Source: Chloroflexota bacterium
GTDB taxonomy: Bacteria > Chloroflexota > Anaerolineae > Aggregatilineales > Ch27
Reading direction: 5' to 3'
DNA length: 64,000 bases
Assembly: GCA_019873685.1 (NCBI GenBank)
Contig: JAIOAT010000017.1
Span: forward strand, 1-64,000
Shown here piece by piece: positions 1-64,000 of this stretch; the first letter of the stretch is position 1, and every line of letters starts with the position of its first letter. The notes under the pieces were generated by a model. It made no database searches. It was not told the DNA's origin and saw only the letters and a list, made by a program, of their open reading frames with translations. The position numbers and the translations under genes were made by a program.

Positions 1-965
1 AGACGCTTGCCGGGCTGCCGGTAGCGGCGCTCACCGGTCGGATCGGCCCGGCGCTGGAGACAATGCAGGCGCATCTGGCCGCGCTGGCCGCCTCGCCGGA
101 CCTGGAGGGTGTCTACTACCTGCCGGAGGAACTGCCGGCGGAACTGAGCGCGGCGATCGCCGGGGCCAGCGCCGGCCTGGATACCGAAGGACTGCTTGCT
201 GGCTTCCTGGGCCGCTATCTATCCGCCGATCGCACAGCGGCCCGCTTTGAGATCATCCCGCGGGATAACCCTTATGGCGACGAAGTGACCGCCCTGGTGC
301 ATACCCTGCGTGAACTGCTTCCGGGCGGAGAGGCCGCCGTCTCCGGCGTGCCGGTGGTGACTACTGATCTGCGCGACACCATGGAGCGCGACATGCTGCG
401 CTCGTTCTCGCTGGTGCTGCTGGGCATCCTGATCGTACTGGTGGTGCTGCTGCGGGCGCTGATCAGCCCGCTTTACCTGATCCTGACCATCCTGCTCAGC
501 TACGGGGCCACCATGGGCATCACCCGCCTGTTCTCCAGCCTGGTCTTTGGCGTGGACGCCCTGACCTGGTGGGTGCCGTTCTTCATGTTCAGCATGTTGA
601 TCGCGCTGGGGATGGACTACAACATCTTCCTGATGGGGCGGGTCAAGGAAGAAGCGGCGCAACACGGGATGCGCGAGGGCGTACACCGCGCTGTGGCCGC
701 CACCGGGCCGATCATCACCTCCGCCGGGCTGATCATGGCCGGGACGTTCGCGGCCATGCTGGCCGGGTCGGTAACTGGCCTCAAACAACTGGGCTTCGCC
801 GTCGCGGTAGGCGTGCTGCTGGACACGTTCGTGATCCGCACGGCGCTGGTCCCGGCTATCGCCGTGCTGCTGGATCGCTGGAACTGGTGGCCGGGCAAAG
901 CGCCGCGCGTCCCGGCGGGGAGCCAGGCCGGGGCTAGCCACGCGCCGGTCAGCGGAGATCGGTAA
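1..965 (+). CDS. MMPL/RND-type membrane transporter, C-terminal part (5' truncated)
   Basis: The reading frame is open from base 3, so the gene starts before the window; about 320 residues remain. The first 120 or so residues are a soluble, extracytoplasmic-looking segment. Then come several hydrophobic helices, including a run rich in L, V and I near base 400-470, and the MMPL-like stretch GMDYNIFLMGR after a membrane segment, which in the family is the GxxxDY helix associated with proton coupling. The protein ends in a short basic, proline-rich tail. MMPL proteins export lipids, siderophores or drugs. The substrate cannot be told from this fragment. No partner gene is visible on this side. 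Confidence 0.85.
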   Translation, partial: TLAGLPVAALTGRIGPALETMQAHLAALAASPDLEGVYYLPEELPAELSAAIAGASAGLDTEGLLAGFLGRYLSADRTAARFEIIPRDNPYGDEVTALVHTLRELLPGGEAAVSGVPVVTTDLRDTMERDMLRSFSLVLLGILIVLVVLLRALISPLYLILTILLSYGATMGITRLFSSLVFGVDALTWWVPFFMFSMLIALGMDYNIFLMGRVKEEAAQHGMREGVHRAVAATGPIITSAGLIMAGTFAAMLAGSVTGLKQLGFAVAVGVLLDTFVIRTALVPAIAVLLDRWNWWPGKAPRVPAGSQAGASHAPVSGDR

Positions 966-1122
966 AAAACGGGAGCGACGAACAGGCGGCAGGGGAAGCG
1001 GCGGCCCTCCACACAGTAGAGGGTCGATCATCACCTGCCGGTATTCGGCGTTTATCTTTCTCTCCTTGAGTTTTGCTCACCCCTGCCCTACGGGGACGCA
1101 GGCGGCGCGGGGCGCTTCCTGC

Positions 1123-1128
1123 TACAAT
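1123..1128 (+). promoter_or_regulatory. Possible -10 box (TACAAT) for the sugar isomerase gene
   Basis: TACAAT lies 41 nt upstream of the chosen start codon at 1170. No good -35 box is seen 16-18 nt upstream. The call rests on the same box recurring at a similar distance upstream of many genes in this window. Confidence 0.35.
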
Positions 1129-1169
1129 GCTTCCAGCGCAATATCTCTTGAGCGATGGGAGAAAGGCCG

Positions 1170-2234
1170 ATGCTTCTGGATTCCCCTGAGCGCTTTGCCG
1201 CGCTCGATCCGCAGGCCATGCTGAGTCACATTCACGCGCTGCCTGACCAGGTGGAAAACGCCTGGAAGGCCGCCCATGATCTGCCTCTGCCGGAAGATTA
1301 CCGCCGCCCCCGCCTGATCGTCCTCAGCGGCATGGGCGGCAGCGCCATCGGCGGCGATTACCTGGCCGCACTGGTGGCCCACGCCAGTCCTGTGCCGATT
1401 CTCGTCATCCGCGGCTATGACCTGCCGGCTTATGTCTCCGGCAGCGACGTGCTGGTGATTGCCAGCAGCAACAGCGGCAACACGGAAGAGACGCTGGCCG
1501 CCTACGCTGAGGCCGGGCGGCGCGGAGTCCGGCGGCTGGCGATCACCACCGGCGGGGAACTGGCCGCCCGCGCGGCGGCGGATGGCGTGCCGCTGTGGCA
1601 GTTCACCTACAGCAGCCAGCCGCGCGCCGCCCTGGGCTGGAGCTTTGGGCTGCTGGTCGGGCTGGCGGACCGGCTGGGGCTGGCGGGTGGGCTGGCCGCC
1701 GATGTGAGCGAGACTGTTACCCTGCTGCGGCAGGAACGGGCTGCCTTCGGCCCGGAGGTGCCCGCCGAGCGCAACGGGCCAAAGCGTTATGCCGGGCAGT
1801 TCTGCGGGCGGATCGGCCTGATCATGGGCAGCGGGATCATGGCTCCGGTCGCCCGCCGCTGGAAAGGCCAGATCAACGAGAACGCCAAGAACTGGGCCGA
1901 ATTTGACGAGCTGCCGGAGCAGAATCACAACGGCGTGGCCGGCACAGAAATGCCGGAGCGCGGCCTGGAACAGATCTTCTGCATGTTGCTCCGCTCCAGC
2001 TACGATCATCCCCGGGTTGCCCTGCGCCATGACCTGACCTACCGCCTGTTTCTGCAACAGGGTATCAACACCGATACGTTCGTGGCTCGCGGGCAGAGCC
2101 GCCTGGCCCAGATGCTCAGCGCCACCCAGTTCGGCGACTACATGAGCTTTTACCTGGCCATGCTCAACGAGGTCGATCCGACGCCGGTGCCGCAGATCGA
2201 GAACCTCAAGGCTGGTCTGGCGCGGGCGGGGTAA
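1170..2234 (+). CDS. Bifunctional phosphoglucose/phosphomannose isomerase (SIS domains)
   Basis: Product of 354 residues that interconverts glucose-6-P or mannose-6-P with fructose-6-P in the cytoplasm. The N-terminal SIS domain shows GMGGSAIGGDY and then SSNSGNTEE, the phosphosugar-binding serine/threonine loop of SIS enzymes. The C-terminal half has NENAKNWAEFDELPEQNHN, typical of the bifunctional archaeal/bacterial PGI/PMI family, whose usual length is about 300-350. An ATG at 1155 is also in frame, but the GGGAG at 1158-1161 sits 8 nt before the ATG at 1170 and overlaps the upstream one, so 1170 is preferred. A possible -10 lies at 1123. Confidence 0.88.
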   Translation: MLLDSPERFAALDPQAMLSHIHALPDQVENAWKAAHDLPLPEDYRRPRLIVLSGMGGSAIGGDYLAALVAHASPVPILVIRGYDLPAYVSGSDVLVIASSNSGNTEETLAAYAEAGRRGVRRLAITTGGELAARAAADGVPLWQFTYSSQPRAALGWSFGLLVGLADRLGLAGGLAADVSETVTLLRQERAAFGPEVPAERNGPKRYAGQFCGRIGLIMGSGIMAPVARRWKGQINENAKNWAEFDELPEQNHNGVAGTEMPERGLEQIFCMLLRSSYDHPRVALRHDLTYRLFLQQGINTDTFVARGQSRLAQMLSATQFGDYMSFYLAMLNEVDPTPVPQIENLKAGLARAG

Positions 2235-2285
2235 TGCACCCCGCGCCGCTGCGAATCACCGACTGTTTCCGGAGGAGAGAAACGT

Positions 2286-3293
2286 ATGAAAGTTCTGTTT
2301 ATCGGCGGCACGGGCAAGATCAGTACAGCGGTCAGCCGCCTGGCAGTGGAGCGCGGCATCGACCTCTACCACCTCAATCGCGGCCAGCGCGGGGTCAGCC
2401 TGCCCGGTGTGACCACCCTCACCGCTGACATCACCCGCCCGTCGGAGGTCGCCCGCGTGCTGGAAGGCTACCGCTTCGACGCGGTGGTGGACTGGATCGC
2501 CTTCACCGAGCCGGACATCGAGCGCGACCTGAGCCTGTTCCGGGGGCGGGTCGGGCAGTACGTGTTCATCAGCTCGGCCTCGGCCTACCAGAAGCCGCTC
2601 GCCAGCCCGATCATCACCGAGTCCACTCCACTCTATAATCCGTTCTGGCAATACTCCCGCAACAAGATTGCCTGTGAGGAGCGCCTGATGCGCGCCTACC
2701 GGGAGGAAGGCTTCCCCATCACTATTGTGCGCCCCTCCCACACCTACGACTCCAACTTCCCGATCGCTATCGGCGGCTGGGATACCTACACCCTGCCCGA
2801 CCGTTTGCTGCGCGGCGCGCCGATCATCGTTCATGGCGACGGCACATCGCTGTGGGTGGTCACCCATTCGCGGGACTTCGCCAAAGCCTTTGTGCCGCTG
2901 CTGGGCCATCCGCAGGCCATCGGCCAGGCGTTCCACATCACCTCCGACCAGGTGCTGACCTGGAACCAGATCTACACCACCCTGGCGGAAGCGCTGGGGG
3001 TCGAGCCGAAGATCGTCCATATGCCATCGGATTTCATCGCCCGGCTGGAGCCGGAAATCGGCGCGGGCCTGCTGGGGGATAAAGCCCACAGCGTGATCTT
3101 CGACAACACCAAGATCAAGCGGCTGGTCCCGGAGTACACCGCCACGATCCCGTTTCACCTGGGCGTGCGGGAGACGCTGGCCTGGTTCCAGGCCGATCCC
3201 GCCCGCCTGCGCGTGGACGAGCGGGTTAACGCGCAGATGGATCGCCTGATCGCAGCTTACCGGGCCGCGACGGACGCCGATCCAATTTCCTGA
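2286..3293 (+). CDS. NAD-dependent epimerase/dehydratase family protein
   Basis: Product of 335 residues. The N-terminus has the extended-SDR nucleotide-binding motif FIGGTGKIS, and a later YSRNKIACE stretch supplies the YxxxK catalytic pair (Y-S-R-N-K). It resembles the mRNA-binding/isoflavone-reductase-like branch of extended SDRs that act on nucleotide sugars or small ketones. A strong GGAGGAG lies just before ATG 2286. It follows the isomerase by 51 nt on the same strand, so the two may be co-transcribed and may both act in sugar metabolism. The substrate is unknown. Confidence 0.82.
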   Translation: MKVLFIGGTGKISTAVSRLAVERGIDLYHLNRGQRGVSLPGVTTLTADITRPSEVARVLEGYRFDAVVDWIAFTEPDIERDLSLFRGRVGQYVFISSASAYQKPLASPIITESTPLYNPFWQYSRNKIACEERLMRAYREEGFPITIVRPSHTYDSNFPIAIGGWDTYTLPDRLLRGAPIIVHGDGTSLWVVTHSRDFAKAFVPLLGHPQAIGQAFHITSDQVLTWNQIYTTLAEALGVEPKIVHMPSDFIARLEPEIGAGLLGDKAHSVIFDNTKIKRLVPEYTATIPFHLGVRETLAWFQADPARLRVDERVNAQMDRLIAAYRAATDADPIS

Positions 3294-3313
3294 AGCACAC
3301 GGAGCACACGACA

Positions 3314-3709
3314 GTGGGAAACTATTTCAGCAACCTGCAGGGCCACCAGTTCATCAGCCTGACGACTTTCCGCCGCACAGGGACGGCTGTCGCGACGCCG
3401 GTCTGGTTCGCCGAGGTCGGCGACCGGCTGTATGTGACCACCGACCCTGACGCCGGCAAGGTCAAGCGCATCCGCCACACGGCGCGGGTGACGATCGCCC
3501 CCTGCACCTTCCGGGGCCAGACGCTCGGCCCGACGCTGGAAGCGCGGGCGCGCCTGCTGACCCCGGCGGAATACGGCGCGGCGGAGGCGGCGCTCAAGGC
3601 CAAGTACGGCCTGCAGTGGACCGTCCTCACCCTGCCCGAACGGCTGCGCGGGCGCGCCGCGGAACGCGCCTTCCTGGAGATCACGCCGCCAGCGGAGGGC
3701 GGCGACTGA
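3314..3709 (+). CDS. PPOX-class (split beta-barrel) flavin/F420-dependent oxidoreductase
   Basis: Product of 131 residues, the usual length for the single-domain pyridoxamine-phosphate-oxidase-like barrel. The pattern of GTAVATPVWF, then DRLYVTTDPDAGKVKRIRHT, then VTIAPC is typical of the PPOX class often annotated as F420-dependent. The start is GTG at 3314, with GGAG nine bases upstream. It lies 20 nt after the epimerase and 18 nt before the GNAT, suggesting a four-gene run. Whether the cofactor is FMN, F420 or heme cannot be decided here; F420 genes are not in the window. Confidence 0.75.
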   Translation: MGNYFSNLQGHQFISLTTFRRTGTAVATPVWFAEVGDRLYVTTDPDAGKVKRIRHTARVTIAPCTFRGQTLGPTLEARARLLTPAEYGAAEAALKAKYGLQWTVLTLPERLRGRAAERAFLEITPPAEGGD

Positions 3710-3727
3710 GACGGAGAAGACCCTGCC

Positions 3728-4315
3728 ATGCCTGAGGAAAGCCAGCTCGAATTCAGGCCGGTGACTGCCGCCGAGTGGGATGACCTGCAAACGCTCTTCG
3801 CGGAGCTGGGATCGCTGCAGGGCTGCTGGTGCATGTGGTGGCGGGTCAGGCGGGCGGATTTCGAGCGCCAGTTCGGGGAAGGCAACCGCCAGGCCCTCAA
3901 ACAGATCATCGACTCCGGCCAGGTGCCGGGCATCCTCGCGTACCATCATGGACAGCCGATCGGCTGGTGCAGCGTCGCTCCGCGGGAGGCGTTCCCGGTG
4001 CTGGATCGCTCGCCTGTGCTCAAGCGGGTGGATGACCGGCCGGTCTGGTCGATTGTCTGTTTTGTGGTGGCCAGGGCGTACCGCCGCCGGGGACTGATGA
4101 CCGCGCTTATCCGCGCCGCCGTTGCCTATGCGGCAGGCCAGGGGGCGCGGATCGTGGAGGCGTACCCGATCCTGCCGGAAGCAAGCGCCGATCCGCGCTG
4201 GCTGGTGTTCAGCGGCGTGCGCTCCGCCTTTGAACGGGCCGGGTTTGTGGAGGTGGCGCGCCGATCGCGGGTTCGGTGTATCATGCGATACATCATCACC
4301 GATGGGGAAGCCTGA
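3728..4315 (+). CDS. GNAT family N-acetyltransferase
   Basis: Product of 195 residues. The acetyl-CoA loop is seen as ARAYRRRGLMTALI (the R/Q-x-x-G-x-G/A motif in modified form), preceded by the beta strand VWSIVCFVV. The N-terminal part has WCMWWR, a signature of a widespread but poorly characterised GNAT subgroup. GGAGAAG precedes the start by a normal distance. It could acetylate a small molecule or peptide; the substrate is unknown. Confidence 0.78.
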   Translation: MPEESQLEFRPVTAAEWDDLQTLFAELGSLQGCWCMWWRVRRADFERQFGEGNRQALKQIIDSGQVPGILAYHHGQPIGWCSVAPREAFPVLDRSPVLKRVDDRPVWSIVCFVVARAYRRRGLMTALIRAAVAYAAGQGARIVEAYPILPEASADPRWLVFSGVRSAFERAGFVEVARRSRVRCIMRYIITDGEA

Positions 4316-4352
4316 ACAGGCTGCTGGCGGCGCGAGCCAGGAGGCAGGAGGA

Positions 4353-4805
4353 ATGAGCGAGCGCGTGCGCTGGCTGGACGAAGGACGGACGCTGCTGCTA
4401 GTGGACTTGAGCCTGGAACCGGACCGAACCAGCATCAGCATCGAGGAGCGGATTGCGTTGCTGCTGGAAGCGGCGCGGCTGGCCCGGACGGTGGAGCATC
4501 CGGTGGATCTGCTGGTTGATCTGCGTCGCGGGCGTATACCGGCGCGGGGCAACTGGTTGCATGGCCTGCGCCAGCTGAACCAGGAACTGCCGCCACAGAC
4601 TGGCCTGGTGGTAGTTGTCAGGGCGCCGCGGCCTGCGCTGTTCCGCCATACGCTGAACGCTCTGCGGCGTATTCAGCGCCTGCACTCGCGGGGAGTACAC
4701 CTGGTCAATACCCTGGCGGAAGCGCGGGCCTTGCTGGGTGCGGAGCGCATCCCGGCGGAACTGGACGATGCGCCGGGCGAGGACGAAGCCGCCGCCAGCA
4801 GGTAA
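4353..4805 (+). CDS. Small conserved protein with STAS-like pattern, function unknown
   Basis: Product of 150 residues. The reading frame is open further upstream, but an AGGAGGA immediately before ATG 4353 marks the start. The alternation of strands and helices (TLLLVDLSL, then a helix, then VDLLVDLRRG, then TGLVVVVRAP, then a helix) resembles SpoIIAA/STAS-type small regulatory domains. I do not recognise a defined family. The C-terminus is acidic and probably disordered. The start region lies inside a short copy of the GCCAGGAGGCAGG repeat seen elsewhere in the window. Confidence 0.6.
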   Translation: MSERVRWLDEGRTLLLVDLSLEPDRTSISIEERIALLLEAARLARTVEHPVDLLVDLRRGRIPARGNWLHGLRQLNQELPPQTGLVVVVRAPRPALFRHTLNALRRIQRLHSRGVHLVNTLAEARALLGAERIPAELDDAPGEDEAAASR

Positions 4806-4884
4806 GGGGGCGGGAGGCGATATGTGGGTGGCATCCCGCGCCCTGAATTGAGCTGTAAATCGCTGGAAAGAAGGTCATTACAGG

Positions 4885-5991
4885 ATGGCGCAATATTTCA
4901 TTAACCTCTTCTCCCCGGAAACTTATGAAGCTTTTTCCAGGTCAGATCGCTCGGTTAGCGGTCACCGGGCACGGCACAGGAACGTGGCCAACCGCGTTCA
5001 GCCAGGAGATCGGCTGGTCTGCTACCTGACCAAACTCTCGCGCTGGGTGGGCATTCTGGAAGTGCTCAGCGGGCCGTATGAGGATCACACCCCGATCTTC
5101 ACTGAAGCTGATGATCCCTTCGTGATCCGGTTTCGCGTCCGGCCACTGGTGTGGCTCCCGATGGAGCAGGGGATTCCCATTCGCGATCAGCGCGTCTGGA
5201 ACAGGCTTTCGTTCACCAGGGAAGTCGACCCCGAATCCTATGTCTGGACAGGCCGGCTGCGGAGAAGCCTGGTCCATCTGGATGAAGATGACGGCACTTT
5301 TCTGGAAAATCTCCTGCTGGAGCAATCGCGCGTTGGTCAGGTTTTCCCGATCGATGAGCGTCTGGTTGCCAGGCTGACCAGGCACACCGTGCGGCGAAGG
5401 GACAGAACCGTGACCGTCTCCGTGCCAACCAGCGAGGCAGATGAGGAAGGGACGTTGCCAGCCCCGGAAACCGACGTTCGCGAATCCATTCGCATTCAGG
5501 CGCTGCTGGCTGACATTGGTAGCCAGATGGGGATGAAGATCTGGTTGCCCCGCAATGACCGGGCGGCGGTTATGGCTGAGCGGATGCCGGGCAGCCCTGA
5601 ACCCCTCAAAGAATTGCCCCTCAACTACGATGAAACCACCCTGCGGACTATCGAGCAGATCGACGTGCTGTGGCTGAAAGGGCGGGCCATCATCCGCGCC
5701 TTTGAGGTCGAGCATACCACTTCGATTTATTCCGGCATCCTGCGGATGGCTGACCTGCTGGCGTTGCAGCCCAACATGGACATTAGCCTGCACATTGTCG
5801 CGCCGCTGTCACGCCGGGAAAAGGTGATGCAGGAATTGCGTCGCCCGGTCTTTTCGCTGCTGGAAAAAGGGCCGCTGTACAAGCGTTGCACGTACATCTC
5901 CTATGACAGTGTGCGCGAGATTGCCCATTTGAAACACCTGCCCTATCTTTCCGACAGCGTGCTGGATGCATACGCTGAAAAAGCTGAATAG
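4885..5991 (+). CDS. EVE-like (PUA-fold) domain fused to a PD-(D/E)xK-like nuclease domain; candidate modified-DNA restriction protein
   Basis: Product of 368 residues. Residues 1 to about 130 look like an EVE/PUA-type domain: YFINLFSPETYEAF at the start, then GDRLVCYLTKLSRWVGILEV, then an F-x-V-R-P-L strand; known EVE domains read modified bases in DNA or RNA. After a charged linker (about 170-200), residues 200-340 show a nuclease-like core: helix with E200, D260 in EQIDVLWL, strand I269-E276 ending in FEVEH, then an Arg-rich helix. D260-x13-E274-x-E276 fits a PD-(D/E)xK variant in which the lysine is replaced. The gene stands alone and ends at a bidirectional terminator; its composition looks somewhat richer in A+T than its neighbours, hinting at transfer. 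It could instead be an RNA-acting protein. Confidence 0.65.
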   Translation: MAQYFINLFSPETYEAFSRSDRSVSGHRARHRNVANRVQPGDRLVCYLTKLSRWVGILEVLSGPYEDHTPIFTEADDPFVIRFRVRPLVWLPMEQGIPIRDQRVWNRLSFTREVDPESYVWTGRLRRSLVHLDEDDGTFLENLLLEQSRVGQVFPIDERLVARLTRHTVRRRDRTVTVSVPTSEADEEGTLPAPETDVRESIRIQALLADIGSQMGMKIWLPRNDRAAVMAERMPGSPEPLKELPLNYDETTLRTIEQIDVLWLKGRAIIRAFEVEHTTSIYSGILRMADLLALQPNMDISLHIVAPLSRREKVMQELRRPVFSLLEKGPLYKRCTYISYDSVREIAHLKHLPYLSDSVLDAYAEKAE

Positions 5992-6037
5992 CCCCGGTTG
6001 CCCGCTCTTCCCCGTGTGATTGCACCGGCAACCGGAC

Positions 6038-6087
6038 AAAAACCGCCGCCCTCGGGGCCATCGCTGACCCGGAGGGCGGCGGTTTTT
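6038..6087. terminator. Bidirectional intrinsic terminator
   Basis: A 16-bp perfect stem, 6038-6053 paired with 6072-6087, with A5 on the left and T5 on the right. It lies between the EVE-nuclease gene (plus) and folE (minus), so it can end both transcripts. Confidence 0.9.
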
Positions 6088-6126
6088 CGGTGCAACCCGG
6101 CCCCAGAGCCGGGCGCACGGCCTGCC

Positions 6127-6783
6127 TTAGATCAGGCTCTCCGTGCCCAGCGAGCGCTGCACATGGCTGAGGAACTCGTTGCGCGTTTTCTCGTTGGTCT
6201 CAAAAGCGCCCAGCAGGTGGCTGGTGATCATGCGGGCGTTGTGCTTCTTGACTCCGCGCATCATGGCGCACATGTGCGCACCTTCCACCACCACCCCCAC
6301 GCCCAGCGGGTTGAGCGTGTCCATCAGGAAGTTGGCAATCTGGGCGGTCATGCGCTCCTGCACCTGCAGGCGGCGGGCAAACAGGTCAACGATGCGCGGG
6401 ATTTTGGACAGGCCAACCACCTTGTTGCGGGGGATGTAGCCCACGTGCGCCCGCCCGACGAACGGCAACATGTGATGCTCGCATAGCGAGTAGAACTCGA
6501 TGTCGGTGACCAGCACCATCTCCTGGTACTCGACATCGAACAGGGCGTCGTTGATCACCTTCTCTGGATCGGTGTAGTAACCGGCCAGCAGTTCCTCGTA
6601 CATGCGCGCCACCCGCTTGGGCGTGTTCAGCAGGCCATCGCGGTTTGGGTCCTCGCCCACAGCTTTGAGCAGCGTACGCACGGACTGCTCGACCGCCGTG
6701 CAATCCAGGCTCAGGTTGAGGTCAATGTCGTATTCTTCCAGGAACTGAGTCTTGTTGCCGTTAAATACCTGAATGTCGCTCAT
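6127..6783 (-). CDS. folE: GTP cyclohydrolase I
   Basis: Product of 218 residues that converts GTP to 7,8-dihydroneopterin triphosphate, the first step of folate and pterin synthesis. The zinc and active-site motif CEHHMLPF is present, followed by GYIPRNKVVGLSK and the late ARMITSHLLG. An in-frame codon exists 22 residues upstream (6849), but family length and the MSDIQVF start favour ATG 6783, with GGGAG ahead of it. It is transcribed away from folB-folK across a shared intergenic region. Confidence 0.95.
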   Translation of the reverse strand: MSDIQVFNGNKTQFLEEYDIDLNLSLDCTAVEQSVRTLLKAVGEDPNRDGLLNTPKRVARMYEELLAGYYTDPEKVINDALFDVEYQEMVLVTDIEFYSLCEHHMLPFVGRAHVGYIPRNKVVGLSKIPRIVDLFARRLQVQERMTAQIANFLMDTLNPLGVGVVVEGAHMCAMMRGVKKHNARMITSHLLGAFETNEKTRNEFLSHVQRSLGTESLI

Positions 6784-6876
6784 GTTGACTGTTCTCCCTC
6801 CCGACCGGGCGGGGAGCAGGTCGTCGACCCTCTGGGTCGATCTGCACACCCGTCATAGATTTATCGGTCAATATCT

Positions 6877-6900
6877 CTACAAATCCTGTACACTTTGTAG
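6877..6900. promoter_or_regulatory. Operator-like inverted repeat between folE and folB
   Basis: CTACAAA at 6877-6883 and TTTGTAG at 6894-6900 form a perfect 7-bp inverted repeat with a 10-nt spacer (17 bp centre to centre). It sits in an A+T-rich island in the divergent folE/folB promoter region. This geometry suits a dimeric repressor, but the regulator is unknown. Confidence 0.45.
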
Positions 6901-6913
6901 TTTTACGATAGCA

Positions 6914-6953
6914 CAGACCGGGCGAATTAGGAAGCCCCCGGCCTGTTTTATTA
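6914..6953 (+). promoter_or_regulatory. Hairpin plus T-run upstream of folB (possible attenuator or terminator)
   Basis: CAGACCGGGC (6914-6923) can pair imperfectly with GCCCCCGGCCTG (6934-6945), followed by TTTTATTAT. It lies about 85 nt upstream of folB on the folB strand. It could end a short leader transcript, or it could be incidental. Confidence 0.35.
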
Positions 6954-7037
6954 TCGAATTCTCATGCGCCTGGCTGCAAATGGGAATGCCGGGCGTCCTG
7001 CTGTATGATCGAAGCCACTGAATCGAGGAGAAACAGC

Positions 7038-7472
7038 ATGAAAGACCTCATCCACATCCAGAACCTGCGCCTGCGCTGCTACATTGGCTTTGCCGAGCAT
7101 GAGCTGCGCGAGATGCAGGATGTCGTGATCAGCATGTGGCTGTCCACCGATCTGCGCCCGGCGGGGGCCAGCGACGATCCCGCCGATCTGCTCAACTACC
7201 GCACGGTCAACAAAGCCGTGATCCGGGCGGTGGACGGCGCGCGCTTCAACACAGTTGAGGCGCTGGCGACGGCCATTGCGCGGGTCGCCATCACGGAGTG
7301 CGGCGTCGAGAAGATCCGGGTGGCCGTGTACAAGCCGGGCGCGTTGCGCTTCACTGACAGCGTGGGCGTGATCATCACCCGGCGACGCCGTGACTTCCTG
7401 CCAAAGAAGGCACGCCGAAAGGCTGCCAAAGCTGCGCCGGAAGCCCCGCCGGAGGGCGCGGATGAAGGCTGA
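7038..7472 (+). CDS. folB: Dihydroneopterin aldolase
   Basis: Product of 144 residues that converts 7,8-dihydroneopterin to 6-hydroxymethyl-dihydropterin plus glycolaldehyde. The start MKDLIHIQNLRLRCYIGFAEHE, the Y-x-T-V-N-K-A stretch (NYRTVNKAV) and the TVEALAT motif are typical. The C-terminal KPGALRF is the conserved KPxAL. ATG 7038 is preceded by CGAGGAG. A lysine/alanine-rich tail follows the folded domain. It overlaps folK by 11 nt, indicating translational coupling. Confidence 0.93.
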   Translation: MKDLIHIQNLRLRCYIGFAEHELREMQDVVISMWLSTDLRPAGASDDPADLLNYRTVNKAVIRAVDGARFNTVEALATAIARVAITECGVEKIRVAVYKPGALRFTDSVGVIITRRRRDFLPKKARRKAAKAAPEAPPEGADEG

Positions 7473-8019
7473 GCCGCCCCGGATACATCGCGTCTATCTG
7501 TCGCTTGGTTCCAACATCGACCCGGCGGCCAACCTGCGGGCATGCCTGAACCTGTTGCGGGCCAGAACGCGGTTGATCGCCGTCTCGCCCGTTTACGAGA
7601 CGGCTCCGGTTGGCTTCACCGCCCAGGCGAACTTCCTCAACGCGGCGGCGCTGGTCGAAACCGACCTGACGCCGGAGGCCTTCCGCGCAGCGGTGATCGT
7701 GCCGATCGAGGGGGCGCTGGGGCGCGTGCGCGACCCGGCCAACAAGAACGCGCCGCGTACAATCGACCTGGACATCAGCCTGTGGGATGAGGCCGTCTTT
7801 GACTTCGGGGAGAAACCCTGGCACGTGCCGGATCGGGATATTGTCCGCTTCAGCCATGTGGCCCGCCCGCTGGCTGACCTGGCGCCGGATTACGTGCATC
7901 CCGAAGATGGGCGCACGCTGGCTCAGATCGCGGCCAGCCTGCCCGCGGAAGGGCTGATCCTGAAGTGGACGCCGGGGAGCAGCGAGTGGGGCGTTCCGGG
8001 TGGGGCTTCCGGACGGTGA
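7462..8019 (+). CDS. folK: 2-amino-4-hydroxy-6-hydroxymethyldihydropteridine pyrophosphokinase
   Basis: Product of 185 residues that transfers pyrophosphate from ATP to 6-hydroxymethyl-dihydropterin. The HPPK signature is clear: VYLSLGSNID near the N-terminus, VYETAPVGF, and the PRTIDLDISLW segment with the two metal-binding aspartates. The ATG at 7462 lies inside the end of folB. folP is not adjacent. Confidence 0.93.
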   Translation: MKAEPPRIHRVYLSLGSNIDPAANLRACLNLLRARTRLIAVSPVYETAPVGFTAQANFLNAAALVETDLTPEAFRAAVIVPIEGALGRVRDPANKNAPRTIDLDISLWDEAVFDFGEKPWHVPDRDIVRFSHVARPLADLAPDYVHPEDGRTLAQIAASLPAEGLILKWTPGSSEWGVPGGASGR

Positions 8020-8074
8020 GGCAGAAGGCAGACCGCCTCCGCACCACCCGGCAGGCACGGCAGGACCGCGCCGA

Positions 8075-8656
8075 TCATGCCAGCGATTCTCTCGCTCCTG
8101 CCACGGCGGGATGCTCCAGCACGCCGACAACCTGGAACCAGGGCAGCTCCGGGCCGGGGTTGTGGTAGAGCGTCATACCCAGGCGGCGCATCACCGCCTG
8201 GGAAGCGCTGTTGTCGTATTCGGTGGTGGCGACCAGCCGCCGGACGTTCAGCTCGGCGAAGGTGAACTCGACCAGCGCGCGGGCCGCTTCGGTGGCGTAA
8301 CCCTGGCGTTGATGCGCCGTCCGGATCGCCCAGAACAGCCCGAACTCCGGCGTGATCAGGTGCGGCCCTGCTTCGCCGCGCAGCGCTCCCCACGGCACGC
8401 CGGCGGGAACCAGCCCGACCGATCCAATCGCAACATCATCGCCGCGCAGGGCGACGGCATAATCGCCATAAGGCGGCTGGTACAGACGGGCCAGTTCGCG
8501 GTAGCTGGCGATCGTCCAATCCAGCCAGCGGCGGGTATCTTCCAGCGTGTCATCGCTGCCGAAGGCTTCCGCCATCAGGGCATGACGGGCCGCCAGATCG
8601 GCAGGCCGGTACTGGCGGATGACCAGCCGGGCGGTGTACAGAGGCGGGATGCTCAT
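8075..8656 (-). CDS. GNAT family N-acetyltransferase (RimJ/RimL type)
   Basis: Product of 193 residues. The pattern TARLVIRQYRPADL at the start, the acetyl-CoA loop AHQRQGYATEAARALV and the late NSASQAVMRRLGM are typical of the RimJ/RimL branch. GGAGGTCAT lies directly before ATG 8656. Downstream of pyrH by 73 nt and on the same strand. It could modify a ribosomal protein N-terminus or a small molecule; the sequence does not decide. Confidence 0.82.
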   Translation of the reverse strand: MSIPPLYTARLVIRQYRPADLAARHALMAEAFGSDDTLEDTRRWLDWTIASYRELARLYQPPYGDYAVALRGDDVAIGSVGLVPAGVPWGALRGEAGPHLITPEFGLFWAIRTAHQRQGYATEAARALVEFTFAELNVRRLVATTEYDNSASQAVMRRLGMTLYHNPGPELPWFQVVGVLEHPAVAGARESLA

Positions 8657-8729
8657 ATGACCTCCGGCGCTCTAAGGATGGCGTCCGGATCGTTGGCGCG
8701 GCGCCCGGCCAGGGCGGATGAGGCGGGCG

Positions 8730-9482
<753 letters not shown>

Positions 9483-9498
9483 TTATCGCGGTTGACGC

Positions 9499-9560
9499 GG
9501 CGCGTAAGTGTGGCGCACATGTGCAGCGCGCAAATGCGCGGCGCACACTTGCGCGGCGCA
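9499..9560. repeat. Four degenerate tandem copies of a GC-rich ~14-bp unit
   Basis: GGCGCGTAAGTGT (9499-9511), GGCGCACATGTGCA (9512-9525), GCGCGCAAATGCGC (9526-9539) and GGCGCACACTTGCGC (9540-9554) form a tandem array followed by GGCGCA. Each unit is itself nearly palindromic. It lies between the tsf terminator and pyrH, where the pyrH promoter or leader should be. Confidence 0.6.
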
Positions 9561-9596
9561 AAAAACGGGGGATCAGGTTAACCCCAATCCCCCGTT
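9560..9596 (-). terminator. Intrinsic terminator after tsf
   Basis: A 10-bp perfect stem (9564-9573 with 9587-9596) followed on the minus strand by six T. It begins 21 nt after the tsf stop codon. Confidence 0.85.
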
Positions 9597-9617
9597 CGGT
9601 CTTCATCGCAGCAACCT

Positions 9618-10235
9618 CTAGGCCTCGTCGCCTTCCGCCTGATCTTCGCCCAGGGCGAAGCGGGCAAAGCGGGAGATCTGGATGTTCTCGCCCAGGTCGG
9701 CGATAGCTTCCTGGATCAGGTCGGCGATCGTCTTGCTATCGTCCAGGAGGAATTCCTGTTCCAGCAGGACAAGGTCCTGGTAGAACTTGGTCATGCGGCC
9801 TTCGATGATCTTGTCAACGACGTTGGCCGGCTTGCCTTCCTCCAGGGCGCGCGCCCGCTGGGTGGCCTTTTCTTCCTCGACCAGGGCGGCGGGGATATCC
9901 TCGCGCCGGACGTAGCGGGGCGCCAGGTTAGCGATGTGCAGGGCCAGGTTGTGAGCCAGTTCCTGGAACCGCGGCGTCTTGGCCACGAAGTCCGTTTCGC
10001 AGTTCAGCTGCACCATCACGCCAACGCGACGGTTGTGGTGCAGGTAGGTTTCGATCAGCCCCTCATTGGTAGCCCGGCCCGCCTTCTTGGCGGCCTTGGC
10101 CAGACCCTTTTCCTTGAGGTACTGGGCAGCGCGTTCCATATCGCCGCCAAATTCCGTCAGGGCTTTCTTGCAATCCAGCGGTCCCGCGCCGGTTAGCTCG
10201 CGCAGTTCCTTGACCATGCTGGCAGTGATTTCCAT
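9618..10235 (-). CDS. tsf: Translation elongation factor Ts
   Basis: Product of 205 residues, the guanine-nucleotide exchange factor for EF-Tu. The N-terminal TSMV-type module is present (VKELRELTGAGPLDCKKAL) and the core shows NCETDFVAKTPRF, both signature regions. The length fits the shorter EF-Ts form with a reduced C-terminal part found in several phyla. ATG 10235 is chosen because MEITASMVKEL begins the conserved module; an in-frame codon at 10271 adds twelve unlikely residues. Confidence 0.95.
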   Translation of the reverse strand: MEITASMVKELRELTGAGPLDCKKALTEFGGDMERAAQYLKEKGLAKAAKKAGRATNEGLIETYLHHNRRVGVMVQLNCETDFVAKTPRFQELAHNLALHIANLAPRYVRREDIPAALVEEEKATQRARALEEGKPANVVDKIIEGRMTKFYQDLVLLEQEFLLDDSKTIADLIQEAIADLGENIQISRFARFALGEDQAEGDEA

Positions 10236-10346
10236 AGAATGTGATCCTCTGTTTTCCCGCTGCAGCGCCATTCAGGACGCCGCAGGTGATTGAACACAAC
10301 GCGCGTTTGCGCCTGGAAACCATCCGTAAGAACGGCGACATTCAGG

Positions 10347-10365
10347 GCCGGGGGCTACCCCCGGC
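10347..10365 (-). other. GC-rich hairpin between rpsB and tsf
   Basis: GCCGGGGG (10347-10354), loop CTA, CCCCCGGC (10358-10365): a perfect 8-bp stem. There is no T-run on the minus strand, so it is more likely an RNA stability or partial-stop element than a terminator. It lies 29 nt after the rpsB stop. Confidence 0.55.
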
Positions 10366-10394
10366 GGCCTCCGCCGACTTACGGACAGTCGATC

Positions 10395-11231
10395 CTAGCG
10401 TTCGTCCTCGTCTTCGAAGAGATTCTCAATCCCGCGGAGATTAGCCAGGGTGGAAGCACCCAGGTAATCTTCCTCATCCTCGTAATCTTCTTCCCGCACC
10501 CGGTAATCCTGGGTTGGCGCGGCGACTTCGTCTTCCTCGTACACCTTGCGCATATCCAGGCCTTCCAGGACGGCGTCAGCGATGGTCTTGGTGATCAGGC
10601 GGATAGCGCGGATGGCGTCATCGTTGCCGGCGATGATGTAGTCCACGACATCCGGATCGCAGTTGGTGTCGACCACGGCGATGACCGGGATGTTGAGCGT
10701 GTTGGCTTCCTTGATTGCGGTCGCTTCCCGGTTGACATCGATCACAAAGAGCAGGTCGGGCAGGGTCTTCATGTCGCGGATACCGCCCAGACGTTCCTGC
10801 AGACCGGCCACCTCGCGGCTGAGCAGGAGCGCTTCCTTCTTGGTCAGGCGGTCCCACGCGCCGGAGTCACGCTCGGCTTCCAGGCGCTTAAGGGCGTCAA
10901 TGCGCTCGTGGATGGTGCGCCAGTTGGTGAGCGTGCCACCCAGCCAGCGCTGGTTGACATAGGGCATCTGGCAGCGGGTTGCTTCCTGGGCGATTGTTTC
11001 CTGCGCCTGGCGCTTGGTCCCGACGAACAGAAGGGTGCCGCCACGGGCGACGGTATCGCGCACCACCTCGTAAGCTTTGTCGATCTGCGGGACGGTCTGC
11101 TGCAGGTCGATGATGTGGATGCCGTTGCGCTCGGTGAAGATGTACGGCTTCATCTTGGGGTTCCAGCGCCGGGCGCGATGCCCGAAGTGGACGCCCGTTT
11201 CCAGCAGGCTCTTCATGGATACCACAGACAT
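10395..11231 (-). CDS. rpsB: 30S ribosomal protein S2
   Basis: Product of 278 residues. S2 signatures are clear: [24 protein letters not shown] near the N-terminus, [17 protein letters not shown] and [14 protein letters not shown]. The C-terminus carries an acidic extension (many D and E, about the last 45 residues) longer than in E. coli S2. It begins the rpsB-tsf order. Its 5' region contains a terminator-like hairpin at 11287-11307 that may regulate it. Confidence 0.96.
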
Positions 11232-11286
11232 GGGTGAGTCCTCCAGCTAATTGTGTTTAGGCGTTCACGCCCGTCACCCCGCGCGG

Positions 11287-11307
11287 AAAACCCGCGTCTT
11301 ACGCGGG
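11287..11307 (-). terminator. Intrinsic terminator/attenuator in the rpsB upstream region
   Basis: On the minus strand CCCGCGT-AAG-ACGCGGG is a perfect 7-bp stem (11301-11307 with 11291-11297) followed by TTTT (11287-11290). It lies 56 nt before the rpsB start and 176 nt after the anti-sigma stop. It either ends the anti-sigma transcript or works as an attenuator in the rpsB leader. A second hairpin, GGGCTGC/GCAGCCC, lies upstream at 11340-11359. Confidence 0.7.
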
Positions 11308-11339
11308 CAACACAGACGCAGTCGGGGCGTGTGAGATTA

Positions 11340-11359
11340 GGGCTGCCTCAGCGCAGCCC
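11340..11359 (-). other. Hairpin upstream of rpsB
   Basis: GGGCTGC (11340-11346) and GCAGCCC (11353-11359) form a 7-bp stem with a 6-nt loop. It lies 33 nt upstream of the terminator-like hairpin and could be part of an S2-responsive leader RNA or of the end of the anti-sigma transcript. Confidence 0.45.
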
Positions 11360-11482
11360 GGAGGGGTATTCTAGCCGATTGCCGGGGGGGATTCAAGGGC
11401 AAAATCCTGCCCCGCCGGGAGGCCAGCAGCCCGGCACCGCAACGCCGGGGGAACGCCTTATGCAGGTTGCAGCGCAGCGGTG

Positions 11483-11776
11483 TTACCCTTCCGTTGCGTC
11501 GGGCGGTTCGCTGGCAATGAAGTCTTCCAGCTTGAGCGTCTTGTACAGCCGCACGCGGACATCCTGCGGCAGATCGGGCGCGGGCGCGGTGTGATACAGC
11601 TCGATTGTCCTGGTCAGTGTATTGACCACAATCCGGCAATTCTCGCACTCCGCCATGTGCGCCTCGATCGCCCGGCACAGGGCGTCATCCAGCTCACCAT
11701 CCACGTAGTCCGACAGGCTGGAAAGCAGGCGGCGGCATTCACTCCGGTCGTGGTCATGCTGGGTATGCTCGGTCAT
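11483..11776 (-). CDS. Soluble zinc-finger (ZAS/zf-HC2 type) anti-sigma factor
   Basis: Product of 97 residues. The anti-sigma zinc motif H40-x3-C44-x2-C47 is present, together with upstream C14 and C34, and the N-terminus is His-rich. No membrane helix is seen, so it is probably a cytoplasmic anti-sigma of the RsrA/ChrR sort that responds to redox or metals. An in-frame GTG at 11800 is an alternative start; neither has a strong ribosome site. It is the third gene after an ECF sigma gene and a secreted hydrolase on the same strand, so it is probably the partner of that sigma. Confidence 0.75.
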   Translation of the reverse strand: MTEHTQHDHDRSECRRLLSSLSDYVDGELDDALCRAIEAHMAECENCRIVVNTLTRTIELYHTAPAPDLPQDVRVRLYKTLKLEDFIASEPPDATEG

Positions 11777-11865
11777 TCCCTGACTTCTGCTTTCTCTCAC
11801 GCCGCAGCGGCGCGGCGCTAATTTACTCTGTTAGGTGCAACAGGGCGCATTTGGTTGCAGGCCGG

Positions 11866-13125
11866 TTATTCTTCGCTCTCGCGCCGGTAGATCACCCCGG
11901 TAAAGTCGACCGCCGCTGGCCGGAGCGCCGCCGCAGCGTCCGGGTCATCGTTCAGGTACGCCAGCAGGAAGGCGGTGGACAGGTGGTTGATCAGGTCGTG
12001 GGCGCGGGCCATGTCCCACACGGCATCGGAGCAACGGCTGTACTGCCCCAGGCGGATGGCTGCCTCGCTGCAGGCATCCACAAACAGGTAGTGGGAGGCG
12101 TTCTCGAATACAGCCAGAATCCGCTCGCTGCTGGCGATGTCGTGGTAGATGGCGTAAGCGTCGCGCTGGGGGTAGGTTGTGGTATCCGCCGAGCCAACCA
12201 GCACCAGCGCCGGGACCTCAAGCGCGGCCAGACCTGCCGGGCCGAAGATCGGCCCATTATAGGGCGCCATCAGCACTACCGCGTCGATGCGCGGATCGGT
12301 GGTGGGTGGCCACAGGCCATCGGGTGGGGCATCGAAACCGCGCAGCGCGGCGATCTGGGCCTCTGCTTCCCGGACGAAGCAGACTTCCCGCCGCAACTGC
12401 AAACGGTCACGTTCGGGCGCGGGAAGATCGGCGGCGAGGGGGCTGAGCTGCGGATCGCGGCACCAGGCATCCAGGGCGGCAAAGTCCAGCCGTGCGCCCC
12501 CGGCAGCCAGGGCGGTATAGCCGCCGAAAGAGTGCCCGGCGATGGCGATACGCTCCATATCCACCAGCCCGGCTAGCGGCCCAGCGGCGGCGTTGACCTC
12601 GTCCAGGTAGGCGATCTGGCGCAGGATATCCAGCGGACGGGTGGCAAAGTTGCGGATCATCCCGTTGAGGGTATCCGCCGGGGCGCGCAGGGCATCCAGC
12701 AGGGTATTGCCGGGGTGATCGGCGGCCAGCACGACGAAGCCATACGAGGCCAGGTGCTCGGTCAGGTACAGGCTCTGGTAGCGTATCCCGCCGCTGCCGT
12801 GGGAGAAGATGACCAGCGGGTAGGGGCCATGTTCGGTATCTGGCGGAGCATCCCGCAGAGCGCGGCCCGGCAGAAAGAACAGCCCGACCCGGTAACGGGT
12901 TGATTCTTCTGCTCCCTCCGGGTTAAGGGCGGGATACCAGATGGTCGCCTCCAGCGGCCCGATTTCCACCCCCGCCGTCTCCCCCGTCGGGATCGTGATC
13001 TCCTGCGTGCCGACCGGATATGGCCCGCGCCGAGCGTAGGGTGGGGCATCCGGTCGCTGGGCCTGAACAGCCAGCGGCGTGAGGAAGATCGCCAGGATCG
13101 CCAGGGATAACCACCGTGTACGCAT
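11866..13125 (-). CDS. Secreted alpha/beta hydrolase (PAF-acetylhydrolase/lipase-like)
   Basis: Product of 419 residues with a signal peptide (MRTRWLSLAILAIFL ... AVQAQ). The nucleophile elbow is GHSFGG. A later strand with LVGSADTTTYP offers the acid, and NASHYLF the catalytic histidine. The family resembles platelet-activating-factor acetylhydrolase-like and dienelactone-hydrolase-like enzymes that cut ester bonds. The frame is open to 13206, but the signal peptide start at 13125 and the overlap with the sigma gene make 13125 right. It lies between an ECF sigma factor and an anti-sigma factor. Confidence 0.8.
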   Translation of the reverse strand: MRTRWLSLAILAIFLTPLAVQAQRPDAPPYARRGPYPVGTQEITIPTGETAGVEIGPLEATIWYPALNPEGAEESTRYRVGLFFLPGRALRDAPPDTEHGPYPLVIFSHGSGGIRYQSLYLTEHLASYGFVVLAADHPGNTLLDALRAPADTLNGMIRNFATRPLDILRQIAYLDEVNAAAGPLAGLVDMERIAIAGHSFGGYTALAAGGARLDFAALDAWCRDPQLSPLAADLPAPERDRLQLRREVCFVREAEAQIAALRGFDAPPDGLWPPTTDPRIDAVVLMAPYNGPIFGPAGLAALEVPALVLVGSADTTTYPQRDAYAIYHDIASSERILAVFENASHYLFVDACSEAAIRLGQYSRCSDAVWDMARAHDLINHLSTAFLLAYLNDDPDAAAALRPAAVDFTGVIYRRESEE

Positions 13126-13171
13126 GGAAGTACATCCTTTCAGTAGCAGAGGGAAGACTTGCCAGCCGGCG

Positions 13172-13807
13172 TCAGGTGGTGGGGGTGATGGGTTCGCCGG
13201 TTTCACTGGAGATCGCGCTGCGGGCGAAGTAGGCGGAGAGCCGTTCGCGCAGGGCCAGCCGGGCGCGCATCAGCCGCGTTTTGACCGCCGGGACGCTCAG
13301 GCCGAGCGCGTCGGCGGTCTCGCGGGTGCTCAGACCCTCGATGTCGCGCAGCACAAACACAACGCGCAGGCTTTCCGGCAGGGCGTCGATGGCAGCGCGC
13401 ATTTCCGCGCGGGCTTCATCGCTGAGCAGATCGCGTTCCGGCAGGCAGCAGAAGTCAAAGAACTGGCGTGGAATCTCGTCGCCTTCTTCAGTTTCCAGGG
13501 GGGAATCCAGGGAGAAGGTGGCCGGTTCCTTCTTGCGCAGCTGCATCAGGGCGGTATTGTTGGCGATACGGTACAGCCACGTGCCCAGCTGGGAGCGGCC
13601 CTCAAAGCGATCGATGGCGCGGAAGGCGCTGAGGAATGTTTCCTGGAGCACGTCTTCCGCAGCGGCTTCGTCGCCCATCAGGCGCAGGGCCAGGTTATAG
13701 ATTCGCCCGGCGTAACGCTCGACCATCTCGGCATAGGCCGCCTGGTCGCCCGCCTGTAGCCGCCGGATCAGGTCCTGCTCGTCGTTGGTGATCGCGGTCG
13801 TACTCAT
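13172..13807 (-). CDS. ECF RNA polymerase sigma factor (RpoE-like)
   Basis: Product of about 211 residues. Sigma-2 region: LALRLMGDEAAAEDVLQETF with the conserved DxxQETF; region 2.4: GTWLYRIANN; region 4: ESLRVVFVLRDIEGLSTRETADALGLSVPAVKTRLMRAR. Start codons at 13807 and 13819 are both possible. A TAGAAT box on the minus strand (13857-13862) fits a -10 element. It leads a three-gene unit: sigma, secreted hydrolase, zinc anti-sigma. Confidence 0.92.
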   Translation of the reverse strand: MSTTAITNDEQDLIRRLQAGDQAAYAEMVERYAGRIYNLALRLMGDEAAAEDVLQETFLSAFRAIDRFEGRSQLGTWLYRIANNTALMQLRKKEPATFSLDSPLETEEGDEIPRQFFDFCCLPERDLLSDEARAEMRAAIDALPESLRVVFVLRDIEGLSTRETADALGLSVPAVKTRLMRARLALRERLSAYFARSAISSETGEPITPTT

Positions 13808-14005
13808 ACTGAAGACCATACCACGTTCAGGCCGGGGGGAAAAGACTACGGCAAGGATTCTAGGCTGTTTCTTATGCAACGCCGCGCCGGGCGGAGCATC
13901 TAAACCAAGCAGATTGGGTCATCACGCGGGGCAACGGCGGCCCTGGCTTGTCCGCCGCAACGCCTCAAGTGCGCAACGGGATTGCTGCCGGGAGGACGCT
14001 GAACC

Positions 14006-14596
14006 ATGACCACACGATCCGCGCGTCGCCATCGCCGACGGACGCTGTTGACCACCCTGGCTTCTCCGCCTGCCCTGCTGGCGATCGGTCTGCTGCTCAT
14101 CGTCGCCGGGGTGATCGCCGCCGCCAGCCCATCGACAGGGGGCGCGGCGGAGCCGGTTACGCGGGAGGGCCTGCAGGCAGCGGCGCCCGATTTTTCCCTG
14201 CCAGCACCGGATGGCCGCGGCACACTGAGGCTGAGCGACTTCCGGGGCCGCTACGTGCTGGTCAACTTCTGGGCGACCTGGTGCCCGCCCTGCCGGGCGG
14301 AACTGCCTGATCTGGCCGCCTACTACGCCGACCATGCCGCGGAGGGATTCGTGCTGATCGGTGTCAACGAGCAGGAGCCGCCGGAGACGGTCAGCGGTTA
14401 CCTGGCGGCGCAGCGGCTGAACTTCCCGGTGGCGCTGGACATGGAAGGGGTCGTTATGGCAGACTATGGCGTGACCGGACTGCCTTCCTCCTTCCTGATC
14501 AATCCAGCCGGGCAGATCGTTCAGATGTGGACGGGCATGATCTCCCGCGCCACGCTGGAGCGTGCCGTCACGCCGCGCCTGGGCGGGCAGGGCTGA
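14006..14596 (+). CDS. Membrane-anchored TlpA/ResA-like thioredoxin
   Basis: Product of 196 residues. A basic N-terminus is followed by one membrane helix (about 20-42), so the rest faces outside. The redoxin domain shows APDFSLPAPDG, then the active site WATWCPPC (C93 and C96) and the cis-proline loop GLPSSFLINPAG. Members keep extracytoplasmic thiols reduced, for example in cytochrome c maturation. GGAGG lies ten bases before ATG 14006. No cytochrome genes are adjacent. Confidence 0.88.
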   Translation: MTTRSARRHRRRTLLTTLASPPALLAIGLLLIVAGVIAAASPSTGGAAEPVTREGLQAAAPDFSLPAPDGRGTLRLSDFRGRYVLVNFWATWCPPCRAELPDLAAYYADHAAEGFVLIGVNEQEPPETVSGYLAAQRLNFPVALDMEGVVMADYGVTGLPSSFLINPAGQIVQMWTGMISRATLERAVTPRLGGQG

Positions 14597-14687
14597 ATGC
14601 GCTCCGCGGTGACCCCCATTCATGGATAAGCGTCAATTTGGAGGGCAGGCTGGGCCGCGCCTTCCGGCACAGAAGATGGAGAGTACC

Positions 14688-15128
14688 ATGGCGAACAAAG
14701 TAGCGAAGGTCGTCTGGAAAGGCGATATGACGTTTGAGGGTCTGGGCAGCACCTGGCCCGGCGGGATCATCCCCCTCGACGCTGAGGAGGCGGTCGGCGG
14801 GCATGACCGCGGTTTCCGCCCGCTGGAGCTGTTGCTGGTCGCGCTGGCCGGTTGCACGGCGATGGACGTGATCAGCATCCTGCGCAAGAAGCAGCAAACC
14901 GTCACCGCCTTCGAGGTCGAAGTCGAGGGCATCCAGGTGGAGGAACACCCGCGTTACTTTGGCACGATCAACGTGGTGTACCGGGTGACCGGCCACAATG
15001 TGGATGAAAAGGCGGTTGCCCGCGCCATTGAGCTTTCTGAGACCAAGTATTGCGGCGCTTCGGCCATGCTGCGGGAAAAGGCGCGGATCACCAGCCGCTA
15101 CGAAATCCTGGAGGCCGAGCAGGTCTGA
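14688..15128 (+). CDS. OsmC/Ohr family protein
   Basis: Product of 146 residues. The start MANKVAKVVWKGDMTFEG and the LLVALAGCTAMDVISIL helix with the conserved cysteine are typical of OsmC-like thiol peroxidases; the second cysteine lies in SETKYCGASAML. Such enzymes reduce organic hydroperoxides. ATG 14688 follows GGAG with 7 nt between. An intrinsic terminator follows the gene. It lies 91 nt after the thioredoxin-like gene, a plausible redox pairing. Confidence 0.88.
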   Translation: MANKVAKVVWKGDMTFEGLGSTWPGGIIPLDAEEAVGGHDRGFRPLELLLVALAGCTAMDVISILRKKQQTVTAFEVEVEGIQVEEHPRYFGTINVVYRVTGHNVDEKAVARAIELSETKYCGASAMLREKARITSRYEILEAEQV

Positions 15129-15151
15129 GAGCTGGTTGTTCTGGCAGCGCC

Positions 15152-15190
15152 CACGCCCCGGCGGAGCGATCCACCGGGGCGTGTATTTTT
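15152..15190 (+). terminator. Intrinsic terminator after the OsmC gene
   Basis: A 10-bp perfect stem, 15152-15161 with 15174-15183, followed by TATTTTT. It lies 23 nt past the OsmC stop. Confidence 0.85.
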
Positions 15191-15244
15191 CGCTCGTGGG
15201 GGGGGACAGGGACAATTGGGCTGATTCAGTGACCCCTAACATGG

Positions 15245-15250
15245 TACAAT
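15245..15250 (+). promoter_or_regulatory. Possible -10 box (TACAAT) for the Elp3 gene
   Basis: TACAAT lies 37 nt upstream of ATG 15288 and after the previous terminator, so a promoter must be here. No clear -35 is seen. Confidence 0.4.
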
Positions 15251-15287
15251 CACCCTCCAGCCCGGCACGGGAGGAGTCATTGCCGCC

Positions 15288-17132
15288 ATGTCACCCAAGC
15301 GCCACTACCGTCCTGACCTCGACCTGGACGCCTACCGCGAGCCGCTGCTCGCCATCCTGCGCGAGCTGATCGCCGCCCCGCAGATCACGCCGCAGGTGAT
15401 CAGCCGCGTCCTGCACCGCCACCCCCGCGATGGCCGCGACCTGTTCCGCCGGGAGGATATTGTCCGTGCCTACCACGCCTTCGCCGGGACGGATGGCCTG
15501 CCGCCCTTCGACCCCGCCGTGCTGGAGCGCATCCGCCTCAAGCCGGTGCGCACCCATTCCGGCGTGACGCCGGTCACCGTCCTGACCAAGCCGTTTCCCT
15601 GCCCCGGCGAATGCATCTTCTGCCCGAACGACGTGCGGATGCCCAAGAGCTATGTCACGGGGGAACCGGGCGCGCTGCGGGCTGCGCAGAACAGCTTTGA
15701 CCCCTACCTGCAGACGATCACCCGCCTGCGGGCCTATACCAGCATCGGCCATCCCACCGCCAAGATCGAGCTGATCATCCTGGGCGGAACGTGGTCGTTC
15801 TACCCGGAGAGCTACCAGATCTGGTTCGTCAAGCGCATCTTCGACGCGCTCAATGATTTCAGCCGCGGCCCGGACTACGCTGACCGCGAATTCGACGCGG
15901 TGGAGGCCGCCCTGCGTGCTGCGTCGCAGCTTCACCCGGCCAACCAGGCCGTCGGTATCAGCGTGGATGGGCGGAACCTGTCCCGCACCTACAACCAGAT
16001 CGTGCAGGATATTTACCGCGCGGAACTGGCCCGTTCCCGTTCGGAGGCGGCGGCCATCGCCAGCGGCGCAAAGGAGCGCACGATCCTCGATGAATACGCC
16101 ACCTGGGACGAGCTGGCCGCCGCCCAGCGCCGCAATGAGACCGCCGCCTGCCGCTGTGTGGGGCTGGTGGTGGAAACGCGGCCCGATTATCTCTCCATCG
16201 AAGAAGCCCTGCGCATCCGGCGGCTGGGCGGCACCAAGGTACAGATCGGCATCCAGAGCCTGAACGATGAGGTATTGCGGCTCAACCGGCGCGGGCACGA
16301 TGTGGCGGCCACACAGCGGGCGATCACGCTGCTGCGCCAGGCCGGATTCAAGATTCACGGCCACTGGATGCCTAACCTCTACGGCTCCAATCCGGAGGCA
16401 GACAAGGCCGATTACGCCCGGCTGTTCGATGACCCGGCCATCCGCCCGGACGAGCTGAAGATTTACCCGTGCTCGCTGCTGGAGAGCGCGGAATTGATGC
16501 ACTACTACGAAGCAGGGGAGTGGCGACCCTATACCCACGAGGAACTGCTGCATGTGCTGACGGCCTGTTTCCGCCGCACGCCGGAGTACTGCCGCCTGAC
16601 CCGTGTCGTCCGTGATATCCCCTCGACGGAGATCGTCGTCGGCAACCGGCTGACCAACTTCCGCCAGCTGGTGGAACAGGCGCTGGCCGCCAGCGGCGAG
16701 CGCAGCCCGGACATTCGCGGGCGGGAGATTCGTGGGCGGCAGGTTGCGCCGGAAGAGTTGCACCTGGATGAGCTGTGGTATACCGCCGGGGCCGGGCAGG
16801 AGGTCTTCCTGCAGTACATCACTGCCGGGCGGGACATCGCCGCTTTTCTGCGCCTGAGCCTGCCGGAGCAGCCGCCGCTTACCGACGAACTGCGCGACGC
16901 AGCCATGATCCGCGAGGTGCATGTCTACGGCCAGTCGGTGGCGATCGGTCAGAGCGTGCCGGGCAAGGCCCAGCACATCGGCCTGGGGACGGCGCTGATC
17001 GAGCGGGCCGCGGCCATCGCGCGGGCGCGCGGCTATCGCCGCCTGGCCGTGATCTCGGCTGTGGGCACACGGGAATACTACCGCGCGCGCGGCTTCGTGG
17101 ATGGCGATCTCTACCAGGTGCGGACGCTATAG
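15288..17132 (+). CDS. Elp3-type radical SAM/GNAT tRNA uridine-34 modification enzyme
   Basis: Product of 614 residues. The radical-SAM cluster motif is C105-x3-C109-x2-C112 (CPGECIFC), followed by PKSYVTGEP; the C-terminal GNAT domain has GLGTALIERAAAIARARGYRR and ends in YYRARGF. In archaea and eukaryotes Elp3 starts carboxymethyl-type modification of wobble U34, and single-subunit bacterial Elp3 proteins are known. No other Elongator subunit is nearby. GGAGGAG lies upstream of ATG 15288. Confidence 0.92.
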   Translation: MSPKRHYRPDLDLDAYREPLLAILRELIAAPQITPQVISRVLHRHPRDGRDLFRREDIVRAYHAFAGTDGLPPFDPAVLERIRLKPVRTHSGVTPVTVLTKPFPCPGECIFCPNDVRMPKSYVTGEPGALRAAQNSFDPYLQTITRLRAYTSIGHPTAKIELIILGGTWSFYPESYQIWFVKRIFDALNDFSRGPDYADREFDAVEAALRAASQLHPANQAVGISVDGRNLSRTYNQIVQDIYRAELARSRSEAAAIASGAKERTILDEYATWDELAAAQRRNETAACRCVGLVVETRPDYLSIEEALRIRRLGGTKVQIGIQSLNDEVLRLNRRGHDVAATQRAITLLRQAGFKIHGHWMPNLYGSNPEADKADYARLFDDPAIRPDELKIYPCSLLESAELMHYYEAGEWRPYTHEELLHVLTACFRRTPEYCRLTRVVRDIPSTEIVVGNRLTNFRQLVEQALAASGERSPDIRGREIRGRQVAPEELHLDELWYTAGAGQEVFLQYITAGRDIAAFLRLSLPEQPPLTDELRDAAMIREVHVYGQSVAIGQSVPGKAQHIGLGTALIERAAAIARARGYRRLAVISAVGTREYYRARGFVDGDLYQVRTL

Positions 17133-17172
17133 GAGCCGGGCAACTCCGCGCCGTGATCGGATGGCGCGGCCT

Positions 17173-19122
17173 CTACTTCACCCGCCACACCTGCGCGCCG
17201 TCGAAATCCGCTGCCAGCGTCAGGTAAGGGGCCTCGGCGACTGTCGAACGCGCCGGCAATTCCCAGGCGAACGGCTCCCGCCAGCGCCACATCCGCTCAA
17301 ACGCTGCCGGATTCCCCACTACCTGCGGCACCAGCACATAGCTCACCCCGGCCTCCCGCAGCCGCGCCGCCCAGGCCGGATCCGCCGGGTCCTGCCAGAA
17401 GCCATATAGCGCCGCCTGCTCGGCCTCCGCCTGCTCGCTGTGGCGGAAGAACGGCTGCATGCGGAAGAAGATCGTGTCGCGCTCGCTGATGATCGGCGCC
17501 CAGTCGCCTTCCTGCGGGCCGGGGAAGTTCAGGATGCGCGTCTCCGGCGGGGTGTTATCCCGCAGCCAGGTCATCGCCTGCACATCCGCGTGGGAGGCGA
17601 ACGCGCCAAAAAAGCCGATCCGGCCCTTGCTGAGGTCGCGCAGCGGCTCCGCGAAGACGACGCCCAGGGCGATCCCTGCCGCCGCCAGCGCCAGCGCCGG
17701 CCAGGCCAGCCGGCCCAGCACGCGCCGGACACGCCCCCAGCCGATCCGCCGCAGCAGCCAGAGCGCCGCTGACGCGCTCAGGTAAGCATAGGGGATGATC
17801 GGCCCGTGCCAGGCGATGCTGAAGGGGTAATCATACTTGAGCAGCGGGTCCAGCAGGCCAAACGTGATGCGCTCCAGCAGGCCGACCGAGCTGAAATCGA
17901 CGACCAGCAGCAGCCAGCCGAGCATCAGCAGATCCAGCGGCGCGCGCCGCCGGGCGGCAATAACCGCCCCGCCCAGCGCCAGCGGGACGACCAGAACGCC
18001 ATGCATGAAGACCAGGACGCGCCAGTGGCCGGGGTCGATTTCAAACGGGGAGGCAATGCCGCTGCCCAGCAGCGGCGCGATCCGCGCCAGCCAGGGCAGG
18101 ATGCCGATCAGGGCCAGCAGCGGGATTCCCGCCGCCATGACCAGCCAGCGTCGTAACGCTGGTCGGGGCCGGGCCAGCCAGATCGTGCCCAGCCAGGGAA
18201 CATAACCCAGCATCAGGATGATCGTCGTGTCGGGGTGGGTTAGCGGCACGGCGGCCAGCGTCGCCGCCGCCGCCAGCGCATCCGCCCACCGCCCGCCCCG
18301 CAAATAGCGGGCCACGAATAGCAGGAAGGCCAGGGCAAAGACCAGGGCCATGATCGTGGTGTAGTGCGAATCCATGTAGGCGGTCAGCAGGCCCGTCCCC
18401 AGCAGACCCATCAACGCCATTGTTGCGCCGGCATGCCGCGCCGGGCGTTCCTGCGACACAGCGTCCGGGTCCAGCACATCCTCGAACTCGTTGCCAAAGT
18501 CCCACAGCAGCCAGATCAACAGCAGGGCCAGCACTGCCGCCGCCGCAAACTGGATCGTGTGCAGGCCGATGCCCAGCCGCTGGCTGAGGTACGCCGCCAG
18601 CGCCGGGAAGCCGGGCGAGTACAGGTATTCGATCTCCGGGTGGAAGGGGGCCAGCGTGGTCAGCGAGCCGCTTTCGCGCAGCATCAGCGCCAGGTAGCCG
18701 AACCCCTGCGCGTCAGTATCCAGCGGGACGGGCAGCACCAGCAGTGGTGCGGCGAAGATCGCCAGGGCCAGGGCGAAGAAAGCCAGTTCCCGCGCGCCCG
18801 GCCAGCCCAGCTCGGCATCCCGCAACCCGGCGGCCTCCCCGCGGGAAGTCCCCCGCGCCAGCGTACCGGCCAGAAAGATACCCACCAGCAGGGCGAACCA
18901 CAGGTAATCGATCGTCAGGGTATCCCAGCCAAAGAGCGCCGCCAGGAACAGCGCCCCGGCGATCACCACGGCCAGGGCCAGCGCCGCCGCCAGACCGACG
19001 CGGGGAGCCGTTTGCTGGCGGAGCGGTGCAGTGGATGGCGGGAACGCCGGGGCCAGCATCGCCCCCGCGCCCAGCGCCACCGCCCCGAAGATGAAGACCG
19101 TGATCAATCCGTGGAATGCCAT
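17173..19122 (-). CDS. Large multi-pass membrane protein, GT-C glycosyltransferase-like
   Basis: Product of 649 residues. Start at ATG 19122 (MAFHGLITVFIFG...), since upstream residues of the open frame are not hydrophobic and overlap the next gene. About a dozen hydrophobic helices fill residues 1-530, and a soluble C-terminal domain follows with WLRDNTPPETRI and SERDTIFF, which is the pattern of lipid-linked-sugar GT-C transferases (PMT/YfhO-like). It may glycosylate an outer envelope component, but no acceptor is known. It faces divergently a lipoprotein gene at 19214. Confidence 0.6.
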   Translation of the reverse strand: MAFHGLITVFIFGAVALGAGAMLAPAFPPSTAPLRQQTAPRVGLAAALALAVVIAGALFLAALFGWDTLTIDYLWFALLVGIFLAGTLARGTSRGEAAGLRDAELGWPGARELAFFALALAIFAAPLLVLPVPLDTDAQGFGYLALMLRESGSLTTLAPFHPEIEYLYSPGFPALAAYLSQRLGIGLHTIQFAAAAVLALLLIWLLWDFGNEFEDVLDPDAVSQERPARHAGATMALMGLLGTGLLTAYMDSHYTTIMALVFALAFLLFVARYLRGGRWADALAAAATLAAVPLTHPDTTIILMLGYVPWLGTIWLARPRPALRRWLVMAAGIPLLALIGILPWLARIAPLLGSGIASPFEIDPGHWRVLVFMHGVLVVPLALGGAVIAARRRAPLDLLMLGWLLLVVDFSSVGLLERITFGLLDPLLKYDYPFSIAWHGPIIPYAYLSASAALWLLRRIGWGRVRRVLGRLAWPALALAAAGIALGVVFAEPLRDLSKGRIGFFGAFASHADVQAMTWLRDNTPPETRILNFPGPQEGDWAPIISERDTIFFRMQPFFRHSEQAEAEQAALYGFWQDPADPAWAARLREAGVSYVLVPQVVGNPAAFERMWRWREPFAWELPARSTVAEAPYLTLAADFDGAQVWRVK

Positions 19123-19172
19123 GGGCAGGGATTGTAGCGGCGGCTCCGGCTGGCGGCAAGCGCATTTGCGAC

Positions 19173-19178
19173 TAAGAT
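19173..19178 (+). promoter_or_regulatory. Possible -10 box (TAAGAT) for the lipoprotein gene
   Basis: TAAGAT lies 35 nt upstream of ATG 19214 in the divergent gap. Weak on its own. Confidence 0.3.
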
Positions 19179-19213
19179 ACAGGGAGCGCCTTGATGGCCG
19201 GAGGGCAACACTG

Positions 19214-20362
19214 ATGCGAAAGAGGCTTGTTTTGTGCTGGTGGGGCATGTTGGGGATGCTATTGCTGGCCGGTTGCGACAATACACCGCCTCAGGCGCTG
19301 GTCGCTACCCTGACGACTGAGCCGGGCCTTGTACAGCGGGTCAACCAGCGGACGGAGTCGGTCTGGATCGATAGCATCCCGATCGTGCTGGACAACACGG
19401 GTAACGCCCTGCCGGTAACTACCCAGATCGAGCGCGAACGGGCTACGACCACCACGATCCGGATCACGGCGACGGCGGAACTGGGGGCGGAGATCACCGA
19501 GATGATCAAGGCCGGGATTGCGCTGGAGTTCGGGATCGAAGAGGAAGAGACGGTCTCCAGCCGTCAGGAGTTCACCCTCTCTGCTGCTGCTGATACCCGC
19601 GTGGTGTACGTCATCGACTGGTACGAAACCTGGCAGGTCGGCGACCTGCAGGCCAGCGGCCTGGAAGGCGAATTGCACTACGAGGTGCGCACCGGCATCC
19701 GCGGCGATCTGCGCCTGGCCAGGCCGGACGAAGTCCCGGCTATAGAGCAGACTGTCGTGGATGTGCCGGAAGGCCATCTGCTGTATGACGACTTCTCCAG
19801 CCCGGCCAGTTTCACCAGCTGGTGGGGCGTCAATGACGACCAGGGGCTGTGCACCTTTGCAACGGAAGATGGCTCGCTGCAGTTCCGCTGCCAGAACACT
19901 GCCGGCGAAGATCGCGGGGCCGCGCTGCATCCTCATCTGGCTGGCGGGCGACCGCTGGGCGTGGCAGCGGCTATGCTGGTCACTCAGACCGGCGGCCCCA
20001 TGCAACTGAGCACCAACTGGTACAGCGCTGACCCCGGAACCATTGAACGCGCCTACCAGTTCCGGTTGCAACCGGGCGTGGTGGAAGCCGTGGAGTGCTT
20101 CCCCCTGGAAGGCTGGCACTGTGAGTCACTGTATTGGGGCGAGGTTGAGCCGGGCGTTGCCCATGTGCTACAGATCGAGCGCCAGGCCGATGGCCCGGAG
20201 TTCCGGGTCGATGGCCAGCCGCTGACTCTGACCGCCCAACCAGCCTGGTCGGATGACTTTACGATGCGCGACTGGAACTTCCCGTTCTGGGTCTGGCCGC
20301 AGAACAGGATCATCGGGCAGCTGGAGTGGGTGAGTTCGCGCGACAGCGAACAGGGGGGTTAG
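19214..20362 (+). CDS. Lipoprotein of unknown function with a LamG-like C-terminal domain
   Basis: Product of 382 residues. The N-terminus has a lipobox: MRKRLVLCWWGMLGMLLLAGC, so the mature protein is lipid-anchored at the cysteine. Residues about 185-380 start with LLYDDFSSP and continue as beta strands with W-rich ends, resembling concanavalin/LamG-type domains; the same opening pattern, FADDFS, occurs in the big secreted protein at 60048-62282. The middle part is unrecognised. GGAGGG lies about 8 nt before the start. Confidence 0.72.
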   Translation: MRKRLVLCWWGMLGMLLLAGCDNTPPQALVATLTTEPGLVQRVNQRTESVWIDSIPIVLDNTGNALPVTTQIERERATTTTIRITATAELGAEITEMIKAGIALEFGIEEEETVSSRQEFTLSAAADTRVVYVIDWYETWQVGDLQASGLEGELHYEVRTGIRGDLRLARPDEVPAIEQTVVDVPEGHLLYDDFSSPASFTSWWGVNDDQGLCTFATEDGSLQFRCQNTAGEDRGAALHPHLAGGRPLGVAAAMLVTQTGGPMQLSTNWYSADPGTIERAYQFRLQPGVVEAVECFPLEGWHCESLYWGEVEPGVAHVLQIERQADGPEFRVDGQPLTLTAQPAWSDDFTMRDWNFPFWVWPQNRIIGQLEWVSSRDSEQGG

Positions 20363-20471
20363 CCGTTGCGCCGCTACTGGCAGCAGGAGTCAGCCAGCCG
20401 GGAGGCATAGATGGGCGCGATTCGTTCGGCCTGACCCGAACGGGCTAACCGCTGAAAGCGGACGGGTGTGC

Positions 20472-20477
20472 TATACT
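20472..20477 (+). promoter_or_regulatory. Possible -10 box (TATACT) for the membrane protein at 20537
   Basis: TATACT lies 59 nt upstream of the start codon. A small inverted repeat CCGCT-GAA-AGCGG precedes it. No good -35. Confidence 0.35.
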
Positions 20478-20536
20478 GGCCGGGATAGTGTCGGTTCCCT
20501 GATGTGCTCTGCCGCACATCCAAGCAGGAGCGTGGC

Positions 20537-21556
20537 ATGTCCCTGATGTCGCTTTTCCGCCCTCTCACCCCGCGGGAGATGATCCGTTGGGCGGTGCGCC
20601 TGTATGTCCAGTACTTCCCGCAGTGGCTGGTGCTTGGCCTGCTGGCGGTGGCGCCGCTGGTGCTGATCAATCTGGCGCTGGCGGCCATCCTGCCCCAGCC
20701 GTCATTTGACCCGGCGGCGCTGGAACAGATCATGGGATCGCTGGAAAGCGGGCAGATGCCCGGCGATGCGGCGCTGCTGCAATCGACCATGGATAACCTG
20801 CTGCAGAACAGCCTGCTGATGCTGCAACAGGTGGTGGTGCAGCTGTTCATCCAGATTGTGGTACTGGGGGTGATCGGCGGCGGCATCGGCGCGCTGATGG
20901 CTTCGGCGGCCTATCAGGGCGGGGCTGTGTCGCTGGCCGCCGCGCTGGGGAGGATCGGCTCACGGCTGCGCGCCCTGGGGGCGGGCCATCTGCTGGCCGG
21001 GCTGGTGTTGATCGCGATGCTGGTGGGCAGCATCCTGGGCGCGATGTTCTGTGTGGGTGTGCTGGGGCTGGGACTGACCATTTACACGTATCTGGCCTGG
21101 GTGCCGCTGTTGGCGCCAGCCCTGGCGCTGGAAGACGGGACGCTGAGCGGCCGGCTGCGCCGCGCCTGGAACTTTGGCAAGCAGCGCATCTGGCTGATCT
21201 TCGCCATGACTCTGGCCCTGTACGCCCTGCGTTTCCTGTTGAGCGTGCCACTGGACTTCCTGGCGATTCTGCTGGCCCCGGACTCGCTCGTCCTGGCCCA
21301 GATCATGACGATGGTCGTTGAGGTGCTGGTGCTGCCGCTGGGGGTGATCTACTTCACCATCCTATACCACGACCTGCGTGGCCGGCAGGAACAGATCGCG
21401 CTGGAACTGGCCGGGGAGGAGCGCCCCGTGGCAGAGCCGATCCTCTCCGCCGCCGACCTGCCCGGCGTCTTTGGCGTATCCATGACGGCGCTGGCGCTGC
21501 TGTTCGCCCTGTACATGTTCCTGATGCTGCGTGCCGCGCCGCTGATTGTGCCGTGA
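20537..21556 (+). CDS. Multi-pass membrane protein of unknown function
   Basis: Product of 339 residues. AGGAG lies just before ATG 20537. The N-terminus (PLTPREMIRWAVRLYVQYFPQW) is an amphipathic start before a helix; about six hydrophobic segments follow, with the long middle loop 60-95 predicted outside or amphipathic. The layout resembles membrane proteins annotated as DUF975- or glycerophosphodiester-phosphodiesterase-membrane-domain-like, but I cannot assign it. It overlaps nothing and ends 7 nt before the next gene, suggesting one transcript. Confidence 0.65.
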   Translation: MSLMSLFRPLTPREMIRWAVRLYVQYFPQWLVLGLLAVAPLVLINLALAAILPQPSFDPAALEQIMGSLESGQMPGDAALLQSTMDNLLQNSLLMLQQVVVQLFIQIVVLGVIGGGIGALMASAAYQGGAVSLAAALGRIGSRLRALGAGHLLAGLVLIAMLVGSILGAMFCVGVLGLGLTIYTYLAWVPLLAPALALEDGTLSGRLRRAWNFGKQRIWLIFAMTLALYALRFLLSVPLDFLAILLAPDSLVLAQIMTMVVEVLVLPLGVIYFTILYHDLRGRQEQIALELAGEERPVAEPILSAADLPGVFGVSMTALALLFALYMFLMLRAAPLIVP

Positions 21557-21563
21557 GGTGGCG

Positions 21564-23258
21564 ATGAAGCAGCGGGAATGGGGCGCGGAGCTAATCTTTG
21601 CGGTGGTCCTGCTACTGTTCGCGGCAGGGCTGCGCTTTGCCGGGCTGGGCTTCGGCCAGCCAGACCCGATTTACTTTCCCTCTTATGCCCCCCGGCAGAT
21701 GGTTCACCCGCAGATTCATATCCACCCGGATGAATACGAGTTTGTCGCGATCCCGCTGGAGATGGTGGTGCGGGATCAGCTTGACCTCGATTACGAATAC
21801 CCCAGTTTTACAGCTCTGAGTGCCTATCTGACGTATCGCCTGACGGATGCCTCCGCCGGGATCACGCTCACCGATCGGGAGGGCGTCGGCAGCCGATCCT
21901 ATGCGCCATTCCCGCTGTATGTGATCGTGCGGACTTACTCAGCGCTGGCCGGAGTATTCACCGTGGCGGGTGCTTATGCACTGGGCCGCTGCCTGGGTGG
22001 GCAGCGAACGGCGGCGATCGCCGGCCTGCTGACCGCCGCCTCCCTGACCATGGTGCAGCACAGCCATTACGCCACATCGAGCAGTATGGCCGCCGCGTTC
22101 ACCGTATTGGGGCTGTGGACGGCGGTGATGGCGCTGCGTTCGGGTCGGCCAATTCGCTGGCTGGTCCCGAGTTCGGCGGCGATGGGCCTGGCGGCTTCCT
22201 CCCGCTTTCAGATGGCCGTAGCGGGGGTTGTGCCGCTGCTGGTTGGGCTGATCCTGCTGGGGCGCACCCGGACGCGGCAACAGGCATGGACTGTGCTGAT
22301 GGCCTGGCTGGCCGCCCCGCTTGCCGGTGCGATCGGCTCACCGTGGGTCGTGCTGGGATTTCGTGACTTCCTGCGCCAGATGTGGTTTTTTGTCACCCAG
22401 TACAGCGGCTATGGCGTTTATGCGGACCCAGCGATGCAGACGCCTTACGGCCTGCTTTTTGAACTGCGTTACCTGGCGCTACTGGGGGTAGGTCTTCCGG
22501 CTGCGCTGGCAGCGATCCTGGGCCTGGCAGCCGGGTTGAGCAGCTATCCCGGTTTGGGAAAGTTGCTGCAGGAAAGAGGCCGCTTTCTGCCAGTCAGCAT
22601 CATCCTGGCCTTTCTGGTCGTCTATGCAGCGCTGGTGCTACGCACAACGCGCCCCCTGCATGCTGACCAGTTGCTTGTGCCATTCATCCCGGCGGTGACA
22701 GTCCTGGCCGGGATGGGGGCTGCCTGGCTTATCGAACGGCTGCCGCTGCCCCGCACTGCCGCTACCCCGGCGCTGGTCGTGCTGCTGGCGGTCTGGCCGC
22801 TGACGCTATCAGTGCCAGCGGCGCGGTTATTCACCCAGCCTGATACACGCGACCTGATGTTAGCCTGGATTCACAAACATATCCCGCTTGGTTCAACTTT
22901 CTACCTGCATGGTTCCTATAATCTGGCACTGGATGAGGGCCTGTACCCGCATGTGCGCACCTTCGGCGGGGAGACCATTCCGCTGGGGGACCTGTTGCGG
23001 CAGGGGGTGGCCTATGTGCTGGTATCTGATATAGGCGTATACGATCTGGGACGGGCGTCGGAATTCGTTGCGGAATCCGCAGGCGCAGAAGCGCGGGCCT
23101 ATCAGGAGGAACTGGCGCGGCATTACCCTGTTCTGGCCCGTATTGAGCGCCCGGCGGCCCTTGGCCGCGACTGGTTCAACAATACCCTGTTCTCCTGGCA
23201 CAACCCGACGTTGACGCTCTACTGCCTGACTGATGCTGCCTGCGCTGCCGTTCGGTGA
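21564..23258 (+). CDS. GT-C family glycosyltransferase-like membrane protein (PMT/ArnT type)
   Basis: Product of 564 residues. The start codon at 21564 has GAGGTG before it; an upstream in-frame ATG at 21546 overlaps the previous gene. The first extracytoplasmic loop contains HIHPDEYEF, which has the acidic residues typical of the catalytic loop of GT-C (PMT, ArnT) enzymes, after the first helix. About eleven hydrophobic helices follow, and a soluble C-terminal part ends in DAACAAVR. It probably uses a polyprenyl-phosphate sugar donor. uppS in this window makes such polyprenyl carriers. Confidence 0.7.
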   Translation: MKQREWGAELIFAVVLLLFAAGLRFAGLGFGQPDPIYFPSYAPRQMVHPQIHIHPDEYEFVAIPLEMVVRDQLDLDYEYPSFTALSAYLTYRLTDASAGITLTDREGVGSRSYAPFPLYVIVRTYSALAGVFTVAGAYALGRCLGGQRTAAIAGLLTAASLTMVQHSHYATSSSMAAAFTVLGLWTAVMALRSGRPIRWLVPSSAAMGLAASSRFQMAVAGVVPLLVGLILLGRTRTRQQAWTVLMAWLAAPLAGAIGSPWVVLGFRDFLRQMWFFVTQYSGYGVYADPAMQTPYGLLFELRYLALLGVGLPAALAAILGLAAGLSSYPGLGKLLQERGRFLPVSIILAFLVVYAALVLRTTRPLHADQLLVPFIPAVTVLAGMGAAWLIERLPLPRTAATPALVVLLAVWPLTLSVPAARLFTQPDTRDLMLAWIHKHIPLGSTFYLHGSYNLALDEGLYPHVRTFGGETIPLGDLLRQGVAYVLVSDIGVYDLGRASEFVAESAGAEARAYQEELARHYPVLARIERPAALGRDWFNNTLFSWHNPTLTLYCLTDAACAAVR

Positions 23259-23283
23259 ACCACGCAGACTCACACGGCGGGTG

Positions 23284-23289
23284 TAGAAT
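23284..23289 (+). promoter_or_regulatory. Possible -10 box (TAGAAT) for the zinc-ribbon gene
   Basis: TAGAAT lies 38 nt upstream of the GTG start at 23328. No -35 seen. Confidence 0.3.
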
Positions 23290-23327
23290 CAGGCTGAGCC
23301 GCCGCCTCTAGCTCAGGAGTGCATCCC

Positions 23328-23582
23328 GTGTACATCGCCTGCCCGCGCTGTGACTGGCGTCCGCCGCCAAACGCCCGCTGGGCCTGCACCTGCGGGCATC
23401 ACTGGCACACCTTTGCCACGCACGGTATCTGCCCTGCCTGTGGCAAAGTCTGGAAGGTCACGCAGTGTCACGCCTGTCAGGTCTGGTCCGATCACGAGGA
23501 GTGGTACCACGATGACGACGGCCTGACGGTTGAGGAATTTCTCCGCCGTTTTGCCCCGGCTGAGGAGCCACAGCCATCCTGA
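23328..23582 (+). CDS. Small zinc-ribbon protein of unknown function
   Basis: Product of 84 residues with eight cysteines as four pairs (CPRC, CTCG, CPAC, CHAC) and several histidines, so it should bind two zinc ions. The C-terminus is acidic (DHEEWYHDDDG, then EEPQPS). The start is GTG 23328, placed 8 nt after AGGAG; GTG 23319 is in frame but overlaps that site. The role is unknown: it could bind nucleic acid or protein. Confidence 0.68.
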   Translation: MYIACPRCDWRPPPNARWACTCGHHWHTFATHGICPACGKVWKVTQCHACQVWSDHEEWYHDDDGLTVEEFLRRFAPAEEPQPS

Positions 23583-23598
23583 GCCTGCCAGCCAGGGA

Positions 23599-24417
23599 TC
23601 AGGGCCGGCCTTCCTGGAGCCGGATCTGCATCAGCGGGCGCTGTTCAGCATGGCCGCGCCGGTCGTCCACCATCACATAGCCCTGTTCGCGTTCGGTGAA
23701 TGTGTAGAACTGTTGCAGGCCGGGGGAGAGTTCCGCCTGGATGGCGGCGCTGATCGCGGCGCAATGGGCGCGCGGAACCAGCAGCACATAGGTCGCTTCG
23801 CTGGCATAGCCAACAAAGGCTTCATCCCCGGCAAAGCGTGCCGCAATGGCGTTGAGCGTGGCCGCCGTATAGCGCAGCACCTCGTTGCCAGCGATGAAGT
23901 CGTAGCGATCGCGGAAGGCGTCAAAGTGGAGCAGGCGCACGGTCAACACGCACCAGTCTGGCCGGTCGCCCAGTTCCTTGAGCTTTTCCGCCAGCAGCAA
24001 GCCGGTGGGCAATTCGGTGACTGTGTCGGTCACATCCTCGCGGCGGGCGCGCTGGATGGCGTTGCGTACACGCAGGCCGACCAGTTCGACATCGAAGGGC
24101 CGGGCGATCACGTCATCGGCGCCTTCCGCCAGAAGCTGGTTGCGGCGTAGCGTGTCGCGGTAGTCGGCGATGAACATGATCGGCAGATGCGCCAGGCGCG
24201 GGTTCTGGCGCAGGCGGCGGAAGATCTCCAGCCCATCAGTATCGCCCAGGGTGGCCGCCAGCAGCAGGACATCAGGGTGGCGGGCGGCTTCCTGCAAGGC
24301 GCTTTCCGCGTCGTGGGCGACGATCACCTCCGCCCCGCGCTCCCGGAAGTAGGCCGTCAGCGGCTGGATCACGTCGGCGGCGGTATCCACGATCAGGATG
24401 CGAGCCTGTTCAGACAT
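23599..24417 (-). CDS. Response regulator with REC domain and degenerate GGDEF-like domain
   Basis: Product of 272 residues. The N-terminal receiver domain shows ARILIVDTAADV, DVLLLAATLGDTDGL (a phosphoacceptor region where the usual aspartate position is altered to A/T) and FIADYRDT. The C-terminal half (about 130-272) has the secondary structure of a diguanylate cyclase (FDAFRDRYDFIAGNEVLRYTA) but the GGDEF site reads GYASE, so it is probably inactive. It is likely an output or signalling adaptor. It lies downstream of gatC on the same strand. Confidence 0.75.
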   Translation of the reverse strand: MSEQARILIVDTAADVIQPLTAYFRERGAEVIVAHDAESALQEAARHPDVLLLAATLGDTDGLEIFRRLRQNPRLAHLPIMFIADYRDTLRRNQLLAEGADDVIARPFDVELVGLRVRNAIQRARREDVTDTVTELPTGLLLAEKLKELGDRPDWCVLTVRLLHFDAFRDRYDFIAGNEVLRYTAATLNAIAARFAGDEAFVGYASEATYVLLVPRAHCAAISAAIQAELSPGLQQFYTFTEREQGYVMVDDRRGHAEQRPLMQIRLQEGRP

Positions 24418-24498
24418 CGTCTTCTTCTCCCCCCACACGACTTCTCCCGGTAAGCCGGGGAGCCGCCGACGCGATCTGGCGGCGGGTCTATACCCCGG

Positions 24499-24795
24499 CT
24501 AGGGGCTTTCGTCCAGCACAGCCGCCACGCGGAATTGCCCGTCGGCGGCGTCGGGCGCGTTGGCCAGTGCTTCGGCGGTGGGCAGCGACGGCGCGATCTC
24601 ATCCGGGCGCAGGACGTTACTGAGGGGCAACACCGATGCCGTCGGCGGGATGGCCGCCGTATCCAGCTCCCGCAACTGTTCCACATAGGCCAGGATGCTG
24701 GAAAGCTGTTCGGCGTAGAGGGTGATCTCCTCCTCGGTCAGGGCCAGCCGGGCCAGTTCGGCGATGTGTTCCACCTGCTCGCGGCTGATCGTCAT
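24499..24795 (-). CDS. gatC: Aspartyl/glutamyl-tRNA(Asn/Gln) amidotransferase subunit C
   Basis: Product of 98 residues. The motifs [16 protein letters not shown] at the start and the DVLRPDE-like stretch ([11 protein letters not shown]) near the end are typical of GatC, which stabilises the GatAB complex that makes Gln-tRNA or Asn-tRNA. ATG 24795 gives the family length. gatA and gatB are not in the window; the next gene downstream is a response regulator. Confidence 0.9.
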
Positions 24796-25145
24796 GCGCG
24801 TGGATCCTTTCGCTGTGTCAGTTGCACTGTCGATAGTATAGCCGGAATCCGCTGTGGGAGGCCAGACGGCAGCAGGGCCGGAAGGGACGGGCAAGGGCAG
24901 AGTCGTCTGGTAGCAGCCTGGGCGCCGCCAGGGACGCTGCGGTGAGGAAAACAGGCCAGATGGTTGTATAGTGAACGGCAGCTAAAGGCCGGACAGGATG
25001 CGCTGAACCGGCTGGAATCAGCGCGGTTGACAAGGCAAACTGGATCGGTGACAATCGGTTTGCCTGAGAAGATGTGCCTGTTAACTGCCGGCGGCTGCCC
25101 GCCATCCGCCGGTGATGCGTTACGCCGGTTGAAGGAGAGCGTACC
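24796..25145. other. 350-nt intergenic region between gatC and frr
   Basis: It holds a possible gatC -10 on the minus strand (AGTATA at 24835-24840) and the strong frr promoter at 25027-25055. A 61-residue open frame at 24964-25149 shows no recognisable domain and no ribosome site and is not called. I see nothing else. Confidence 0.7.
25027..25055 (+). promoter_or_regulatory. Promoter of the frr-uppS-cdsA operon
   Basis: A consensus -35 TTGACA (25027-25032), a 17-nt spacer and -10 GACAAT (25050-25055). This gives a leader of about 80 nt before ATG 25146. Confidence 0.65.
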
Positions 25146-25703
25146 ATGATCAAGGAAGTGCAACATGATGCCGAGCAACGCATGAAATCGGCGCTTGCCG
25201 TCCTGGAAGAGGATCTGGCCGGGCTGCGGACCGGGCGCGCCAGCGCTGCCCTGGTCGAGAAGATCATGGTCAACTACTACGACATCCCCACGCCGCTTTA
25301 CCAGCTGGCCGGTATCACCATCCCCGAACCGCAGCAGATTGCCATCCGGCCTTATGACCCCAAGACTCTCAAGCTGATCGAAAAGGCGATCCTGGCCTCT
25401 GACCTGGGCCTGACCCCCAACAACGACGGCACCAACATCCGCCTCAACCTCCCGCCCCTGACGGAAGAACGCCGCAAGGAGCTGGTCCGCCTGGTCGGCA
25501 AGCGCATGGAAGAAGCCAAAGTCGCCATCCGTAACGTTCGGCGCTCTGCCATCGACGACCTGCGAGAGATGGAACGGGAGAAGATGATCTCGGAAAACGA
25601 TCGTGACCTGGCTATCGACAAGATTCAGGAACTCACTGACAAGTACATCGCCGAGGTCGAAGAGATCGGTAAACGCAAGCAACACGAAGTGATGGAGGTC
25701 TAG
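25146..25703 (+). CDS. frr: Ribosome recycling factor
   Basis: Product of 185 residues, the usual length, which separates ribosomal subunits after termination with EF-G. Conserved stretches are LRTGRASAALVEKI near the start, EKAILASDLGLTPNNDGTNIRL, LTEERRKELV and the last helix region DKIQELTDKYI. GGAGAGCGTACC precedes the ATG. uppS follows after 6 nt. Confidence 0.97.
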   Translation: MIKEVQHDAEQRMKSALAVLEEDLAGLRTGRASAALVEKIMVNYYDIPTPLYQLAGITIPEPQQIAIRPYDPKTLKLIEKAILASDLGLTPNNDGTNIRLNLPPLTEERRKELVRLVGKRMEEAKVAIRNVRRSAIDDLREMEREKMISENDRDLAIDKIQELTDKYIAEVEEIGKRKQHEVMEV

Positions 25704-25709
25704 ACCTGC

Positions 25710-26459
25710 GTGGTTACTGAGACCGGTACCACCCCGGAGCAGCCATTGCCCCACAACATCCCCCACCACGTGGCTATCATCATGGATGGCAACGGGCGCT
25801 GGGCGGAGGCGCGCGGCCTGCCACGCCGGGCCGGTCATGAGGCCGGTACCGAGAACCTGCGGCGGGTGATCCGCGCCGCGGTTGAGTTTGGCGTCAAAAT
25901 CCTGACGATCTACGCCTTTTCCACTGAAAACTGGAATCGGCCCCGCTGGGAAGTGCGCGCCCTGCTGCACATCCTGGAGAACGTGATCGACCGGGAGCTT
26001 GATGAACTCAACGCGGAAGGCGTGCAGTTGCGTCATCTGGGCGAACCGGATCGGCTGCCGGTCAAGTTGCAGCAGAAAGTCCGGCATGCCATCGAACTGA
26101 CCCGCAACAACGACCGCCTGATCCTCAACATCGCGTTCAACTACGGCGGGCGTGACGAGATTGTGCGGGCGGTGCGGCGGATCATCGCCGATGGCCTCCC
26201 CCCTGAGGCGATCACCGAGGACGTGATCTCCCGTTACCTGTACACTGCCGGCCTGCCCGACCCCGATCTGATCATCCGCACCAGCGGCGAACTGCGCATC
26301 AGCAACTTCCTGCTGTGGCAGGGGGCTTACGCGGAGTACTATGCCACGCCCACGCTATGGCCGGACTTTGACCGGGAGGAATTCCGCAAGGCGCTGATCG
26401 ACTACTGTCAGCGCGAGCGTCGTTTTGGCGCGTTAGCCCCGCCAGAGTCGGCTTCCTGA
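25710..26459 (+). CDS. uppS: Isoprenyl (undecaprenyl) diphosphate synthase
   Basis: Product of 249 residues, a cis-prenyltransferase that makes the C55 carrier for cell-envelope sugars. The signature [13 protein letters not shown] is followed by RRAGHEAG, then FSTENWNRP; the late part has DLIIRTSGE and LWPDF. The start is GTG 25710; GGAGG lies 11 nt upstream, within the end of frr. Confidence 0.96.
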
Positions 26460-26479
26460 TGACCGGATAGAACCTGCCT

Positions 26480-27298
26480 ATGCTTCTAACCCGTACCCTT
26501 GTGGCGGTGGTGGCCCTGCCCGTCCTGGTAGTGATTGTGCTGGCGGGCGGGGCCGTTTACCAGATCGCGGCTGCGCTGCTCCTGGCGCGGGGTGTCTGGG
26601 AATTGATTCATCTGGCCAGGCTTGAGGGCTACGCGCCCTCTTTTGCGCTGGCGGCGGCAACGCTGCTGGTGATCCTGGGCGCGGTGCGCTGGCCGGATCT
26701 GCTGGGGCCAGGGCTGGCGCTGGTGATCCTGCTGGCGCTGGCGCTGATGCTGTTCCGCTTTCAACAGGGAGACGCTACGCCCCTCAACAGCTTTTCGATC
26801 ACGCTGGCCGCCGGGCTGTTGCTGGGCTGGCCGGGGGCGCGGCTGCTGCTCCTGCGACTGCTGCCGGATGGGCAGTGGTGGACGCTGCTGGTGCTTTTCT
26901 GCACATTCGTCGCCGATACCGGCGCGTATTTTGTGGGCACGGCCCTGGGGAAGCACAAGATGGCCCCGCGAATCAGCCCCAAGAAAAGCTGGGAAGGCTA
27001 TTTCGGCGGTGTGGCGGCAGCGGCTATCTTTGGCCTGGCGGTCGGTGCGCTGGCGGAGCCATCGCTACCCGGTCTGACGGCGGGGCATGGCCTGGCACTG
27101 GGATTGCTGATCGCGATCGTCACGCCGCTGGGGGATTTTGGCATGTCCGCCTTCAAGCGCCAGGCGCATGTCAAAGATTCCAGCCGTTTGATCCCCGGCC
27201 ATGGCGGGATGCTTGACCGGCTGGATACCGTGCTGGTCGCCGCGGTGCTCGGCTACTATTACCTCGCCTGGTTCGTATTCCAGACGGGCGCCCTCTAG
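26480..27298 (+). CDS. cdsA: Phosphatidate cytidylyltransferase
   Basis: Product of 272 residues that makes CDP-diacylglycerol at the membrane. Eight or so hydrophobic helices are seen; the CDS-A signature is near the end: GDFGMSAFKR and the conserved metal-binding DTGAYFVGTALGKHKMAP with SPKKSWEG. It completes the frr-uppS-cdsA operon. Confidence 0.94.
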   Translation: MLLTRTLVAVVALPVLVVIVLAGGAVYQIAAALLLARGVWELIHLARLEGYAPSFALAAATLLVILGAVRWPDLLGPGLALVILLALALMLFRFQQGDATPLNSFSITLAAGLLLGWPGARLLLLRLLPDGQWWTLLVLFCTFVADTGAYFVGTALGKHKMAPRISPKKSWEGYFGGVAAAAIFGLAVGALAEPSLPGLTAGHGLALGLLIAIVTPLGDFGMSAFKRQAHVKDSSRLIPGHGGMLDRLDTVLVAAVLGYYYLAWFVFQTGAL

Positions 27299-27307
27299 CG
27301 ATTGGCG

Positions 27308-27346
27308 GCCTCACCCCGCCAGGGCAGGGCTATGGCGGGGTGAGGC
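27308..27346. terminator. Convergent hairpin between cdsA and the beta-mannosidase gene
   Basis: A 14-bp perfect stem, 27308-27321 with 27333-27346, loop of 11 nt. It has no T-run on either side, so it may block read-through only weakly. Confidence 0.6.
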
Positions 27347-27356
27347 TGGCAGGAAT

Positions 27357-29855
27357 CTACCGCGCCCGCACAGTGACCATCTCCGGCGTTAGGACAACAG
27401 CCTCATTGCGGACGGTGACCGCGCGTGTTTCGCCGGGGAACAGGTCGAAGTAGTTGTCGCTGTAACGGGTGGCCTCATGCGGCACGGTCAGGTGCACAAA
27501 GCTGGCGTAAGTCGGCGCGCTGATGCTGACCACCAGCTCATGATCGCTGACCGGGTCGAACTCCACCATCAACTCCGCCGGAGCGCGTTGCAGGTCCTTG
27601 ACCGGCGCGAAGAAATGACGGTTGGGCGGGAAGAGCACATCCTTGCGGACGGAGACATAGCGATCCGGGCCGCCGGGCAGCTGCTCCACGCGCCAGCGGG
27701 CCACACAGGCGCTGCTGTTGGCCGCCACGCTGAAGCCCACTGTCTCCTCGTACAGGGTCTCCCCGCTGAAAGTCGCCAGCCGGACGATCGCCGTCTCCTG
27801 AACATCCGCCAGCGTATCGTTGGTGATCCACAGCTCCAGCCCATCGGCGCTTTCCCGGAAGGAGGCCAGCACTGGCGCATAAGCCCGCCGGACGGCATAG
27901 TAGCCCGCCTTGCCAAAGCCGTAGTAGTCCAGCACTGACCAGCTCAGTACCGGCCAGCAGTCATTGAGTTGCCAGATTAGCGTCCCGGAGCAGTGCGGTT
28001 TGCGGCGGCGGAAGTGCTCAATGGCGAACTTGAGGCCCTCCGCCTGGGCGATCATGCTGAAGTCGAGGTACTCCTCCAGCGTCTCCGGCAGGCCGGTTAC
28101 GGAGAGCATCAGGTTATCGCCCTTGTTCTTGGGGTTGTCCTTGTTGTGGTGATCCATGGACGGGCTGTGGTGGTACAGCTGATCTTCGGGGATGACGCGG
28201 CGCAGCGTTTCCAGGACGGGCGCGGCGTGCAGCCCGAACTCGCTGATGAAACGGCCCTGATCTTCAGCGTAACGGCGGTAGGAGACGCTCTCCGGGGAAG
28301 TGTCCTGGCGGGGCAATTCCCCGAAGCGGCGGTCATAATTGCCATGCCAGGCGTTCCAGTTGTGACGGTCGCCGTCTTCCTGGCTGTTGAAGTCATTGCC
28401 GCCGTAGGGGCTGCCCGGCCAGTAGGGGGTGACGCCATCCAGCGCGGCCACGATGCGCGGCAGCAGATCGTGGTAGAACAGCGCGCCGGGCACGGGGATG
28501 CCGGGGGTAGCAAAGTTGCGCATGTCATGCAGCCACTGGTTCTCGTTGTTGCCGCACCATAGCGCCAGGCAGGGATGGCTGCGCAGCCGCCGCACCTGGT
28601 ATTCGGCCTCAGCCTCCACCTCGGCGGTGAAGTCCGGCAGGTCTTCCGGGTACGGGGCGCAGGAGAACATGAAGTCCTGCCAGATCAGGATGCCCAGTGC
28701 ATCGCACAGGTCATAGAACACATCGTGCTCGTAGATGCCTCCCCCCCACACGCGCAGCATGTTCATGTGCGCCTCGCGGACGGCGGTCAGCAGCATCTCG
28801 TAGCGTTCAGCGGGGATGGCTCCGACGAACGAATCGGCGGGAATCCAGTTGGCGCCCTTCGCAAAGATCGGCACGCCGTTGAGCACAAAGCGGAAGAAGC
28901 GCGTGCCCGGCTCCGCCGTATCGACGGATTGATCAAGGGCCAGGGTGCGGATGCCAACACGTCCCCGCCACGTATCCACAACGGCATCCCCGGCCAGCAG
29001 ATCGACTTCCAGCGTGTAGAGCGCCGGATCGCCCAGATCATGCGTCCACCACAGGGCGGGATTCTTGATGGTCAGGTGGGCGGTGGCTTCGTCAGCGGCA
29101 ATGGTCAGCGGGTAGCGAGCTGTTGCCCCGCCATCGGGCGTGGTCAGGCGGATGGCGGCTCCCAGCGGCCCTTCTGCGGCGAAGCGGTCAACTTCCACCC
29201 GCACAGCGACGATGGCTTTGTCCCGCGCTGGAGTCAGGTGCAGGGTATGGAAGTGCACGCCGCGCAGCGCCGCCACCCGTTCCCGGCGCAGTTCCACCGG
29301 ACGCCACAGGCCGATAGTCGGCAGGCGCGGCCCCCAGTCCCAGCCGAAGCCAAACTGGGCCTTGCGCATGAAAATGCGCTCCTGGTTAGGCCCCCACGGC
29401 TCCACACTGGAAACATCCGGTACACAGGCCAGGGGCGGATCAAAGCGCACGGCCAGCGTGTTGGGCGCGCCGTAGCGCAACGCCCCGTTGACATCAAAGA
29501 CGGCAGGGCGGAACATGTTGCGGTGGCTGCCCAGCGGTTCGCCATTGAGGTAGACGGTGGCGAAGGTGTCCATCCCGTGGAAGATCAAGCGGTCGCGCTC
29601 ACCAGGGGCGGGTGGAGTCTGCGGGCCGTCGAAGTGGATGCGGTACCACCATTCTTTCTGCTCCATCCAGCGGACGGAATCCTCGTTGCGGTCGTAGAAG
29701 GGGTCCTGAATCCAGCCGGCGGCGAGAAGGGCGCGGTGCACGTCGCCGGGGACGGGCACATCTACCCAGTCGGTTTCGTCGAAATCAACGTTGTGAACAC
29801 CGGCTGCCAACCCCGCGCCGGGATCAAAGTCGTGCAGTTTCCAGAGGTCGAACAT
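27357..29855 (-). CDS. Glycoside hydrolase family 2 beta-mannosidase
   Basis: Product of 832 residues, typical of GH2 beta-mannosidases (about 800-900). Domains in order: sugar-binding jelly roll (1-180, with DVHRALLAAGWIQDPFYDRNE), immunoglobulin-like part, TIM barrel with FAKGANWIPADSF, WGGGIYE, the acid/base LWCGNNENQW and the nucleophile region FISEFGL, and C-terminal sandwich domains. No signal peptide, so it acts in the cytoplasm on beta-mannosides from imported oligosaccharides. A TACAAT box on the minus strand (29897-29902) lies 41 nt upstream. Confidence 0.93.
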   Translation of the reverse strand: MFDLWKLHDFDPGAGLAAGVHNVDFDETDWVDVPVPGDVHRALLAAGWIQDPFYDRNEDSVRWMEQKEWWYRIHFDGPQTPPAPGERDRLIFHGMDTFATVYLNGEPLGSHRNMFRPAVFDVNGALRYGAPNTLAVRFDPPLACVPDVSSVEPWGPNQERIFMRKAQFGFGWDWGPRLPTIGLWRPVELRRERVAALRGVHFHTLHLTPARDKAIVAVRVEVDRFAAEGPLGAAIRLTTPDGGATARYPLTIAADEATAHLTIKNPALWWTHDLGDPALYTLEVDLLAGDAVVDTWRGRVGIRTLALDQSVDTAEPGTRFFRFVLNGVPIFAKGANWIPADSFVGAIPAERYEMLLTAVREAHMNMLRVWGGGIYEHDVFYDLCDALGILIWQDFMFSCAPYPEDLPDFTAEVEAEAEYQVRRLRSHPCLALWCGNNENQWLHDMRNFATPGIPVPGALFYHDLLPRIVAALDGVTPYWPGSPYGGNDFNSQEDGDRHNWNAWHGNYDRRFGELPRQDTSPESVSYRRYAEDQGRFISEFGLHAAPVLETLRRVIPEDQLYHHSPSMDHHNKDNPKNKGDNLMLSVTGLPETLEEYLDFSMIAQAEGLKFAIEHFRRRKPHCSGTLIWQLNDCWPVLSWSVLDYYGFGKAGYYAVRRAYAPVLASFRESADGLELWITNDTLADVQETAIVRLATFSGETLYEETVGFSVAANSSACVARWRVEQLPGGPDRYVSVRKDVLFPPNRHFFAPVKDLQRAPAELMVEFDPVSDHELVVSISAPTYASFVHLTVPHEATRYSDNYFDLFPGETRAVTVRNEAVVLTPEMVTVRAR

Positions 29856-29896
29856 CGGCTCTGCTCTCTCCAGATGAAATAACGCTTTACCGGCTT

Positions 29897-29902
29897 ATTG
29901 TA
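29897..29902 (-). promoter_or_regulatory. Possible -10 box for the beta-mannosidase gene
   Basis: Minus-strand TACAAT, 41 nt upstream of the start at 29855. No clear -35. Confidence 0.35.
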
Positions 29903-30103
29903 GATGCTTCGGGGAAATCAGGCGACCGCTGTCCCGCCCCGGCGCAACCGCGCCGTCCACCATTCCCTGTTCCCCGCTGGCCCCGCACGGCCAAAATCCG
30001 ATACAATACCTGTAAATTACTGCAGCCTGACTCTGGCGGGCGCAGTGAGTGATTGCCAGCCTGCGATCGTGAGTTGATGGGTTGTCCCGGAAAGGGCTGT
30101 GCT

Positions 30104-31483
30104 ATGCCGCAAATTCCCCCGCTGGCCGGGCTATGCACCTACGAGGAAGCGGCCCGGATCGGCCTGGATGTCGATAGCACTGTAGCGCGTCTGGTACGTT
30201 ACGCCTGGATCGCCAAGCGCCTGATGGAAACGGCGCTCTACTGGCTCAACCCCACCCCGGAGTGGGAGGTCAAGGAGGCGCTCAGCCTGCACGCCTACCT
30301 GGACGCGGAACACGCTGCCCTGATCCGGGCGCGGGTCGCCGAGATGCGCAACCCGCCGCCGCGCCTGGATGTCCCCCCGGATGCCGCGCTGGACGCCTGT
30401 TTGGATGAAATCCTGGCGGCGGAGGACACGCTGGAGAAGATCGCCGGCGTCTACGGTGTGTTGCGCCCGGCGCTGCTGGCTGCTCTGCGCGAGCACTATG
30501 CCGCCGCCAACCCGCTGGTTGACCATCCCACGCGGCGGGTGTTGCGCCTGTTAATCCTGGAGCAGGAAGACATTGTCGCCTGGGGGGAAGCGGCGCTGGC
30601 TGCCCTGACCGATACGCCGGAAGCGCAGGCTCGCGCCGGGGCCTGGATCGCCCACGTGCAGGCCTATCTGGCCGCTGCCGGGGGTGTCTCCGGCGTGGAA
30701 CCGCTGCCGGAGGCCGCCCTCCCGCCTTCCCGCGCCAGGCGACCCTTCCAGCCGGACTTCTTCCCGCGCCGCGATGAGCGCTTCACCGGGCAGTGGAACT
30801 TTGTCTTCCCGCCGCATGAAGTCGCCCGCACGGATGGCATCCCCGCTGACGAGAAGACGCTGGCCCTGATGTGCAAGCGTACGCTGGAAATGGATGTGCC
30901 GGAAGCAATGGCCCGGATCATCGCTGAAGCGGAACGCCAGCCCTGGCAGTATTACGTCGATATGTGCCGCCAGCTCTGGGACGAAGCCCGCCACGCCATG
31001 ATGGGCGCGGTCTACTTTGAGCGGCTGGGCGTCGACTGGCGGCGGGAGATTCCGCTACACCCCGGCTTTGCCATCCGCCTCAACACGGCCCTTTCCCCGC
31101 TGGAGGCGCACGCGGTGCTTTACACGATCGAGCAGAGTCTGATGCGCGCCACCGATGGCAAGAAGTACGAATGGCGGATCGCCGGGGAAGCCGCCGATCC
31201 GCTGGCCCGGCTCTTTCAGGATTACGATTGGGCTGACGAGGTTCTGCACGTCCATACCGGGCGCAAGTGGGGCGTGGCCGCCGCCGGTATAAGCCGCGAG
31301 CAATTCATCGCCCTGGGGCAAAAATGCGCCGTCGAATCGGAGCAGGTGCTGGCGCAATACGCTGACCGGGGGGAACAGGTTAACTGGTGGCCGGCCTTTG
31401 TGCGCCGGGTGCTGGGCAAGGAAAGCGCTATGCCCACCGATACGGCCAGCACGACCGACCCGGTTTACCGCAAAGGCTACTGA
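30104..31483 (+). CDS. Ferritin-like domain protein of unknown function
   Basis: Product of 459 residues. The helical C-terminal part has WDEARHAMMGAVYFERLG, the E/D-x-x-H pattern of ferritin-like di-iron carboxylate proteins, and an earlier EQEDIVAWGEAAL gives another acidic helix; the N-terminal part is helical as well. The start is uncertain: ATG 30104 is used, and TTG 30053 is in frame with a TACAAT box 45 nt before it. The function is unknown, perhaps an oxidase, hydroxylase or iron store. Confidence 0.65.
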   Translation: MPQIPPLAGLCTYEEAARIGLDVDSTVARLVRYAWIAKRLMETALYWLNPTPEWEVKEALSLHAYLDAEHAALIRARVAEMRNPPPRLDVPPDAALDACLDEILAAEDTLEKIAGVYGVLRPALLAALREHYAAANPLVDHPTRRVLRLLILEQEDIVAWGEAALAALTDTPEAQARAGAWIAHVQAYLAAAGGVSGVEPLPEAALPPSRARRPFQPDFFPRRDERFTGQWNFVFPPHEVARTDGIPADEKTLALMCKRTLEMDVPEAMARIIAEAERQPWQYYVDMCRQLWDEARHAMMGAVYFERLGVDWRREIPLHPGFAIRLNTALSPLEAHAVLYTIEQSLMRATDGKKYEWRIAGEAADPLARLFQDYDWADEVLHVHTGRKWGVAAAGISREQFIALGQKCAVESEQVLAQYADRGEQVNWWPAFVRRVLGKESAMPTDTASTTDPVYRKGY

Positions 31484-31553
31484 GGACGCCCGGACGTTAG
31501 CACGCCCGGCCCGCCGCGCAATCCTGCCAGCAGACAGGTGTGTTGTTGCCGCT

Positions 31554-32279
31554 TCACGCCGCCGGCCAGCGCACGCGAACGCGCCGGCCGGGCAGGACGG
31601 TCAGCAGCCCCTCGGCGTCGCCCAGCAGGTCCCAATCCTCGGCCAGGATCAGGTTCACCCAGAAGTCGCCCCGCCGTCGCAGCCCACCCCAGCCATATTT
31701 GTCCGCCAGGCGGTACAGCCGCTCCTGCCGGATCTGCGCCACGCGCCGGATCAGCTCCGGCTCAGCCACGCCGTTGTCCGGCATCCGCGACTTGGGCGGG
31801 ACGCCCAGCGCCGCTTCCGCCAGCCCGATCATATCGTGGCGCGGGCCGTGATTGATCGCCATGTCAAAGAGCATGGCTTGCCCCAGCGCCGTCTGGATGT
31901 TGCGCGGCTGGATGCTCAGGCGCTGCACGACATCCCAGTAGCGTTCAGCGGCGATGGCGTCCTGAGCCGCCTGCATGGCTGGTTCCTCTGCGGCGCTGGT
32001 CAGCAGGGTGCGCAGGGTCCCGTCACCGCGCAGGGTTTCATCCCGCGCCTGAATACGGCTCAGGTAACCTTCGCGCAGAGCGGCGGCGGTGGGACCGCTG
32101 GCGGCCGCCAGGTAGCGCTCCAGCACGGCGGCCAGGCTGCCGGAGGCCAGGGTGAACTGAAAGCGCCCGTAGCTGACAATCCCGGCGTCGATGTTCTGGT
32201 AACTGGCGTAGCCGCTGCCCTCAAACGCCGCCGTAATCTCGTAGGCGGCGCGGCGGATGTCTTCGGCGGTGCGTGCCAT
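31554..32279 (-). CDS. Lysozyme-fold / GH46 chitosanase-like protein
   Basis: Product of 241 residues without a signal peptide. The N-terminal part has FEGSGYASYQNIDAGIVSYGRFQF: an E (about residue 19) followed 11 residues later by a D in a glycine-rich turn, the arrangement of catalytic acids in GH46 chitosanases. The rest is helical, as in that fold. It could cleave chitosan-like or peptidoglycan-like polymers, but the lack of a secretion signal is odd and the family is only tentatively assigned. It is 98 nt after an acyltransferase gene on the same strand. Confidence 0.5.
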   Translation of the reverse strand: MARTAEDIRRAAYEITAAFEGSGYASYQNIDAGIVSYGRFQFTLASGSLAAVLERYLAAASGPTAAALREGYLSRIQARDETLRGDGTLRTLLTSAAEEPAMQAAQDAIAAERYWDVVQRLSIQPRNIQTALGQAMLFDMAINHGPRHDMIGLAEAALGVPPKSRMPDNGVAEPELIRRVAQIRQERLYRLADKYGWGGLRRRGDFWVNLILAEDWDLLGDAEGLLTVLPGRRVRVRWPAA

Positions 32280-32310
32280 GGTGCATCCCTTCTACCCGGT
32301 TGACTATCTC

Positions 32311-32316
32311 AGTGTA
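32311..32316 (-). promoter_or_regulatory. Possible -10 box (TACACT) for the chitosanase-like gene
   Basis: Minus-strand TACACT 31 nt upstream of the start at 32279. TACACT also occurs 41 nt before the acyltransferase (33037-33042) and before the GAF gene (40843-40848). Confidence 0.35.
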
Positions 32317-32377
32317 CAGGCATCGATGGGTTAGAAGCAAGATGCAATGCGGTTAAGATTAGCACAAAGGGATCGGG

Positions 32378-32995
32378 TTATTCCGGATCGTAGGCCTCGA
32401 TCCGATCGATCTGGTTGATCACACGGGCGGGGTTGCCCACGACCACCGCGCCAGGCGGCACATCGCGCGTGACTACTGCCCCCGCGCCGACCAGCGCCCG
32501 CGCCCCGATGCGCACGCCGGGCAGCAGTGTGGCGTTGGCCCCGATGATCGCCCCGGCTTCTATATGCGCGCCCTGCAGCCGCTCCTTGACGCCCCGGCTC
32601 AGTGGATAGCGGGCGTTGGTGATCACGACGCCTGGCCCCAGCCAGCAGCCTTCCTCCAGCACCGTATATTCCGGCACGAAGACGCGCGTGTGAATCCGCA
32701 CCCCTGCGCCGATGGTTACATGGTGCTCGATCACGCTGTGCGTGCCGATGCTGACCCGATCGCCGATCGTGTTCTCCTCCCGGATCATGACATGGTGGCC
32801 GGTCTGAAAGCCCGCGCCGATGGTGCAACCGGCGTAGATCACCGTATGCGAGCGAATCACGCAACCGGGGCCGATGACCAGCGGCAACTCGCCGGGCTGT
32901 CGACCACGCGGCGCACGTCCCAGGATCACGAAGTCGTCGATCTGTGCATCCTGCGGCAGGGTCACATTGGGGTAAATGCGGACGAAATCAGCCAT
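32378..32995 (-). CDS. Hexapeptide-repeat (left-handed beta-helix) acyltransferase
   Basis: Product of 205 residues built mainly of isoleucine/valine hexapeptides: for example VTIGAGVRIHTRVFV, GCVIRSHTVIYAGC and IEAGAIIGANATLLPGVRIGARALV, which is the LbetaH coil, followed by the usual NPARVI. Such enzymes transfer acetyl or other acyl groups to sugar amines or hydroxyls (WbbJ/PglD/CAT-like). The acceptor is unknown. It lies in the same direction as an HDAC-like deacetylase and a chitosanase-like gene. Confidence 0.85.
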   Translation of the reverse strand: MADFVRIYPNVTLPQDAQIDDFVILGRAPRGRQPGELPLVIGPGCVIRSHTVIYAGCTIGAGFQTGHHVMIREENTIGDRVSIGTHSVIEHHVTIGAGVRIHTRVFVPEYTVLEEGCWLGPGVVITNARYPLSRGVKERLQGAHIEAGAIIGANATLLPGVRIGARALVGAGAVVTRDVPPGAVVVGNPARVINQIDRIEAYDPE

Positions 32996-33090
32996 CAGGC
33001 GGCCCTCAACTGGCGGCGGTTAGCGGCGCTGCCTTCAGTGTAACTGCGATGGCGCTCCCGGTCGAGCAGCCGCAGGCCGCGGCGCATGGA

Positions 33091-34137
33091 TCACAATCCA
33101 TGCAGGCGGCGGACGCGGGCGATCACTTCGTCCGGCGGCGGCAGGCGCGCTGCCCGCCGCCGCAGGTCTTCCGGCAGGGGCAGCGGATCGCCGCCGGGGG
33201 GATCGCCCAGCAGGGCCAGGGCCAGGTCAAGCACGCCCTGCGCCAGCGCCGGCAGGTGATAGCCGCCTTCCAGCACGAAGACTATCCGCCCGCCGCACAG
33301 CGCACCGGCCATGCGGATCAGTTCACGGGCCAGGTGATCGTAGCCGCTGAGGGTGAGCAGCTGCCCACCCAGCGGATCGGCCCAGTGAGCGTCGAAGCCG
33401 ACGGAAGCCAGGATCAACTCCGGCGCAAAGCGGCGGGCCAGCGGCCACACCACCTGTTCGAAGATCGCGGCGTAAGCGGCGTCCCCCTGGCCGGGCGGCA
33501 GCGGCACATTGACCGTCGCCCCGGCCCCGGCGGCAAACCCGATTTCCTCCAGGCTGCCGGTGCCAGGGTAAAACGGCCAGCGATGCAGGGAGACGAAGAG
33601 CACTTCCGGCTCGCTATAGAAGATGTCCTGCGTGCCGTTGCCGTGGTGAACATCGTAATCGACGATCAGGATGCGCTGCAGGCCCCATGTCTGGCGGGCG
33701 TGGCGGGCCGCCAGCGCCACATTCGCCAGCAGGCAAAAGCCCATCGGCTGGCCGGGCAGGGCGTGATGGCCGGGCGGACGCATGGCGGCCAGCGCGTTAT
33801 CCGCCCCGCCGCTGAGCACAGCATCCACCGCCTGGATTGCCGCCCCGGCGGAAAGCCGCGCCGCCAGGTTGCTCCCCGGGACGATGTAGGTGTCCGGGTC
33901 GTAGAAGAGCGGCCGCCGTTCCCGCTCAGCCTGCGCCAGCAGGTCCAGCACTTCCGGCGTATGGACGGTCAGGAGTTGCTCATCAGTGGCCGGCAGGGGC
34001 TGGCGGACGTCCAGGCGGGCCAGCGCCCCGGATTCTTCCAGCCGGCGGGCGATGGCCTGGCGACGGCCAGCATGCTCGACATGGTCAGGCCAGCTATGGG
34101 CGTCGGTGCGCGGATCGATGAAGCATGCGGTAGTCAT
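33091..34137 (-). CDS. Histone deacetylase family (AcuC/HDAC-like) amidohydrolase
   Basis: Product of 348 residues. The HDAC pattern is clear: RPPGHHALPGQPMGFC, IVDYDVHHGNGTQDIFY (metal-binding D and H), FVSLHRWPFYPGTG and ASVGFDAHWADPLG with the second metal-binding aspartate. Bacterial members are acetoin-utilisation AcuC-like or acetylpolyamine amidohydrolases. The substrate is unknown. A CACAAT box on the minus strand (34179-34184) lies about 41 nt upstream. The acyltransferase follows 95 nt downstream. Confidence 0.9.
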   Translation of the reverse strand: MTTACFIDPRTDAHSWPDHVEHAGRRQAIARRLEESGALARLDVRQPLPATDEQLLTVHTPEVLDLLAQAERERRPLFYDPDTYIVPGSNLAARLSAGAAIQAVDAVLSGGADNALAAMRPPGHHALPGQPMGFCLLANVALAARHARQTWGLQRILIVDYDVHHGNGTQDIFYSEPEVLFVSLHRWPFYPGTGSLEEIGFAAGAGATVNVPLPPGQGDAAYAAIFEQVVWPLARRFAPELILASVGFDAHWADPLGGQLLTLSGYDHLARELIRMAGALCGGRIVFVLEGGYHLPALAQGVLDLALALLGDPPGGDPLPLPEDLRRRAARLPPPDEVIARVRRLHGL

Positions 34138-34246
34138 GGCCGGGCCTCAGGGTCGCGGATGGCGGTCGATTGCCGACCATTGTGGCAGAAGCATCAGCGC
34201 TCTGCAAACGCCCGGCGGCGGCTGCCTGAGGATAACAGTGGGGTGG

Positions 34247-35155
34247 TCAGCCGCAGCGCACCCGCCAGACCAGCAGGCGGAACAGCCCGACCAGCACGGC
34301 GACCTGCACGGCCAGCGCCAGCCCGCTGACCAACACTACCCGCACCAGCGTGGTAGCTGGAGCGACCAGGATCGGCCACAGGGCTGGTTGCGTGATGGCG
34401 TTGAGCGCCAGCGGGCCGGACACCAGGGTTTCCGATGGTGCGATCAGCCCCAGCGCCAGCGCACCCAGCACGATCCAGCCCAGCGATGTCACCATGCGCA
34501 GGCCGATGGCGCTGCCGTAGGCCGCCCCGCGGCTCGCCGTCAGGCTGGAAGCCAGCGCGCCGATCACGATGTTGGTCACAAAGTCTAGCACCGTGGTCAG
34601 CAGCAGCAGGGCAAAGGCCAGGCCATAAACCAGCGGCAGCGCCCCCTGCTCATCGGTCAGAATCGGCATCGCTGGCCAAACCGGCACGCTGTTCACGCTC
34701 ACTGTTATGGAGAGGAGAACTGTAGCGGTGAACAGGCTCGTCATCAGGAAGGAGGCTGCCTGACCGCTGAGCAACAGGGCCAGCAACGGCGACAGGCGGT
34801 ATGACACCGCGCTGATCTTGGCCAGCATGATCTCGGCGTCGCTATAGGGGGTCGTGCGTAGCAGGTCCCATGTCCCCGCCACCCGTTCGCGGTTGATCAG
34901 CGACGCGCCCCACAGCAGCGGGATCAGGCTCAGAACAGTCTGCAGCACTGACCATGGCAGTCCGCCGCACGAACAGGAGCATGGCATCAATCCCAGCCCC
35001 AGCATGGCCAGCAGCACCATCTTGACATTCAGGTTGCCATCCTGGCCCAGGAACAGCGGCAGTGCCTGCATTTCCCGGCGGACGAGCGGGTTTTCCAGCC
35101 GCGCCCAGGCGGGCAGCGCAAGGCGATTCAGCAGGGAACGGATCATAGGTGGCAT
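34247..35155 (-). CDS. ABC-2-type permease-like membrane protein (copy 1)
   Basis: Product of about 302 residues; the start is ATG 35155 or 35146, no clear ribosome site. Six or so hydrophobic helices. It shares with the next gene the segments NPLVRREMQALP-like, RERVAGTWDLLRTTPYS and SPLLALLLSGQAASFL. Such patterns occur in ABC-2 transporter permeases. The longer open frame upstream (to 35779) overlaps the neighbour and is not part of the gene. No ATP-binding subunit is nearby. Confidence 0.75.
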   Translation of the reverse strand: MPPMIRSLLNRLALPAWARLENPLVRREMQALPLFLGQDGNLNVKMVLLAMLGLGLMPCSCSCGGLPWSVLQTVLSLIPLLWGASLINRERVAGTWDLLRTTPYSDAEIMLAKISAVSYRLSPLLALLLSGQAASFLMTSLFTATVLLSITVSVNSVPVWPAMPILTDEQGALPLVYGLAFALLLLTTVLDFVTNIVIGALASSLTASRGAAYGSAIGLRMVTSLGWIVLGALALGLIAPSETLVSGPLALNAITQPALWPILVAPATTLVRVVLVSGLALAVQVAVLVGLFRLLVWRVRCG

Positions 35156-35214
35156 CCGGCAGGAAGCAACAAAAACAGGGCCGTGCAGCCCTGTTGTACC
35201 ACAGATCGGCTTTT

Positions 35215-36159
35215 TCAGGCGCGGTCGGCCTGCCGGATGACTGCGCCGGTCACCAGCAGGACGAGCAGCGCCTGCAGGCCGAGCATGGTCAGCGCCGCCA
35301 GCGCCGCCGCCCCTCGCCAGTCCAGCAAGCCCGCCAGCGGCCAGCCGAACACCCCACCGACCATCCCCGCGCCGAGCAGGGAGAGCGGATCGATGGGCAC
35401 CCCGGCCTGGGCGCTGAACACCCCCATCCCGGCCAGCAGGATCAGCCCGGCAGCCAGGGCGCGCAGCGCCAGCCCGGTGACCAGGGCTGTCTCCTGACGG
35501 GTTGCCAGCAGCGAAGCCAGCATTCCCGTCAGGATGCTGAGCGCGTAATCCAGCGGGATGGCCGCCAGGGCGACGACGACCACGATCAGCCCGGCGGCGA
35601 GCGTGGCGGGGAGACCTTCCGGCGTGATGGCGGCCATGCGCGTATACGTCCCGGCCAGCGTGCGGTGCCCGCCAGCCCCCAGAAAGCTGCACAGGAACAG
35701 CCCGGCGGTCAGGAAGGAGGCGACCTGCCCGGCCAGCAGGAGCATGAGCAGCGGGCGCAGGTGGCGGGCTACCGCGCACGCTTTGGCCAGGGCCAGCTCG
35801 CCCGGCGAAAAAGGCGTCAGGCGCAGGGTATCCCAGGTCCCGGCGGCGCGTTCCCGGCTGATCGTCGGCGCGGCAAAAACCAGCGGCAGCCAGCTCAGCG
35901 GCAGCAGCACCAGATGCAGCGGCAGACTGCCGGTCAGCAGGGCGCAGGGGAAGAGCAGCATCAGCGACAGGATCAGTACACTGCGCAGGTCGCGCCCCGA
36001 CCCCGGCATCAGCCGGGGCAGGCGGCTCAGTTCGCGCTCGACGATCGGATGATCGGGCGCAGCCCAGCCCGGCAGACGGGGGCGCGTTCGTTGCTGGTCA
36101 GGCTGCGATCGGCCTGGCGGCAAACGTTCAGCCGGAGAAGCGCCGGGACAACCGGTCAT
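35215..36159 (-). CDS. ABC-2-type permease-like membrane protein (copy 2, paralogue)
   Basis: Product of 314 residues. An N-terminal soluble tail is followed by helices. HPIVERELSRLP, SRERAAGTWDTLRLTPFS and LRPLLMLLLAGQVASFL match copy 1, so this is a tandem duplication. The RERxAGTWDxLRxTP element is the cytoplasmic loop that in ABC-2 permeases meets the ATPase. It lies 60 nt upstream of copy 1. The start ATG 36159 lies 18 nt downstream of the small basic protein's stop codon. Confidence 0.75.
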   Translation of the reverse strand: MTGCPGASPAERLPPGRSQPDQQRTRPRLPGWAAPDHPIVERELSRLPRLMPGSGRDLRSVLILSLMLLFPCALLTGSLPLHLVLLPLSWLPLVFAAPTISRERAAGTWDTLRLTPFSPGELALAKACAVARHLRPLLMLLLAGQVASFLTAGLFLCSFLGAGGHRTLAGTYTRMAAITPEGLPATLAAGLIVVVVALAAIPLDYALSILTGMLASLLATRQETALVTGLALRALAAGLILLAGMGVFSAQAGVPIDPLSLLGAGMVGGVFGWPLAGLLDWRGAAALAALTMLGLQALLVLLVTGAVIRQADRA

Positions 36160-36177
36160 GGCGCGGTGTTCAGCCGA

Positions 36178-36480
36178 TCAGCGCCGGGCGGTCGAGGAAC
36201 GGGCGGGCTTGCGGGCGCTCCGGCGCTGGCCGGTCGTGCGCCCGGTGTTGCGGCCGCTGGTGCGGGCGCTGCTGCCCCGCCCGGAGGCAGTTTTGCGCCG
36301 GGCGCTGCTCCTGCTGGAGGCGGCCTTGCTCCCGCCGGTGGAGGCTTTGCGCCGGGAACGACGGCGGCGACGCTCCGCTTCGGCGCGTTCGCGTTCCAGC
36401 TTCTGGCGCAGGTACAGGGCAAAGCCGACCCCTCCGGCCAGCAGCGCGATATTGACGGTGGTGGTCATCAGGTCGGTCAT
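36178..36480 (-). CDS. Small membrane-anchored protein with a long basic Arg/Ser-rich tail
   Basis: Product of 100 residues. One hydrophobic helix lies near residues 4-23 (MTTTVNIALLAGGVGFALYL), followed by about 75 residues rich in R, S, K, T and A with no fold. AGGAGAAGG precedes ATG 36480 strongly. The positive tail could bind DNA, RNA or acidic lipids. Because this stretch is also open in other frames, the basic tail could partly reflect composition, but the ribosome site and the position upstream of the permeases support a real gene. Confidence 0.6.
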   Translation of the reverse strand: MTDLMTTTVNIALLAGGVGFALYLRQKLERERAEAERRRRRSRRKASTGGSKAASSRSSARRKTASGRGSSARTSGRNTGRTTGQRRSARKPARSSTARR

Positions 36481-36635
36481 GGCCCTTCTCCTGCTGCGCG
36501 AGGTCTTGATCAAGAATAGCACAAAAGTTCTAATTCTGCCAGTCCGAGTTGCCTGAGTTGTGCCGCCTGTCTCTTTGACCGCCAGCCGCGCGGCTCACAC
36601 TCAGGGCCTGCCTGTACGCAATCTGACTGATTTCG

Positions 36636-36664
36636 TTGGCGATCGGGCCTGGTTACACTATAAT
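36636..36664 (+). promoter_or_regulatory. Promoter of lepB
   Basis: TTGGCG (36636-36641), 17-nt spacer, TATAAT (36659-36664). A perfect -10 with a good -35 spacing; the transcript would begin near 36671. Confidence 0.8.
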
Positions 36665-36710
36665 AGCCCGCTGTTACGGTACTGGAAAAGGTAGCCGGAA
36701 AACGAGGCGA

Positions 36711-37370
36711 ATGGTGACAGGCGCTGTTAGTGCGGAAAACGAAGAGATGACCACCGGTATGTTCCCCCGACCGCAAACGGCCAGCGACCTGGAGGCCGCT
36801 GCGCCGCCCCTTCCCCGACCGCGCGTACGCAGCCAGTCCTTCTGGCGCGACCTGCGCGACACGCTGGCGATGGTCGTGATCATCTACACGCTGGTGAACC
36901 TGCTGGCCCCGCGTTACATCGTGGAAGGTTCCAGCATGCAGCCCAACTTTGAAACCGGCGAGTGGATCATCGTCATTCGCCTGCCGTACCTGCTGGGCGC
37001 GCCCCAGCGCGGCGATGTCGTCGTCCTGGATTTTGAGGAGCCGCAGGAAGACCTGATCAAACGCGTGATCGGGCTGCCCGGCGAGACGGTCGAGATCCGC
37101 GAGGGGCTGGTCTACATCAACGGCCAGCCGCTTGAAGAGCCATACATCAGCGCCGCGCCGCGCTATACCGGCGAACCGATTGTGCTCGGCCCGGACGAAT
37201 ACTATGTCCTGGGCGACAACCGCAACAACAGCCGCGATTCGCACTCTTTCGGCGCGGTCACCCGCGACCACATCATGGGCCGCGCCTGGCTGATCTACTG
37301 GCCGCCGCAGCGGTGGGGCATTGTCCCCCAGCAGAGCTATGATCTGCCAGCTTCGGAACCGGCTGGCTGA
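36711..37370 (+). CDS. lepB: Signal peptidase I
   Basis: Product of 219 residues that cleaves signal peptides at the outer face of the membrane. After a proline-rich N-terminus a membrane helix (about 51-66) precedes the catalytic serine in GSSMQPN (S75). The lysine lies in DLIKRVIGLPGE (K117) and the C-terminal box is GDNRNNSRDSH. The start ATG 36711 fits the promoter distance; ATG 36747 is possible. It ends 34 nt inside the convergent methyltransferase gene. Confidence 0.93.
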   Translation: MVTGAVSAENEEMTTGMFPRPQTASDLEAAAPPLPRPRVRSQSFWRDLRDTLAMVVIIYTLVNLLAPRYIVEGSSMQPNFETGEWIIVIRLPYLLGAPQRGDVVVLDFEEPQEDLIKRVIGLPGETVEIREGLVYINGQPLEEPYISAAPRYTGEPIVLGPDEYYVLGDNRNNSRDSHSFGAVTRDHIMGRAWLIYWPPQRWGIVPQQSYDLPASEPAG

Positions 37371-37954
37371 GCCGCTTTGCTGGCCACCAGCATGATGTAA
37401 TACGGGGCGCTGGTGGTATCCACCCTGACCTGTGCGCCTGCCTGACCGCCAATCAACGCTTCCAGCGCCGCCGCGCTATAAAAGCGGCTGCGCATCAGCA
37501 ACAGCTTTTCCCCCAGCGCCACCAGCCTGACCGGCCAGCGGGCGATATTTGGCTCCAGGATCACCAGCCGCCCGCCCGGCGCCAGAACACGCCACAGTTC
37601 GCTGGCAGCTTCCGCATGACGATAGAAGTGGTGAAAGGCATCCACGACCAGGATGCGGGCGAACGCCCCCGCCGGGAAGGGCAGGGCTTCGGTGTAGCCC
37701 AGCGTCGGATGCAGGCCGCCCTTTGCCTGGGCCTGCCGCAACATCGCCCCGGAGGCATCGATGACCACCACGCCGCCGACGCGGCCCAGCAGCCTGGCGG
37801 AAACGCGCCCGGTGCCCCCGCCAGCGTCCAGCAGCCAGCCGTCAACAGGCAGGGCCAGCGCATCCAGCACGGTGGCGGCAGGTTCCCCGCCGGCAAGGAC
37901 GCGGTCATAGAACGGGGCGGCAAAGCGAAAATGGTCGAACCAGGGCCGGGCCAT
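37337..37954 (-). CDS. Class I SAM-dependent methyltransferase
   Basis: Product of 205 residues. The SAM-binding motif I is LLDAGGGTGRVS, motif II-like VVIDASGAML, later motif VLAPGGRLVILEP. The start PWFDHFRFAAPFYD is typical of ubiquinone/menaquinone-type or generic methyltransferases of the UbiE/Coq5 branch. The substrate is unknown. Its last 34 nt overlap the 3' end of lepB in the opposite direction. Start ATG 37954 is used. Confidence 0.85.
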   Translation of the reverse strand: MARPWFDHFRFAAPFYDRVLAGGEPAATVLDALALPVDGWLLDAGGGTGRVSARLLGRVGGVVVIDASGAMLRQAQAKGGLHPTLGYTEALPFPAGAFARILVVDAFHHFYRHAEAASELWRVLAPGGRLVILEPNIARWPVRLVALGEKLLLMRSRFYSAAALEALIGGQAGAQVRVDTTSAPYYIMLVASKAAQPAGSEAGRS

Positions 37955-37991
37955 GCGCACCTCCGATCAGCTGTAGCAGTCGACTGAAAAC

Positions 37992-38018
37992 AAAAACCCC
38001 GGCCATTCGACCGGGGTT
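37992..38018 (-). terminator. Intrinsic terminator after tRNA-Gly
   Basis: On the minus strand AACCCCGG-loop-CCGGGGTT (38011-38018 with 37995-38002) is followed by T5. It begins just 3 nt after the tRNA 3' end. Confidence 0.9.
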
Positions 38019-38021
38019 CTG

Positions 38022-38093
<72 letters not shown>

Positions 38094-38109
38094 CTGTTCA
38101 ACTGGCCAT

Positions 38110-38138
38110 AGTATAGCGCCGCCTGCAAAACAGGTCAA
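38110..38138 (-). promoter_or_regulatory. Promoter of tRNA-Gly
   Basis: On the minus strand TTGACC (38133-38138), 17-nt spacer, TATACT (38110-38115). Start of transcription near 38103, about 10 nt before the tRNA 5' end. Confidence 0.85.
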
Positions 38139-38225
38139 GATCGATTTTGGGGCGCGGGCGGGCTTTGCGCAAAGGTCGTCAGTGATTTAGCCGCTGGGCG
38201 GCAGGATGGGTGTGAAGGGCCGTGT

Positions 38226-38254
38226 CCCGGCCTCCTGGCCTCCTGGTCTCCCGG
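38226..38254. repeat. Copy A of the dispersed AGGCCAGGAGG-type repeat
   Basis: Minus-strand reading has GGAGACCAGGAGGCCAGG and GGAGGCCGGG. It lies just after the anti-sigma gene's stop codon on that strand. Related copies are at 4335-4352, 39705-39761, 47497-47575 and 59819-59935. Confidence 0.6.
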
Positions 38255-38265
38255 TATCTATTCTC

Positions 38266-39033
38266 CTAGGTGTCGCGGTCGATCGGCACGGCGAACACAC
38301 GCGGGCCGGTGGGCCGGTCGGCGTAAGGGCTGCCGCCCGCCGGTTCCAGCGAGACGCCCACGCTGAGCAGCACGTCAAGCGATTCATCCTCGCGCAGGGG
38401 CACGCTGACATAGGTCATCCCCTCCGGCGCGGGCTGGAACAGGCCGCCGCTGCGCACCTCGCCATCCCGCCGCCGCACCCACAGCTGGAAGATCTGGTCA
38501 GCAGTGAGCGGTGGCAGGGCGCTGACCGCGATCACAGCGCGTCGCCCGCTGCGATCGGCGATCAGTTCGCCGTAGACGGTAGCGCTCACCTCGCCGGCCA
38601 CCAGCGGGAAGCGCAGCGAGTCGCCCTCGGCTTCCAGTGTGGCATATACCTGCGCGGGTGGAAGTGCCCCGCCGGTGCGCAGGGCCACGATCAGGCCAAC
38701 CGCCACGATGAGCAGGGCTGCCGCGGCGGAGATCAGGCGCAGCAGAGTGGTCGCCCGGCGGGGGGATGCCGGGCGTGGCGCGGTTTCGCCCCGCCGGGCA
38801 GCCAGACGGCGGCGCAGGTCATCCTGCAGACCCGCTGGGACAGGGCGCGCCGGGACAGCGAAAGCCAGTCCAGCGGCGACGGTCTCGTATTCCGCCAGCA
38901 GGCGGCGCGCCTCCGGATCGGCGGCCAGACGGGCTTCTACTGCCGCGCGTTCAGCGGGGTCCAGAGCGCCCAGCGCGTAGGCGGGCAGCAGGTCCTCAAG
39001 GGGTTCTTCGGTCGGTGTGCTCATCATCACCAT
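38266..39033 (-). CDS. Membrane anti-sigma factor (RskA-like)
   Basis: Product of 255 residues, or 252 from the third Met. The N-terminal cytoplasmic region (LLPAYALGALDPAERAAVEARLAADPE) is the sigma-binding anti-sigma fold; one hydrophobic helix follows near 97-117; the C-terminal outer domain (about 130-250) has ALPPLTADQIFQLWVRRRDGE, the RskA pattern. It starts 3 nt after the sigma stop codon, so the two are translated together. Confidence 0.9.
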   Translation of the reverse strand: MVMMSTPTEEPLEDLLPAYALGALDPAERAAVEARLAADPEARRLLAEYETVAAGLAFAVPARPVPAGLQDDLRRRLAARRGETAPRPASPRRATTLLRLISAAAALLIVAVGLIVALRTGGALPPAQVYATLEAEGDSLRFPLVAGEVSATVYGELIADRSGRRAVIAVSALPPLTADQIFQLWVRRRDGEVRSGGLFQPAPEGMTYVSVPLREDESLDVLLSVGVSLEPAGGSPYADRPTGPRVFAVPIDRDT

Positions 39034-39036
39034 AGT

Positions 39037-39636
39037 TTACGCATCAGAGTCGTCAACTGGATTGCCGGAGGGCAGCTCTGCCCCGAACCAGGCCGCTCGC
39101 AGCTTGTGCATGCCCAGCCGGATGCGCGTCTTGATCGTCCCCAGCGGCACACCCAGGTACCCGGCGATCTCGCTGTGCGAGAGGCCGTAGAAGTAGGCCA
39201 GGGCAATGGCTTCCCGTTGGTCTTCCGGCAGCCCGGCCAGCGCGTCGAAGAGCGTATGGCGCAGTTCGCCCTGTTCGTCGGATTGCCCGAATTGCTCCCA
39301 CAGGTAAGGATGCTCGTCCAGCGAAAAAGTCTCAAGCTGGGCCGGCTCGCGGCGCTGGTGCTGGCGCAGGATGTCGATGGCCCGGCGGCGGGTGATGGTC
39401 AGCAGCCAGGGCAGGAAGGCCCCGCGCTCCGGGTCGTAGGTATGGCCATGCTCCCATAGCCGCAGAAAAGTATCCTGGGTGACTTCCTCGGCCAGCATTT
39501 GCTCATGCAGGACGCGGTAAGCGACGGCGTACACCGCTGCGGCGTAACGCTCATGCAGGGCCAGCAGCGCCGCTTCGCTGCCCGTCTGGAGGCGCCTGAG
39601 CAGATCAAGATCAGAAAGATTGTCCATAACATCCAT
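39037..39636 (-). CDS. ECF RNA polymerase sigma factor (SigK-like)
   Basis: Product of 199 residues. Sigma-2: YRVLHEQMLAEEVTQDTFLRLWEHGHTYDPERGAFLPWLLTITRRRAIDILR; sigma-4: LPEDQREAIALAYFYGLSHSEIAGYLGVPLGTIKTRIRLGMHKLR. These match the ECF type paired with RskA-like anti-sigma factors. Start ATG 39636; an alternative Met lies three codons later. Upstream lies a repeat copy and the phhB gene in the opposite direction. Confidence 0.93.
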   Translation of the reverse strand: MDVMDNLSDLDLLRRLQTGSEAALLALHERYAAAVYAVAYRVLHEQMLAEEVTQDTFLRLWEHGHTYDPERGAFLPWLLTITRRRAIDILRQHQRREPAQLETFSLDEHPYLWEQFGQSDEQGELRHTLFDALAGLPEDQREAIALAYFYGLSHSEIAGYLGVPLGTIKTRIRLGMHKLRAAWFGAELPSGNPVDDSDA

Positions 39637-39704
39637 TTTGCCGCCATTTTCAAAGGCGTGCTGACCGGAACTGTACCGCAGAGAGGGGCTTTCTGGCAAT
39701 CCGG

Positions 39705-39761
39705 AAAAGAGGCCGGGTGGCCGGGACATCAAGAGGCCAGGTGACCGGGTGGCCGGGAGAC
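39705..39761. repeat. Copy B of the dispersed AGGCCAGGAGG-type repeat
   Basis: Contains AAAAGAGGCCGGGTGGCCGGG and ATCAAGAGGCCAGGTGACC. The 12-mer TCAAGAGGCCAG is shared with copy C (reverse strand). The -35-like box of the phhB promoter lies within it. Confidence 0.65.
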
Positions 39762-39769
39762 TGTAGAAT
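39741..39769 (+). promoter_or_regulatory. Possible phhB promoter
   Basis: GTGACC (39741-39746), 17-nt spacer, TAGAAT (39764-39769), 85 nt before ATG 39855. The -35-like box lies inside the dispersed repeat. Confidence 0.4.
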
Positions 39770-39854
39770 GGGAGGTGACGCCAGACATTACCGTCGCCAG
39801 CGGCGCAATACCAGCGGCGGGACAAATAATCGCAACGAGCGCAGGAGCATTCTG

Positions 39855-40163
39855 ATGAGTGACCAACGTGAACCGTTGAGCGAAGCCGAGATCGCCAGCC
39901 GTCTGGCAACGCTGCCTGGCTGGGAACGGGATGGCGACCTGATCTGCAGGACGTTTCCCATGAGCAGCTACATCGCCGGAGCCGCCTTTGCCGCAGCCAT
40001 CGCCACTCTCTGCGAGGGCTTCGATCATCATCCGGAACAGCTGTGCATTGGCTGGAAACAGGTGGAGGTCAGTTTCACCACGCATAGCGCGGGAAACCGT
40101 CTGACCGCCCTGGATTTTGCCGTGGCGGCGGCGATTGAGGCGCTGCCCTACCGCAGGCCCTGA
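39855..40163 (+). CDS. Pterin-4-alpha-carbinolamine dehydratase
   Basis: Product of 102 residues, the usual length. The active-site motif FDHHPE is present, and W-x-x-x-x-x-L-x-F pattern at WERDGDLICRTF. It dehydrates 4a-hydroxy-tetrahydropterin during pterin recycling or may aid a molybdopterin/folate pterin. AGGAG lies seven bases before ATG 39855. Its last 16 nt overlap the GAF gene's 3' end. Confidence 0.92.
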   Translation: MSDQREPLSEAEIASRLATLPGWERDGDLICRTFPMSSYIAGAAFAAAIATLCEGFDHHPEQLCIGWKQVEVSFTTHSAGNRLTALDFAVAAAIEALPYRRP

Positions 40164-40810
40164 GCGCCGCCCTCCGGTTCCAGGCCATAATCCGGCGGCT
40201 CCAGCAGTTCCGCTTCTCGCGCTGCCTGTTCGATGTTGGCCAGCGCTTCCCCGGCAAAGCGGCAGAACAACGCCAGCAGGGCCTGATCGAGCGCGTCAAA
40301 CGGTTCATCTTCCGGGCGGTTGAGCACTTCCACCACGCCCAGGACATGCCTGTTGCCGATCAGCGGGGCGGCGGCAATGGACTTGGTCTGGAAGTGGGTG
40401 AGTTGATCGACGCGGGCGGAAAAGCGCGGATCGACGCGGACGTCGGGTACGATGCAGGACTTGCCCTCCGCGGCGACCCAGCCGGCGATGCCCTCGCCCG
40501 GTTGCAGGCGCGTGCCGATCAGTTCCCGCGCCGCGCCGTAGACGATGACAAATTCCAGTTCGCCGGTCTCCGGGTCCAGCAGCAGCAGGGAACCATCCGG
40601 GGCGCTGAGCAGGTCCAGCGTCAGCCGCCCGATCTCATCCAGGAGACGGAGCAGATCAGCGTGGGAGTGATAGGCGGCCTCAGCCTGGCTGAGCGCCTGC
40701 AGCGCCTGAACGAACTGGCGCAGGTTGTAAAGCTCGTTCTGCAGACGCTCATTCTCCTCCCGCAAACGGGCGATCTCCGCCTGCAGAACCTGGGTGGGGT
40801 TACCGATCAT
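40148..40810 (-). CDS. GAF domain protein with N-terminal coiled coil
   Basis: Product of 220 residues. Residues about 1-45 form a heptad helix (LQAEIARLREENERLQNELYNLR). The GAF domain spans about 60-195 with GEGIAGWVAAEGKSCIVPDV, QTKSIAAAPLI and VVEVLNRP. Likely a small-molecule sensor or a phosphodiesterase-type signal adaptor; no output domain is present, so it may partner with another protein. TACACT box on the minus strand lies 32 nt upstream. Confidence 0.85.
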   Translation of the reverse strand: MIGNPTQVLQAEIARLREENERLQNELYNLRQFVQALQALSQAEAAYHSHADLLRLLDEIGRLTLDLLSAPDGSLLLLDPETGELEFVIVYGAARELIGTRLQPGEGIAGWVAAEGKSCIVPDVRVDPRFSARVDQLTHFQTKSIAAAPLIGNRHVLGVVEVLNRPEDEPFDALDQALLALFCRFAGEALANIEQAAREAELLEPPDYGLEPEGGAQGLR

Positions 40811-40872
40811 CGGCGGGCCTCCCTGGGTGTGTCGTTTTGTTCAGTGTAGCATACAAAACGGCCCCACAGAGC

Positions 40873-40912
40873 AAAAAACCAGGGGAACAGGCGTGGGCCT
40901 CTCCCCCTGGTT
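40873..40912 (-). terminator. Intrinsic terminator after the amidohydrolase gene
   Basis: AACCAGGGG (40877-40885 complement) pairs with CCCCTGGTT (40904-40912), followed on the minus strand by six T. It begins about 27 nt after the amidohydrolase stop. Confidence 0.88.
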
Positions 40913-40938
40913 CTACGGTTATGTTGCCCGCTTAACTC

Positions 40939-42546
40939 CTACCCAAAGGCCCGGTGCCGCCAGACTCCGCCGACCATCGTCCCCAGCACTTCGCTGGCCG
41001 GAATCTCTTCCGGCGGCACGGCGAACCAGTCGCGGTCAAGCACGATCAGGTCGGCCAGGCAGCCAGGCGCCAGCCGGCCCAGCCGGTCTTCCAGGCCCGC
41101 GGCGTAAGCCGGCCCCTGCGTGAAGCCCAGCAAGGTTTCCGGCAGGGTCAGGCCGCCCTCCGGGCGCCAGCCGCCCGGCCCCGGCGATCCGTCCAGACGG
41201 CGGCGCGCCACCGCGGCGTAGATGCCTATCCGCGGGTCAAACGGCTCAACCGGCGCGTCGGAGCCAAAGGCCATGATCACGCCCTGCGATTGCTGCAGGC
41301 GCAGGTTGTAGGCCCACTCCCCGCGTGCGCCCCAGTAGCGGTCAACCATCTCGTAATCGCTGGTGGCGTGGATCGGCTGCATGGAGGCAATCAGGCCCAG
41401 CTCAGCCAGCCGCGTCCGATCGTCCGGATGGATGATCTGGACGTGTTCAATCCGGTGGCGGCGAGCGGCGCGGGGGATGCCCTGTTCGGCTTCCTGACGG
41501 CGGGCCATCTCGTAGACATCCAGCACGTCGTGCACGGCGCGGTCGCCGATAGCGTGGATCGTCGAGGGCAGGCCATGGGCGCTGGCCTTGAGCACACGCT
41601 CGGCCATCGTCTCCTTATCGGTGACGACGATGCCCCGGTTGCCTGGCTCGCCCTCATACGGCGCGATCATGGCCGCTGTGCGCGGGCCGAGCGCGCCATC
41701 GGCGAAAATCTTCTGCCCGCCGATACGGATCCAGTCGTCGCCGAAGCCCCAGCGGATGCCCGCCTCGTAGAGATGTTCGATCCAGGTGTCGTTGACGTTC
41801 TTGACCACGCGCAGGCCCAGTTCCCCGCGCTCCCGCAGACGCTGCAGGGCGGCCAGGCAATCCGGGCCGTCGAAGTCGTGGATACCCGTCAGACCGGTGC
41901 GCCAGAGCAGCGCCTGCGCCTGCGCCATCCAGTCGGCCAGCGTATCCAGTGGCGGGCGCGGGATCAGCCGGGCCACGCAGTCCATCGCCGGGTCTTCCAG
42001 CAGGACACCATTTGGCTGGCCCGCGGCATCCCGGACGAAGCTGCCGCCAGCCGGGTCGGGCGTCCCGTCGGTGATCCCGGCCAGGCGCAGCGCCGCGCTG
42101 TTGACCCAGGCGGCGTGGCCGCTCTTGGCCTTGAGGTAGACGGGATTGCGCGGCGCGACAGCATCCAGGTCTGCAGCAGTAGGAAAAGCGCGATCCGGCC
42201 ATACGTCCTGCACCCAGCCGCGCCCGGTGATCCATTCACCGGGCGGGGTACGGTCGGCCCGTTCCTTTACCCGGCGCAGAGCCTCCTCTTTTGTCGGCAC
42301 TTCGAAAAGGTTGACCTCCTGCAGGGATTGGGAGAGCCACTCAAAATGCAGGTGGGCGTCGGTCAGGCCGGGCAGGACATCTCGCCCACCGAGATTGTCG
42401 ATGACTGTTCCCGGCCCGGCTAGGCTCCGCAGGGAGTCATCCCCGACGGCGACGATGCGCTCGCCGATGAGGGCGAGCGCGCTGACCAGCGGACGGGCGG
42501 GATCGAGGGTGCGGATGCGCCCGTTAAGCAGGATGCGGTCGATCAT
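40939..42546 (-). CDS. YtcJ-like amidohydrolase
   Basis: Product of 535 residues. The start IDRILLNGRIRTLD, metal-binding DAHLHFEW, then HAIGDRAVHDVLD and GSDAPVEPFDPRIGIYAAVARR are typical of the YtcJ/AEPH-like branch of amidohydrolases, which act on amide or ester substrates. The start is ATG 42546, 8 nt after the aminotransferase stop codon, with GAGG just before it, so the two are co-transcribed. Confidence 0.9.
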   Translation of the reverse strand: MIDRILLNGRIRTLDPARPLVSALALIGERIVAVGDDSLRSLAGPGTVIDNLGGRDVLPGLTDAHLHFEWLSQSLQEVNLFEVPTKEEALRRVKERADRTPPGEWITGRGWVQDVWPDRAFPTAADLDAVAPRNPVYLKAKSGHAAWVNSAALRLAGITDGTPDPAGGSFVRDAAGQPNGVLLEDPAMDCVARLIPRPPLDTLADWMAQAQALLWRTGLTGIHDFDGPDCLAALQRLRERGELGLRVVKNVNDTWIEHLYEAGIRWGFGDDWIRIGGQKIFADGALGPRTAAMIAPYEGEPGNRGIVVTDKETMAERVLKASAHGLPSTIHAIGDRAVHDVLDVYEMARRQEAEQGIPRAARRHRIEHVQIIHPDDRTRLAELGLIASMQPIHATSDYEMVDRYWGARGEWAYNLRLQQSQGVIMAFGSDAPVEPFDPRIGIYAAVARRRLDGSPGPGGWRPEGGLTLPETLLGFTQGPAYAAGLEDRLGRLAPGCLADLIVLDRDWFAVPPEEIPASEVLGTMVGGVWRHRAFG

Positions 42547-42554
42547 GAGGGGCC

Positions 42555-43649
42555 TCACATACCCAGAAACTCATCCAGCGCAGCGAACAGCTCTTCCATG
42601 TGTTCTGGCTGCACGTCGCCCATGTGGGCTATGCGGAACGTCTCGTTCTTGATCTTGCCGTAGCCGCTGCCCACCATCATCTTGCGGGCAGAGAGGAAGG
42701 CTTTCATCGCGGCGAAATCGATCCCGCGGGTGTTCTTGAGAGTGGTGACAGTCGGGCTGTGGTAGCCTTCCGCGCTGAACAGCTCAAAGCCACGGCTGAC
42801 AGCCCATTCGCGGGTGCGGGCGGCCAGGGCGCGGTGGCGATCGTAGCGGGCGGTGTAGCCTTCCGCCTCGATGTCCCTGAACTGGCGCTCGGCGGCGAAC
42901 ATCAGGCTGATCGGCGGCGTGGCCGGGGTGTTGTTCTTGAGGTGGTGCTGCTCCAGCGTCAGGACGTCAAAGTAGTAGCCACGGAAGGGGATTTCGCTGG
43001 CCCGCACCAGCAGGCGGTCACTGACCGCGCCGAAAGCGATCCCCGGCGGCAGGGCAAACGCCTTCTGCGAGGAAGCCAGGGCCAGGTCGATGCCCCATTT
43101 CTCGGCCTCGATCTCCGTCCCCAGCCAGCAGGACACCGCGTCAACCAGCAGCAGCGTATCCGGATAATGGCGGACGACCTCGGCGATCTCCGGCAGCGGG
43201 CCGAGCACGCCGGTGCTCGTCTCGTTATAGGTGACGGCTACAGCGTCGTAATGCCTGGCGCGGAGCCGCTCGGCGACCATCTCGGCGGTGACGGCCTGCC
43301 CCCAGGGGACTTCAATCACATCGACCTGCTTGCCGTTGGCCTTGCTGACCTCGGCCCAGCGCTCGCTGAAAGCGCCATTGACCAGGTGCAGGATCGGCTG
43401 ATCATCGCGGACGGCGCAACGGCTGGCGCTCTCCCAGATGCCGGAGCCGGACGAGGTATAGATGTAGACGCGGTGGGCAGGCCCGCCGCCGAAGGAGCGC
43501 ATCAGCGGCCCCTGCAGCCGGGCATAGAGATCGGCGAAAGCCTTGCCCCGGTGGCCGATCATCCAGGCGGTCTGTGCTTCCAGAATCTCGCGCCGCACTT
43601 CCACGGGGCCAGGGTTGTAAAGGCGCTCGTGATCGCGTTGGGTGGTCAT
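42555..43649 (-). CDS. Class V aminotransferase (serine/alanine-glyoxylate aminotransferase-like)
   Basis: Product of 364 residues. The start YNPGPVEVR, the PLP-lysine region ASSQKAFALPPG and the late SGYGKIKNETFRIAHMGD match serine/phosphoserine- or alanine-glyoxylate-type aminotransferases. It could link glycine, serine and pyruvate pools. It precedes the YtcJ-like amidohydrolase and lies after a zinc-ribbon gene; together they suggest a small-molecule catabolic run. Confidence 0.9.
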   Translation of the reverse strand: MTTQRDHERLYNPGPVEVRREILEAQTAWMIGHRGKAFADLYARLQGPLMRSFGGGPAHRVYIYTSSGSGIWESASRCAVRDDQPILHLVNGAFSERWAEVSKANGKQVDVIEVPWGQAVTAEMVAERLRARHYDAVAVTYNETSTGVLGPLPEIAEVVRHYPDTLLLVDAVSCWLGTEIEAEKWGIDLALASSQKAFALPPGIAFGAVSDRLLVRASEIPFRGYYFDVLTLEQHHLKNNTPATPPISLMFAAERQFRDIEAEGYTARYDRHRALAARTREWAVSRGFELFSAEGYHSPTVTTLKNTRGIDFAAMKAFLSARKMMVGSGYGKIKNETFRIAHMGDVQPEHMEELFAALDEFLGM

Positions 43650-43723
43650 GCTTGCCTGTCTCCTTAAGCTGGTCAGCAAACGGGGCCGGATGGCCAGAAC
43701 AGGCCACGGCCGCTATTGAGGGT

Positions 43724-45064
43724 TCATTCGGCGCGCTGGAGCGAGTCACAGCGGGCGTCGCCCAGCACCGCGCCAACTTCCAGATTCCAGCGGGAATCCA
43801 GCGCCGCCCCGCGCCAGACGTCATACGCCACGGGGCATTCGTAGGTCTTGCCATCTTCCGGAGCGCGGAAGATCAGGGTGTACTGCTCGCTCCGTCCCGC
43901 TTCGCGCTCGCAGCCCAGGCGAACCTGGTTGGCGCAGGCCAGGGCCGGCTGCGGCCAGTACGGCTCTTCCAGCCGCTGCCCGCCAGCGGTGGCGACCCGC
44001 CGGTAAGTCCACCGGTTGATCGTAAAGTAGCACTTGTCGTCGTAAACCGGCTCGCTGCGGTAGCGTGTCCGGCAACGTTGCTCCATGCGGAAGGTGCCAT
44101 CGCCGTTATCTACGCGCACGGTCGAGCACTCTTCGCCATCCGGCACCTGGCGGTGGCTGCGCACCTCCTGGCGGCGGCTGATGCTGTACGCGCCGGCAGG
44201 CACCGAATCGCACCAGGCTGAGTCGCTAACCGCGGCGTACTCCTCGATGCGAATCTCGCGCGTCCAGCTATGGCCGATCAGCGTCACCGAGGTGTCCCTG
44301 GTGGCCAGCAGTGCGGCAACGATCCCGCCGCAGATGACCACCGCCAGCACGATCAGCGCGATCGGCAGCCAGGCGGGCGTCCGCCGGGCTGCCGCGCCTC
44401 CCGGCTTGCGGACGCCGACGCGGGTCATCTCCGCCTCGAACTTCTCTTTGACCACATCGCGGGAGCCGCTGGAGGCGAACTTTTCGCCCTCAGCGCGGGT
44501 CTGCGCCTCCAGCGTTTTGGCGCGGGCGGCGGCGGTCAGCGGCGCGCCGCAATTGCCGCAGAACTCAGCCTTGCCGCTGTTGAGCGCGTCGCAGGAGGGG
44601 CAGATCAGGTCCGCGCCAACGTATTCGTGGTTTTCCACGGCGACCATCGCATCTTCCGCCGGGTAGTAGCGCGAGTCCGGGTTCTGGGCCGCGCCGCAAT
44701 TGGGGCAGAAGCGGTGGGTCAGGCCGAGCAGGCCGGTCGTCCCGCAGTACTGGCAGTCCCAGAGCATCTGGTAGGTGCCGGCGTCATAGACCCGCGTGCC
44801 GTCCGCTTCGGTGCGGATCGGGGCGCGGCGTTCGACCTCCCGGCGGCGTTGCTGCAGGCGGGTCAACAGGTCGCCGCCCGGAGTCGCGCCGGGTTGCCGA
44901 TCATCTTCTGCAGGCTGCTGACTGGTAGCCTGTTCCATAGCGGTGAGCGTCTCCAGCAGGCGGGCGGCTTCGGGATGATCGATGGTCTGCAGGATGGCCC
45001 GCGCCTCGGCGTAACGGCCGCTGGCGATCAGCTCCTGTACGCGCTGCAACTGCTCCTGGGACAT
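43724..45064 (-). CDS. Membrane protein with two zinc ribbons and a cysteine-rich outer domain
   Basis: Product of 446 residues. An N-terminal helical part (MSQEQLQRVQELIASGRY) is followed by two zinc ribbons, CQYCGTTG...CPNCGA and CPSCDALN...CGNCGAPL, then one membrane helix (WLPIALIVLAVVICGGIV near 243-262), then an outer domain with about ten cysteines (for example WCDSVP, ECSTV, CRTRY, KCYFT, LACANQ, LGCE). No family is recognised. The inner ribbons suggest a sensor or adaptor; the outer cysteines suggest disulfides. Confidence 0.75.
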   Translation of the reverse strand: MSQEQLQRVQELIASGRYAEARAILQTIDHPEAARLLETLTAMEQATSQQPAEDDRQPGATPGGDLLTRLQQRRREVERRAPIRTEADGTRVYDAGTYQMLWDCQYCGTTGLLGLTHRFCPNCGAAQNPDSRYYPAEDAMVAVENHEYVGADLICPSCDALNSGKAEFCGNCGAPLTAAARAKTLEAQTRAEGEKFASSGSRDVVKEKFEAEMTRVGVRKPGGAAARRTPAWLPIALIVLAVVICGGIVAALLATRDTSVTLIGHSWTREIRIEEYAAVSDSAWCDSVPAGAYSISRRQEVRSHRQVPDGEECSTVRVDNGDGTFRMEQRCRTRYRSEPVYDDKCYFTINRWTYRRVATAGGQRLEEPYWPQPALACANQVRLGCEREAGRSEQYTLIFRAPEDGKTYECPVAYDVWRGAALDSRWNLEVGAVLGDARCDSLQRAE

Positions 45065-45173
45065 CGCTACTGGCGCCTTCCTGGCAGGGTGCTCCTGTTC
45101 AACTGGCACGCTCCAAGTGTACACCGATCGGGCGAAGCTGGCAGCTTTCCGACGCGTGCGGCCTGCCGCCTGT

Positions 45174-45926
45174 TCACTGCTTTTCCACTACCAGCAGGTG
45201 GCTCAGCCCCAGCACACGCAGAGGCGTCTTTTCCAGCGCGTAGAGGATGGCGCGCAGCAGACGGCCAGCCGCCCCGGCGCGGGCGATGATGTTGTCGTAG
45301 CCGCCAAAGATGCGCGTATAGTGCACGATTTGCACCGGTTGGCCCGCCAGCAGGCGCAGCAGGGAACGCCGGGTGTACGTCCGCACGTGGGGCGCCAGGC
45401 GATTGCGCCACCGATCGGGCAGATAGTTGATCAGCGGCGTGTTGCCAAAGTGGTACTGGCCGCGCCAGTAGTGGCCGTGCTGCTCTACGGGGTACCAGCG
45501 GTTGGGACAAAAGATCACGATCCGCCCGCCGGGGCGGCAGACGCGCACCATCTCGGCTACCGTCGCCCGGTCATCGGTTACATGCTCGATCACCTCGTTG
45601 GCGATCACCACGTCGAAGGTGTTTGCCGCGTAGGGCATCGCCTCTCCGGCAGCGATCAGGGCGTGCGGGGTGGTGGCCCGCGCCTGAGCTACGCGGGCGA
45701 ATTCCACGTCAAAAGCCTCGACTTCGGCATTGAAGCGGAGGCGGTACTGGGCGGTGTACATGCCCAGCCCGCAGCCCACTTCCAGTACCCGGCGACCGGT
45801 CAGGGGGGCATAGCGGTTGATCAGGGCCAGCCGCCGTTCCTGACCGGCCCGCCAGACGTAACTCGGCTCGCCACGGGCAGCGGCCAGCGGCGCGGAGCCG
45901 GATGGTAGGATGGGAGAGTGGCTCAC
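45174..45926 (-). CDS. Class I SAM-dependent methyltransferase
   Basis: Product of 250 residues with a GTG start at 45926 and AGGAG 8 nt before it. Motif I: VLEVGCGLGMYT; a later VIANEVIEHV and VCRPGGRIVIFCPN give the post-I and III regions. The C-terminus resembles glycosyl/lipid-related methyltransferases in which a cyclic or polyprenyl group is the acceptor. The substrate is unknown. It lies 22 nt after the double-thioredoxin gene on the same strand. Confidence 0.87.
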   Translation of the reverse strand: MSHSPILPSGSAPLAAARGEPSYVWRAGQERRLALINRYAPLTGRRVLEVGCGLGMYTAQYRLRFNAEVEAFDVEFARVAQARATTPHALIAAGEAMPYAANTFDVVIANEVIEHVTDDRATVAEMVRVCRPGGRIVIFCPNRWYPVEQHGHYWRGQYHFGNTPLINYLPDRWRNRLAPHVRTYTRRSLLRLLAGQPVQIVHYTRIFGGYDNIIARAGAAGRLLRAILYALEKTPLRVLGLSHLLVVEKQ

Positions 45927-45948
45927 CCGCGACTCCTGCCAGGACGTT

Positions 45949-46659
45949 CTATACCTGTAACGCGATCAACTGCTGGATCACGTCGCGCAGGGCCGCTTCA
46001 GGGGCAGCCCCGGCGGATTGGCCGAGGATCTTGCCGTTCTTGACGAACATCAGCGTTGGGATACTGCGGATGTTGAATTGCCCGGCCAGGTCGGGATTGG
46101 CGTCGACGTCTACCTTGGCGATGCGTACCTTGCCAGCGTATTCTTTGGCCAGTTTGTCCAGGATGGGTGCGACCATCTTGCAGGGCTGGCACCAGTCCGC
46201 CCAGAAGTCGACGATCACCGGGATCGGGCTTTTAAGCACTTTTTCCACGAAGGTCGCCGCCGTGACATGGATGGGTTTGTCATTCCCGGCGGGCGGCGCG
46301 GGCGGTTCCTCCGCCCCGGCGGGGACGGGCACCAGCGCCAGCATCTGCTCGACGATGCCGATCACGTCGGTGTTCCAGGGCCGGTTGCGGCGGATGCGCT
46401 CCTCGCCTCCGTACCAGCCGACCAGGATCGGATGCTGACCCAGGCCAAAGCGTTCCACCAGCGCCGGATCGTGGCGGGCATCAACGATGTAGGCACGCAT
46501 CCGCCGTCCATACTTATCCGCCGCATCCTTGAGGGCGATCTCGGTGTCGCGGCGCGGCGGGCGATCATGCCAGACCAGCAGCAACACCGGCACCGGCGCT
46601 TTCAATTCCGCTTCCACAGCGGCCAGAGTCGTCAGGACAGGAAGTTCCACGGGGTTCAT
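45949..46659 (-). CDS. Two-domain thioredoxin-like protein
   Basis: Product of 236 residues. The C-terminal domain (about 128-236) is a normal thioredoxin with WADWCQPCKM and cis-proline in SIPTLMF. The N-terminal domain (1-115) has the thioredoxin-like pattern LLLVWHDRPPRRD, where the WCxxC is lost, so it is probably a degenerate thioredoxin or client-binding domain. No signal peptide, so cytoplasmic. Next to a methyltransferase gene. Confidence 0.85.
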   Translation of the reverse strand: MNPVELPVLTTLAAVEAELKAPVPVLLLVWHDRPPRRDTEIALKDAADKYGRRMRAYIVDARHDPALVERFGLGQHPILVGWYGGEERIRRNRPWNTDVIGIVEQMLALVPVPAGAEEPPAPPAGNDKPIHVTAATFVEKVLKSPIPVIVDFWADWCQPCKMVAPILDKLAKEYAGKVRIAKVDVDANPDLAGQFNIRSIPTLMFVKNGKILGQSAGAAPEAALRDVIQQLIALQV

Positions 46660-46833
46660 TGCATGCTCCGTTTACATGGCGTTTCACCGGGTATACCGCT
46701 ATTCAAGCAGTGGCCTATCTTACCGCATTGACGGCGAAATTGCCCGATTGCGACGCGGCGCGTTCAGCAGAGGGCGAGACCTGCCTGCTTCCGGCGGGGA
46801 GATGGCAGGGAATAGGGCGGCGCGGGGGCAGGT

Positions 46834-47256
46834 TCAGTCGATCCCGACTTCTTCGGCGCGCTCGCGCAGACGCAGATAAATCTCGATCACGATGAAGCTG
46901 AGCGCCAGGAAGAAGGCAACCGCCCCGTTGAGCACGCGCGGGATTTGCAGCCAGGCGCAGACCACCGCAAACAACCCGCACCAGATCCCCTGCCGCAGGA
47001 TCACCCCGCCCGGCGGGATGGCGTACGGCTCCGGCGTCAGGCGGATGTTCAACGTGCGGGCGATGGGGATAGCCGTGCCGGTCACGGCGGTGAAAAGGAG
47101 GATGAAGAACAGCCAGCGCGGAAAGGCCAGCGGCAGCGTGTTCATCACCAGCACGTACAGGCCAATCCAGCCCACCAGCATCATGATCACAGCAGCGGCC
47201 AGCACGCCCTGATGATCGGCGGGAATCTCCCGGCGCGGTGATGACGACGAATCCAT
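46834..47256 (-). CDS. Small membrane protein of unknown function
   Basis: Product of 140 residues with about four hydrophobic helices: AAAVIMMLVGWIGLYVLV, WLFFILLFTAVTGTAI, IWCGLFAVVCAWLQI and AVAFFLALSFIVIEIYL. No conserved family recognised. The overlapping antisense and other-frame open reading frames look like composition artefacts. Confidence 0.6.
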   Translation of the reverse strand: MDSSSSPRREIPADHQGVLAAAVIMMLVGWIGLYVLVMNTLPLAFPRWLFFILLFTAVTGTAIPIARTLNIRLTPEPYAIPPGGVILRQGIWCGLFAVVCAWLQIPRVLNGAVAFFLALSFIVIEIYLRLRERAEEVGID

Positions 47257-47598
47257 GGGGAGTAGCTATCCTCAATCCAACCGGTCACCACGGTGATTAT
47301 AGCCGGGGCCAGCCACGCCCCGCAATCGCGGGTCGCGGGCCTGCGGACAAGCGGTATTTCCTCCAGGCGGCGCTGCGCCCGGGGAACGGCAGGGTCAGGA
47401 CAGGGGGGTAGGGAGTGGGCAGGCAGGAGCGCAGGTTGTGACCATCGCGGGCGAAACCTGCCCGCACAGCACTTGCCGGGCGGGAGGGGTCGCCTCCTGA
47501 GTCGCTTTCTCCTGGCTCTTGCCTCCTGCCTCTGGCCTCTTGACCTCCTGGCCTCCATTTTCTGGCCCGGCTGAGGGCTTCGGGGTATCATTCGGCCT
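47257..47598. other. 342-nt intergenic region with repeat copy C
   Basis: The left part is G+C-rich with no recognised signal. The right part (47497-47575) is copy C of the dispersed AGGCCAGGAGG-type repeat. A possible TATCAT box (47586-47591) lies only 7 nt before the serine hydrolase start. Confidence 0.65.
47497..47575. repeat. Copy C of the dispersed AGGCCAGGAGG-type repeat
   Basis: Read on the minus strand it contains GAAAATGGAGGCCAGGAGG, TCAAGAGGCCAG and GGAGGCAAGAGC. The latter two 12-mers recur in copies B and D. Confidence 0.7.
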
Positions 47599-48786
47599 AT
47601 GACGACCGACGCCCGCCAGACCCTAAGTAATATCCTGGCCGCCGGGCTGGACGCGACCGCGCCCGCCATTGTTCTGGCCGTTTATCACCGCGGCCAGCCG
47701 GTTTACGAACAGGCCTGCGGCCACCTGGACCCGGAAACCGGCCGCCAGCCGGTCCGCCCTGATACGCTTTTCGACCTGGCTTCGGTGACCAAGCTGTTCA
47801 CCACCACTGCTTTCCTGATGCTGCTGGCGGAAGGCCGCGTCGCGCTGCAGGGGCGGGTCGCCGACGTCATCCCGGAGCTGACTCGCTATGGCCCGCGCCC
47901 GATCGAGGGCGGCCAGAACCCGCATACGCTGGAACGCCTGCCAGCGGAGCGCCCCACTGACCGGCGCGTCGATCCCGGCGCGATTACGTTCTTTCACCTG
48001 CTGACCCATACCTCCGGCCTGGCGCCCTGGCGCGACCTGTTCCTGAACGTCGGGCCGACTCCGCCCCCGCCCGGCCAGCCAGACCCGCTTCCTCACCGGG
48101 CGCGGCTGGAGAAAGCGCTTGATTTGATCGCCGGGTATCCCTTTGTGGACGAGCCGGGTCAGACGGTCAACTATAGCGATCTGGGCCTGATCCTGCTGGG
48201 GGAAGCTGTCCGGCGGCTGGACGGCACGGAAACGCTGGCTGAGACCATCGCCGTGCGGGTGACTGGCCCGCTGGGCCTGGCTTCCACCACATTCAACCCC
48301 ATTGACGCAGCCCGCTGCGCCCCCACGGAGTTCGACGCCCGCTGGCGCGGGCGGCGCTGCCAGGGTGAGGTGCACGACGAGAACGCCGCCAGCCTGGGCG
48401 GGATCGCCGGGCATGCCGGGTTATTCAGCACAGCGGCGGAGCTGGCCCGTTTCGGCCAGCAGTGGCTGGACGCCGTCCGGGGGCGCGCCCCGGAGTGGCT
48501 GCCGCCCGCCATCGCTCGCGAGGCGACGCGCCGCCAGGCCGGGGACCGCGGCCTGGGCTGGACGATCCGCCCGCAGCCGTGCGGCGAATGCTCCGCCGGG
48601 GAGCGCTTCAGCCCGGCCAGCTTCGGTCACACCGGCTTCACCGGCACATCGCTGTGGATCGATCCGGAGCGGGAGCTGGTGGCCGCGTTGCTGACCAACC
48701 GTGTCTACCATGGGCGCGATCCAGCGGCGATCACCGCCTTCCGCCCGCGCGTTCATGACGCCCTGTGCGCCTGGCTGGACTCATGA
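47599..48786 (+). CDS. Serine hydrolase, class C beta-lactamase family
   Basis: Product of 395 residues, no signal peptide. SxxK motif: DLASVTKLF; YxN-like motif: VNYSDLGLI (Y-S-D variant); KTG-like: FGHTGFTGT (H-T-G), all in order. Members are esterases, D-amino acid or penicillin-binding-type peptidases. The Met is placed at 47599; no ribosome site lies before it, and a TATCAT sits 7 nt upstream, so the mRNA may lack a leader. Confidence 0.85.
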   Translation: MTTDARQTLSNILAAGLDATAPAIVLAVYHRGQPVYEQACGHLDPETGRQPVRPDTLFDLASVTKLFTTTAFLMLLAEGRVALQGRVADVIPELTRYGPRPIEGGQNPHTLERLPAERPTDRRVDPGAITFFHLLTHTSGLAPWRDLFLNVGPTPPPPGQPDPLPHRARLEKALDLIAGYPFVDEPGQTVNYSDLGLILLGEAVRRLDGTETLAETIAVRVTGPLGLASTTFNPIDAARCAPTEFDARWRGRRCQGEVHDENAASLGGIAGHAGLFSTAAELARFGQQWLDAVRGRAPEWLPPAIAREATRRQAGDRGLGWTIRPQPCGECSAGERFSPASFGHTGFTGTSLWIDPERELVAALLTNRVYHGRDPAAITAFRPRVHDALCAWLDS

Positions 48787-48826
48787 GGCGGCTGGCTGCC
48801 GGTCGCTGCTGACCCGGTGCTCGCCG

Positions 48827-48856
48827 TTGCTGCTGCCCGCGCCGCCCTGCTATACT
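48827..48856 (+). promoter_or_regulatory. Promoter of the ABC permease gene
   Basis: TTGCTG (48827-48832), 18-nt spacer, TATACT (48851-48856), 31 nt before ATG 48888. Confidence 0.55.
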
Positions 48857-48887
48857 CGCCATCGCTGGTGAATCTGCTGGAGAAGCC

Positions 48888-49664
48888 ATGCGTGCTCTGC
48901 TCAATACACGCGGCGGGCGCTTGCTGCCGCCACTGATCTTCGGTCTGCTGCTGATCGCGCTCTGGGAAGCGGTTTACCGGAGCGGGCTGTACCCGCCGTT
49001 TCTTGTTCCAGCTCCGGCGGAGGTGGGCGGTCGGCTGCTGAGCGCCCTCGCTGATGGCACGTTGCTCCGCCATGCGCTGGTGACGCTGCAGGCCGTGTTG
49101 CTGGGCCTGTTCCTCGGAGCGGGCACGGCCCTGGTGCTGGGCTATCTGATCGCCCGCAGCCTGTTGCTGGAACGCGCGCTGACGCCCTATATCGTCGCCC
49201 TGCAGGCTGTGCCGACGGTAGCCATCGCCCCGCTGCTGGTGATCTGGTTCGGCTCCGGGCTGACCAGCAAAATCCTGATCTGCGCCCTGATCGTCTTCTT
49301 CCCCATGCTGGTCAATACTATCGTTGGCCTGCGGAGCGTCCCGGCTGACCTGCGCGATCTGATGCGGGCGCTGGAAGCCTCCCGCTGGCAGACTTTGCGC
49401 CACCTGGAAGCGCCCGCCGCGCTGCCTGTCGTGATGGGCGGGCTGAAGGTCAGCGCCACGCTCTCGGTGATCGGCGCAGTGGTGGGGGAATTCGTCAGCG
49501 CGCGGGCCGGACTGGGCTTTCTGGTCAATACATCGCGCAACGTGTTTGACACGCCGCTGATGATCGCGGCTACGCTGACCCTGGCAGCGCTGGCCCTCAG
49601 CCTGTATGGGCTGGTCGCGCTGCTGGAACGGCGGCTGATCGCCTGGCAGCGGCGGCCCCGCTAG
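48888..49664 (+). CDS. ABC transporter permease (SsuC/TauC type)
   Basis: Product of 258 residues with about six membrane helices. The EAA loop is LRDLMRALEASRWQTLRHLEAPAALP, and the N-terminal PPFLVPAPAEVGGRL is typical of the nitrate/sulfonate/taurine permease family. No ATPase or binding protein gene lies next to it; the neighbours are on the opposite strand or unrelated. Substrate unknown. Confidence 0.9.
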   Translation: MRALLNTRGGRLLPPLIFGLLLIALWEAVYRSGLYPPFLVPAPAEVGGRLLSALADGTLLRHALVTLQAVLLGLFLGAGTALVLGYLIARSLLLERALTPYIVALQAVPTVAIAPLLVIWFGSGLTSKILICALIVFFPMLVNTIVGLRSVPADLRDLMRALEASRWQTLRHLEAPAALPVVMGGLKVSATLSVIGAVVGEFVSARAGLGFLVNTSRNVFDTPLMIAATLTLAALALSLYGLVALLERRLIAWQRRPR

Positions 49665-49690
49665 GGGCAGGAACGCCGCGGCGCAGCGCC

Positions 49691-50488
49691 CTATGCCGGT
49701 CGTGGATCGTCCGGCGCGGCGGTGACCTCCACCGTACCCAGCCCGCCCTTGAGCGTGATCGAGAGAGCAGCGGGTGCTATCCCGGCTGTGGCCCAGGCTG
49801 TCTCATTCCCCGCCGGTACGAAATGCCCTTCGTCGACAATCACCTCACCCAGGCGGATCTCGCTGCGGATAATCGCCGCCGCGCCCGTCGGGATGCACAG
49901 CCGGGCGCGCCCGCCGCTGATCTGCAGCGTCACATCCCCGCTGGCCGGGAGCGTTGCCTGTAATGTCGTACTGGCGGCTTCCAGCGTCAGCTTTTCAACC
50001 GCCAGCTGGCTCAGGTCAAGGCTGGCGGCGCTGGCGCCCAGCCGCAGCCGGACACTCGTCCAGCGTACCGCCGGGTTGAGGGCCAGCCGCCAGGTCGCCC
50101 GCTGGCGAAGCAGGCTCAGCGGCTGGCCGAGCGTGACGCTGACGCCCTCTGCGGTGCGACGTATGTGCGTCCGCGCCGGGCCGCTGGCCGAACCACTGAT
50201 CAGCGCGCCGGGTGGGGCAGCGCCGGTCAGGGTCAATTCGCCCGCGCCGAAGGTCAGGTCAAGTTGGGCGTGCGCTGCGCTGTCCAGCGGCACGTCAAGC
50301 GCGGTCTGTTCCCGCGCTGCCGCGCCGGGCCAGACCGCCCGCCAGAGGAGCAGCGCCGCCCCCAGCAATATCAGGAAAGGCAACACCTGCAGGGCCGCGC
50401 CCGGCGCAACCCCGCTGATCTCCAGGGCCAGCGCCGCCACCAGCGCCACAATCACAATCCCGCCGATCACCCGCTGTAACACGTCCAT
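49691..50488 (-). CDS. LiaF/DUF-type membrane-anchored beta protein
   Basis: Product of 265 residues. Two hydrophobic helices (about 9-28 and 34-50) are followed by a beta-rich domain with QLDLTFGAGELTLTGAAPPGALISG. This resembles LiaF/LiaI-type C-terminal and related DUF domains with repeated short strands. The function is unknown. Perhaps involved in envelope stress sensing. Confidence 0.6.
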   Translation of the reverse strand: MDVLQRVIGGIVIVALVAALALEISGVAPGAALQVLPFLILLGAALLLWRAVWPGAAAREQTALDVPLDSAAHAQLDLTFGAGELTLTGAAPPGALISGSASGPARTHIRRTAEGVSVTLGQPLSLLRQRATWRLALNPAVRWTSVRLRLGASAASLDLSQLAVEKLTLEAASTTLQATLPASGDVTLQISGGRARLCIPTGAAAIIRSEIRLGEVIVDEGHFVPAGNETAWATAGIAPAALSITLKGGLGTVEVTAAPDDPRPA

Positions 50489-50581
50489 CCCCTTCCCATC
50501 TCCTGCCCGGCTCCCGCCTATTGTACCGCCCTGCCAGCAGGATTACGGGAGAAATCACACCGGATTTCTGACGCTCAGCAC

Positions 50582-50611
50582 TTGTGCATTTTGGCTCATT
50601 TTTATTATGCT
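50582..50611 (+). promoter_or_regulatory. Possible fhs promoter
   Basis: TTGTGC (50582-50587), 18-nt spacer, TATGCT (50606-50611) in an A+T-rich stretch, with about 85 nt of leader before ATG 50706. Confidence 0.45.
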
Positions 50612-50705
50612 AGGCAGTTAGCGGGTGCATTCCGCACCATCCTTACATCACGCCAAGCACTCGCAGACAGATCACCGTCCTCGCACAACACAAAGGGAGT
50701 AGCGG

Positions 50706-52487
50706 ATGACCGACGTGAAGAAGGTGGTGCCGAGCGATATCGAGATCGCCCAGGCCGCAGACCTGCGGCCCATTCTGGAGATTGCCGCCAAGATTGGTCT
50801 GACCGAAGACGATCTGGACCTCTACGGCAAGTACAAAGCCAAAGTACATCTTGATGTTCTCAAGAAGTTCGCCGATCGCCCTCAGGGCAAGTACATCGAC
50901 GTCACCGCCATTACCCCCACCCCCCTTGGTGAAGGCAAGACCACCACTACCGTCGGCCTGGTGCAGGCGCTGGGCAGTGAACTGGGCAAGAACGTGGTCG
51001 CCTGTATCCGCCAGCCGAGCATGGGGCCGACCTTCAACATCAAAGGCGGGGCGGCAGGCGGTGGATACAGCCAGATCATCCCCATGGAGGACTTCAACCT
51101 CCACCTGACCGGCGACATCCACGCCATTAGCGTGGCGAACAACCTGGTCGCCGCCGCGATCGACAGCCGCATGTATCACGAGAGCCGCCAGTCCGACGAG
51201 GGTCTGGCCAAGCGTGGCCTGCGCCGCCTGGATATCGACCCGGCCACCATCACCTGGAACCGGGTGGTTGATGTCTGCGACCGCAGCCTGCGCGAGATAC
51301 AGATCGGCTTCAACGATGACAAGCTGGCTGATGGCTCCCCCAGTCCGATCTTCCCGCGCAAGACCGGCTTTGACATCACTGTGGCCAGCGAACTGATGGC
51401 CATCCTGGCCCTGACCACCGGCCTCAAAGACCTGCGCGAGCGCGTCGGGCGGGTGGTCTTTGCGCTGGATAAGCAGGGCAACCCGGTGACGCTGGAAGAC
51501 CTGGGTGTGGCTGGCGCGGTGACCGTCCTGCTCAAGGACGCCATCATGCCCAACCTGATGCAGACGCTGGAAGGCCAGCCCGCATTTGTCCATGCCGGAC
51601 CGTTCGCCAATATCGCTCATGGCAACAGCAGCATCATCGCCGATCAGATCGCGCTCAGGCTCGCCGATTACGTGGTTACGGAAAGCGGCTTCGGCGCGGA
51701 CATTGGCATGGAGAAGTTCTTCGACATCAAATGCCGCTACTCCGGTCTGATCCCCAACGCCGTCGTACTGGTCGCCACCGTCCGCGCCCTCAAGATGCAT
51801 GGCGGCGGCCCCAAGGTCACGCCCGGCGCACCGCTGGCCGTGGAATATACTCACGAGAACCTGGAACTGCTGGAGAAGGGCCTGGAGAACCTGGGCGTGC
51901 ACATCCACAACGCCCGGCGCTTTGGCGTCCCGGTGGTGGTGGCGGTCAACAGCTTCGCCACCGACACCGACGCCGAACTGGAAATGATCCGCCGCTACGC
52001 TGAAGAGCAGGGCGCCTATGCCGCCGTCAAGACTACCCACTGGGCCGATGGCGGGGCGGGCGCGCGGGCGCTGGCGGAAGCCGTCGTGGCAGCCTGCGAG
52101 CAGCCCAGCAACTTCCAGTTCCTCTATCCGCTGGAGTGGTCGATCAAGCAGAAGATCGAGCACATCGCCAGAGAAATCTATGGCGCAGCAGGTGTGACCT
52201 ACGAGCCGCTGGCCGAGCAGCAGATCGCTGCTTACGAGAAGGCGGGCTTTGGCCGGCTGCCGATCTGCATGGCCAAGACGCACCTGAGCCTGAGCCACAA
52301 TCCCGACCTCAAGGGTGCGCCGAAGGGCTTTATCCTCCCCGTGCGCGAGGTACGGGCCAGTGTTGGCGCGGGCTTCATTTACCCGCTGATCGGTACGATG
52401 AGCACCATGCCCGGCATGGCGACGCACCCGGCCTACATGGATATTGACATCGACCTGGAAACCGGCAAGATCGTCGGCATGTTCTAG
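50706..52487 (+). CDS. fhs: Formate-tetrahydrofolate ligase
   Basis: Product of 593 residues that makes 10-formyl-tetrahydrofolate from formate, THF and ATP. Motifs: P-loop region [39 protein letters not shown], and later [11 protein letters not shown]. The gene ends with an intrinsic terminator at 52542-52585. A ribosome site AAAGGGAG lies before ATG 50706. Confidence 0.96.
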
Positions 52488-52541
52488 CTGGACTCCGGGG
52501 CCAGGGGGTATCCCTCCCGGCCTGTCTCGACACCTCCTGAC

Positions 52542-52585
52542 AACTGGCAGCGCCTTTCCAGGCGGCGCTGCCAGTTCGTTTTTTT
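52542..52585 (+). terminator. Intrinsic terminator after fhs
   Basis: 13-bp perfect stem, 52542-52554 with 52564-52576, 9-nt loop, followed by a T7 run at 52579-52585. Confidence 0.95.
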
Positions 52586-52647
52586 GTGGTGCAGGGAACA
52601 ACGTATGAAAACACGTTCCAGGCGCTACCTGCCGCCGGTGACTGCGT

Positions 52648-52653
52648 TACAAT
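52648..52653 (+). promoter_or_regulatory. Possible -10 box (TACAAT) for the MFS gene
   Basis: TACAAT 38 nt before ATG 52692. If real, it excludes the earlier ATG at 52605 as the start codon. Confidence 0.4.
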
Positions 52654-52691
52654 CGGGCCTGTTGACTCTTATGCGCAGAAAGATTCGTCCG

Positions 52692-53852
52692 ATGGCTGCT
52701 CCTGCAATCACCCGCGCCCCTTTCCTCCGCGACCGCTACACCTGGCTGGCCTATGGCATGCTGGCCTACTTCGCCTACCTGCAGGCCGCGCTGGGGCCGG
52801 TGATGCCTTTTCTGCGGGCCGAACTGGGCCTGAACTTCACCCTGGCCGGGTTGCACATCAGCGCGATGGCTACCGGCATGATCTTCGCCGGGCTGACCGG
52901 CGCGGCGGTCGCCGCCCGGCTGGGCCGCCCGACGGTGTTCTGGGGCGGCGGGGGAGGCATGGCCGCCGGGGCGCTGCTGCTGATCGTCGGCGCGTCGCCC
53001 GTAGTGACGATCGGCGGGGCGTTGATCATGGGCGTCTTTGGCACGTACCTGCTCAACATGATCCCGGCCACGCTGGCCGACCTGCACGGAGCCAACCGCG
53101 CCACCGCCGTGACTGAAGCCAATGTCGCTGCCAGTCTGGCTTCCGCCCTGCCGCCGATCGTCATCGGCCTGCTGGCTGGGACGGCCATTACCTGGCGGGG
53201 GGCTTTCTGGCTGGGGGTAGTCGCCTGGGCAGCGACGCTGCTGCTGGCCCGCCGGATCGCCCTCCCTGCGCCGGTACTCACGATCAGCCGGGCGGCGAGC
53301 GGGGCGCTGCCGCGCCGCTTCTGGCTGGTGTGGGCCATGATCGTGCTGCTGGTGGCGGCGGAATGGAGCGTTGTGGCCTGGAGCGCGGACTTTATGGCCG
53401 GGCCGATTGGCCTGGATCGGGCGCTGGCTTCCGGACTGATGACGGCTTTCTTCGGGGCGATGGTCATCGGACGCTTCATCGGCAGCCGCCTGACCCGCCG
53501 CATGGACACGGCGACGCTGCTGCCGCTGGTGCTGGTCTTGGGAATCAGCGGATTCCTGCTGTTCTGGCTGGCGCGGACCCCGGCGCTGAACGTGATCGGC
53601 CTGTTTGCAGCAGGGCTGGGCGTGGCCAACCTTTTCCCGCTGTCGCTGGCCTGGGCGACTACCATCGCTGGCGACCAGACCGACCGGGCCAGCGCCCTGA
53701 TCTCCCTGGCGGCAGGGCTGGCCATCCTGATCGCGCCGCAAACGCTGGGCGCGGCTGCCGACGCTATCGGCCTGGCGCGGGCGATGGGGCTGGTGGCGAT
53801 CCTGCAACTGGCGGCGGGTGGGGTGATGATCGCCGCCCGGCGGGAGCGGTAA
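52692..53852 (+). CDS. MFS transporter
   Basis: Product of about 386 residues with about twelve helices. Motif A-like cytoplasmic loop: GAAVAARLGRPTVFWGGGG after helix 2, and a second copy of the fold with RFIGSRLTRRMDTATLLPL in the C-terminal half. Starts at 52605, 52671 and 52692 are in frame; 52692 is preferred from the possible -10 at 52648. Substrate unknown. It is followed by a P450 gene. Confidence 0.85.
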   Translation: MAAPAITRAPFLRDRYTWLAYGMLAYFAYLQAALGPVMPFLRAELGLNFTLAGLHISAMATGMIFAGLTGAAVAARLGRPTVFWGGGGGMAAGALLLIVGASPVVTIGGALIMGVFGTYLLNMIPATLADLHGANRATAVTEANVAASLASALPPIVIGLLAGTAITWRGAFWLGVVAWAATLLLARRIALPAPVLTISRAASGALPRRFWLVWAMIVLLVAAEWSVVAWSADFMAGPIGLDRALASGLMTAFFGAMVIGRFIGSRLTRRMDTATLLPLVLVLGISGFLLFWLARTPALNVIGLFAAGLGVANLFPLSLAWATTIAGDQTDRASALISLAAGLAILIAPQTLGAAADAIGLARAMGLVAILQLAAGGVMIAARRER

Positions 53853-53916
53853 CCGCCAGCGCCGGCGCGCCGCAAACGCTCACCATCCTTTCATCCGGCG
53901 GGCCTGACCTTCACGC

Positions 53917-53922
53917 TACAAT
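53917..53922 (+). promoter_or_regulatory. Possible -10 box (TACAAT) for the P450 gene
   Basis: TACAAT 43 nt before ATG 53966. No -35 match. Confidence 0.35.
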
Positions 53923-53965
53923 CCGTGCCAGTGAACCTGGCTTACTGGAAAGTGTGAGTGTGACG

Positions 53966-55291
53966 ATGACTCTGTCCGTGCCTCCTCGTCTGGCCGCCCT
54001 GCCGATCCTCGGCAATGCCCTTGACTTCGCCCGCGATTCCACCGCGCTGCTGCGGCGCGGCTATGAGCAGTACGGCAGGGTTTTCGCCATTCAGCTGGGC
54101 GGCAAGCCCGCCGCTGTACTGATCGGCCCGGAGCTGCATGCGCAGTTCTTTGAGTTGACGGACAAAAATCTCTCTATGCGGGAGGCCTACCAGTTCCTGG
54201 TGCCGATGTTCGGCGAGATGCTCTTCGCCGCTCCAACACAGGAAGAGTATCTGGAGCAACGGCGGGTGATGTCGCCGATCCTCAGCGGGCGCAAGATGGC
54301 TGGCTACATCCGCCAGATGGATCGCGAGATTACCGACTGGATCGCCGCACAGGGCGCCAGTGGGACGTTTGACCTCAACGACTTTACCCAGCATATCACC
54401 ATGTACACTGCGGCGCGCTGCTTTATGGGCGATGAGTTCCGCGAGCGTATGGGGGATGAGTTCGCCCGGCTATACCGGGAGATCGCCCGCGGCATCGATT
54501 TTCTGCTGCCGCCGCACCTGCCGCTGCCCAAGTTCATCGCTCGTGACCGGGCCAAAGCCCGTTTGCGCGTTCTGGTAGACGAGCTGATCGCTCACCGCCG
54601 GGGGCGCAGCGCGGATTACGACGACTTCATCCAGGAACTGGTCGACGCCCGCCTGGACGACGGTCAGCCCATGCCGCCGGAGATGATCACCAACGCCATC
54701 ATCGGCTTCATGTTTGCCGGGTATGAGACGACCTCGGCGCACCTGACCTGGGCGCTGATCCGCCTGCTGCAACACCCGACCTTTACGGCGAAGGTGATTG
54801 CTCAGGTGGATGAGGTGCTGGACGGCGTGGAGACGTTTTCCACGGCGGAATTGCGCGCCCTGGAAACCCTGCAGTGGACGCTGATGGAGATCGAGCGGCT
54901 GGACCCGGCGGCGGGCATGTTGATGCGCTACGTACGCGAAGGCTTTGATGCGGGCGGTTACCACATTCCCGCCGGCTGGCTGGCCATGGTCAGCCCGGCG
55001 GTGGCTCACCGCCTGCCGGAGTTGTTCGCCAACCCGGACAGCTTCGATCCCGAACGCTTCAGCCCGGAGCGCGCCGAGCACAAACAGCATCCCTTTGCTC
55101 TGATCGGTTTTGGCGGCGGGCTGCACAAGTGCTGGGGCATGAGCTTCGCCACTAACGAGATGGTTGTCATCCTGGCGCGGCTGTTCCAGGCGTTCGAGCT
55201 ATCCCTGGGCGAACAGGAGATCGTCATCGATCGCGGCCAGCAAATCCGGCGGCCCCGGTCGCCCTTTCCGATCCACTACCGCCGCCGTTGA
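53966..55291 (+). CDS. Cytochrome P450, CYP51-like
   Basis: Product of 441 residues. I-helix AGYETTS (251-257), ExxR at E308-R311, heme loop FGGGLHKC with C389. The N-terminal part PPRLAALPILGNAL, KNLSMREAYQFLVPMFG and the heme loop HKCWGMSFA resemble CYP51 sterol 14-alpha-demethylases, though the ExxR is followed by LDP rather than the usual pattern. No transmembrane anchor, so soluble. The start ATG 53966 is used; in-frame GTG 53954 is possible. Confidence 0.88.
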   Translation: MTLSVPPRLAALPILGNALDFARDSTALLRRGYEQYGRVFAIQLGGKPAAVLIGPELHAQFFELTDKNLSMREAYQFLVPMFGEMLFAAPTQEEYLEQRRVMSPILSGRKMAGYIRQMDREITDWIAAQGASGTFDLNDFTQHITMYTAARCFMGDEFRERMGDEFARLYREIARGIDFLLPPHLPLPKFIARDRAKARLRVLVDELIAHRRGRSADYDDFIQELVDARLDDGQPMPPEMITNAIIGFMFAGYETTSAHLTWALIRLLQHPTFTAKVIAQVDEVLDGVETFSTAELRALETLQWTLMEIERLDPAAGMLMRYVREGFDAGGYHIPAGWLAMVSPAVAHRLPELFANPDSFDPERFSPERAEHKQHPFALIGFGGGLHKCWGMSFATNEMVVILARLFQAFELSLGEQEIVIDRGQQIRRPRSPFPIHYRRR

Positions 55292-55421
55292 TGTGGACTC
55301 CCGGTCTGGTAGGAGCGAACTGGTGTGCAGGTAGCGGCGCGAGGGCTTGGCGCTTTTGGGGCGCGGGCGGGATAATCAGCCCTGTACGCGAAGGGCTGAC
55401 TGTCACACTGATGGAGAGAAG

Positions 55422-56609
<1,188 letters not shown>

Positions 56610-56643
56610 CCTCATCCACCTCCCTTTGCAGCGGGAACAGAAG

Positions 56644-56683
56644 CCGTGGCGTCGGGTCATCTGGCCCGGCGCCGCGGTTTTTT
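56644..56683 (+). terminator. Intrinsic terminator after kbl
   Basis: 13-bp stem with two G-U pairs, 56644-56656 with 56665-56677, followed by T6. Confidence 0.88.
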
Positions 56684-56722
56684 GTCGTCCTTGCCACCGG
56701 CTTCTGGCGGGCAGTTCGGGTT

Positions 56723-56728
56723 TATAAT
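56723..56728 (+). promoter_or_regulatory. Possible -10 box (TATAAT) for the PPC-repeat gene
   Basis: TATAAT 59 nt before ATG 56788, after the kbl terminator, so a promoter is expected here. No strong -35. Confidence 0.5.
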
Positions 56729-56787
56729 GCAAAAAGACTGGATGCAGTTGGGGGCCGACGGCGCAGCAGGCTCAGGAGGGGATGGTC

Positions 56788-59700
56788 ATGCGAGGGAAAA
56801 ACAGGCGGAGTAGCCCGCTGGCGACACTGCTGGCGCTGATCCTGGTGGCAGGCATGATGCTGACGGGCGCAAACTCTGCCCTGGCCCAGGGCGGGGGGCT
56901 GCTGGATGGCAGCTTTGGCGCGGCGCTGGCGCTGCGCCGCGTGCCGGTCAGCGACATCGAGGGGGAAAGCGGCGCGGCCCTGCTCCTGACGCCGGATGGC
57001 GCTATAGCGACGCTGGCGGAAAATCCCCGGCAGTTGCACCTGCTGGGCTGGCGGGCCGCTGGTGGCCTGCTGTTCCTGCAGGGGACGCCCGGCGGCCCGG
57101 TTGAGATCGTGCTTCACGATCCCGGCACGGGCGGCCAGACCGTCCTGGCAGCGGGTTTGCCCGCCGAGCGGCACTACGCCCTGACCCCCGATGGGACACG
57201 GGTGCTCAGCTGGCCAGCCGGTGCGGAAGCGGCGCTGACCGATGTGCAGGTCTATGACGCGCAGACTATGGCTCCGCGCGCGACTCATCGCCTGGATAGC
57301 GCCGGGCTGACCGGGGCGGCGCTGGCCGGGCTGACCGGCGACCTGGCGATCTTCTTCGGCGTCCAACCAGCCGATGCCCTGGTCGGCGTCAATCTGGTCA
57401 GCGGGGTGGCGCAGGGGCCGGTGGATGTCCTGGCTGCTGGCGACGGCGCGGAGGCTATCACCGGGGCCGTCCTGCGCCCCGGCGGGCCGCTGATCGTGAT
57501 TGGCCGGATGACGGCCAAAGCCCTGCCCGCGTTGCACACGCTGACCCTGGCTGCCGATGGCTGGCCGGCCAGCATCCCGGGGGAGCCGCGCCCGCTGGCG
57601 GCGGCGACCATGCACGACAGCCCCGGTCACGTGCAGCATGTGGTCTGGTCGCCGGATGGCGCAACGCTGGCTGTGGTGAACGCTGTCCCTGGCGATTTCA
57701 GCGCCAGCAATATCGTCCTGGCCTCCGCTGATCTGTCCGGCTATTCCGCGCCGGTGCGGGCGGCCTTCAATAGCTGCGCCCTGTTCACGCCGGATGGCCG
57801 CTGGCTGCTCTTTGTGGGTGCGGACGGTAGCTCGTTGCTGGCTGTGCCGACGGCCAACCCCGCCGCCGAACCACGCCCGCTGCTCAGCGACAGCCCGCTG
57901 CTTGACCTGTGCGAGGCGGCCTGGCAACCTGCTCCCACCGGTGGAGAAGTCAGTCCGACTCCCGCCGCCCAGCCCGAAGCGTTGACGGCAGGCAGCACGG
58001 TCGTCGGTACGCTCAATGCCGGGCAGCCCGCACTGGACTATCCCCTGTCCCTGGCGGCTGGCGAGACCGTGACCATCACCATGGAGCGTATGAGCGGCGA
58101 CCTGGACCCGCTGCTGGTGCTCCTGGACCCTGAGGGGGTGGAACTGGCCCGCAACGATGACGCTGTGCCGCAGGCAGGCGACAGCGACCTCAACGCGCAG
58201 ATCGCCGGTTTTTCTGCCCCGCGCAGCGGGACGTATACCGTCCGCGCCACGCGCTTCTTTGAGCAGGAAGGGTTGACTGGCGGCGACTTCCGTCTGAGCG
58301 TCATCGCCGGGACGCCGACCCCGGCAGCGACGCCCATCCCGGCGGTAGAGGTCATGCCGATCGCCGTTGGTGAGGCCCTGACCGGGGCACTGGACAATAC
58401 CCGCTACGCGGCCAGCTATGCGCTAACGCTGCAGGCGGGGCAGACGATCGCCATCAGCATGGAGCGTCTGAGCGGCGATCTTGACCCCTACCTGCTGCTC
58501 TACGGCCCGGACGGGGCAGAAGTGGCCGCCAATGACGACGCTGTCGTGCCCTTCGGCGGCATCCCGGTCAACGCCCGGATCGACCGCTTCACCGCGCCGA
58601 TCAGCGGCCAGTACACGATTCAGGCCACGCGCTTCGGCGTGGAAAATGGCGCTTCCAGCGGCGAGTACCGCTTAAGCGTGACCGAATCCCAGGCGGCGCT
58701 GGCCCCTGGAGCCGGGACGCTGCGCGTGGGCGATACGGTCGAGGACGCAATCACGGACGCCCGACCGGTGATCGAGTACACCATCCAGCTGGAAGCCGGG
58801 CAAACGATCACGGTGACGATGGAAGCGCTGGACGGCGTGCTCGACCCCTACCTGGTGCTACTGGATGCCAGCGGGCGCGAACTGGCCAACAACGATGACG
58901 CGGCGACGCAGGTCGGCACCAGCACCTACAATGCCCAGATCGCCGGGTTTTCCGCGCCGACGGATGGCTTCTACACCATCCGCGCCACGCGCTTCGGGGA
59001 AACGGTTGGCACCACCACTGGCCCGTACCGGCTGAGCGTCAGTGCAGGCGGCCCGGCGGGCGGCCCGCCGCCTGCGACGCAGGTCGTCGACGGCGGCACG
59101 CTGGCGGTGGGCACCAAGGTCAGCGGCGAGATCGGCGGGGATACTTACGCGGTGGACTATACGATTGTGCTGAACGCCGGGCAGACCATCGCTGTGACCA
59201 TGGAGGCGGAGAGCGGCGACCTGGACCCGATGATCGTGATCTACGACCCTGCCGGTGGCCTGGCCGCATACAATGATGATGCCGTCTCGCCGGTGGGCGG
59301 CAACCGCTTCAATGCCCAGATCACCGGCTATACCGCGCCCACCGGCGGCGCCTACATCATCCGCGCAACCCGCTTTAACATGGACACCGGCACCACCAGC
59401 GGGACGTTCGTCATCAGCGTCGCGCCGGGGCGGCCAGTCAGCGCCGCTAACGGCGGCCCGATCACGCTCGGCCAGACCGTCACCGGCGAACTGACTGCCA
59501 CCACCTTCGCCGTCGATTACACGATCACCCTGGCAGCTGGCGAGCCGATCACCGTCACCCTGATCGCGCTGGATAACCGGCTGGACCCGACGCTGGTCAT
59601 CCGCGATTCGTTCGGCAACGAGGTGGCCTACAACGATGACGCCGAGCCGCAGGTCGGCGATTCGGAATACAACGCGCAGATTGTCGGCTATACGCCGCGC

Positions 59701-59820
59701 CTGGCCGGGCAGTACACCATCCGGGCGACGCGCTTCCTGCAGGAAGGCGGCACTTCGATCGGGCGCTTTGAGCTACGGGTGGAGCGGGGCGGCGCGGAGG
59801 GGGGCGGCGTCACCAAGTAG
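56788..59820 (+). CDS. Secreted protein with propeller-like region and five PPC-type repeats
   Basis: Product of 1010 residues. A signal peptide ends near ANSALAQG. Residues 60-390 have beta-propeller-like blades (repeated SPDG/TPDG turns). Then five tandem repeats of about 110-120 residues (near 397-510, 525-635, 645-755, 770-880, 890-1000), each with GDLDP or similar, NDDA, NAQI and RATRF, matching the pre-peptidase C-terminal (PPC) domain. A proline/threonine linker lies between the first two. The gene start is ATG 56788, 8 nt after GGAGGG. The role may be surface binding; no enzymatic domain is seen. Confidence 0.85.
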   Translation: MRGKNRRSSPLATLLALILVAGMMLTGANSALAQGGGLLDGSFGAALALRRVPVSDIEGESGAALLLTPDGAIATLAENPRQLHLLGWRAAGGLLFLQGTPGGPVEIVLHDPGTGGQTVLAAGLPAERHYALTPDGTRVLSWPAGAEAALTDVQVYDAQTMAPRATHRLDSAGLTGAALAGLTGDLAIFFGVQPADALVGVNLVSGVAQGPVDVLAAGDGAEAITGAVLRPGGPLIVIGRMTAKALPALHTLTLAADGWPASIPGEPRPLAAATMHDSPGHVQHVVWSPDGATLAVVNAVPGDFSASNIVLASADLSGYSAPVRAAFNSCALFTPDGRWLLFVGADGSSLLAVPTANPAAEPRPLLSDSPLLDLCEAAWQPAPTGGEVSPTPAAQPEALTAGSTVVGTLNAGQPALDYPLSLAAGETVTITMERMSGDLDPLLVLLDPEGVELARNDDAVPQAGDSDLNAQIAGFSAPRSGTYTVRATRFFEQEGLTGGDFRLSVIAGTPTPAATPIPAVEVMPIAVGEALTGALDNTRYAASYALTLQAGQTIAISMERLSGDLDPYLLLYGPDGAEVAANDDAVVPFGGIPVNARIDRFTAPISGQYTIQATRFGVENGASSGEYRLSVTESQAALAPGAGTLRVGDTVEDAITDARPVIEYTIQLEAGQTITVTMEALDGVLDPYLVLLDASGRELANNDDAATQVGTSTYNAQIAGFSAPTDGFYTIRATRFGETVGTTTGPYRLSVSAGGPAGGPPPATQVVDGGTLAVGTKVSGEIGGDTYAVDYTIVLNAGQTIAVTMEAESGDLDPMIVIYDPAGGLAAYNDDAVSPVGGNRFNAQITGYTAPTGGAYIIRATRFNMDTGTTSGTFVISVAPGRPVSAANGGPITLGQTVTGELTATTFAVDYTITLAAGEPITVTLIALDNRLDPTLVIRDSFGNEVAYNDDAEPQVGDSEYNAQIVGYTPRLAGQYTIRATRFLQEGGTSIGRFELRVERGGAEGGGVTK

Positions 59821-59935
59821 TGAGAGGCCGGGAGAGAAGAGGCAGGTGGCAGGAGTCCAGCGGCAAGAAAATGAGGCCGGGAGGCGGGGAGGCAAGAGCA
59901 ATAAAGCCCGGCGGCTAGCTGGCAGGAGGCCGCCG
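59819..59935. repeat. Copy D of the dispersed AGGCCAGGAGG-type repeat
   Basis: Contains GAAAATGAGGCCGGGAGG, GGAGGCAAGAGC and GAGAGGCCGGGAG. It lies in the gap between two large secreted-protein genes. Confidence 0.65.
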
Positions 59936-59995
59936 GTGTACAGGGTAGTTTGACCGCGGACACCCTTTGCAGGCGTTCCTTCATCCCCCAAAAGA

Positions 59996-60023
59996 CCGGG
60001 GCGGGAAGCCACCCCCGCCCCGG
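59996..60023 (-). terminator. Terminator hairpin after the gene at 60048-62282
   Basis: 10-bp perfect stem CCGGGGCGGG (59996-60005) with CCCGCCCCGG (60014-60023). On the minus strand it is followed by TCTTTTG, a weak T-run. Confidence 0.65.
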
Positions 60024-60047
60024 AGTTAGACCCTGAAGCGAACCGCC

Positions 60048-62282
60048 CTAGAGAGCCGTAATCACAATGTTGTCAAAGGCGATGACGGTCTCCGGCGCTT
60101 CCAGCGCGTCGGCGCTCAGGGCAATATAGCCCGCCGGGAGACGGTTGGTCGCCACCGCGTCCACCAGCAGCACACCGTTGACGTAGAAGCGCACCGATGT
60201 ACCCTGCACCTCGATGCGAACGTGGTTGGTTGCGCCGACGCCCTGGTTGATCGCCTGGCTGAAGGTCGGCTGAACCCAGTCCTGGGTGCTGTTGCCGTAG
60301 AATTCAGTGCCAACGTAGTAGCCATCCGCGCTGTAGCCCACGCGGTAGCAGTCCCCGTTATCGTTCAGCCGCAGGAGGAAAAAGTGCCAGTTATTGACCG
60401 TGCCGCCCACCAGGCGCGAATCGACTTCCAGCACGAAGTTATCCAGAACTGGCGACGGCCCGCTGTACAGGGCCGAGTCGTCATACACGTCGCGGATGAT
60501 CAGCTCGCCGTTGCGGAGGTAGACGTCGCCGTAGGCGTCGCTGTTCAGCCACCACTCGCCCGTGTCCACGCTGAAGTCGTCGGAGAAGAGCACCCTGGCC
60601 GTTGTGGTTGTCGTGGTGACGGGCGTGGGCGGGGCAACAGCAGCGCCGCCGGGGGCCACCACCAGCACATTGTCAAAGGCGACCTCGCTGTAGTCCGCGC
60701 CACTCATGGAGGCCACGGCCAGGCCAATATCCCCGCTGGGGATAGCGTTGGCCGGGCTGACCACATGGTCAATCAGGAGGGTGTCGTTCACGTAGAAGCG
60801 CACCTGGTTGCCGATGGCTTCAATGCGCACCGTGTTGGTCGCTCCAACCCCCTGCCGGATGGCCGATGATTGCGTCGGCGCGGCCCATTCTTCTACCTGC
60901 TCTCCGTTGCGGAGTACCTCGCCCATGTACCAGCCATCGGCGCTGTAGCCGACACGGTAGCGGTTGCTAGCATCGGTATAGCGGAAGCTGAAGTAGTGCC
61001 AGTTATCCAGCGCTCCGCCGACCAGCCGCGAGTCCACCGTCCAGATGAAATCGCTCAGGTTCTGGCCCGCTTCGGTATGGGCTGTGTACTGAGCGGAGGT
61101 GTAGTTGCGGACAAGCAGTTCGCCGCCGGAGATTGTCACCGTGCCATTTTCGTCCTGGCCCACCCACCAGGTGCCGGTATCCCGTGAGAAATCATCGGCG
61201 AAGAGCACGCTGGCGGTTGGGGTGGTGGACTGGCTTGGCGGGGTAACTGCGCCGCCGGGGGCCACGATCAGCACGTTGTCAAAGGCAACCTCGCTGTAGT
61301 CCGCGCCGCTCAAGGAGGCCACGGCTAGCCCGATGTCACCGCTGGGGATAGCGTTGGCCGGGCTGACCACATAGTCAATCAGTTGCACATCGTTGACGTA
61401 GAAGCGCACCTGGTTGCCGGTGATTTCGACGCGCACCGTGTTGGTCGCTCCGACGCCCTGCCGGATGACCGGCGACTGAGTGGGCGCGACCATTTCCTCC
61501 GCCCGCTGGCCATTGCGCATCACGATGCCAGTGTACCAGCCATCGGCGCTGTAGCTGACGGCGTAGTAGTTGCTGGAATCCAGCACCCGGAAAGCAAAGG
61601 TGTGCCAGTTGTCCAGCGCTCCGCCGACCAGCCGCGAGTCCACCGTCCAGATGAAGTCGCTCAGGTTCAGGCCCGCTGTCGTGTAGGTCACACTGTCAGC
61701 GGTCGTATAGTTGAGCACATGCAGTTCGCCGCCGGTGATGGTCGCCGAGCCGTTAGCGTCCTGGCCCAGCCCCCAGGTGCCGGTATCCCGTGAGAAGTCA
61801 TCGGCAAAGAGCACGTTGCCGGTCGTGGTGGTTGTCGTCGTTGTGGCGGGCTGTGTGGGCGGGATGACGGCGCCGCAGACCACGCTCAGCGTGTAGTCGC
61901 CAGACGTTGCCCCGGCAGCCTCCGCAAAGCGCGTGGCGTGAATGGTATAGCGCCCACCCGATAGAGTCTGGACAACCTGGGCGTTGTAGTTCAGGTTCGG
62001 CGCGTCGTCATTCTCCGCCAGCAGGGTGCCATCGAAACTGAACAGCTTCAGGTAGGGGTCCAGGTCGCCGCTGGCCTGGAGCATGGTAATGGTGACGGTT
62101 TCGTTGGCTTTCAGCATCAGCGTCCAGGTGTGGTCAGGATAGGCATTGTTGATCGTGCCCCTCACCTCAACGCCGCAGGTCACGTTGCCACCCCCCTGCG
62201 CCTGCACGGCAGTCAGGGGAGCGCCCAGCAAAATGGCAATTGCCAGGACGGTATACAGCATCCAACCAGCTTGTCTTGTCAT
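60048..62282 (-). CDS. Secreted protein: one PPC-type domain and three LamG-like repeats
   Basis: Product of 744 residues. Signal peptide ends near AVQAQG. Residues about 35-135 form one PPC-like domain (ASGDLDPYL, NDDAP, HATRF). Three repeats of about 200 residues follow, each starting with FADDFS or FSDDFS and containing SRLVGG, NWH, YRVGYSADG and FYVND, like concanavalin-type domains. Repeats 1 and 2 are nearly identical in DNA with a period of 606 bp. Threonine-rich linkers join them. Start ATG 62282 follows AAGGGG. Confidence 0.85.
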   Translation of the reverse strand: MTRQAGWMLYTVLAIAILLGAPLTAVQAQGGGNVTCGVEVRGTINNAYPDHTWTLMLKANETVTITMLQASGDLDPYLKLFSFDGTLLAENDDAPNLNYNAQVVQTLSGGRYTIHATRFAEAAGATSGDYTLSVVCGAVIPPTQPATTTTTTTTGNVLFADDFSRDTGTWGLGQDANGSATITGGELHVLNYTTADSVTYTTAGLNLSDFIWTVDSRLVGGALDNWHTFAFRVLDSSNYYAVSYSADGWYTGIVMRNGQRAEEMVAPTQSPVIRQGVGATNTVRVEITGNQVRFYVNDVQLIDYVVSPANAIPSGDIGLAVASLSGADYSEVAFDNVLIVAPGGAVTPPSQSTTPTASVLFADDFSRDTGTWWVGQDENGTVTISGGELLVRNYTSAQYTAHTEAGQNLSDFIWTVDSRLVGGALDNWHYFSFRYTDASNRYRVGYSADGWYMGEVLRNGEQVEEWAAPTQSSAIRQGVGATNTVRIEAIGNQVRFYVNDTLLIDHVVSPANAIPSGDIGLAVASMSGADYSEVAFDNVLVVAPGGAAVAPPTPVTTTTTTARVLFSDDFSVDTGEWWLNSDAYGDVYLRNGELIIRDVYDDSALYSGPSPVLDNFVLEVDSRLVGGTVNNWHFFLLRLNDNGDCYRVGYSADGYYVGTEFYGNSTQDWVQPTFSQAINQGVGATNHVRIEVQGTSVRFYVNGVLLVDAVATNRLPAGYIALSADALEAPETVIAFDNIVITAL

Positions 62283-62345
62283 GGTCAACCCCTTTCACTT
62301 GGTGGATAAGAACGAAAAAAGACGGCTTGCTGGCGCGTAACGCTA

Positions 62346-62403
62346 CTGTTCACAACAGGATGATGAGCAGTATTGACCTCATTGTATACCAGCCTGTGAC
62401 AGG
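62346..62403. promoter_or_regulatory. Operator-like inverted repeats between divergent secreted-protein genes
   Basis: CTGTT-CAC-AACAG (62346-62358) and CCTGTGACAGG (62393-62403) share CTGT/ACAG half-sites with centres about 46 bp apart. A minus-strand TATACAAT (62381-62388) lies between, so they might bind a regulator of the secreted-protein genes. It may be a coincidence. Confidence 0.35.
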
Positions 62404-62557
62404 ACTGTACTCCCCTTCTGGTACTGAAGGAACTTTCAGAGCAGGGCAAGCGTCTGGATTCAGCAGGTCAGAAGTCAAGCGGGCAAACCCAAAATGCTCT
62501 ATGATAAAGATGTAAGGATGCAGATGGTCTGTGAACTCCAGTAGAGGGGGCGTGACG

Positions 62558-63595
62558 ATGCAAATCAAGGGTACGAACAGACTGGCTAAATCCCTGGGGC
62601 TGATCCTGGCAGCAGCGCTGCTGCTGACCATGCTGCCGCCCCGGAGTGCCCAGGCGCAGGGTAACACGGCGGTTGGCACGATTGTCAACGCCTTTTATCT
62701 GAATGTGCGCAGCGGTCCCGGCGTCAACTACCCGGTCGTGCGGCGGCTGGCTTACGGCGATGTTGTCACCGCGATCGGGCGCAACCAGACCACCACCTGG
62801 GTGCAATTGCAGGCGGATAGCCCGCAGTGGATCAACGCCTACTATCTGGCGACGACCGGTTGCCTGCTCTGCCTGCCGGTGAGCACGGCGGTCGGCGATA
62901 CCTCCGGCGGCACAGCGACCAACCTGGCCGCCATCGTCACCGGGGCGTATTACCTGAACACCCGCACCGGCCCGGGCGTTAACTACCCGGTGCATCAGCG
63001 GCTCTCCCGCGGGCAGGCGCTGACCCTGATCGGGCGCAATGCCGCCGGGACGTGGGTGCAGATTGCCTCCGGCAGCGTGGAGTGGGTGAACGCGGCTTAC
63101 CTGACCATCTACGGCAACCGTTACAGCCTGCCGGTCAGCACGGCGACCGGCCAGCCGCCAGCGCCCACGCCTATCCCGTCCGATCCATACGTGGCGACGG
63201 TGATCAACGCCAGTTACCTGAACGTGCGCAATGGCCCCGGCCCCGGCTATGCCATTGTCCGGCGGGTGGTGCCGGGTGATCAGTTCCGCCTGATCGGGCG
63301 CAATCTGGATGGCTCGTGGGTGCAGCTGCAACCGGTCACCGCCAGCCAGGAGTGGGTGAACGCCCGCTATGTGCGCACCAATGGCGGCATGATTGCTTAC
63401 CTGCCGATCACCAGCGCCACCACCCCCGGCCCGGTCACCCCACCGCCTGCCACACGCACGCATGTCGTCCAGGCTGGCGAGACGCTCTACCGCATCGCCC
63501 TGATGTACGGCGTCAGCCTGCCGGTGCTGGCCGCCTATAACGGCATCTACGATTACAACCGCATCTATGTCGGGCAGGTGCTCGTTATCCCCTAG
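62558..63595 (+). CDS. Secreted protein with three SH3b repeats and a LysM domain
   Basis: Product of 345 residues. Signal peptide ends near AQAQG. Three SH3-type-3 repeats (about 38-105, 125-190, 208-275), each with YLNVR or YLNTR, SGPGVNYPV-like and WVQL or WVQI, then a C-terminal LysM domain (about 300-345) with HVVQAGETLYRIALMYGV and IYVGQVLVIP. These bind peptidoglycan; no hydrolase domain is present. Start ATG 62558 after GAGGGGG. Confidence 0.92.
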   Translation: MQIKGTNRLAKSLGLILAAALLLTMLPPRSAQAQGNTAVGTIVNAFYLNVRSGPGVNYPVVRRLAYGDVVTAIGRNQTTTWVQLQADSPQWINAYYLATTGCLLCLPVSTAVGDTSGGTATNLAAIVTGAYYLNTRTGPGVNYPVHQRLSRGQALTLIGRNAAGTWVQIASGSVEWVNAAYLTIYGNRYSLPVSTATGQPPAPTPIPSDPYVATVINASYLNVRNGPGPGYAIVRRVVPGDQFRLIGRNLDGSWVQLQPVTASQEWVNARYVRTNGGMIAYLPITSATTPGPVTPPPATRTHVVQAGETLYRIALMYGVSLPVLAAYNGIYDYNRIYVGQVLVIP

Positions 63596-63633
63596 CGCGG
63601 AACGCGAGCGCCTGAACCAGTAGCAGAAACAGA

Positions 63634-63662
63634 CGGGGCGGGTCACACGCGGACCCGCCCCG
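63634..63662. terminator. Convergent hairpin after the SH3b/LysM gene
   Basis: 11-bp perfect stem CGGGGCGGGTC (63634-63644) with GACCCGCCCCG (63652-63662), 7-nt loop. No clear T-run. Confidence 0.6.
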
Positions 63663-63679
63663 CTGGCTTCCTGCCTTAT

Positions 63680-64000
63680 CTATCGCGTCCGCAGGATGGC
63701 CCGCACCGGCCCGCCGCAGACGCCCGCCAGTTTGAGCGGCAGAGCGATCAGTTCGTACTCGCCGTCCGGCACGCCGCGCAGGAGCAGGTTTTCCAGCACG
63801 GACAGCCCGCGCGCGAACAGGCGGTGGTGCCCCGGCAACCCATCCCCGCCGAAAGCATCGACGGAGGGCACATCCAGGCCCAGCAGGATGGCGCCCTGAT
63901 CGGCCAGCCAGTCGATCAGCTCCGGCGTCGGGTAAGGGAAGGCCGGGTCAAAGCGCTCATCAGGCACGTCACTGTACCAGGTGTGCAACAGGACACGCTG
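63680..64000 (-). CDS. Cyclase/kynurenine formamidase-like protein, C-terminal part (truncated)
   Basis: The frame runs off the right edge. The visible C-terminal 107 residues show RVLLHTWYSD at the edge, ILLGLDVPSVDAFGG and EYELIALPLKLAGVCGGPVRAILR, which matches the end of the cyclase family (kynurenine formamidase, arylformamidase). The metal-binding N-terminus lies outside the window, so the activity is not confirmed. Confidence 0.8.
   Translation of the reverse strand, partial: QRVLLHTWYSDVPDERFDPAFPYPTPELIDWLADQGAILLGLDVPSVDAFGGDGLPGHHRLFARGLSVLENLLLRGVPDGEYELIALPLKLAGVCGGPVRAILRTR

Follow-up and report, generated by a model that had tools for sequence, protein, structure and literature searches.

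The window, by which we mean the whole 64,000-nt stretch of DNA analysed here, carries on its plus strand an EVE-nuclease fusion gene (4885-5991), an ORF of 368 amino acids whose ATG start lines up with that of most relatives. An AlphaFold2 model of the protein, computed from an alignment of 61 sequences, reaches a mean pLDDT of 90.4 and shows a confident N-terminal and a confident C-terminal part joined by a disordered linker. The N-terminal part (residues 1-155; 4885-5349, plus strand) is an EVE domain of the PUA superfamily and a putative modified-base reader, and the C-terminal part (residues ~195-368; 5467-5988, plus strand) is by profile and fold a PD-(D/E)XK-type nuclease domain. The variable linker between them (residues ~165-195; 5377-5469, plus strand) falls below pLDDT 50 at residues 174-189, and mean column identity is 0.45 over residues 151-195.

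Assignment of the EVE domain rests on a Pfam match above the curated cut-off (PF01878 on residues 10-94, E 5e-6, 27 bits versus a cut-off of 23) and on its EVE/PUA-like fold. A profile built from 38 family EVE domains matched PH1033 (1wmm) among PDB sequences at E 1.5e-9 over residues 1-143, as well as MJECL36 at 5e-8, and in structure comparison the N-terminal part superposed best on PH1033 (132 residues, 2.2 A, Z 16.6), followed by YTH domains (Z ~12-13), with YTH m6A readers ranking high. Six residues of the domain, D42, Y47, L108, T111, W121 and D136, are invariant in the family alignment. The sole NCBIfam match, PRK00809, covers only the EVE region and scores 42 bits, below its cut-off of 139; with Pfam yielding EVE only, we rejected a housekeeping or RNA-modification protein as the identity of the whole.

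The nuclease domain is without a Pfam model of its own, and its module gave no match to the Pfam Mrr catalytic domain and nothing real in a profile search of PDB sequences (best hit ribosomal S15, E 0.16). It is, however, matched over residues 199-328 by the PADLOC type II restriction enzyme model REase_II (E 1.2e-12), and contains a predicted catalytic motif, D260-x13-E274-x-E276 (5662-5712, plus strand), in which ExE replaces ExK. This motif is invariant in all 61 aligned sequences and is also kept in two plasmid-borne distant relatives. In the model of the window protein, D260 precedes a strand at 261-265 and a second strand at 268-275 ending at E274, with E276 two residues further on, a helix at 281-294 and a strand at 301-306, an order that corresponds to the canonical PD-(D/E)XK arrangement. 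Replacement of the usual lysine by glutamate has a precedent in BamHI (PMC4081073).

Because EVE/YTH chains filled the top of the list when the full model of the window protein was searched, leaving the nuclease part untouched, we examined the nuclease fold through the C-terminal domain of a relative (L044), a stand-in that is 63% identical to the window domain. This domain was closest to the R.BspD6I small subunit (2p14, Z 8.3) and Nt.BspD6I (2ewf, Z 8.1-8.2), superposing over 140-147 residues at 3.9-4.0 A with ~10% identity, followed by Hna (Z 7.8), EcoT38I (6.7), SgrAI (6.7), SdaI (6.6) and 2vld (6.6), and also NucS. Nearly all of the top-ranked chains are PD-(D/E)XK enzymes, mostly DNA restriction enzymes; Foldseek on the L044 model gave a best E of 0.17. 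Since many independent restriction enzymes agree over the same span (L044 residues 250-427) and the motif is present as well, the fold call is firm though the individual Z values are middling. The structural order in the window model, the invariance of the motif in 61 rows and the fold matches of the L044 domain thus assign the modelled domain to the PD-(D/E)XK superfamily. Identity as an EVE-HNH enzyme of the VcaM4I type was rejected, as Pfam gave no HNH match and the nuclease domain resembles PD-(D/E)XK enzymes instead.

These results bear out the architecture proposed in the preliminary description, which had read the protein as an EVE-like domain fused to a PD-(D/E)xK-like nuclease with D260, E274 and E276 in an ExE layout and had set the domain limits, correctly within a few residues, at 1-165 and 200-368. 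The profile and structure searches it had suggested for each half agreed on EVE and, through REase_II and the L044 stand-in, on the nuclease, and neither of the outcomes that it had named as contrary, a model lacking a nuclease core or a whole-protein match to a housekeeping or RNA-modifying family, was found.

A species-specific slot between a STAS-like gene and folE

The gene lies within a species-specific segment (4809-6035) that is flanked by sequence shared with G127, a sister species in the same genus. By blastn, the two chromosomes are collinear over 281-4808 (88% DNA identity) and 6036-9000 (90%), and homology stops between these flanks. The slot begins just past the stop codon (4805) of a STAS-like ORF and extends up to an inverted repeat, with folE on the far side. 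The upstream ORF (4383-4805) encodes a 140-aa protein that reads as a STAS-type or similar small domain; it has no significant Pfam match and is conserved in G127 and in G299. The inverted repeat (6038-6087), at which similarity to the sister resumes, has 23-nt arms that are 91% complementary, with runs of A and T at its flanks. Judged by its sequence, it is probably a bidirectional terminator between the EVE-nuclease gene and folE, and it was not reported by a terminator scan. A DNA repeat search at the slot edges found no transposon direct repeats.

At the same position, the sister species carries an unrelated gene for a 405-aa PDDEXK_4 protein (L103:4220-5437; G127:C5, ~168219-169436) that matches PF14281 at 6.6e-33 and PADLOC PDC-S26 at 1.3e-124, the label PDC-S standing for single-gene candidates in phage defence. 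The GC content of this gene, 0.496, is far under that of its genome. No PDDEXK_4 gene was found in the window genome, and the EVE-nuclease is absent from the sister species and from three other members of the family that were searched. A single small slot at which two chromosomes differ, with a stand-alone nuclease in each, looks like a site where small defence genes are exchanged, and its sharing with a different single-gene defence candidate offers a clear-cut natural example of such exchange between closely related chromosomes. Other genera of the family were uninformative about the slot, as synteny is lost in them.

Composition and gene content of the region are also as the preliminary description had noted. 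It had called the gene somewhat richer in A+T than its neighbours, and its GC content is indeed 0.581 versus 0.656 for the whole window, with GC3 of 0.70 versus 0.81-0.86 in three neighbouring genes. It had further seen no methyltransferase or restriction subunit nearby, and PADLOC gave no match at E 1e-5 for any of the nine proteins encoded around it (1155-8656). Its description of a single-gene layout holds in the window and extends to the relatives described below.

Relatives, reader swapping and spread

A scan of GTDB contigs yielded 68 loci, 41 of which (in 41 GTDB genomes) have the EVE plus nuclease architecture, intact or near-intact, at 44-65% identity. Mean majority-residue frequency is higher in the nuclease part (0.75, rising to 0.86 over residues 250-325) than in the EVE part (0.62). 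Five homologues (L038, L041, L060, L063 and L064) appear split into two frames, a pattern that could reflect either genuine decay or faulty assembly, and the active-site motif of L060 is degraded.

In other relatives, the nuclease module follows a different N-terminal domain. One (L043) joins it to Mrr_N (PF14338, E 1.4e-23), a domain that forms the N-terminus of an established type IV enzyme. Twelve sequences forming one clade (SH-aLRT 96) carry a 220-residue helical domain, for which a fold search gave a hint of 8-oxoguanine glycosylase at Z 5.9, below a meaningful level, and Pfam gave no support for an HhH-glycosylase-like assignment. The helical N-terminal domain of L055 resembles, as judged by eye, McrB N-terminal regions, and L061 carries yet another N-terminal domain of no assigned family. 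A distant form of the nuclease (27-28% identity) is fused in L067 and L068 to an N6/N4 DNA methyltransferase related to PglXI. Still more distant relatives of the nuclease domain are common on plasmids, many of them conjugative (64 records from Enterococcus, 14 from Sphingobium and 10 from Listeria, besides others), where their annotation reads either type II restriction endonuclease or hypothetical protein. The best explanation for a nuclease paired with several DNA readers, and also with a DNA methyltransferase, is that it serves as a restriction module for DNA.

Neighbour clustering at the 68 loci found no family common to more than five loci, and we therefore rejected an operon partner. 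The commonest neighbour families read as type I restriction subunits, located beside the helical-domain form and one EVE form. PADLOC on 141 neighbours of EVE-type loci returned single matches per family only (BrxL, PglZ, GajA/B, type I and III subunits), and on 73 neighbours of the non-EVE forms it recovered recurring type I specificity and methyltransferase genes; most copies of the family lie outside obvious defence islands. Taken together, the clustering and PADLOC scans indicate that the EVE form is a stand-alone gene that sometimes sits within defence islands. No cognate methyltransferase is encoded alongside it, be it among the nine neighbours in the window or as a conserved companion at the 68 loci, which is the layout of a type IV enzyme.

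Carriers of the EVE-nuclease span at least 15 named phyla. Within the host's class, 14 of 298 genomes contain any match at E 1e-20 and four contain the full-length protein. A quick tree of the nuclease, in which many forks are weakly supported, implies that phylum changes at least 22 times across its 42 EVE rows. Two IMG/VR contigs carry a copy, one (L083, 6641-9098) with a serine recombinase gene directly upstream and the other (L084, 78-6508) beside tail tape-measure and other tail-type genes, as named by reading their sequences; some copies may thus travel on phages or integrative elements. A phage-specific family was nevertheless rejected, given that neither the PHROGs profiles nor 50,697 phage records gave a match, though the two IMG/VR contigs are positive. 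Its occurrence across phyla, the mixed tree, the IMG/VR copies and the shared slot together constitute the distribution of a horizontally moved defence gene, patchy and mobile and housed at variable loci, as anti-phage defence genes are.

A broader reading of the family, which we put forward tentatively and hold at somewhat under even chances, is that the C-terminal domain represents a distinct kind of plug-in cassette, a nuclease that has been combined repeatedly with EVE, with Mrr_N, with a helical domain (possibly McrB- or HhH-glycosylase-like) and, in a distant form, with a methyltransferase, and that has spread in single-gene units over ~18 phyla, its EVE form reading a modification other than plain 5mC, such as a hypermodified phage base. 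We found no prior description of reader-swapping of this nuclease module or of the slot exchange. The swapping of readers on one nuclease module makes for a testable statement on the evolution of type IV enzymes.

Proposed activity, alternatives and target base

We consider it quite probable that the gene product is a type IV (modification-dependent) restriction endonuclease made up of a single protein, acting alone and encoded at a small defence-exchange site; the analysis thereby supports the restriction system of the preliminary description as the best explanation. In this proposal, the gene would have been acquired horizontally into the small slot between the STAS-like gene and folE. The N-terminal EVE domain would bind DNA and flip out a modified base, and the C-terminal domain would then cut the DNA nearby through D260, E274 and E276, the last filling the position that lysine normally occupies, as glutamate does in BamHI. 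Cutting would be independent of NTP and would probably be carried out by a dimer with Mg2+ or Mn2+. A protective methyltransferase would be unneeded, because unmodified host DNA would not be a target. Cutting, base flipping, dimerisation and phage defence are thus functions that we infer for the protein, and the division of labour, in which the EVE domain reads the modified base and directs the PD-(D/E)XK domain to a nearby cut, is proposed by analogy with VcaM4I.

Among the alternatives, the one that survives best, although we regard it as improbable, is a nuclease of DNA repair or quality control whose EVE domain recognises a damaged or deaminated base and whose PD-(D/E)XK domain nicks beside it, in the manner of NucS/EndoMS or EndoQ. 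Resemblance of the L044 domain to 2vld, a Pyrococcus repair endonuclease, is compatible with such a role, as are the strong conservation of the sequence and the many loci without defence neighbours. A repair function fits poorly with a gene that is patchy even inside one genus, that swaps places with a defence candidate in its slot and whose tree ignores phylum, or with relatives that exchange the N-terminal reader and show no recurring repair-gene neighbour.

An RNA-directed effector, in which the EVE domain would recognise a base modification, either in tRNA or in the RNA of a phage, and the nuclease would cut nucleic acid to abort infection, seems to us less probable still. EVE domains elsewhere, like the similar YTH fold, bind modified RNA (PMC7641849), YTH m6A readers appear high in the fold search, and a stand-alone gene would suit such an effector; the fold matches of the nuclease, however, are mostly DNA restriction enzymes, and PD-(D/E)XK domains fused to Mrr_N or to DNA methyltransferases, both of which occur among the relatives, act on DNA. 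Least probable of all is a conventional type II-like nuclease, sequence-specific or non-specific, in which EVE merely positions the DNA and cutting is independent of modification, since, despite the type II model matched by PADLOC and the type II annotation of some plasmid relatives, no methyltransferase is nearby in the window or conserved in the family, and a type II enzyme lacking such protection would kill the cell.

Returning to the modification-dependent enzyme, we considered which base it may read. No C5-cytosine methyltransferase was found in the host genome, which has several N6/N4 methyltransferase matches, a combination that fits modified cytosine as the target. In the other carriers, however, C5-cytosine methyltransferases are present in 20 of 41 genomes, with ten matches in one (raw counts, with no matched background rate), which makes context-free cutting of 5mC unlikely for the family. 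The simple idea of a conflict with 5mC is therefore suggestive in the host genome and is not upheld across carriers. The candidate targets that are left are 5mC within a particular context, 5hmC or one of its derivatives, and another hypermodified phage base. If the activity is confirmed, the family would provide a widespread, single-gene, NTP-independent enzyme that is directly testable on phages with modified bases, and possibly a tool for mapping modified DNA.

Comparison with known systems

Putative type IV enzymes of EVE-PD(D/E)XK architecture were described as a varied class by Bell, Wolf and Koonin in 2020 (PMC7641849, Fig. 7), so that the novelty of the gene is lower than the preliminary description implied. 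With both domains fused in one protein, the window protein belongs to this class and has the same core, predicted role and scattered phyletic pattern; the main text of that study does not single out the present subfamily, and membership here refers to shared architecture. No experimentally studied EVE-PD(D/E)XK enzyme was found in the literature searched, most subscription journals lying outside the reach of the search.

EVE-HNH enzymes, in contrast, are experimentally established. The EVE domain of VcaM4I accommodates flipped 5mC or 5hmC in a hydrophobic pocket formed by P24, W82 and Y130, and cleavage is left to the nuclease domain (PMC7897488). Both proteins have an N-terminal EVE reader, a linker and a C-terminal nuclease in a single chain without a methyltransferase (PMC7897488), but the nuclease is HNH in VcaM4I and of PD-(D/E)XK type here, and the three pocket residues are not clearly kept. 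The solved VcaM4I structure was not among the sequence-profile matches of the family EVE domains; in a profile alignment to PH1033 only, the position of W82 seems to be I81 in the window protein, which suggests that pocket chemistry may differ and that base specificity need not match that of VcaM4I.

CMoRE, a single-component GIY-YIG type IV enzyme for which phage defence was shown experimentally in 2026 (PMC12923530), likewise combines separate sensor and nuclease domains in one modification-dependent gene product, features that are predicted from sequence for the window protein; it differs in having an N-terminal GIY-YIG nuclease and another, C-terminal, sensor domain (PMC12923530). Among the nuclease folds compared, the closest, as seen through the L044 domain, is that of the R.BspD6I small subunit and the catalytic domain of Nt.BspD6I, although the BspD6I enzymes are a type IIS nickase and heterodimer whose recognition is sequence-specific and not modification-dependent. 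The link to Mrr-type enzymes runs through the relative in which the same nuclease module is joined to Mrr_N, whereas the window protein has an EVE domain in that place.
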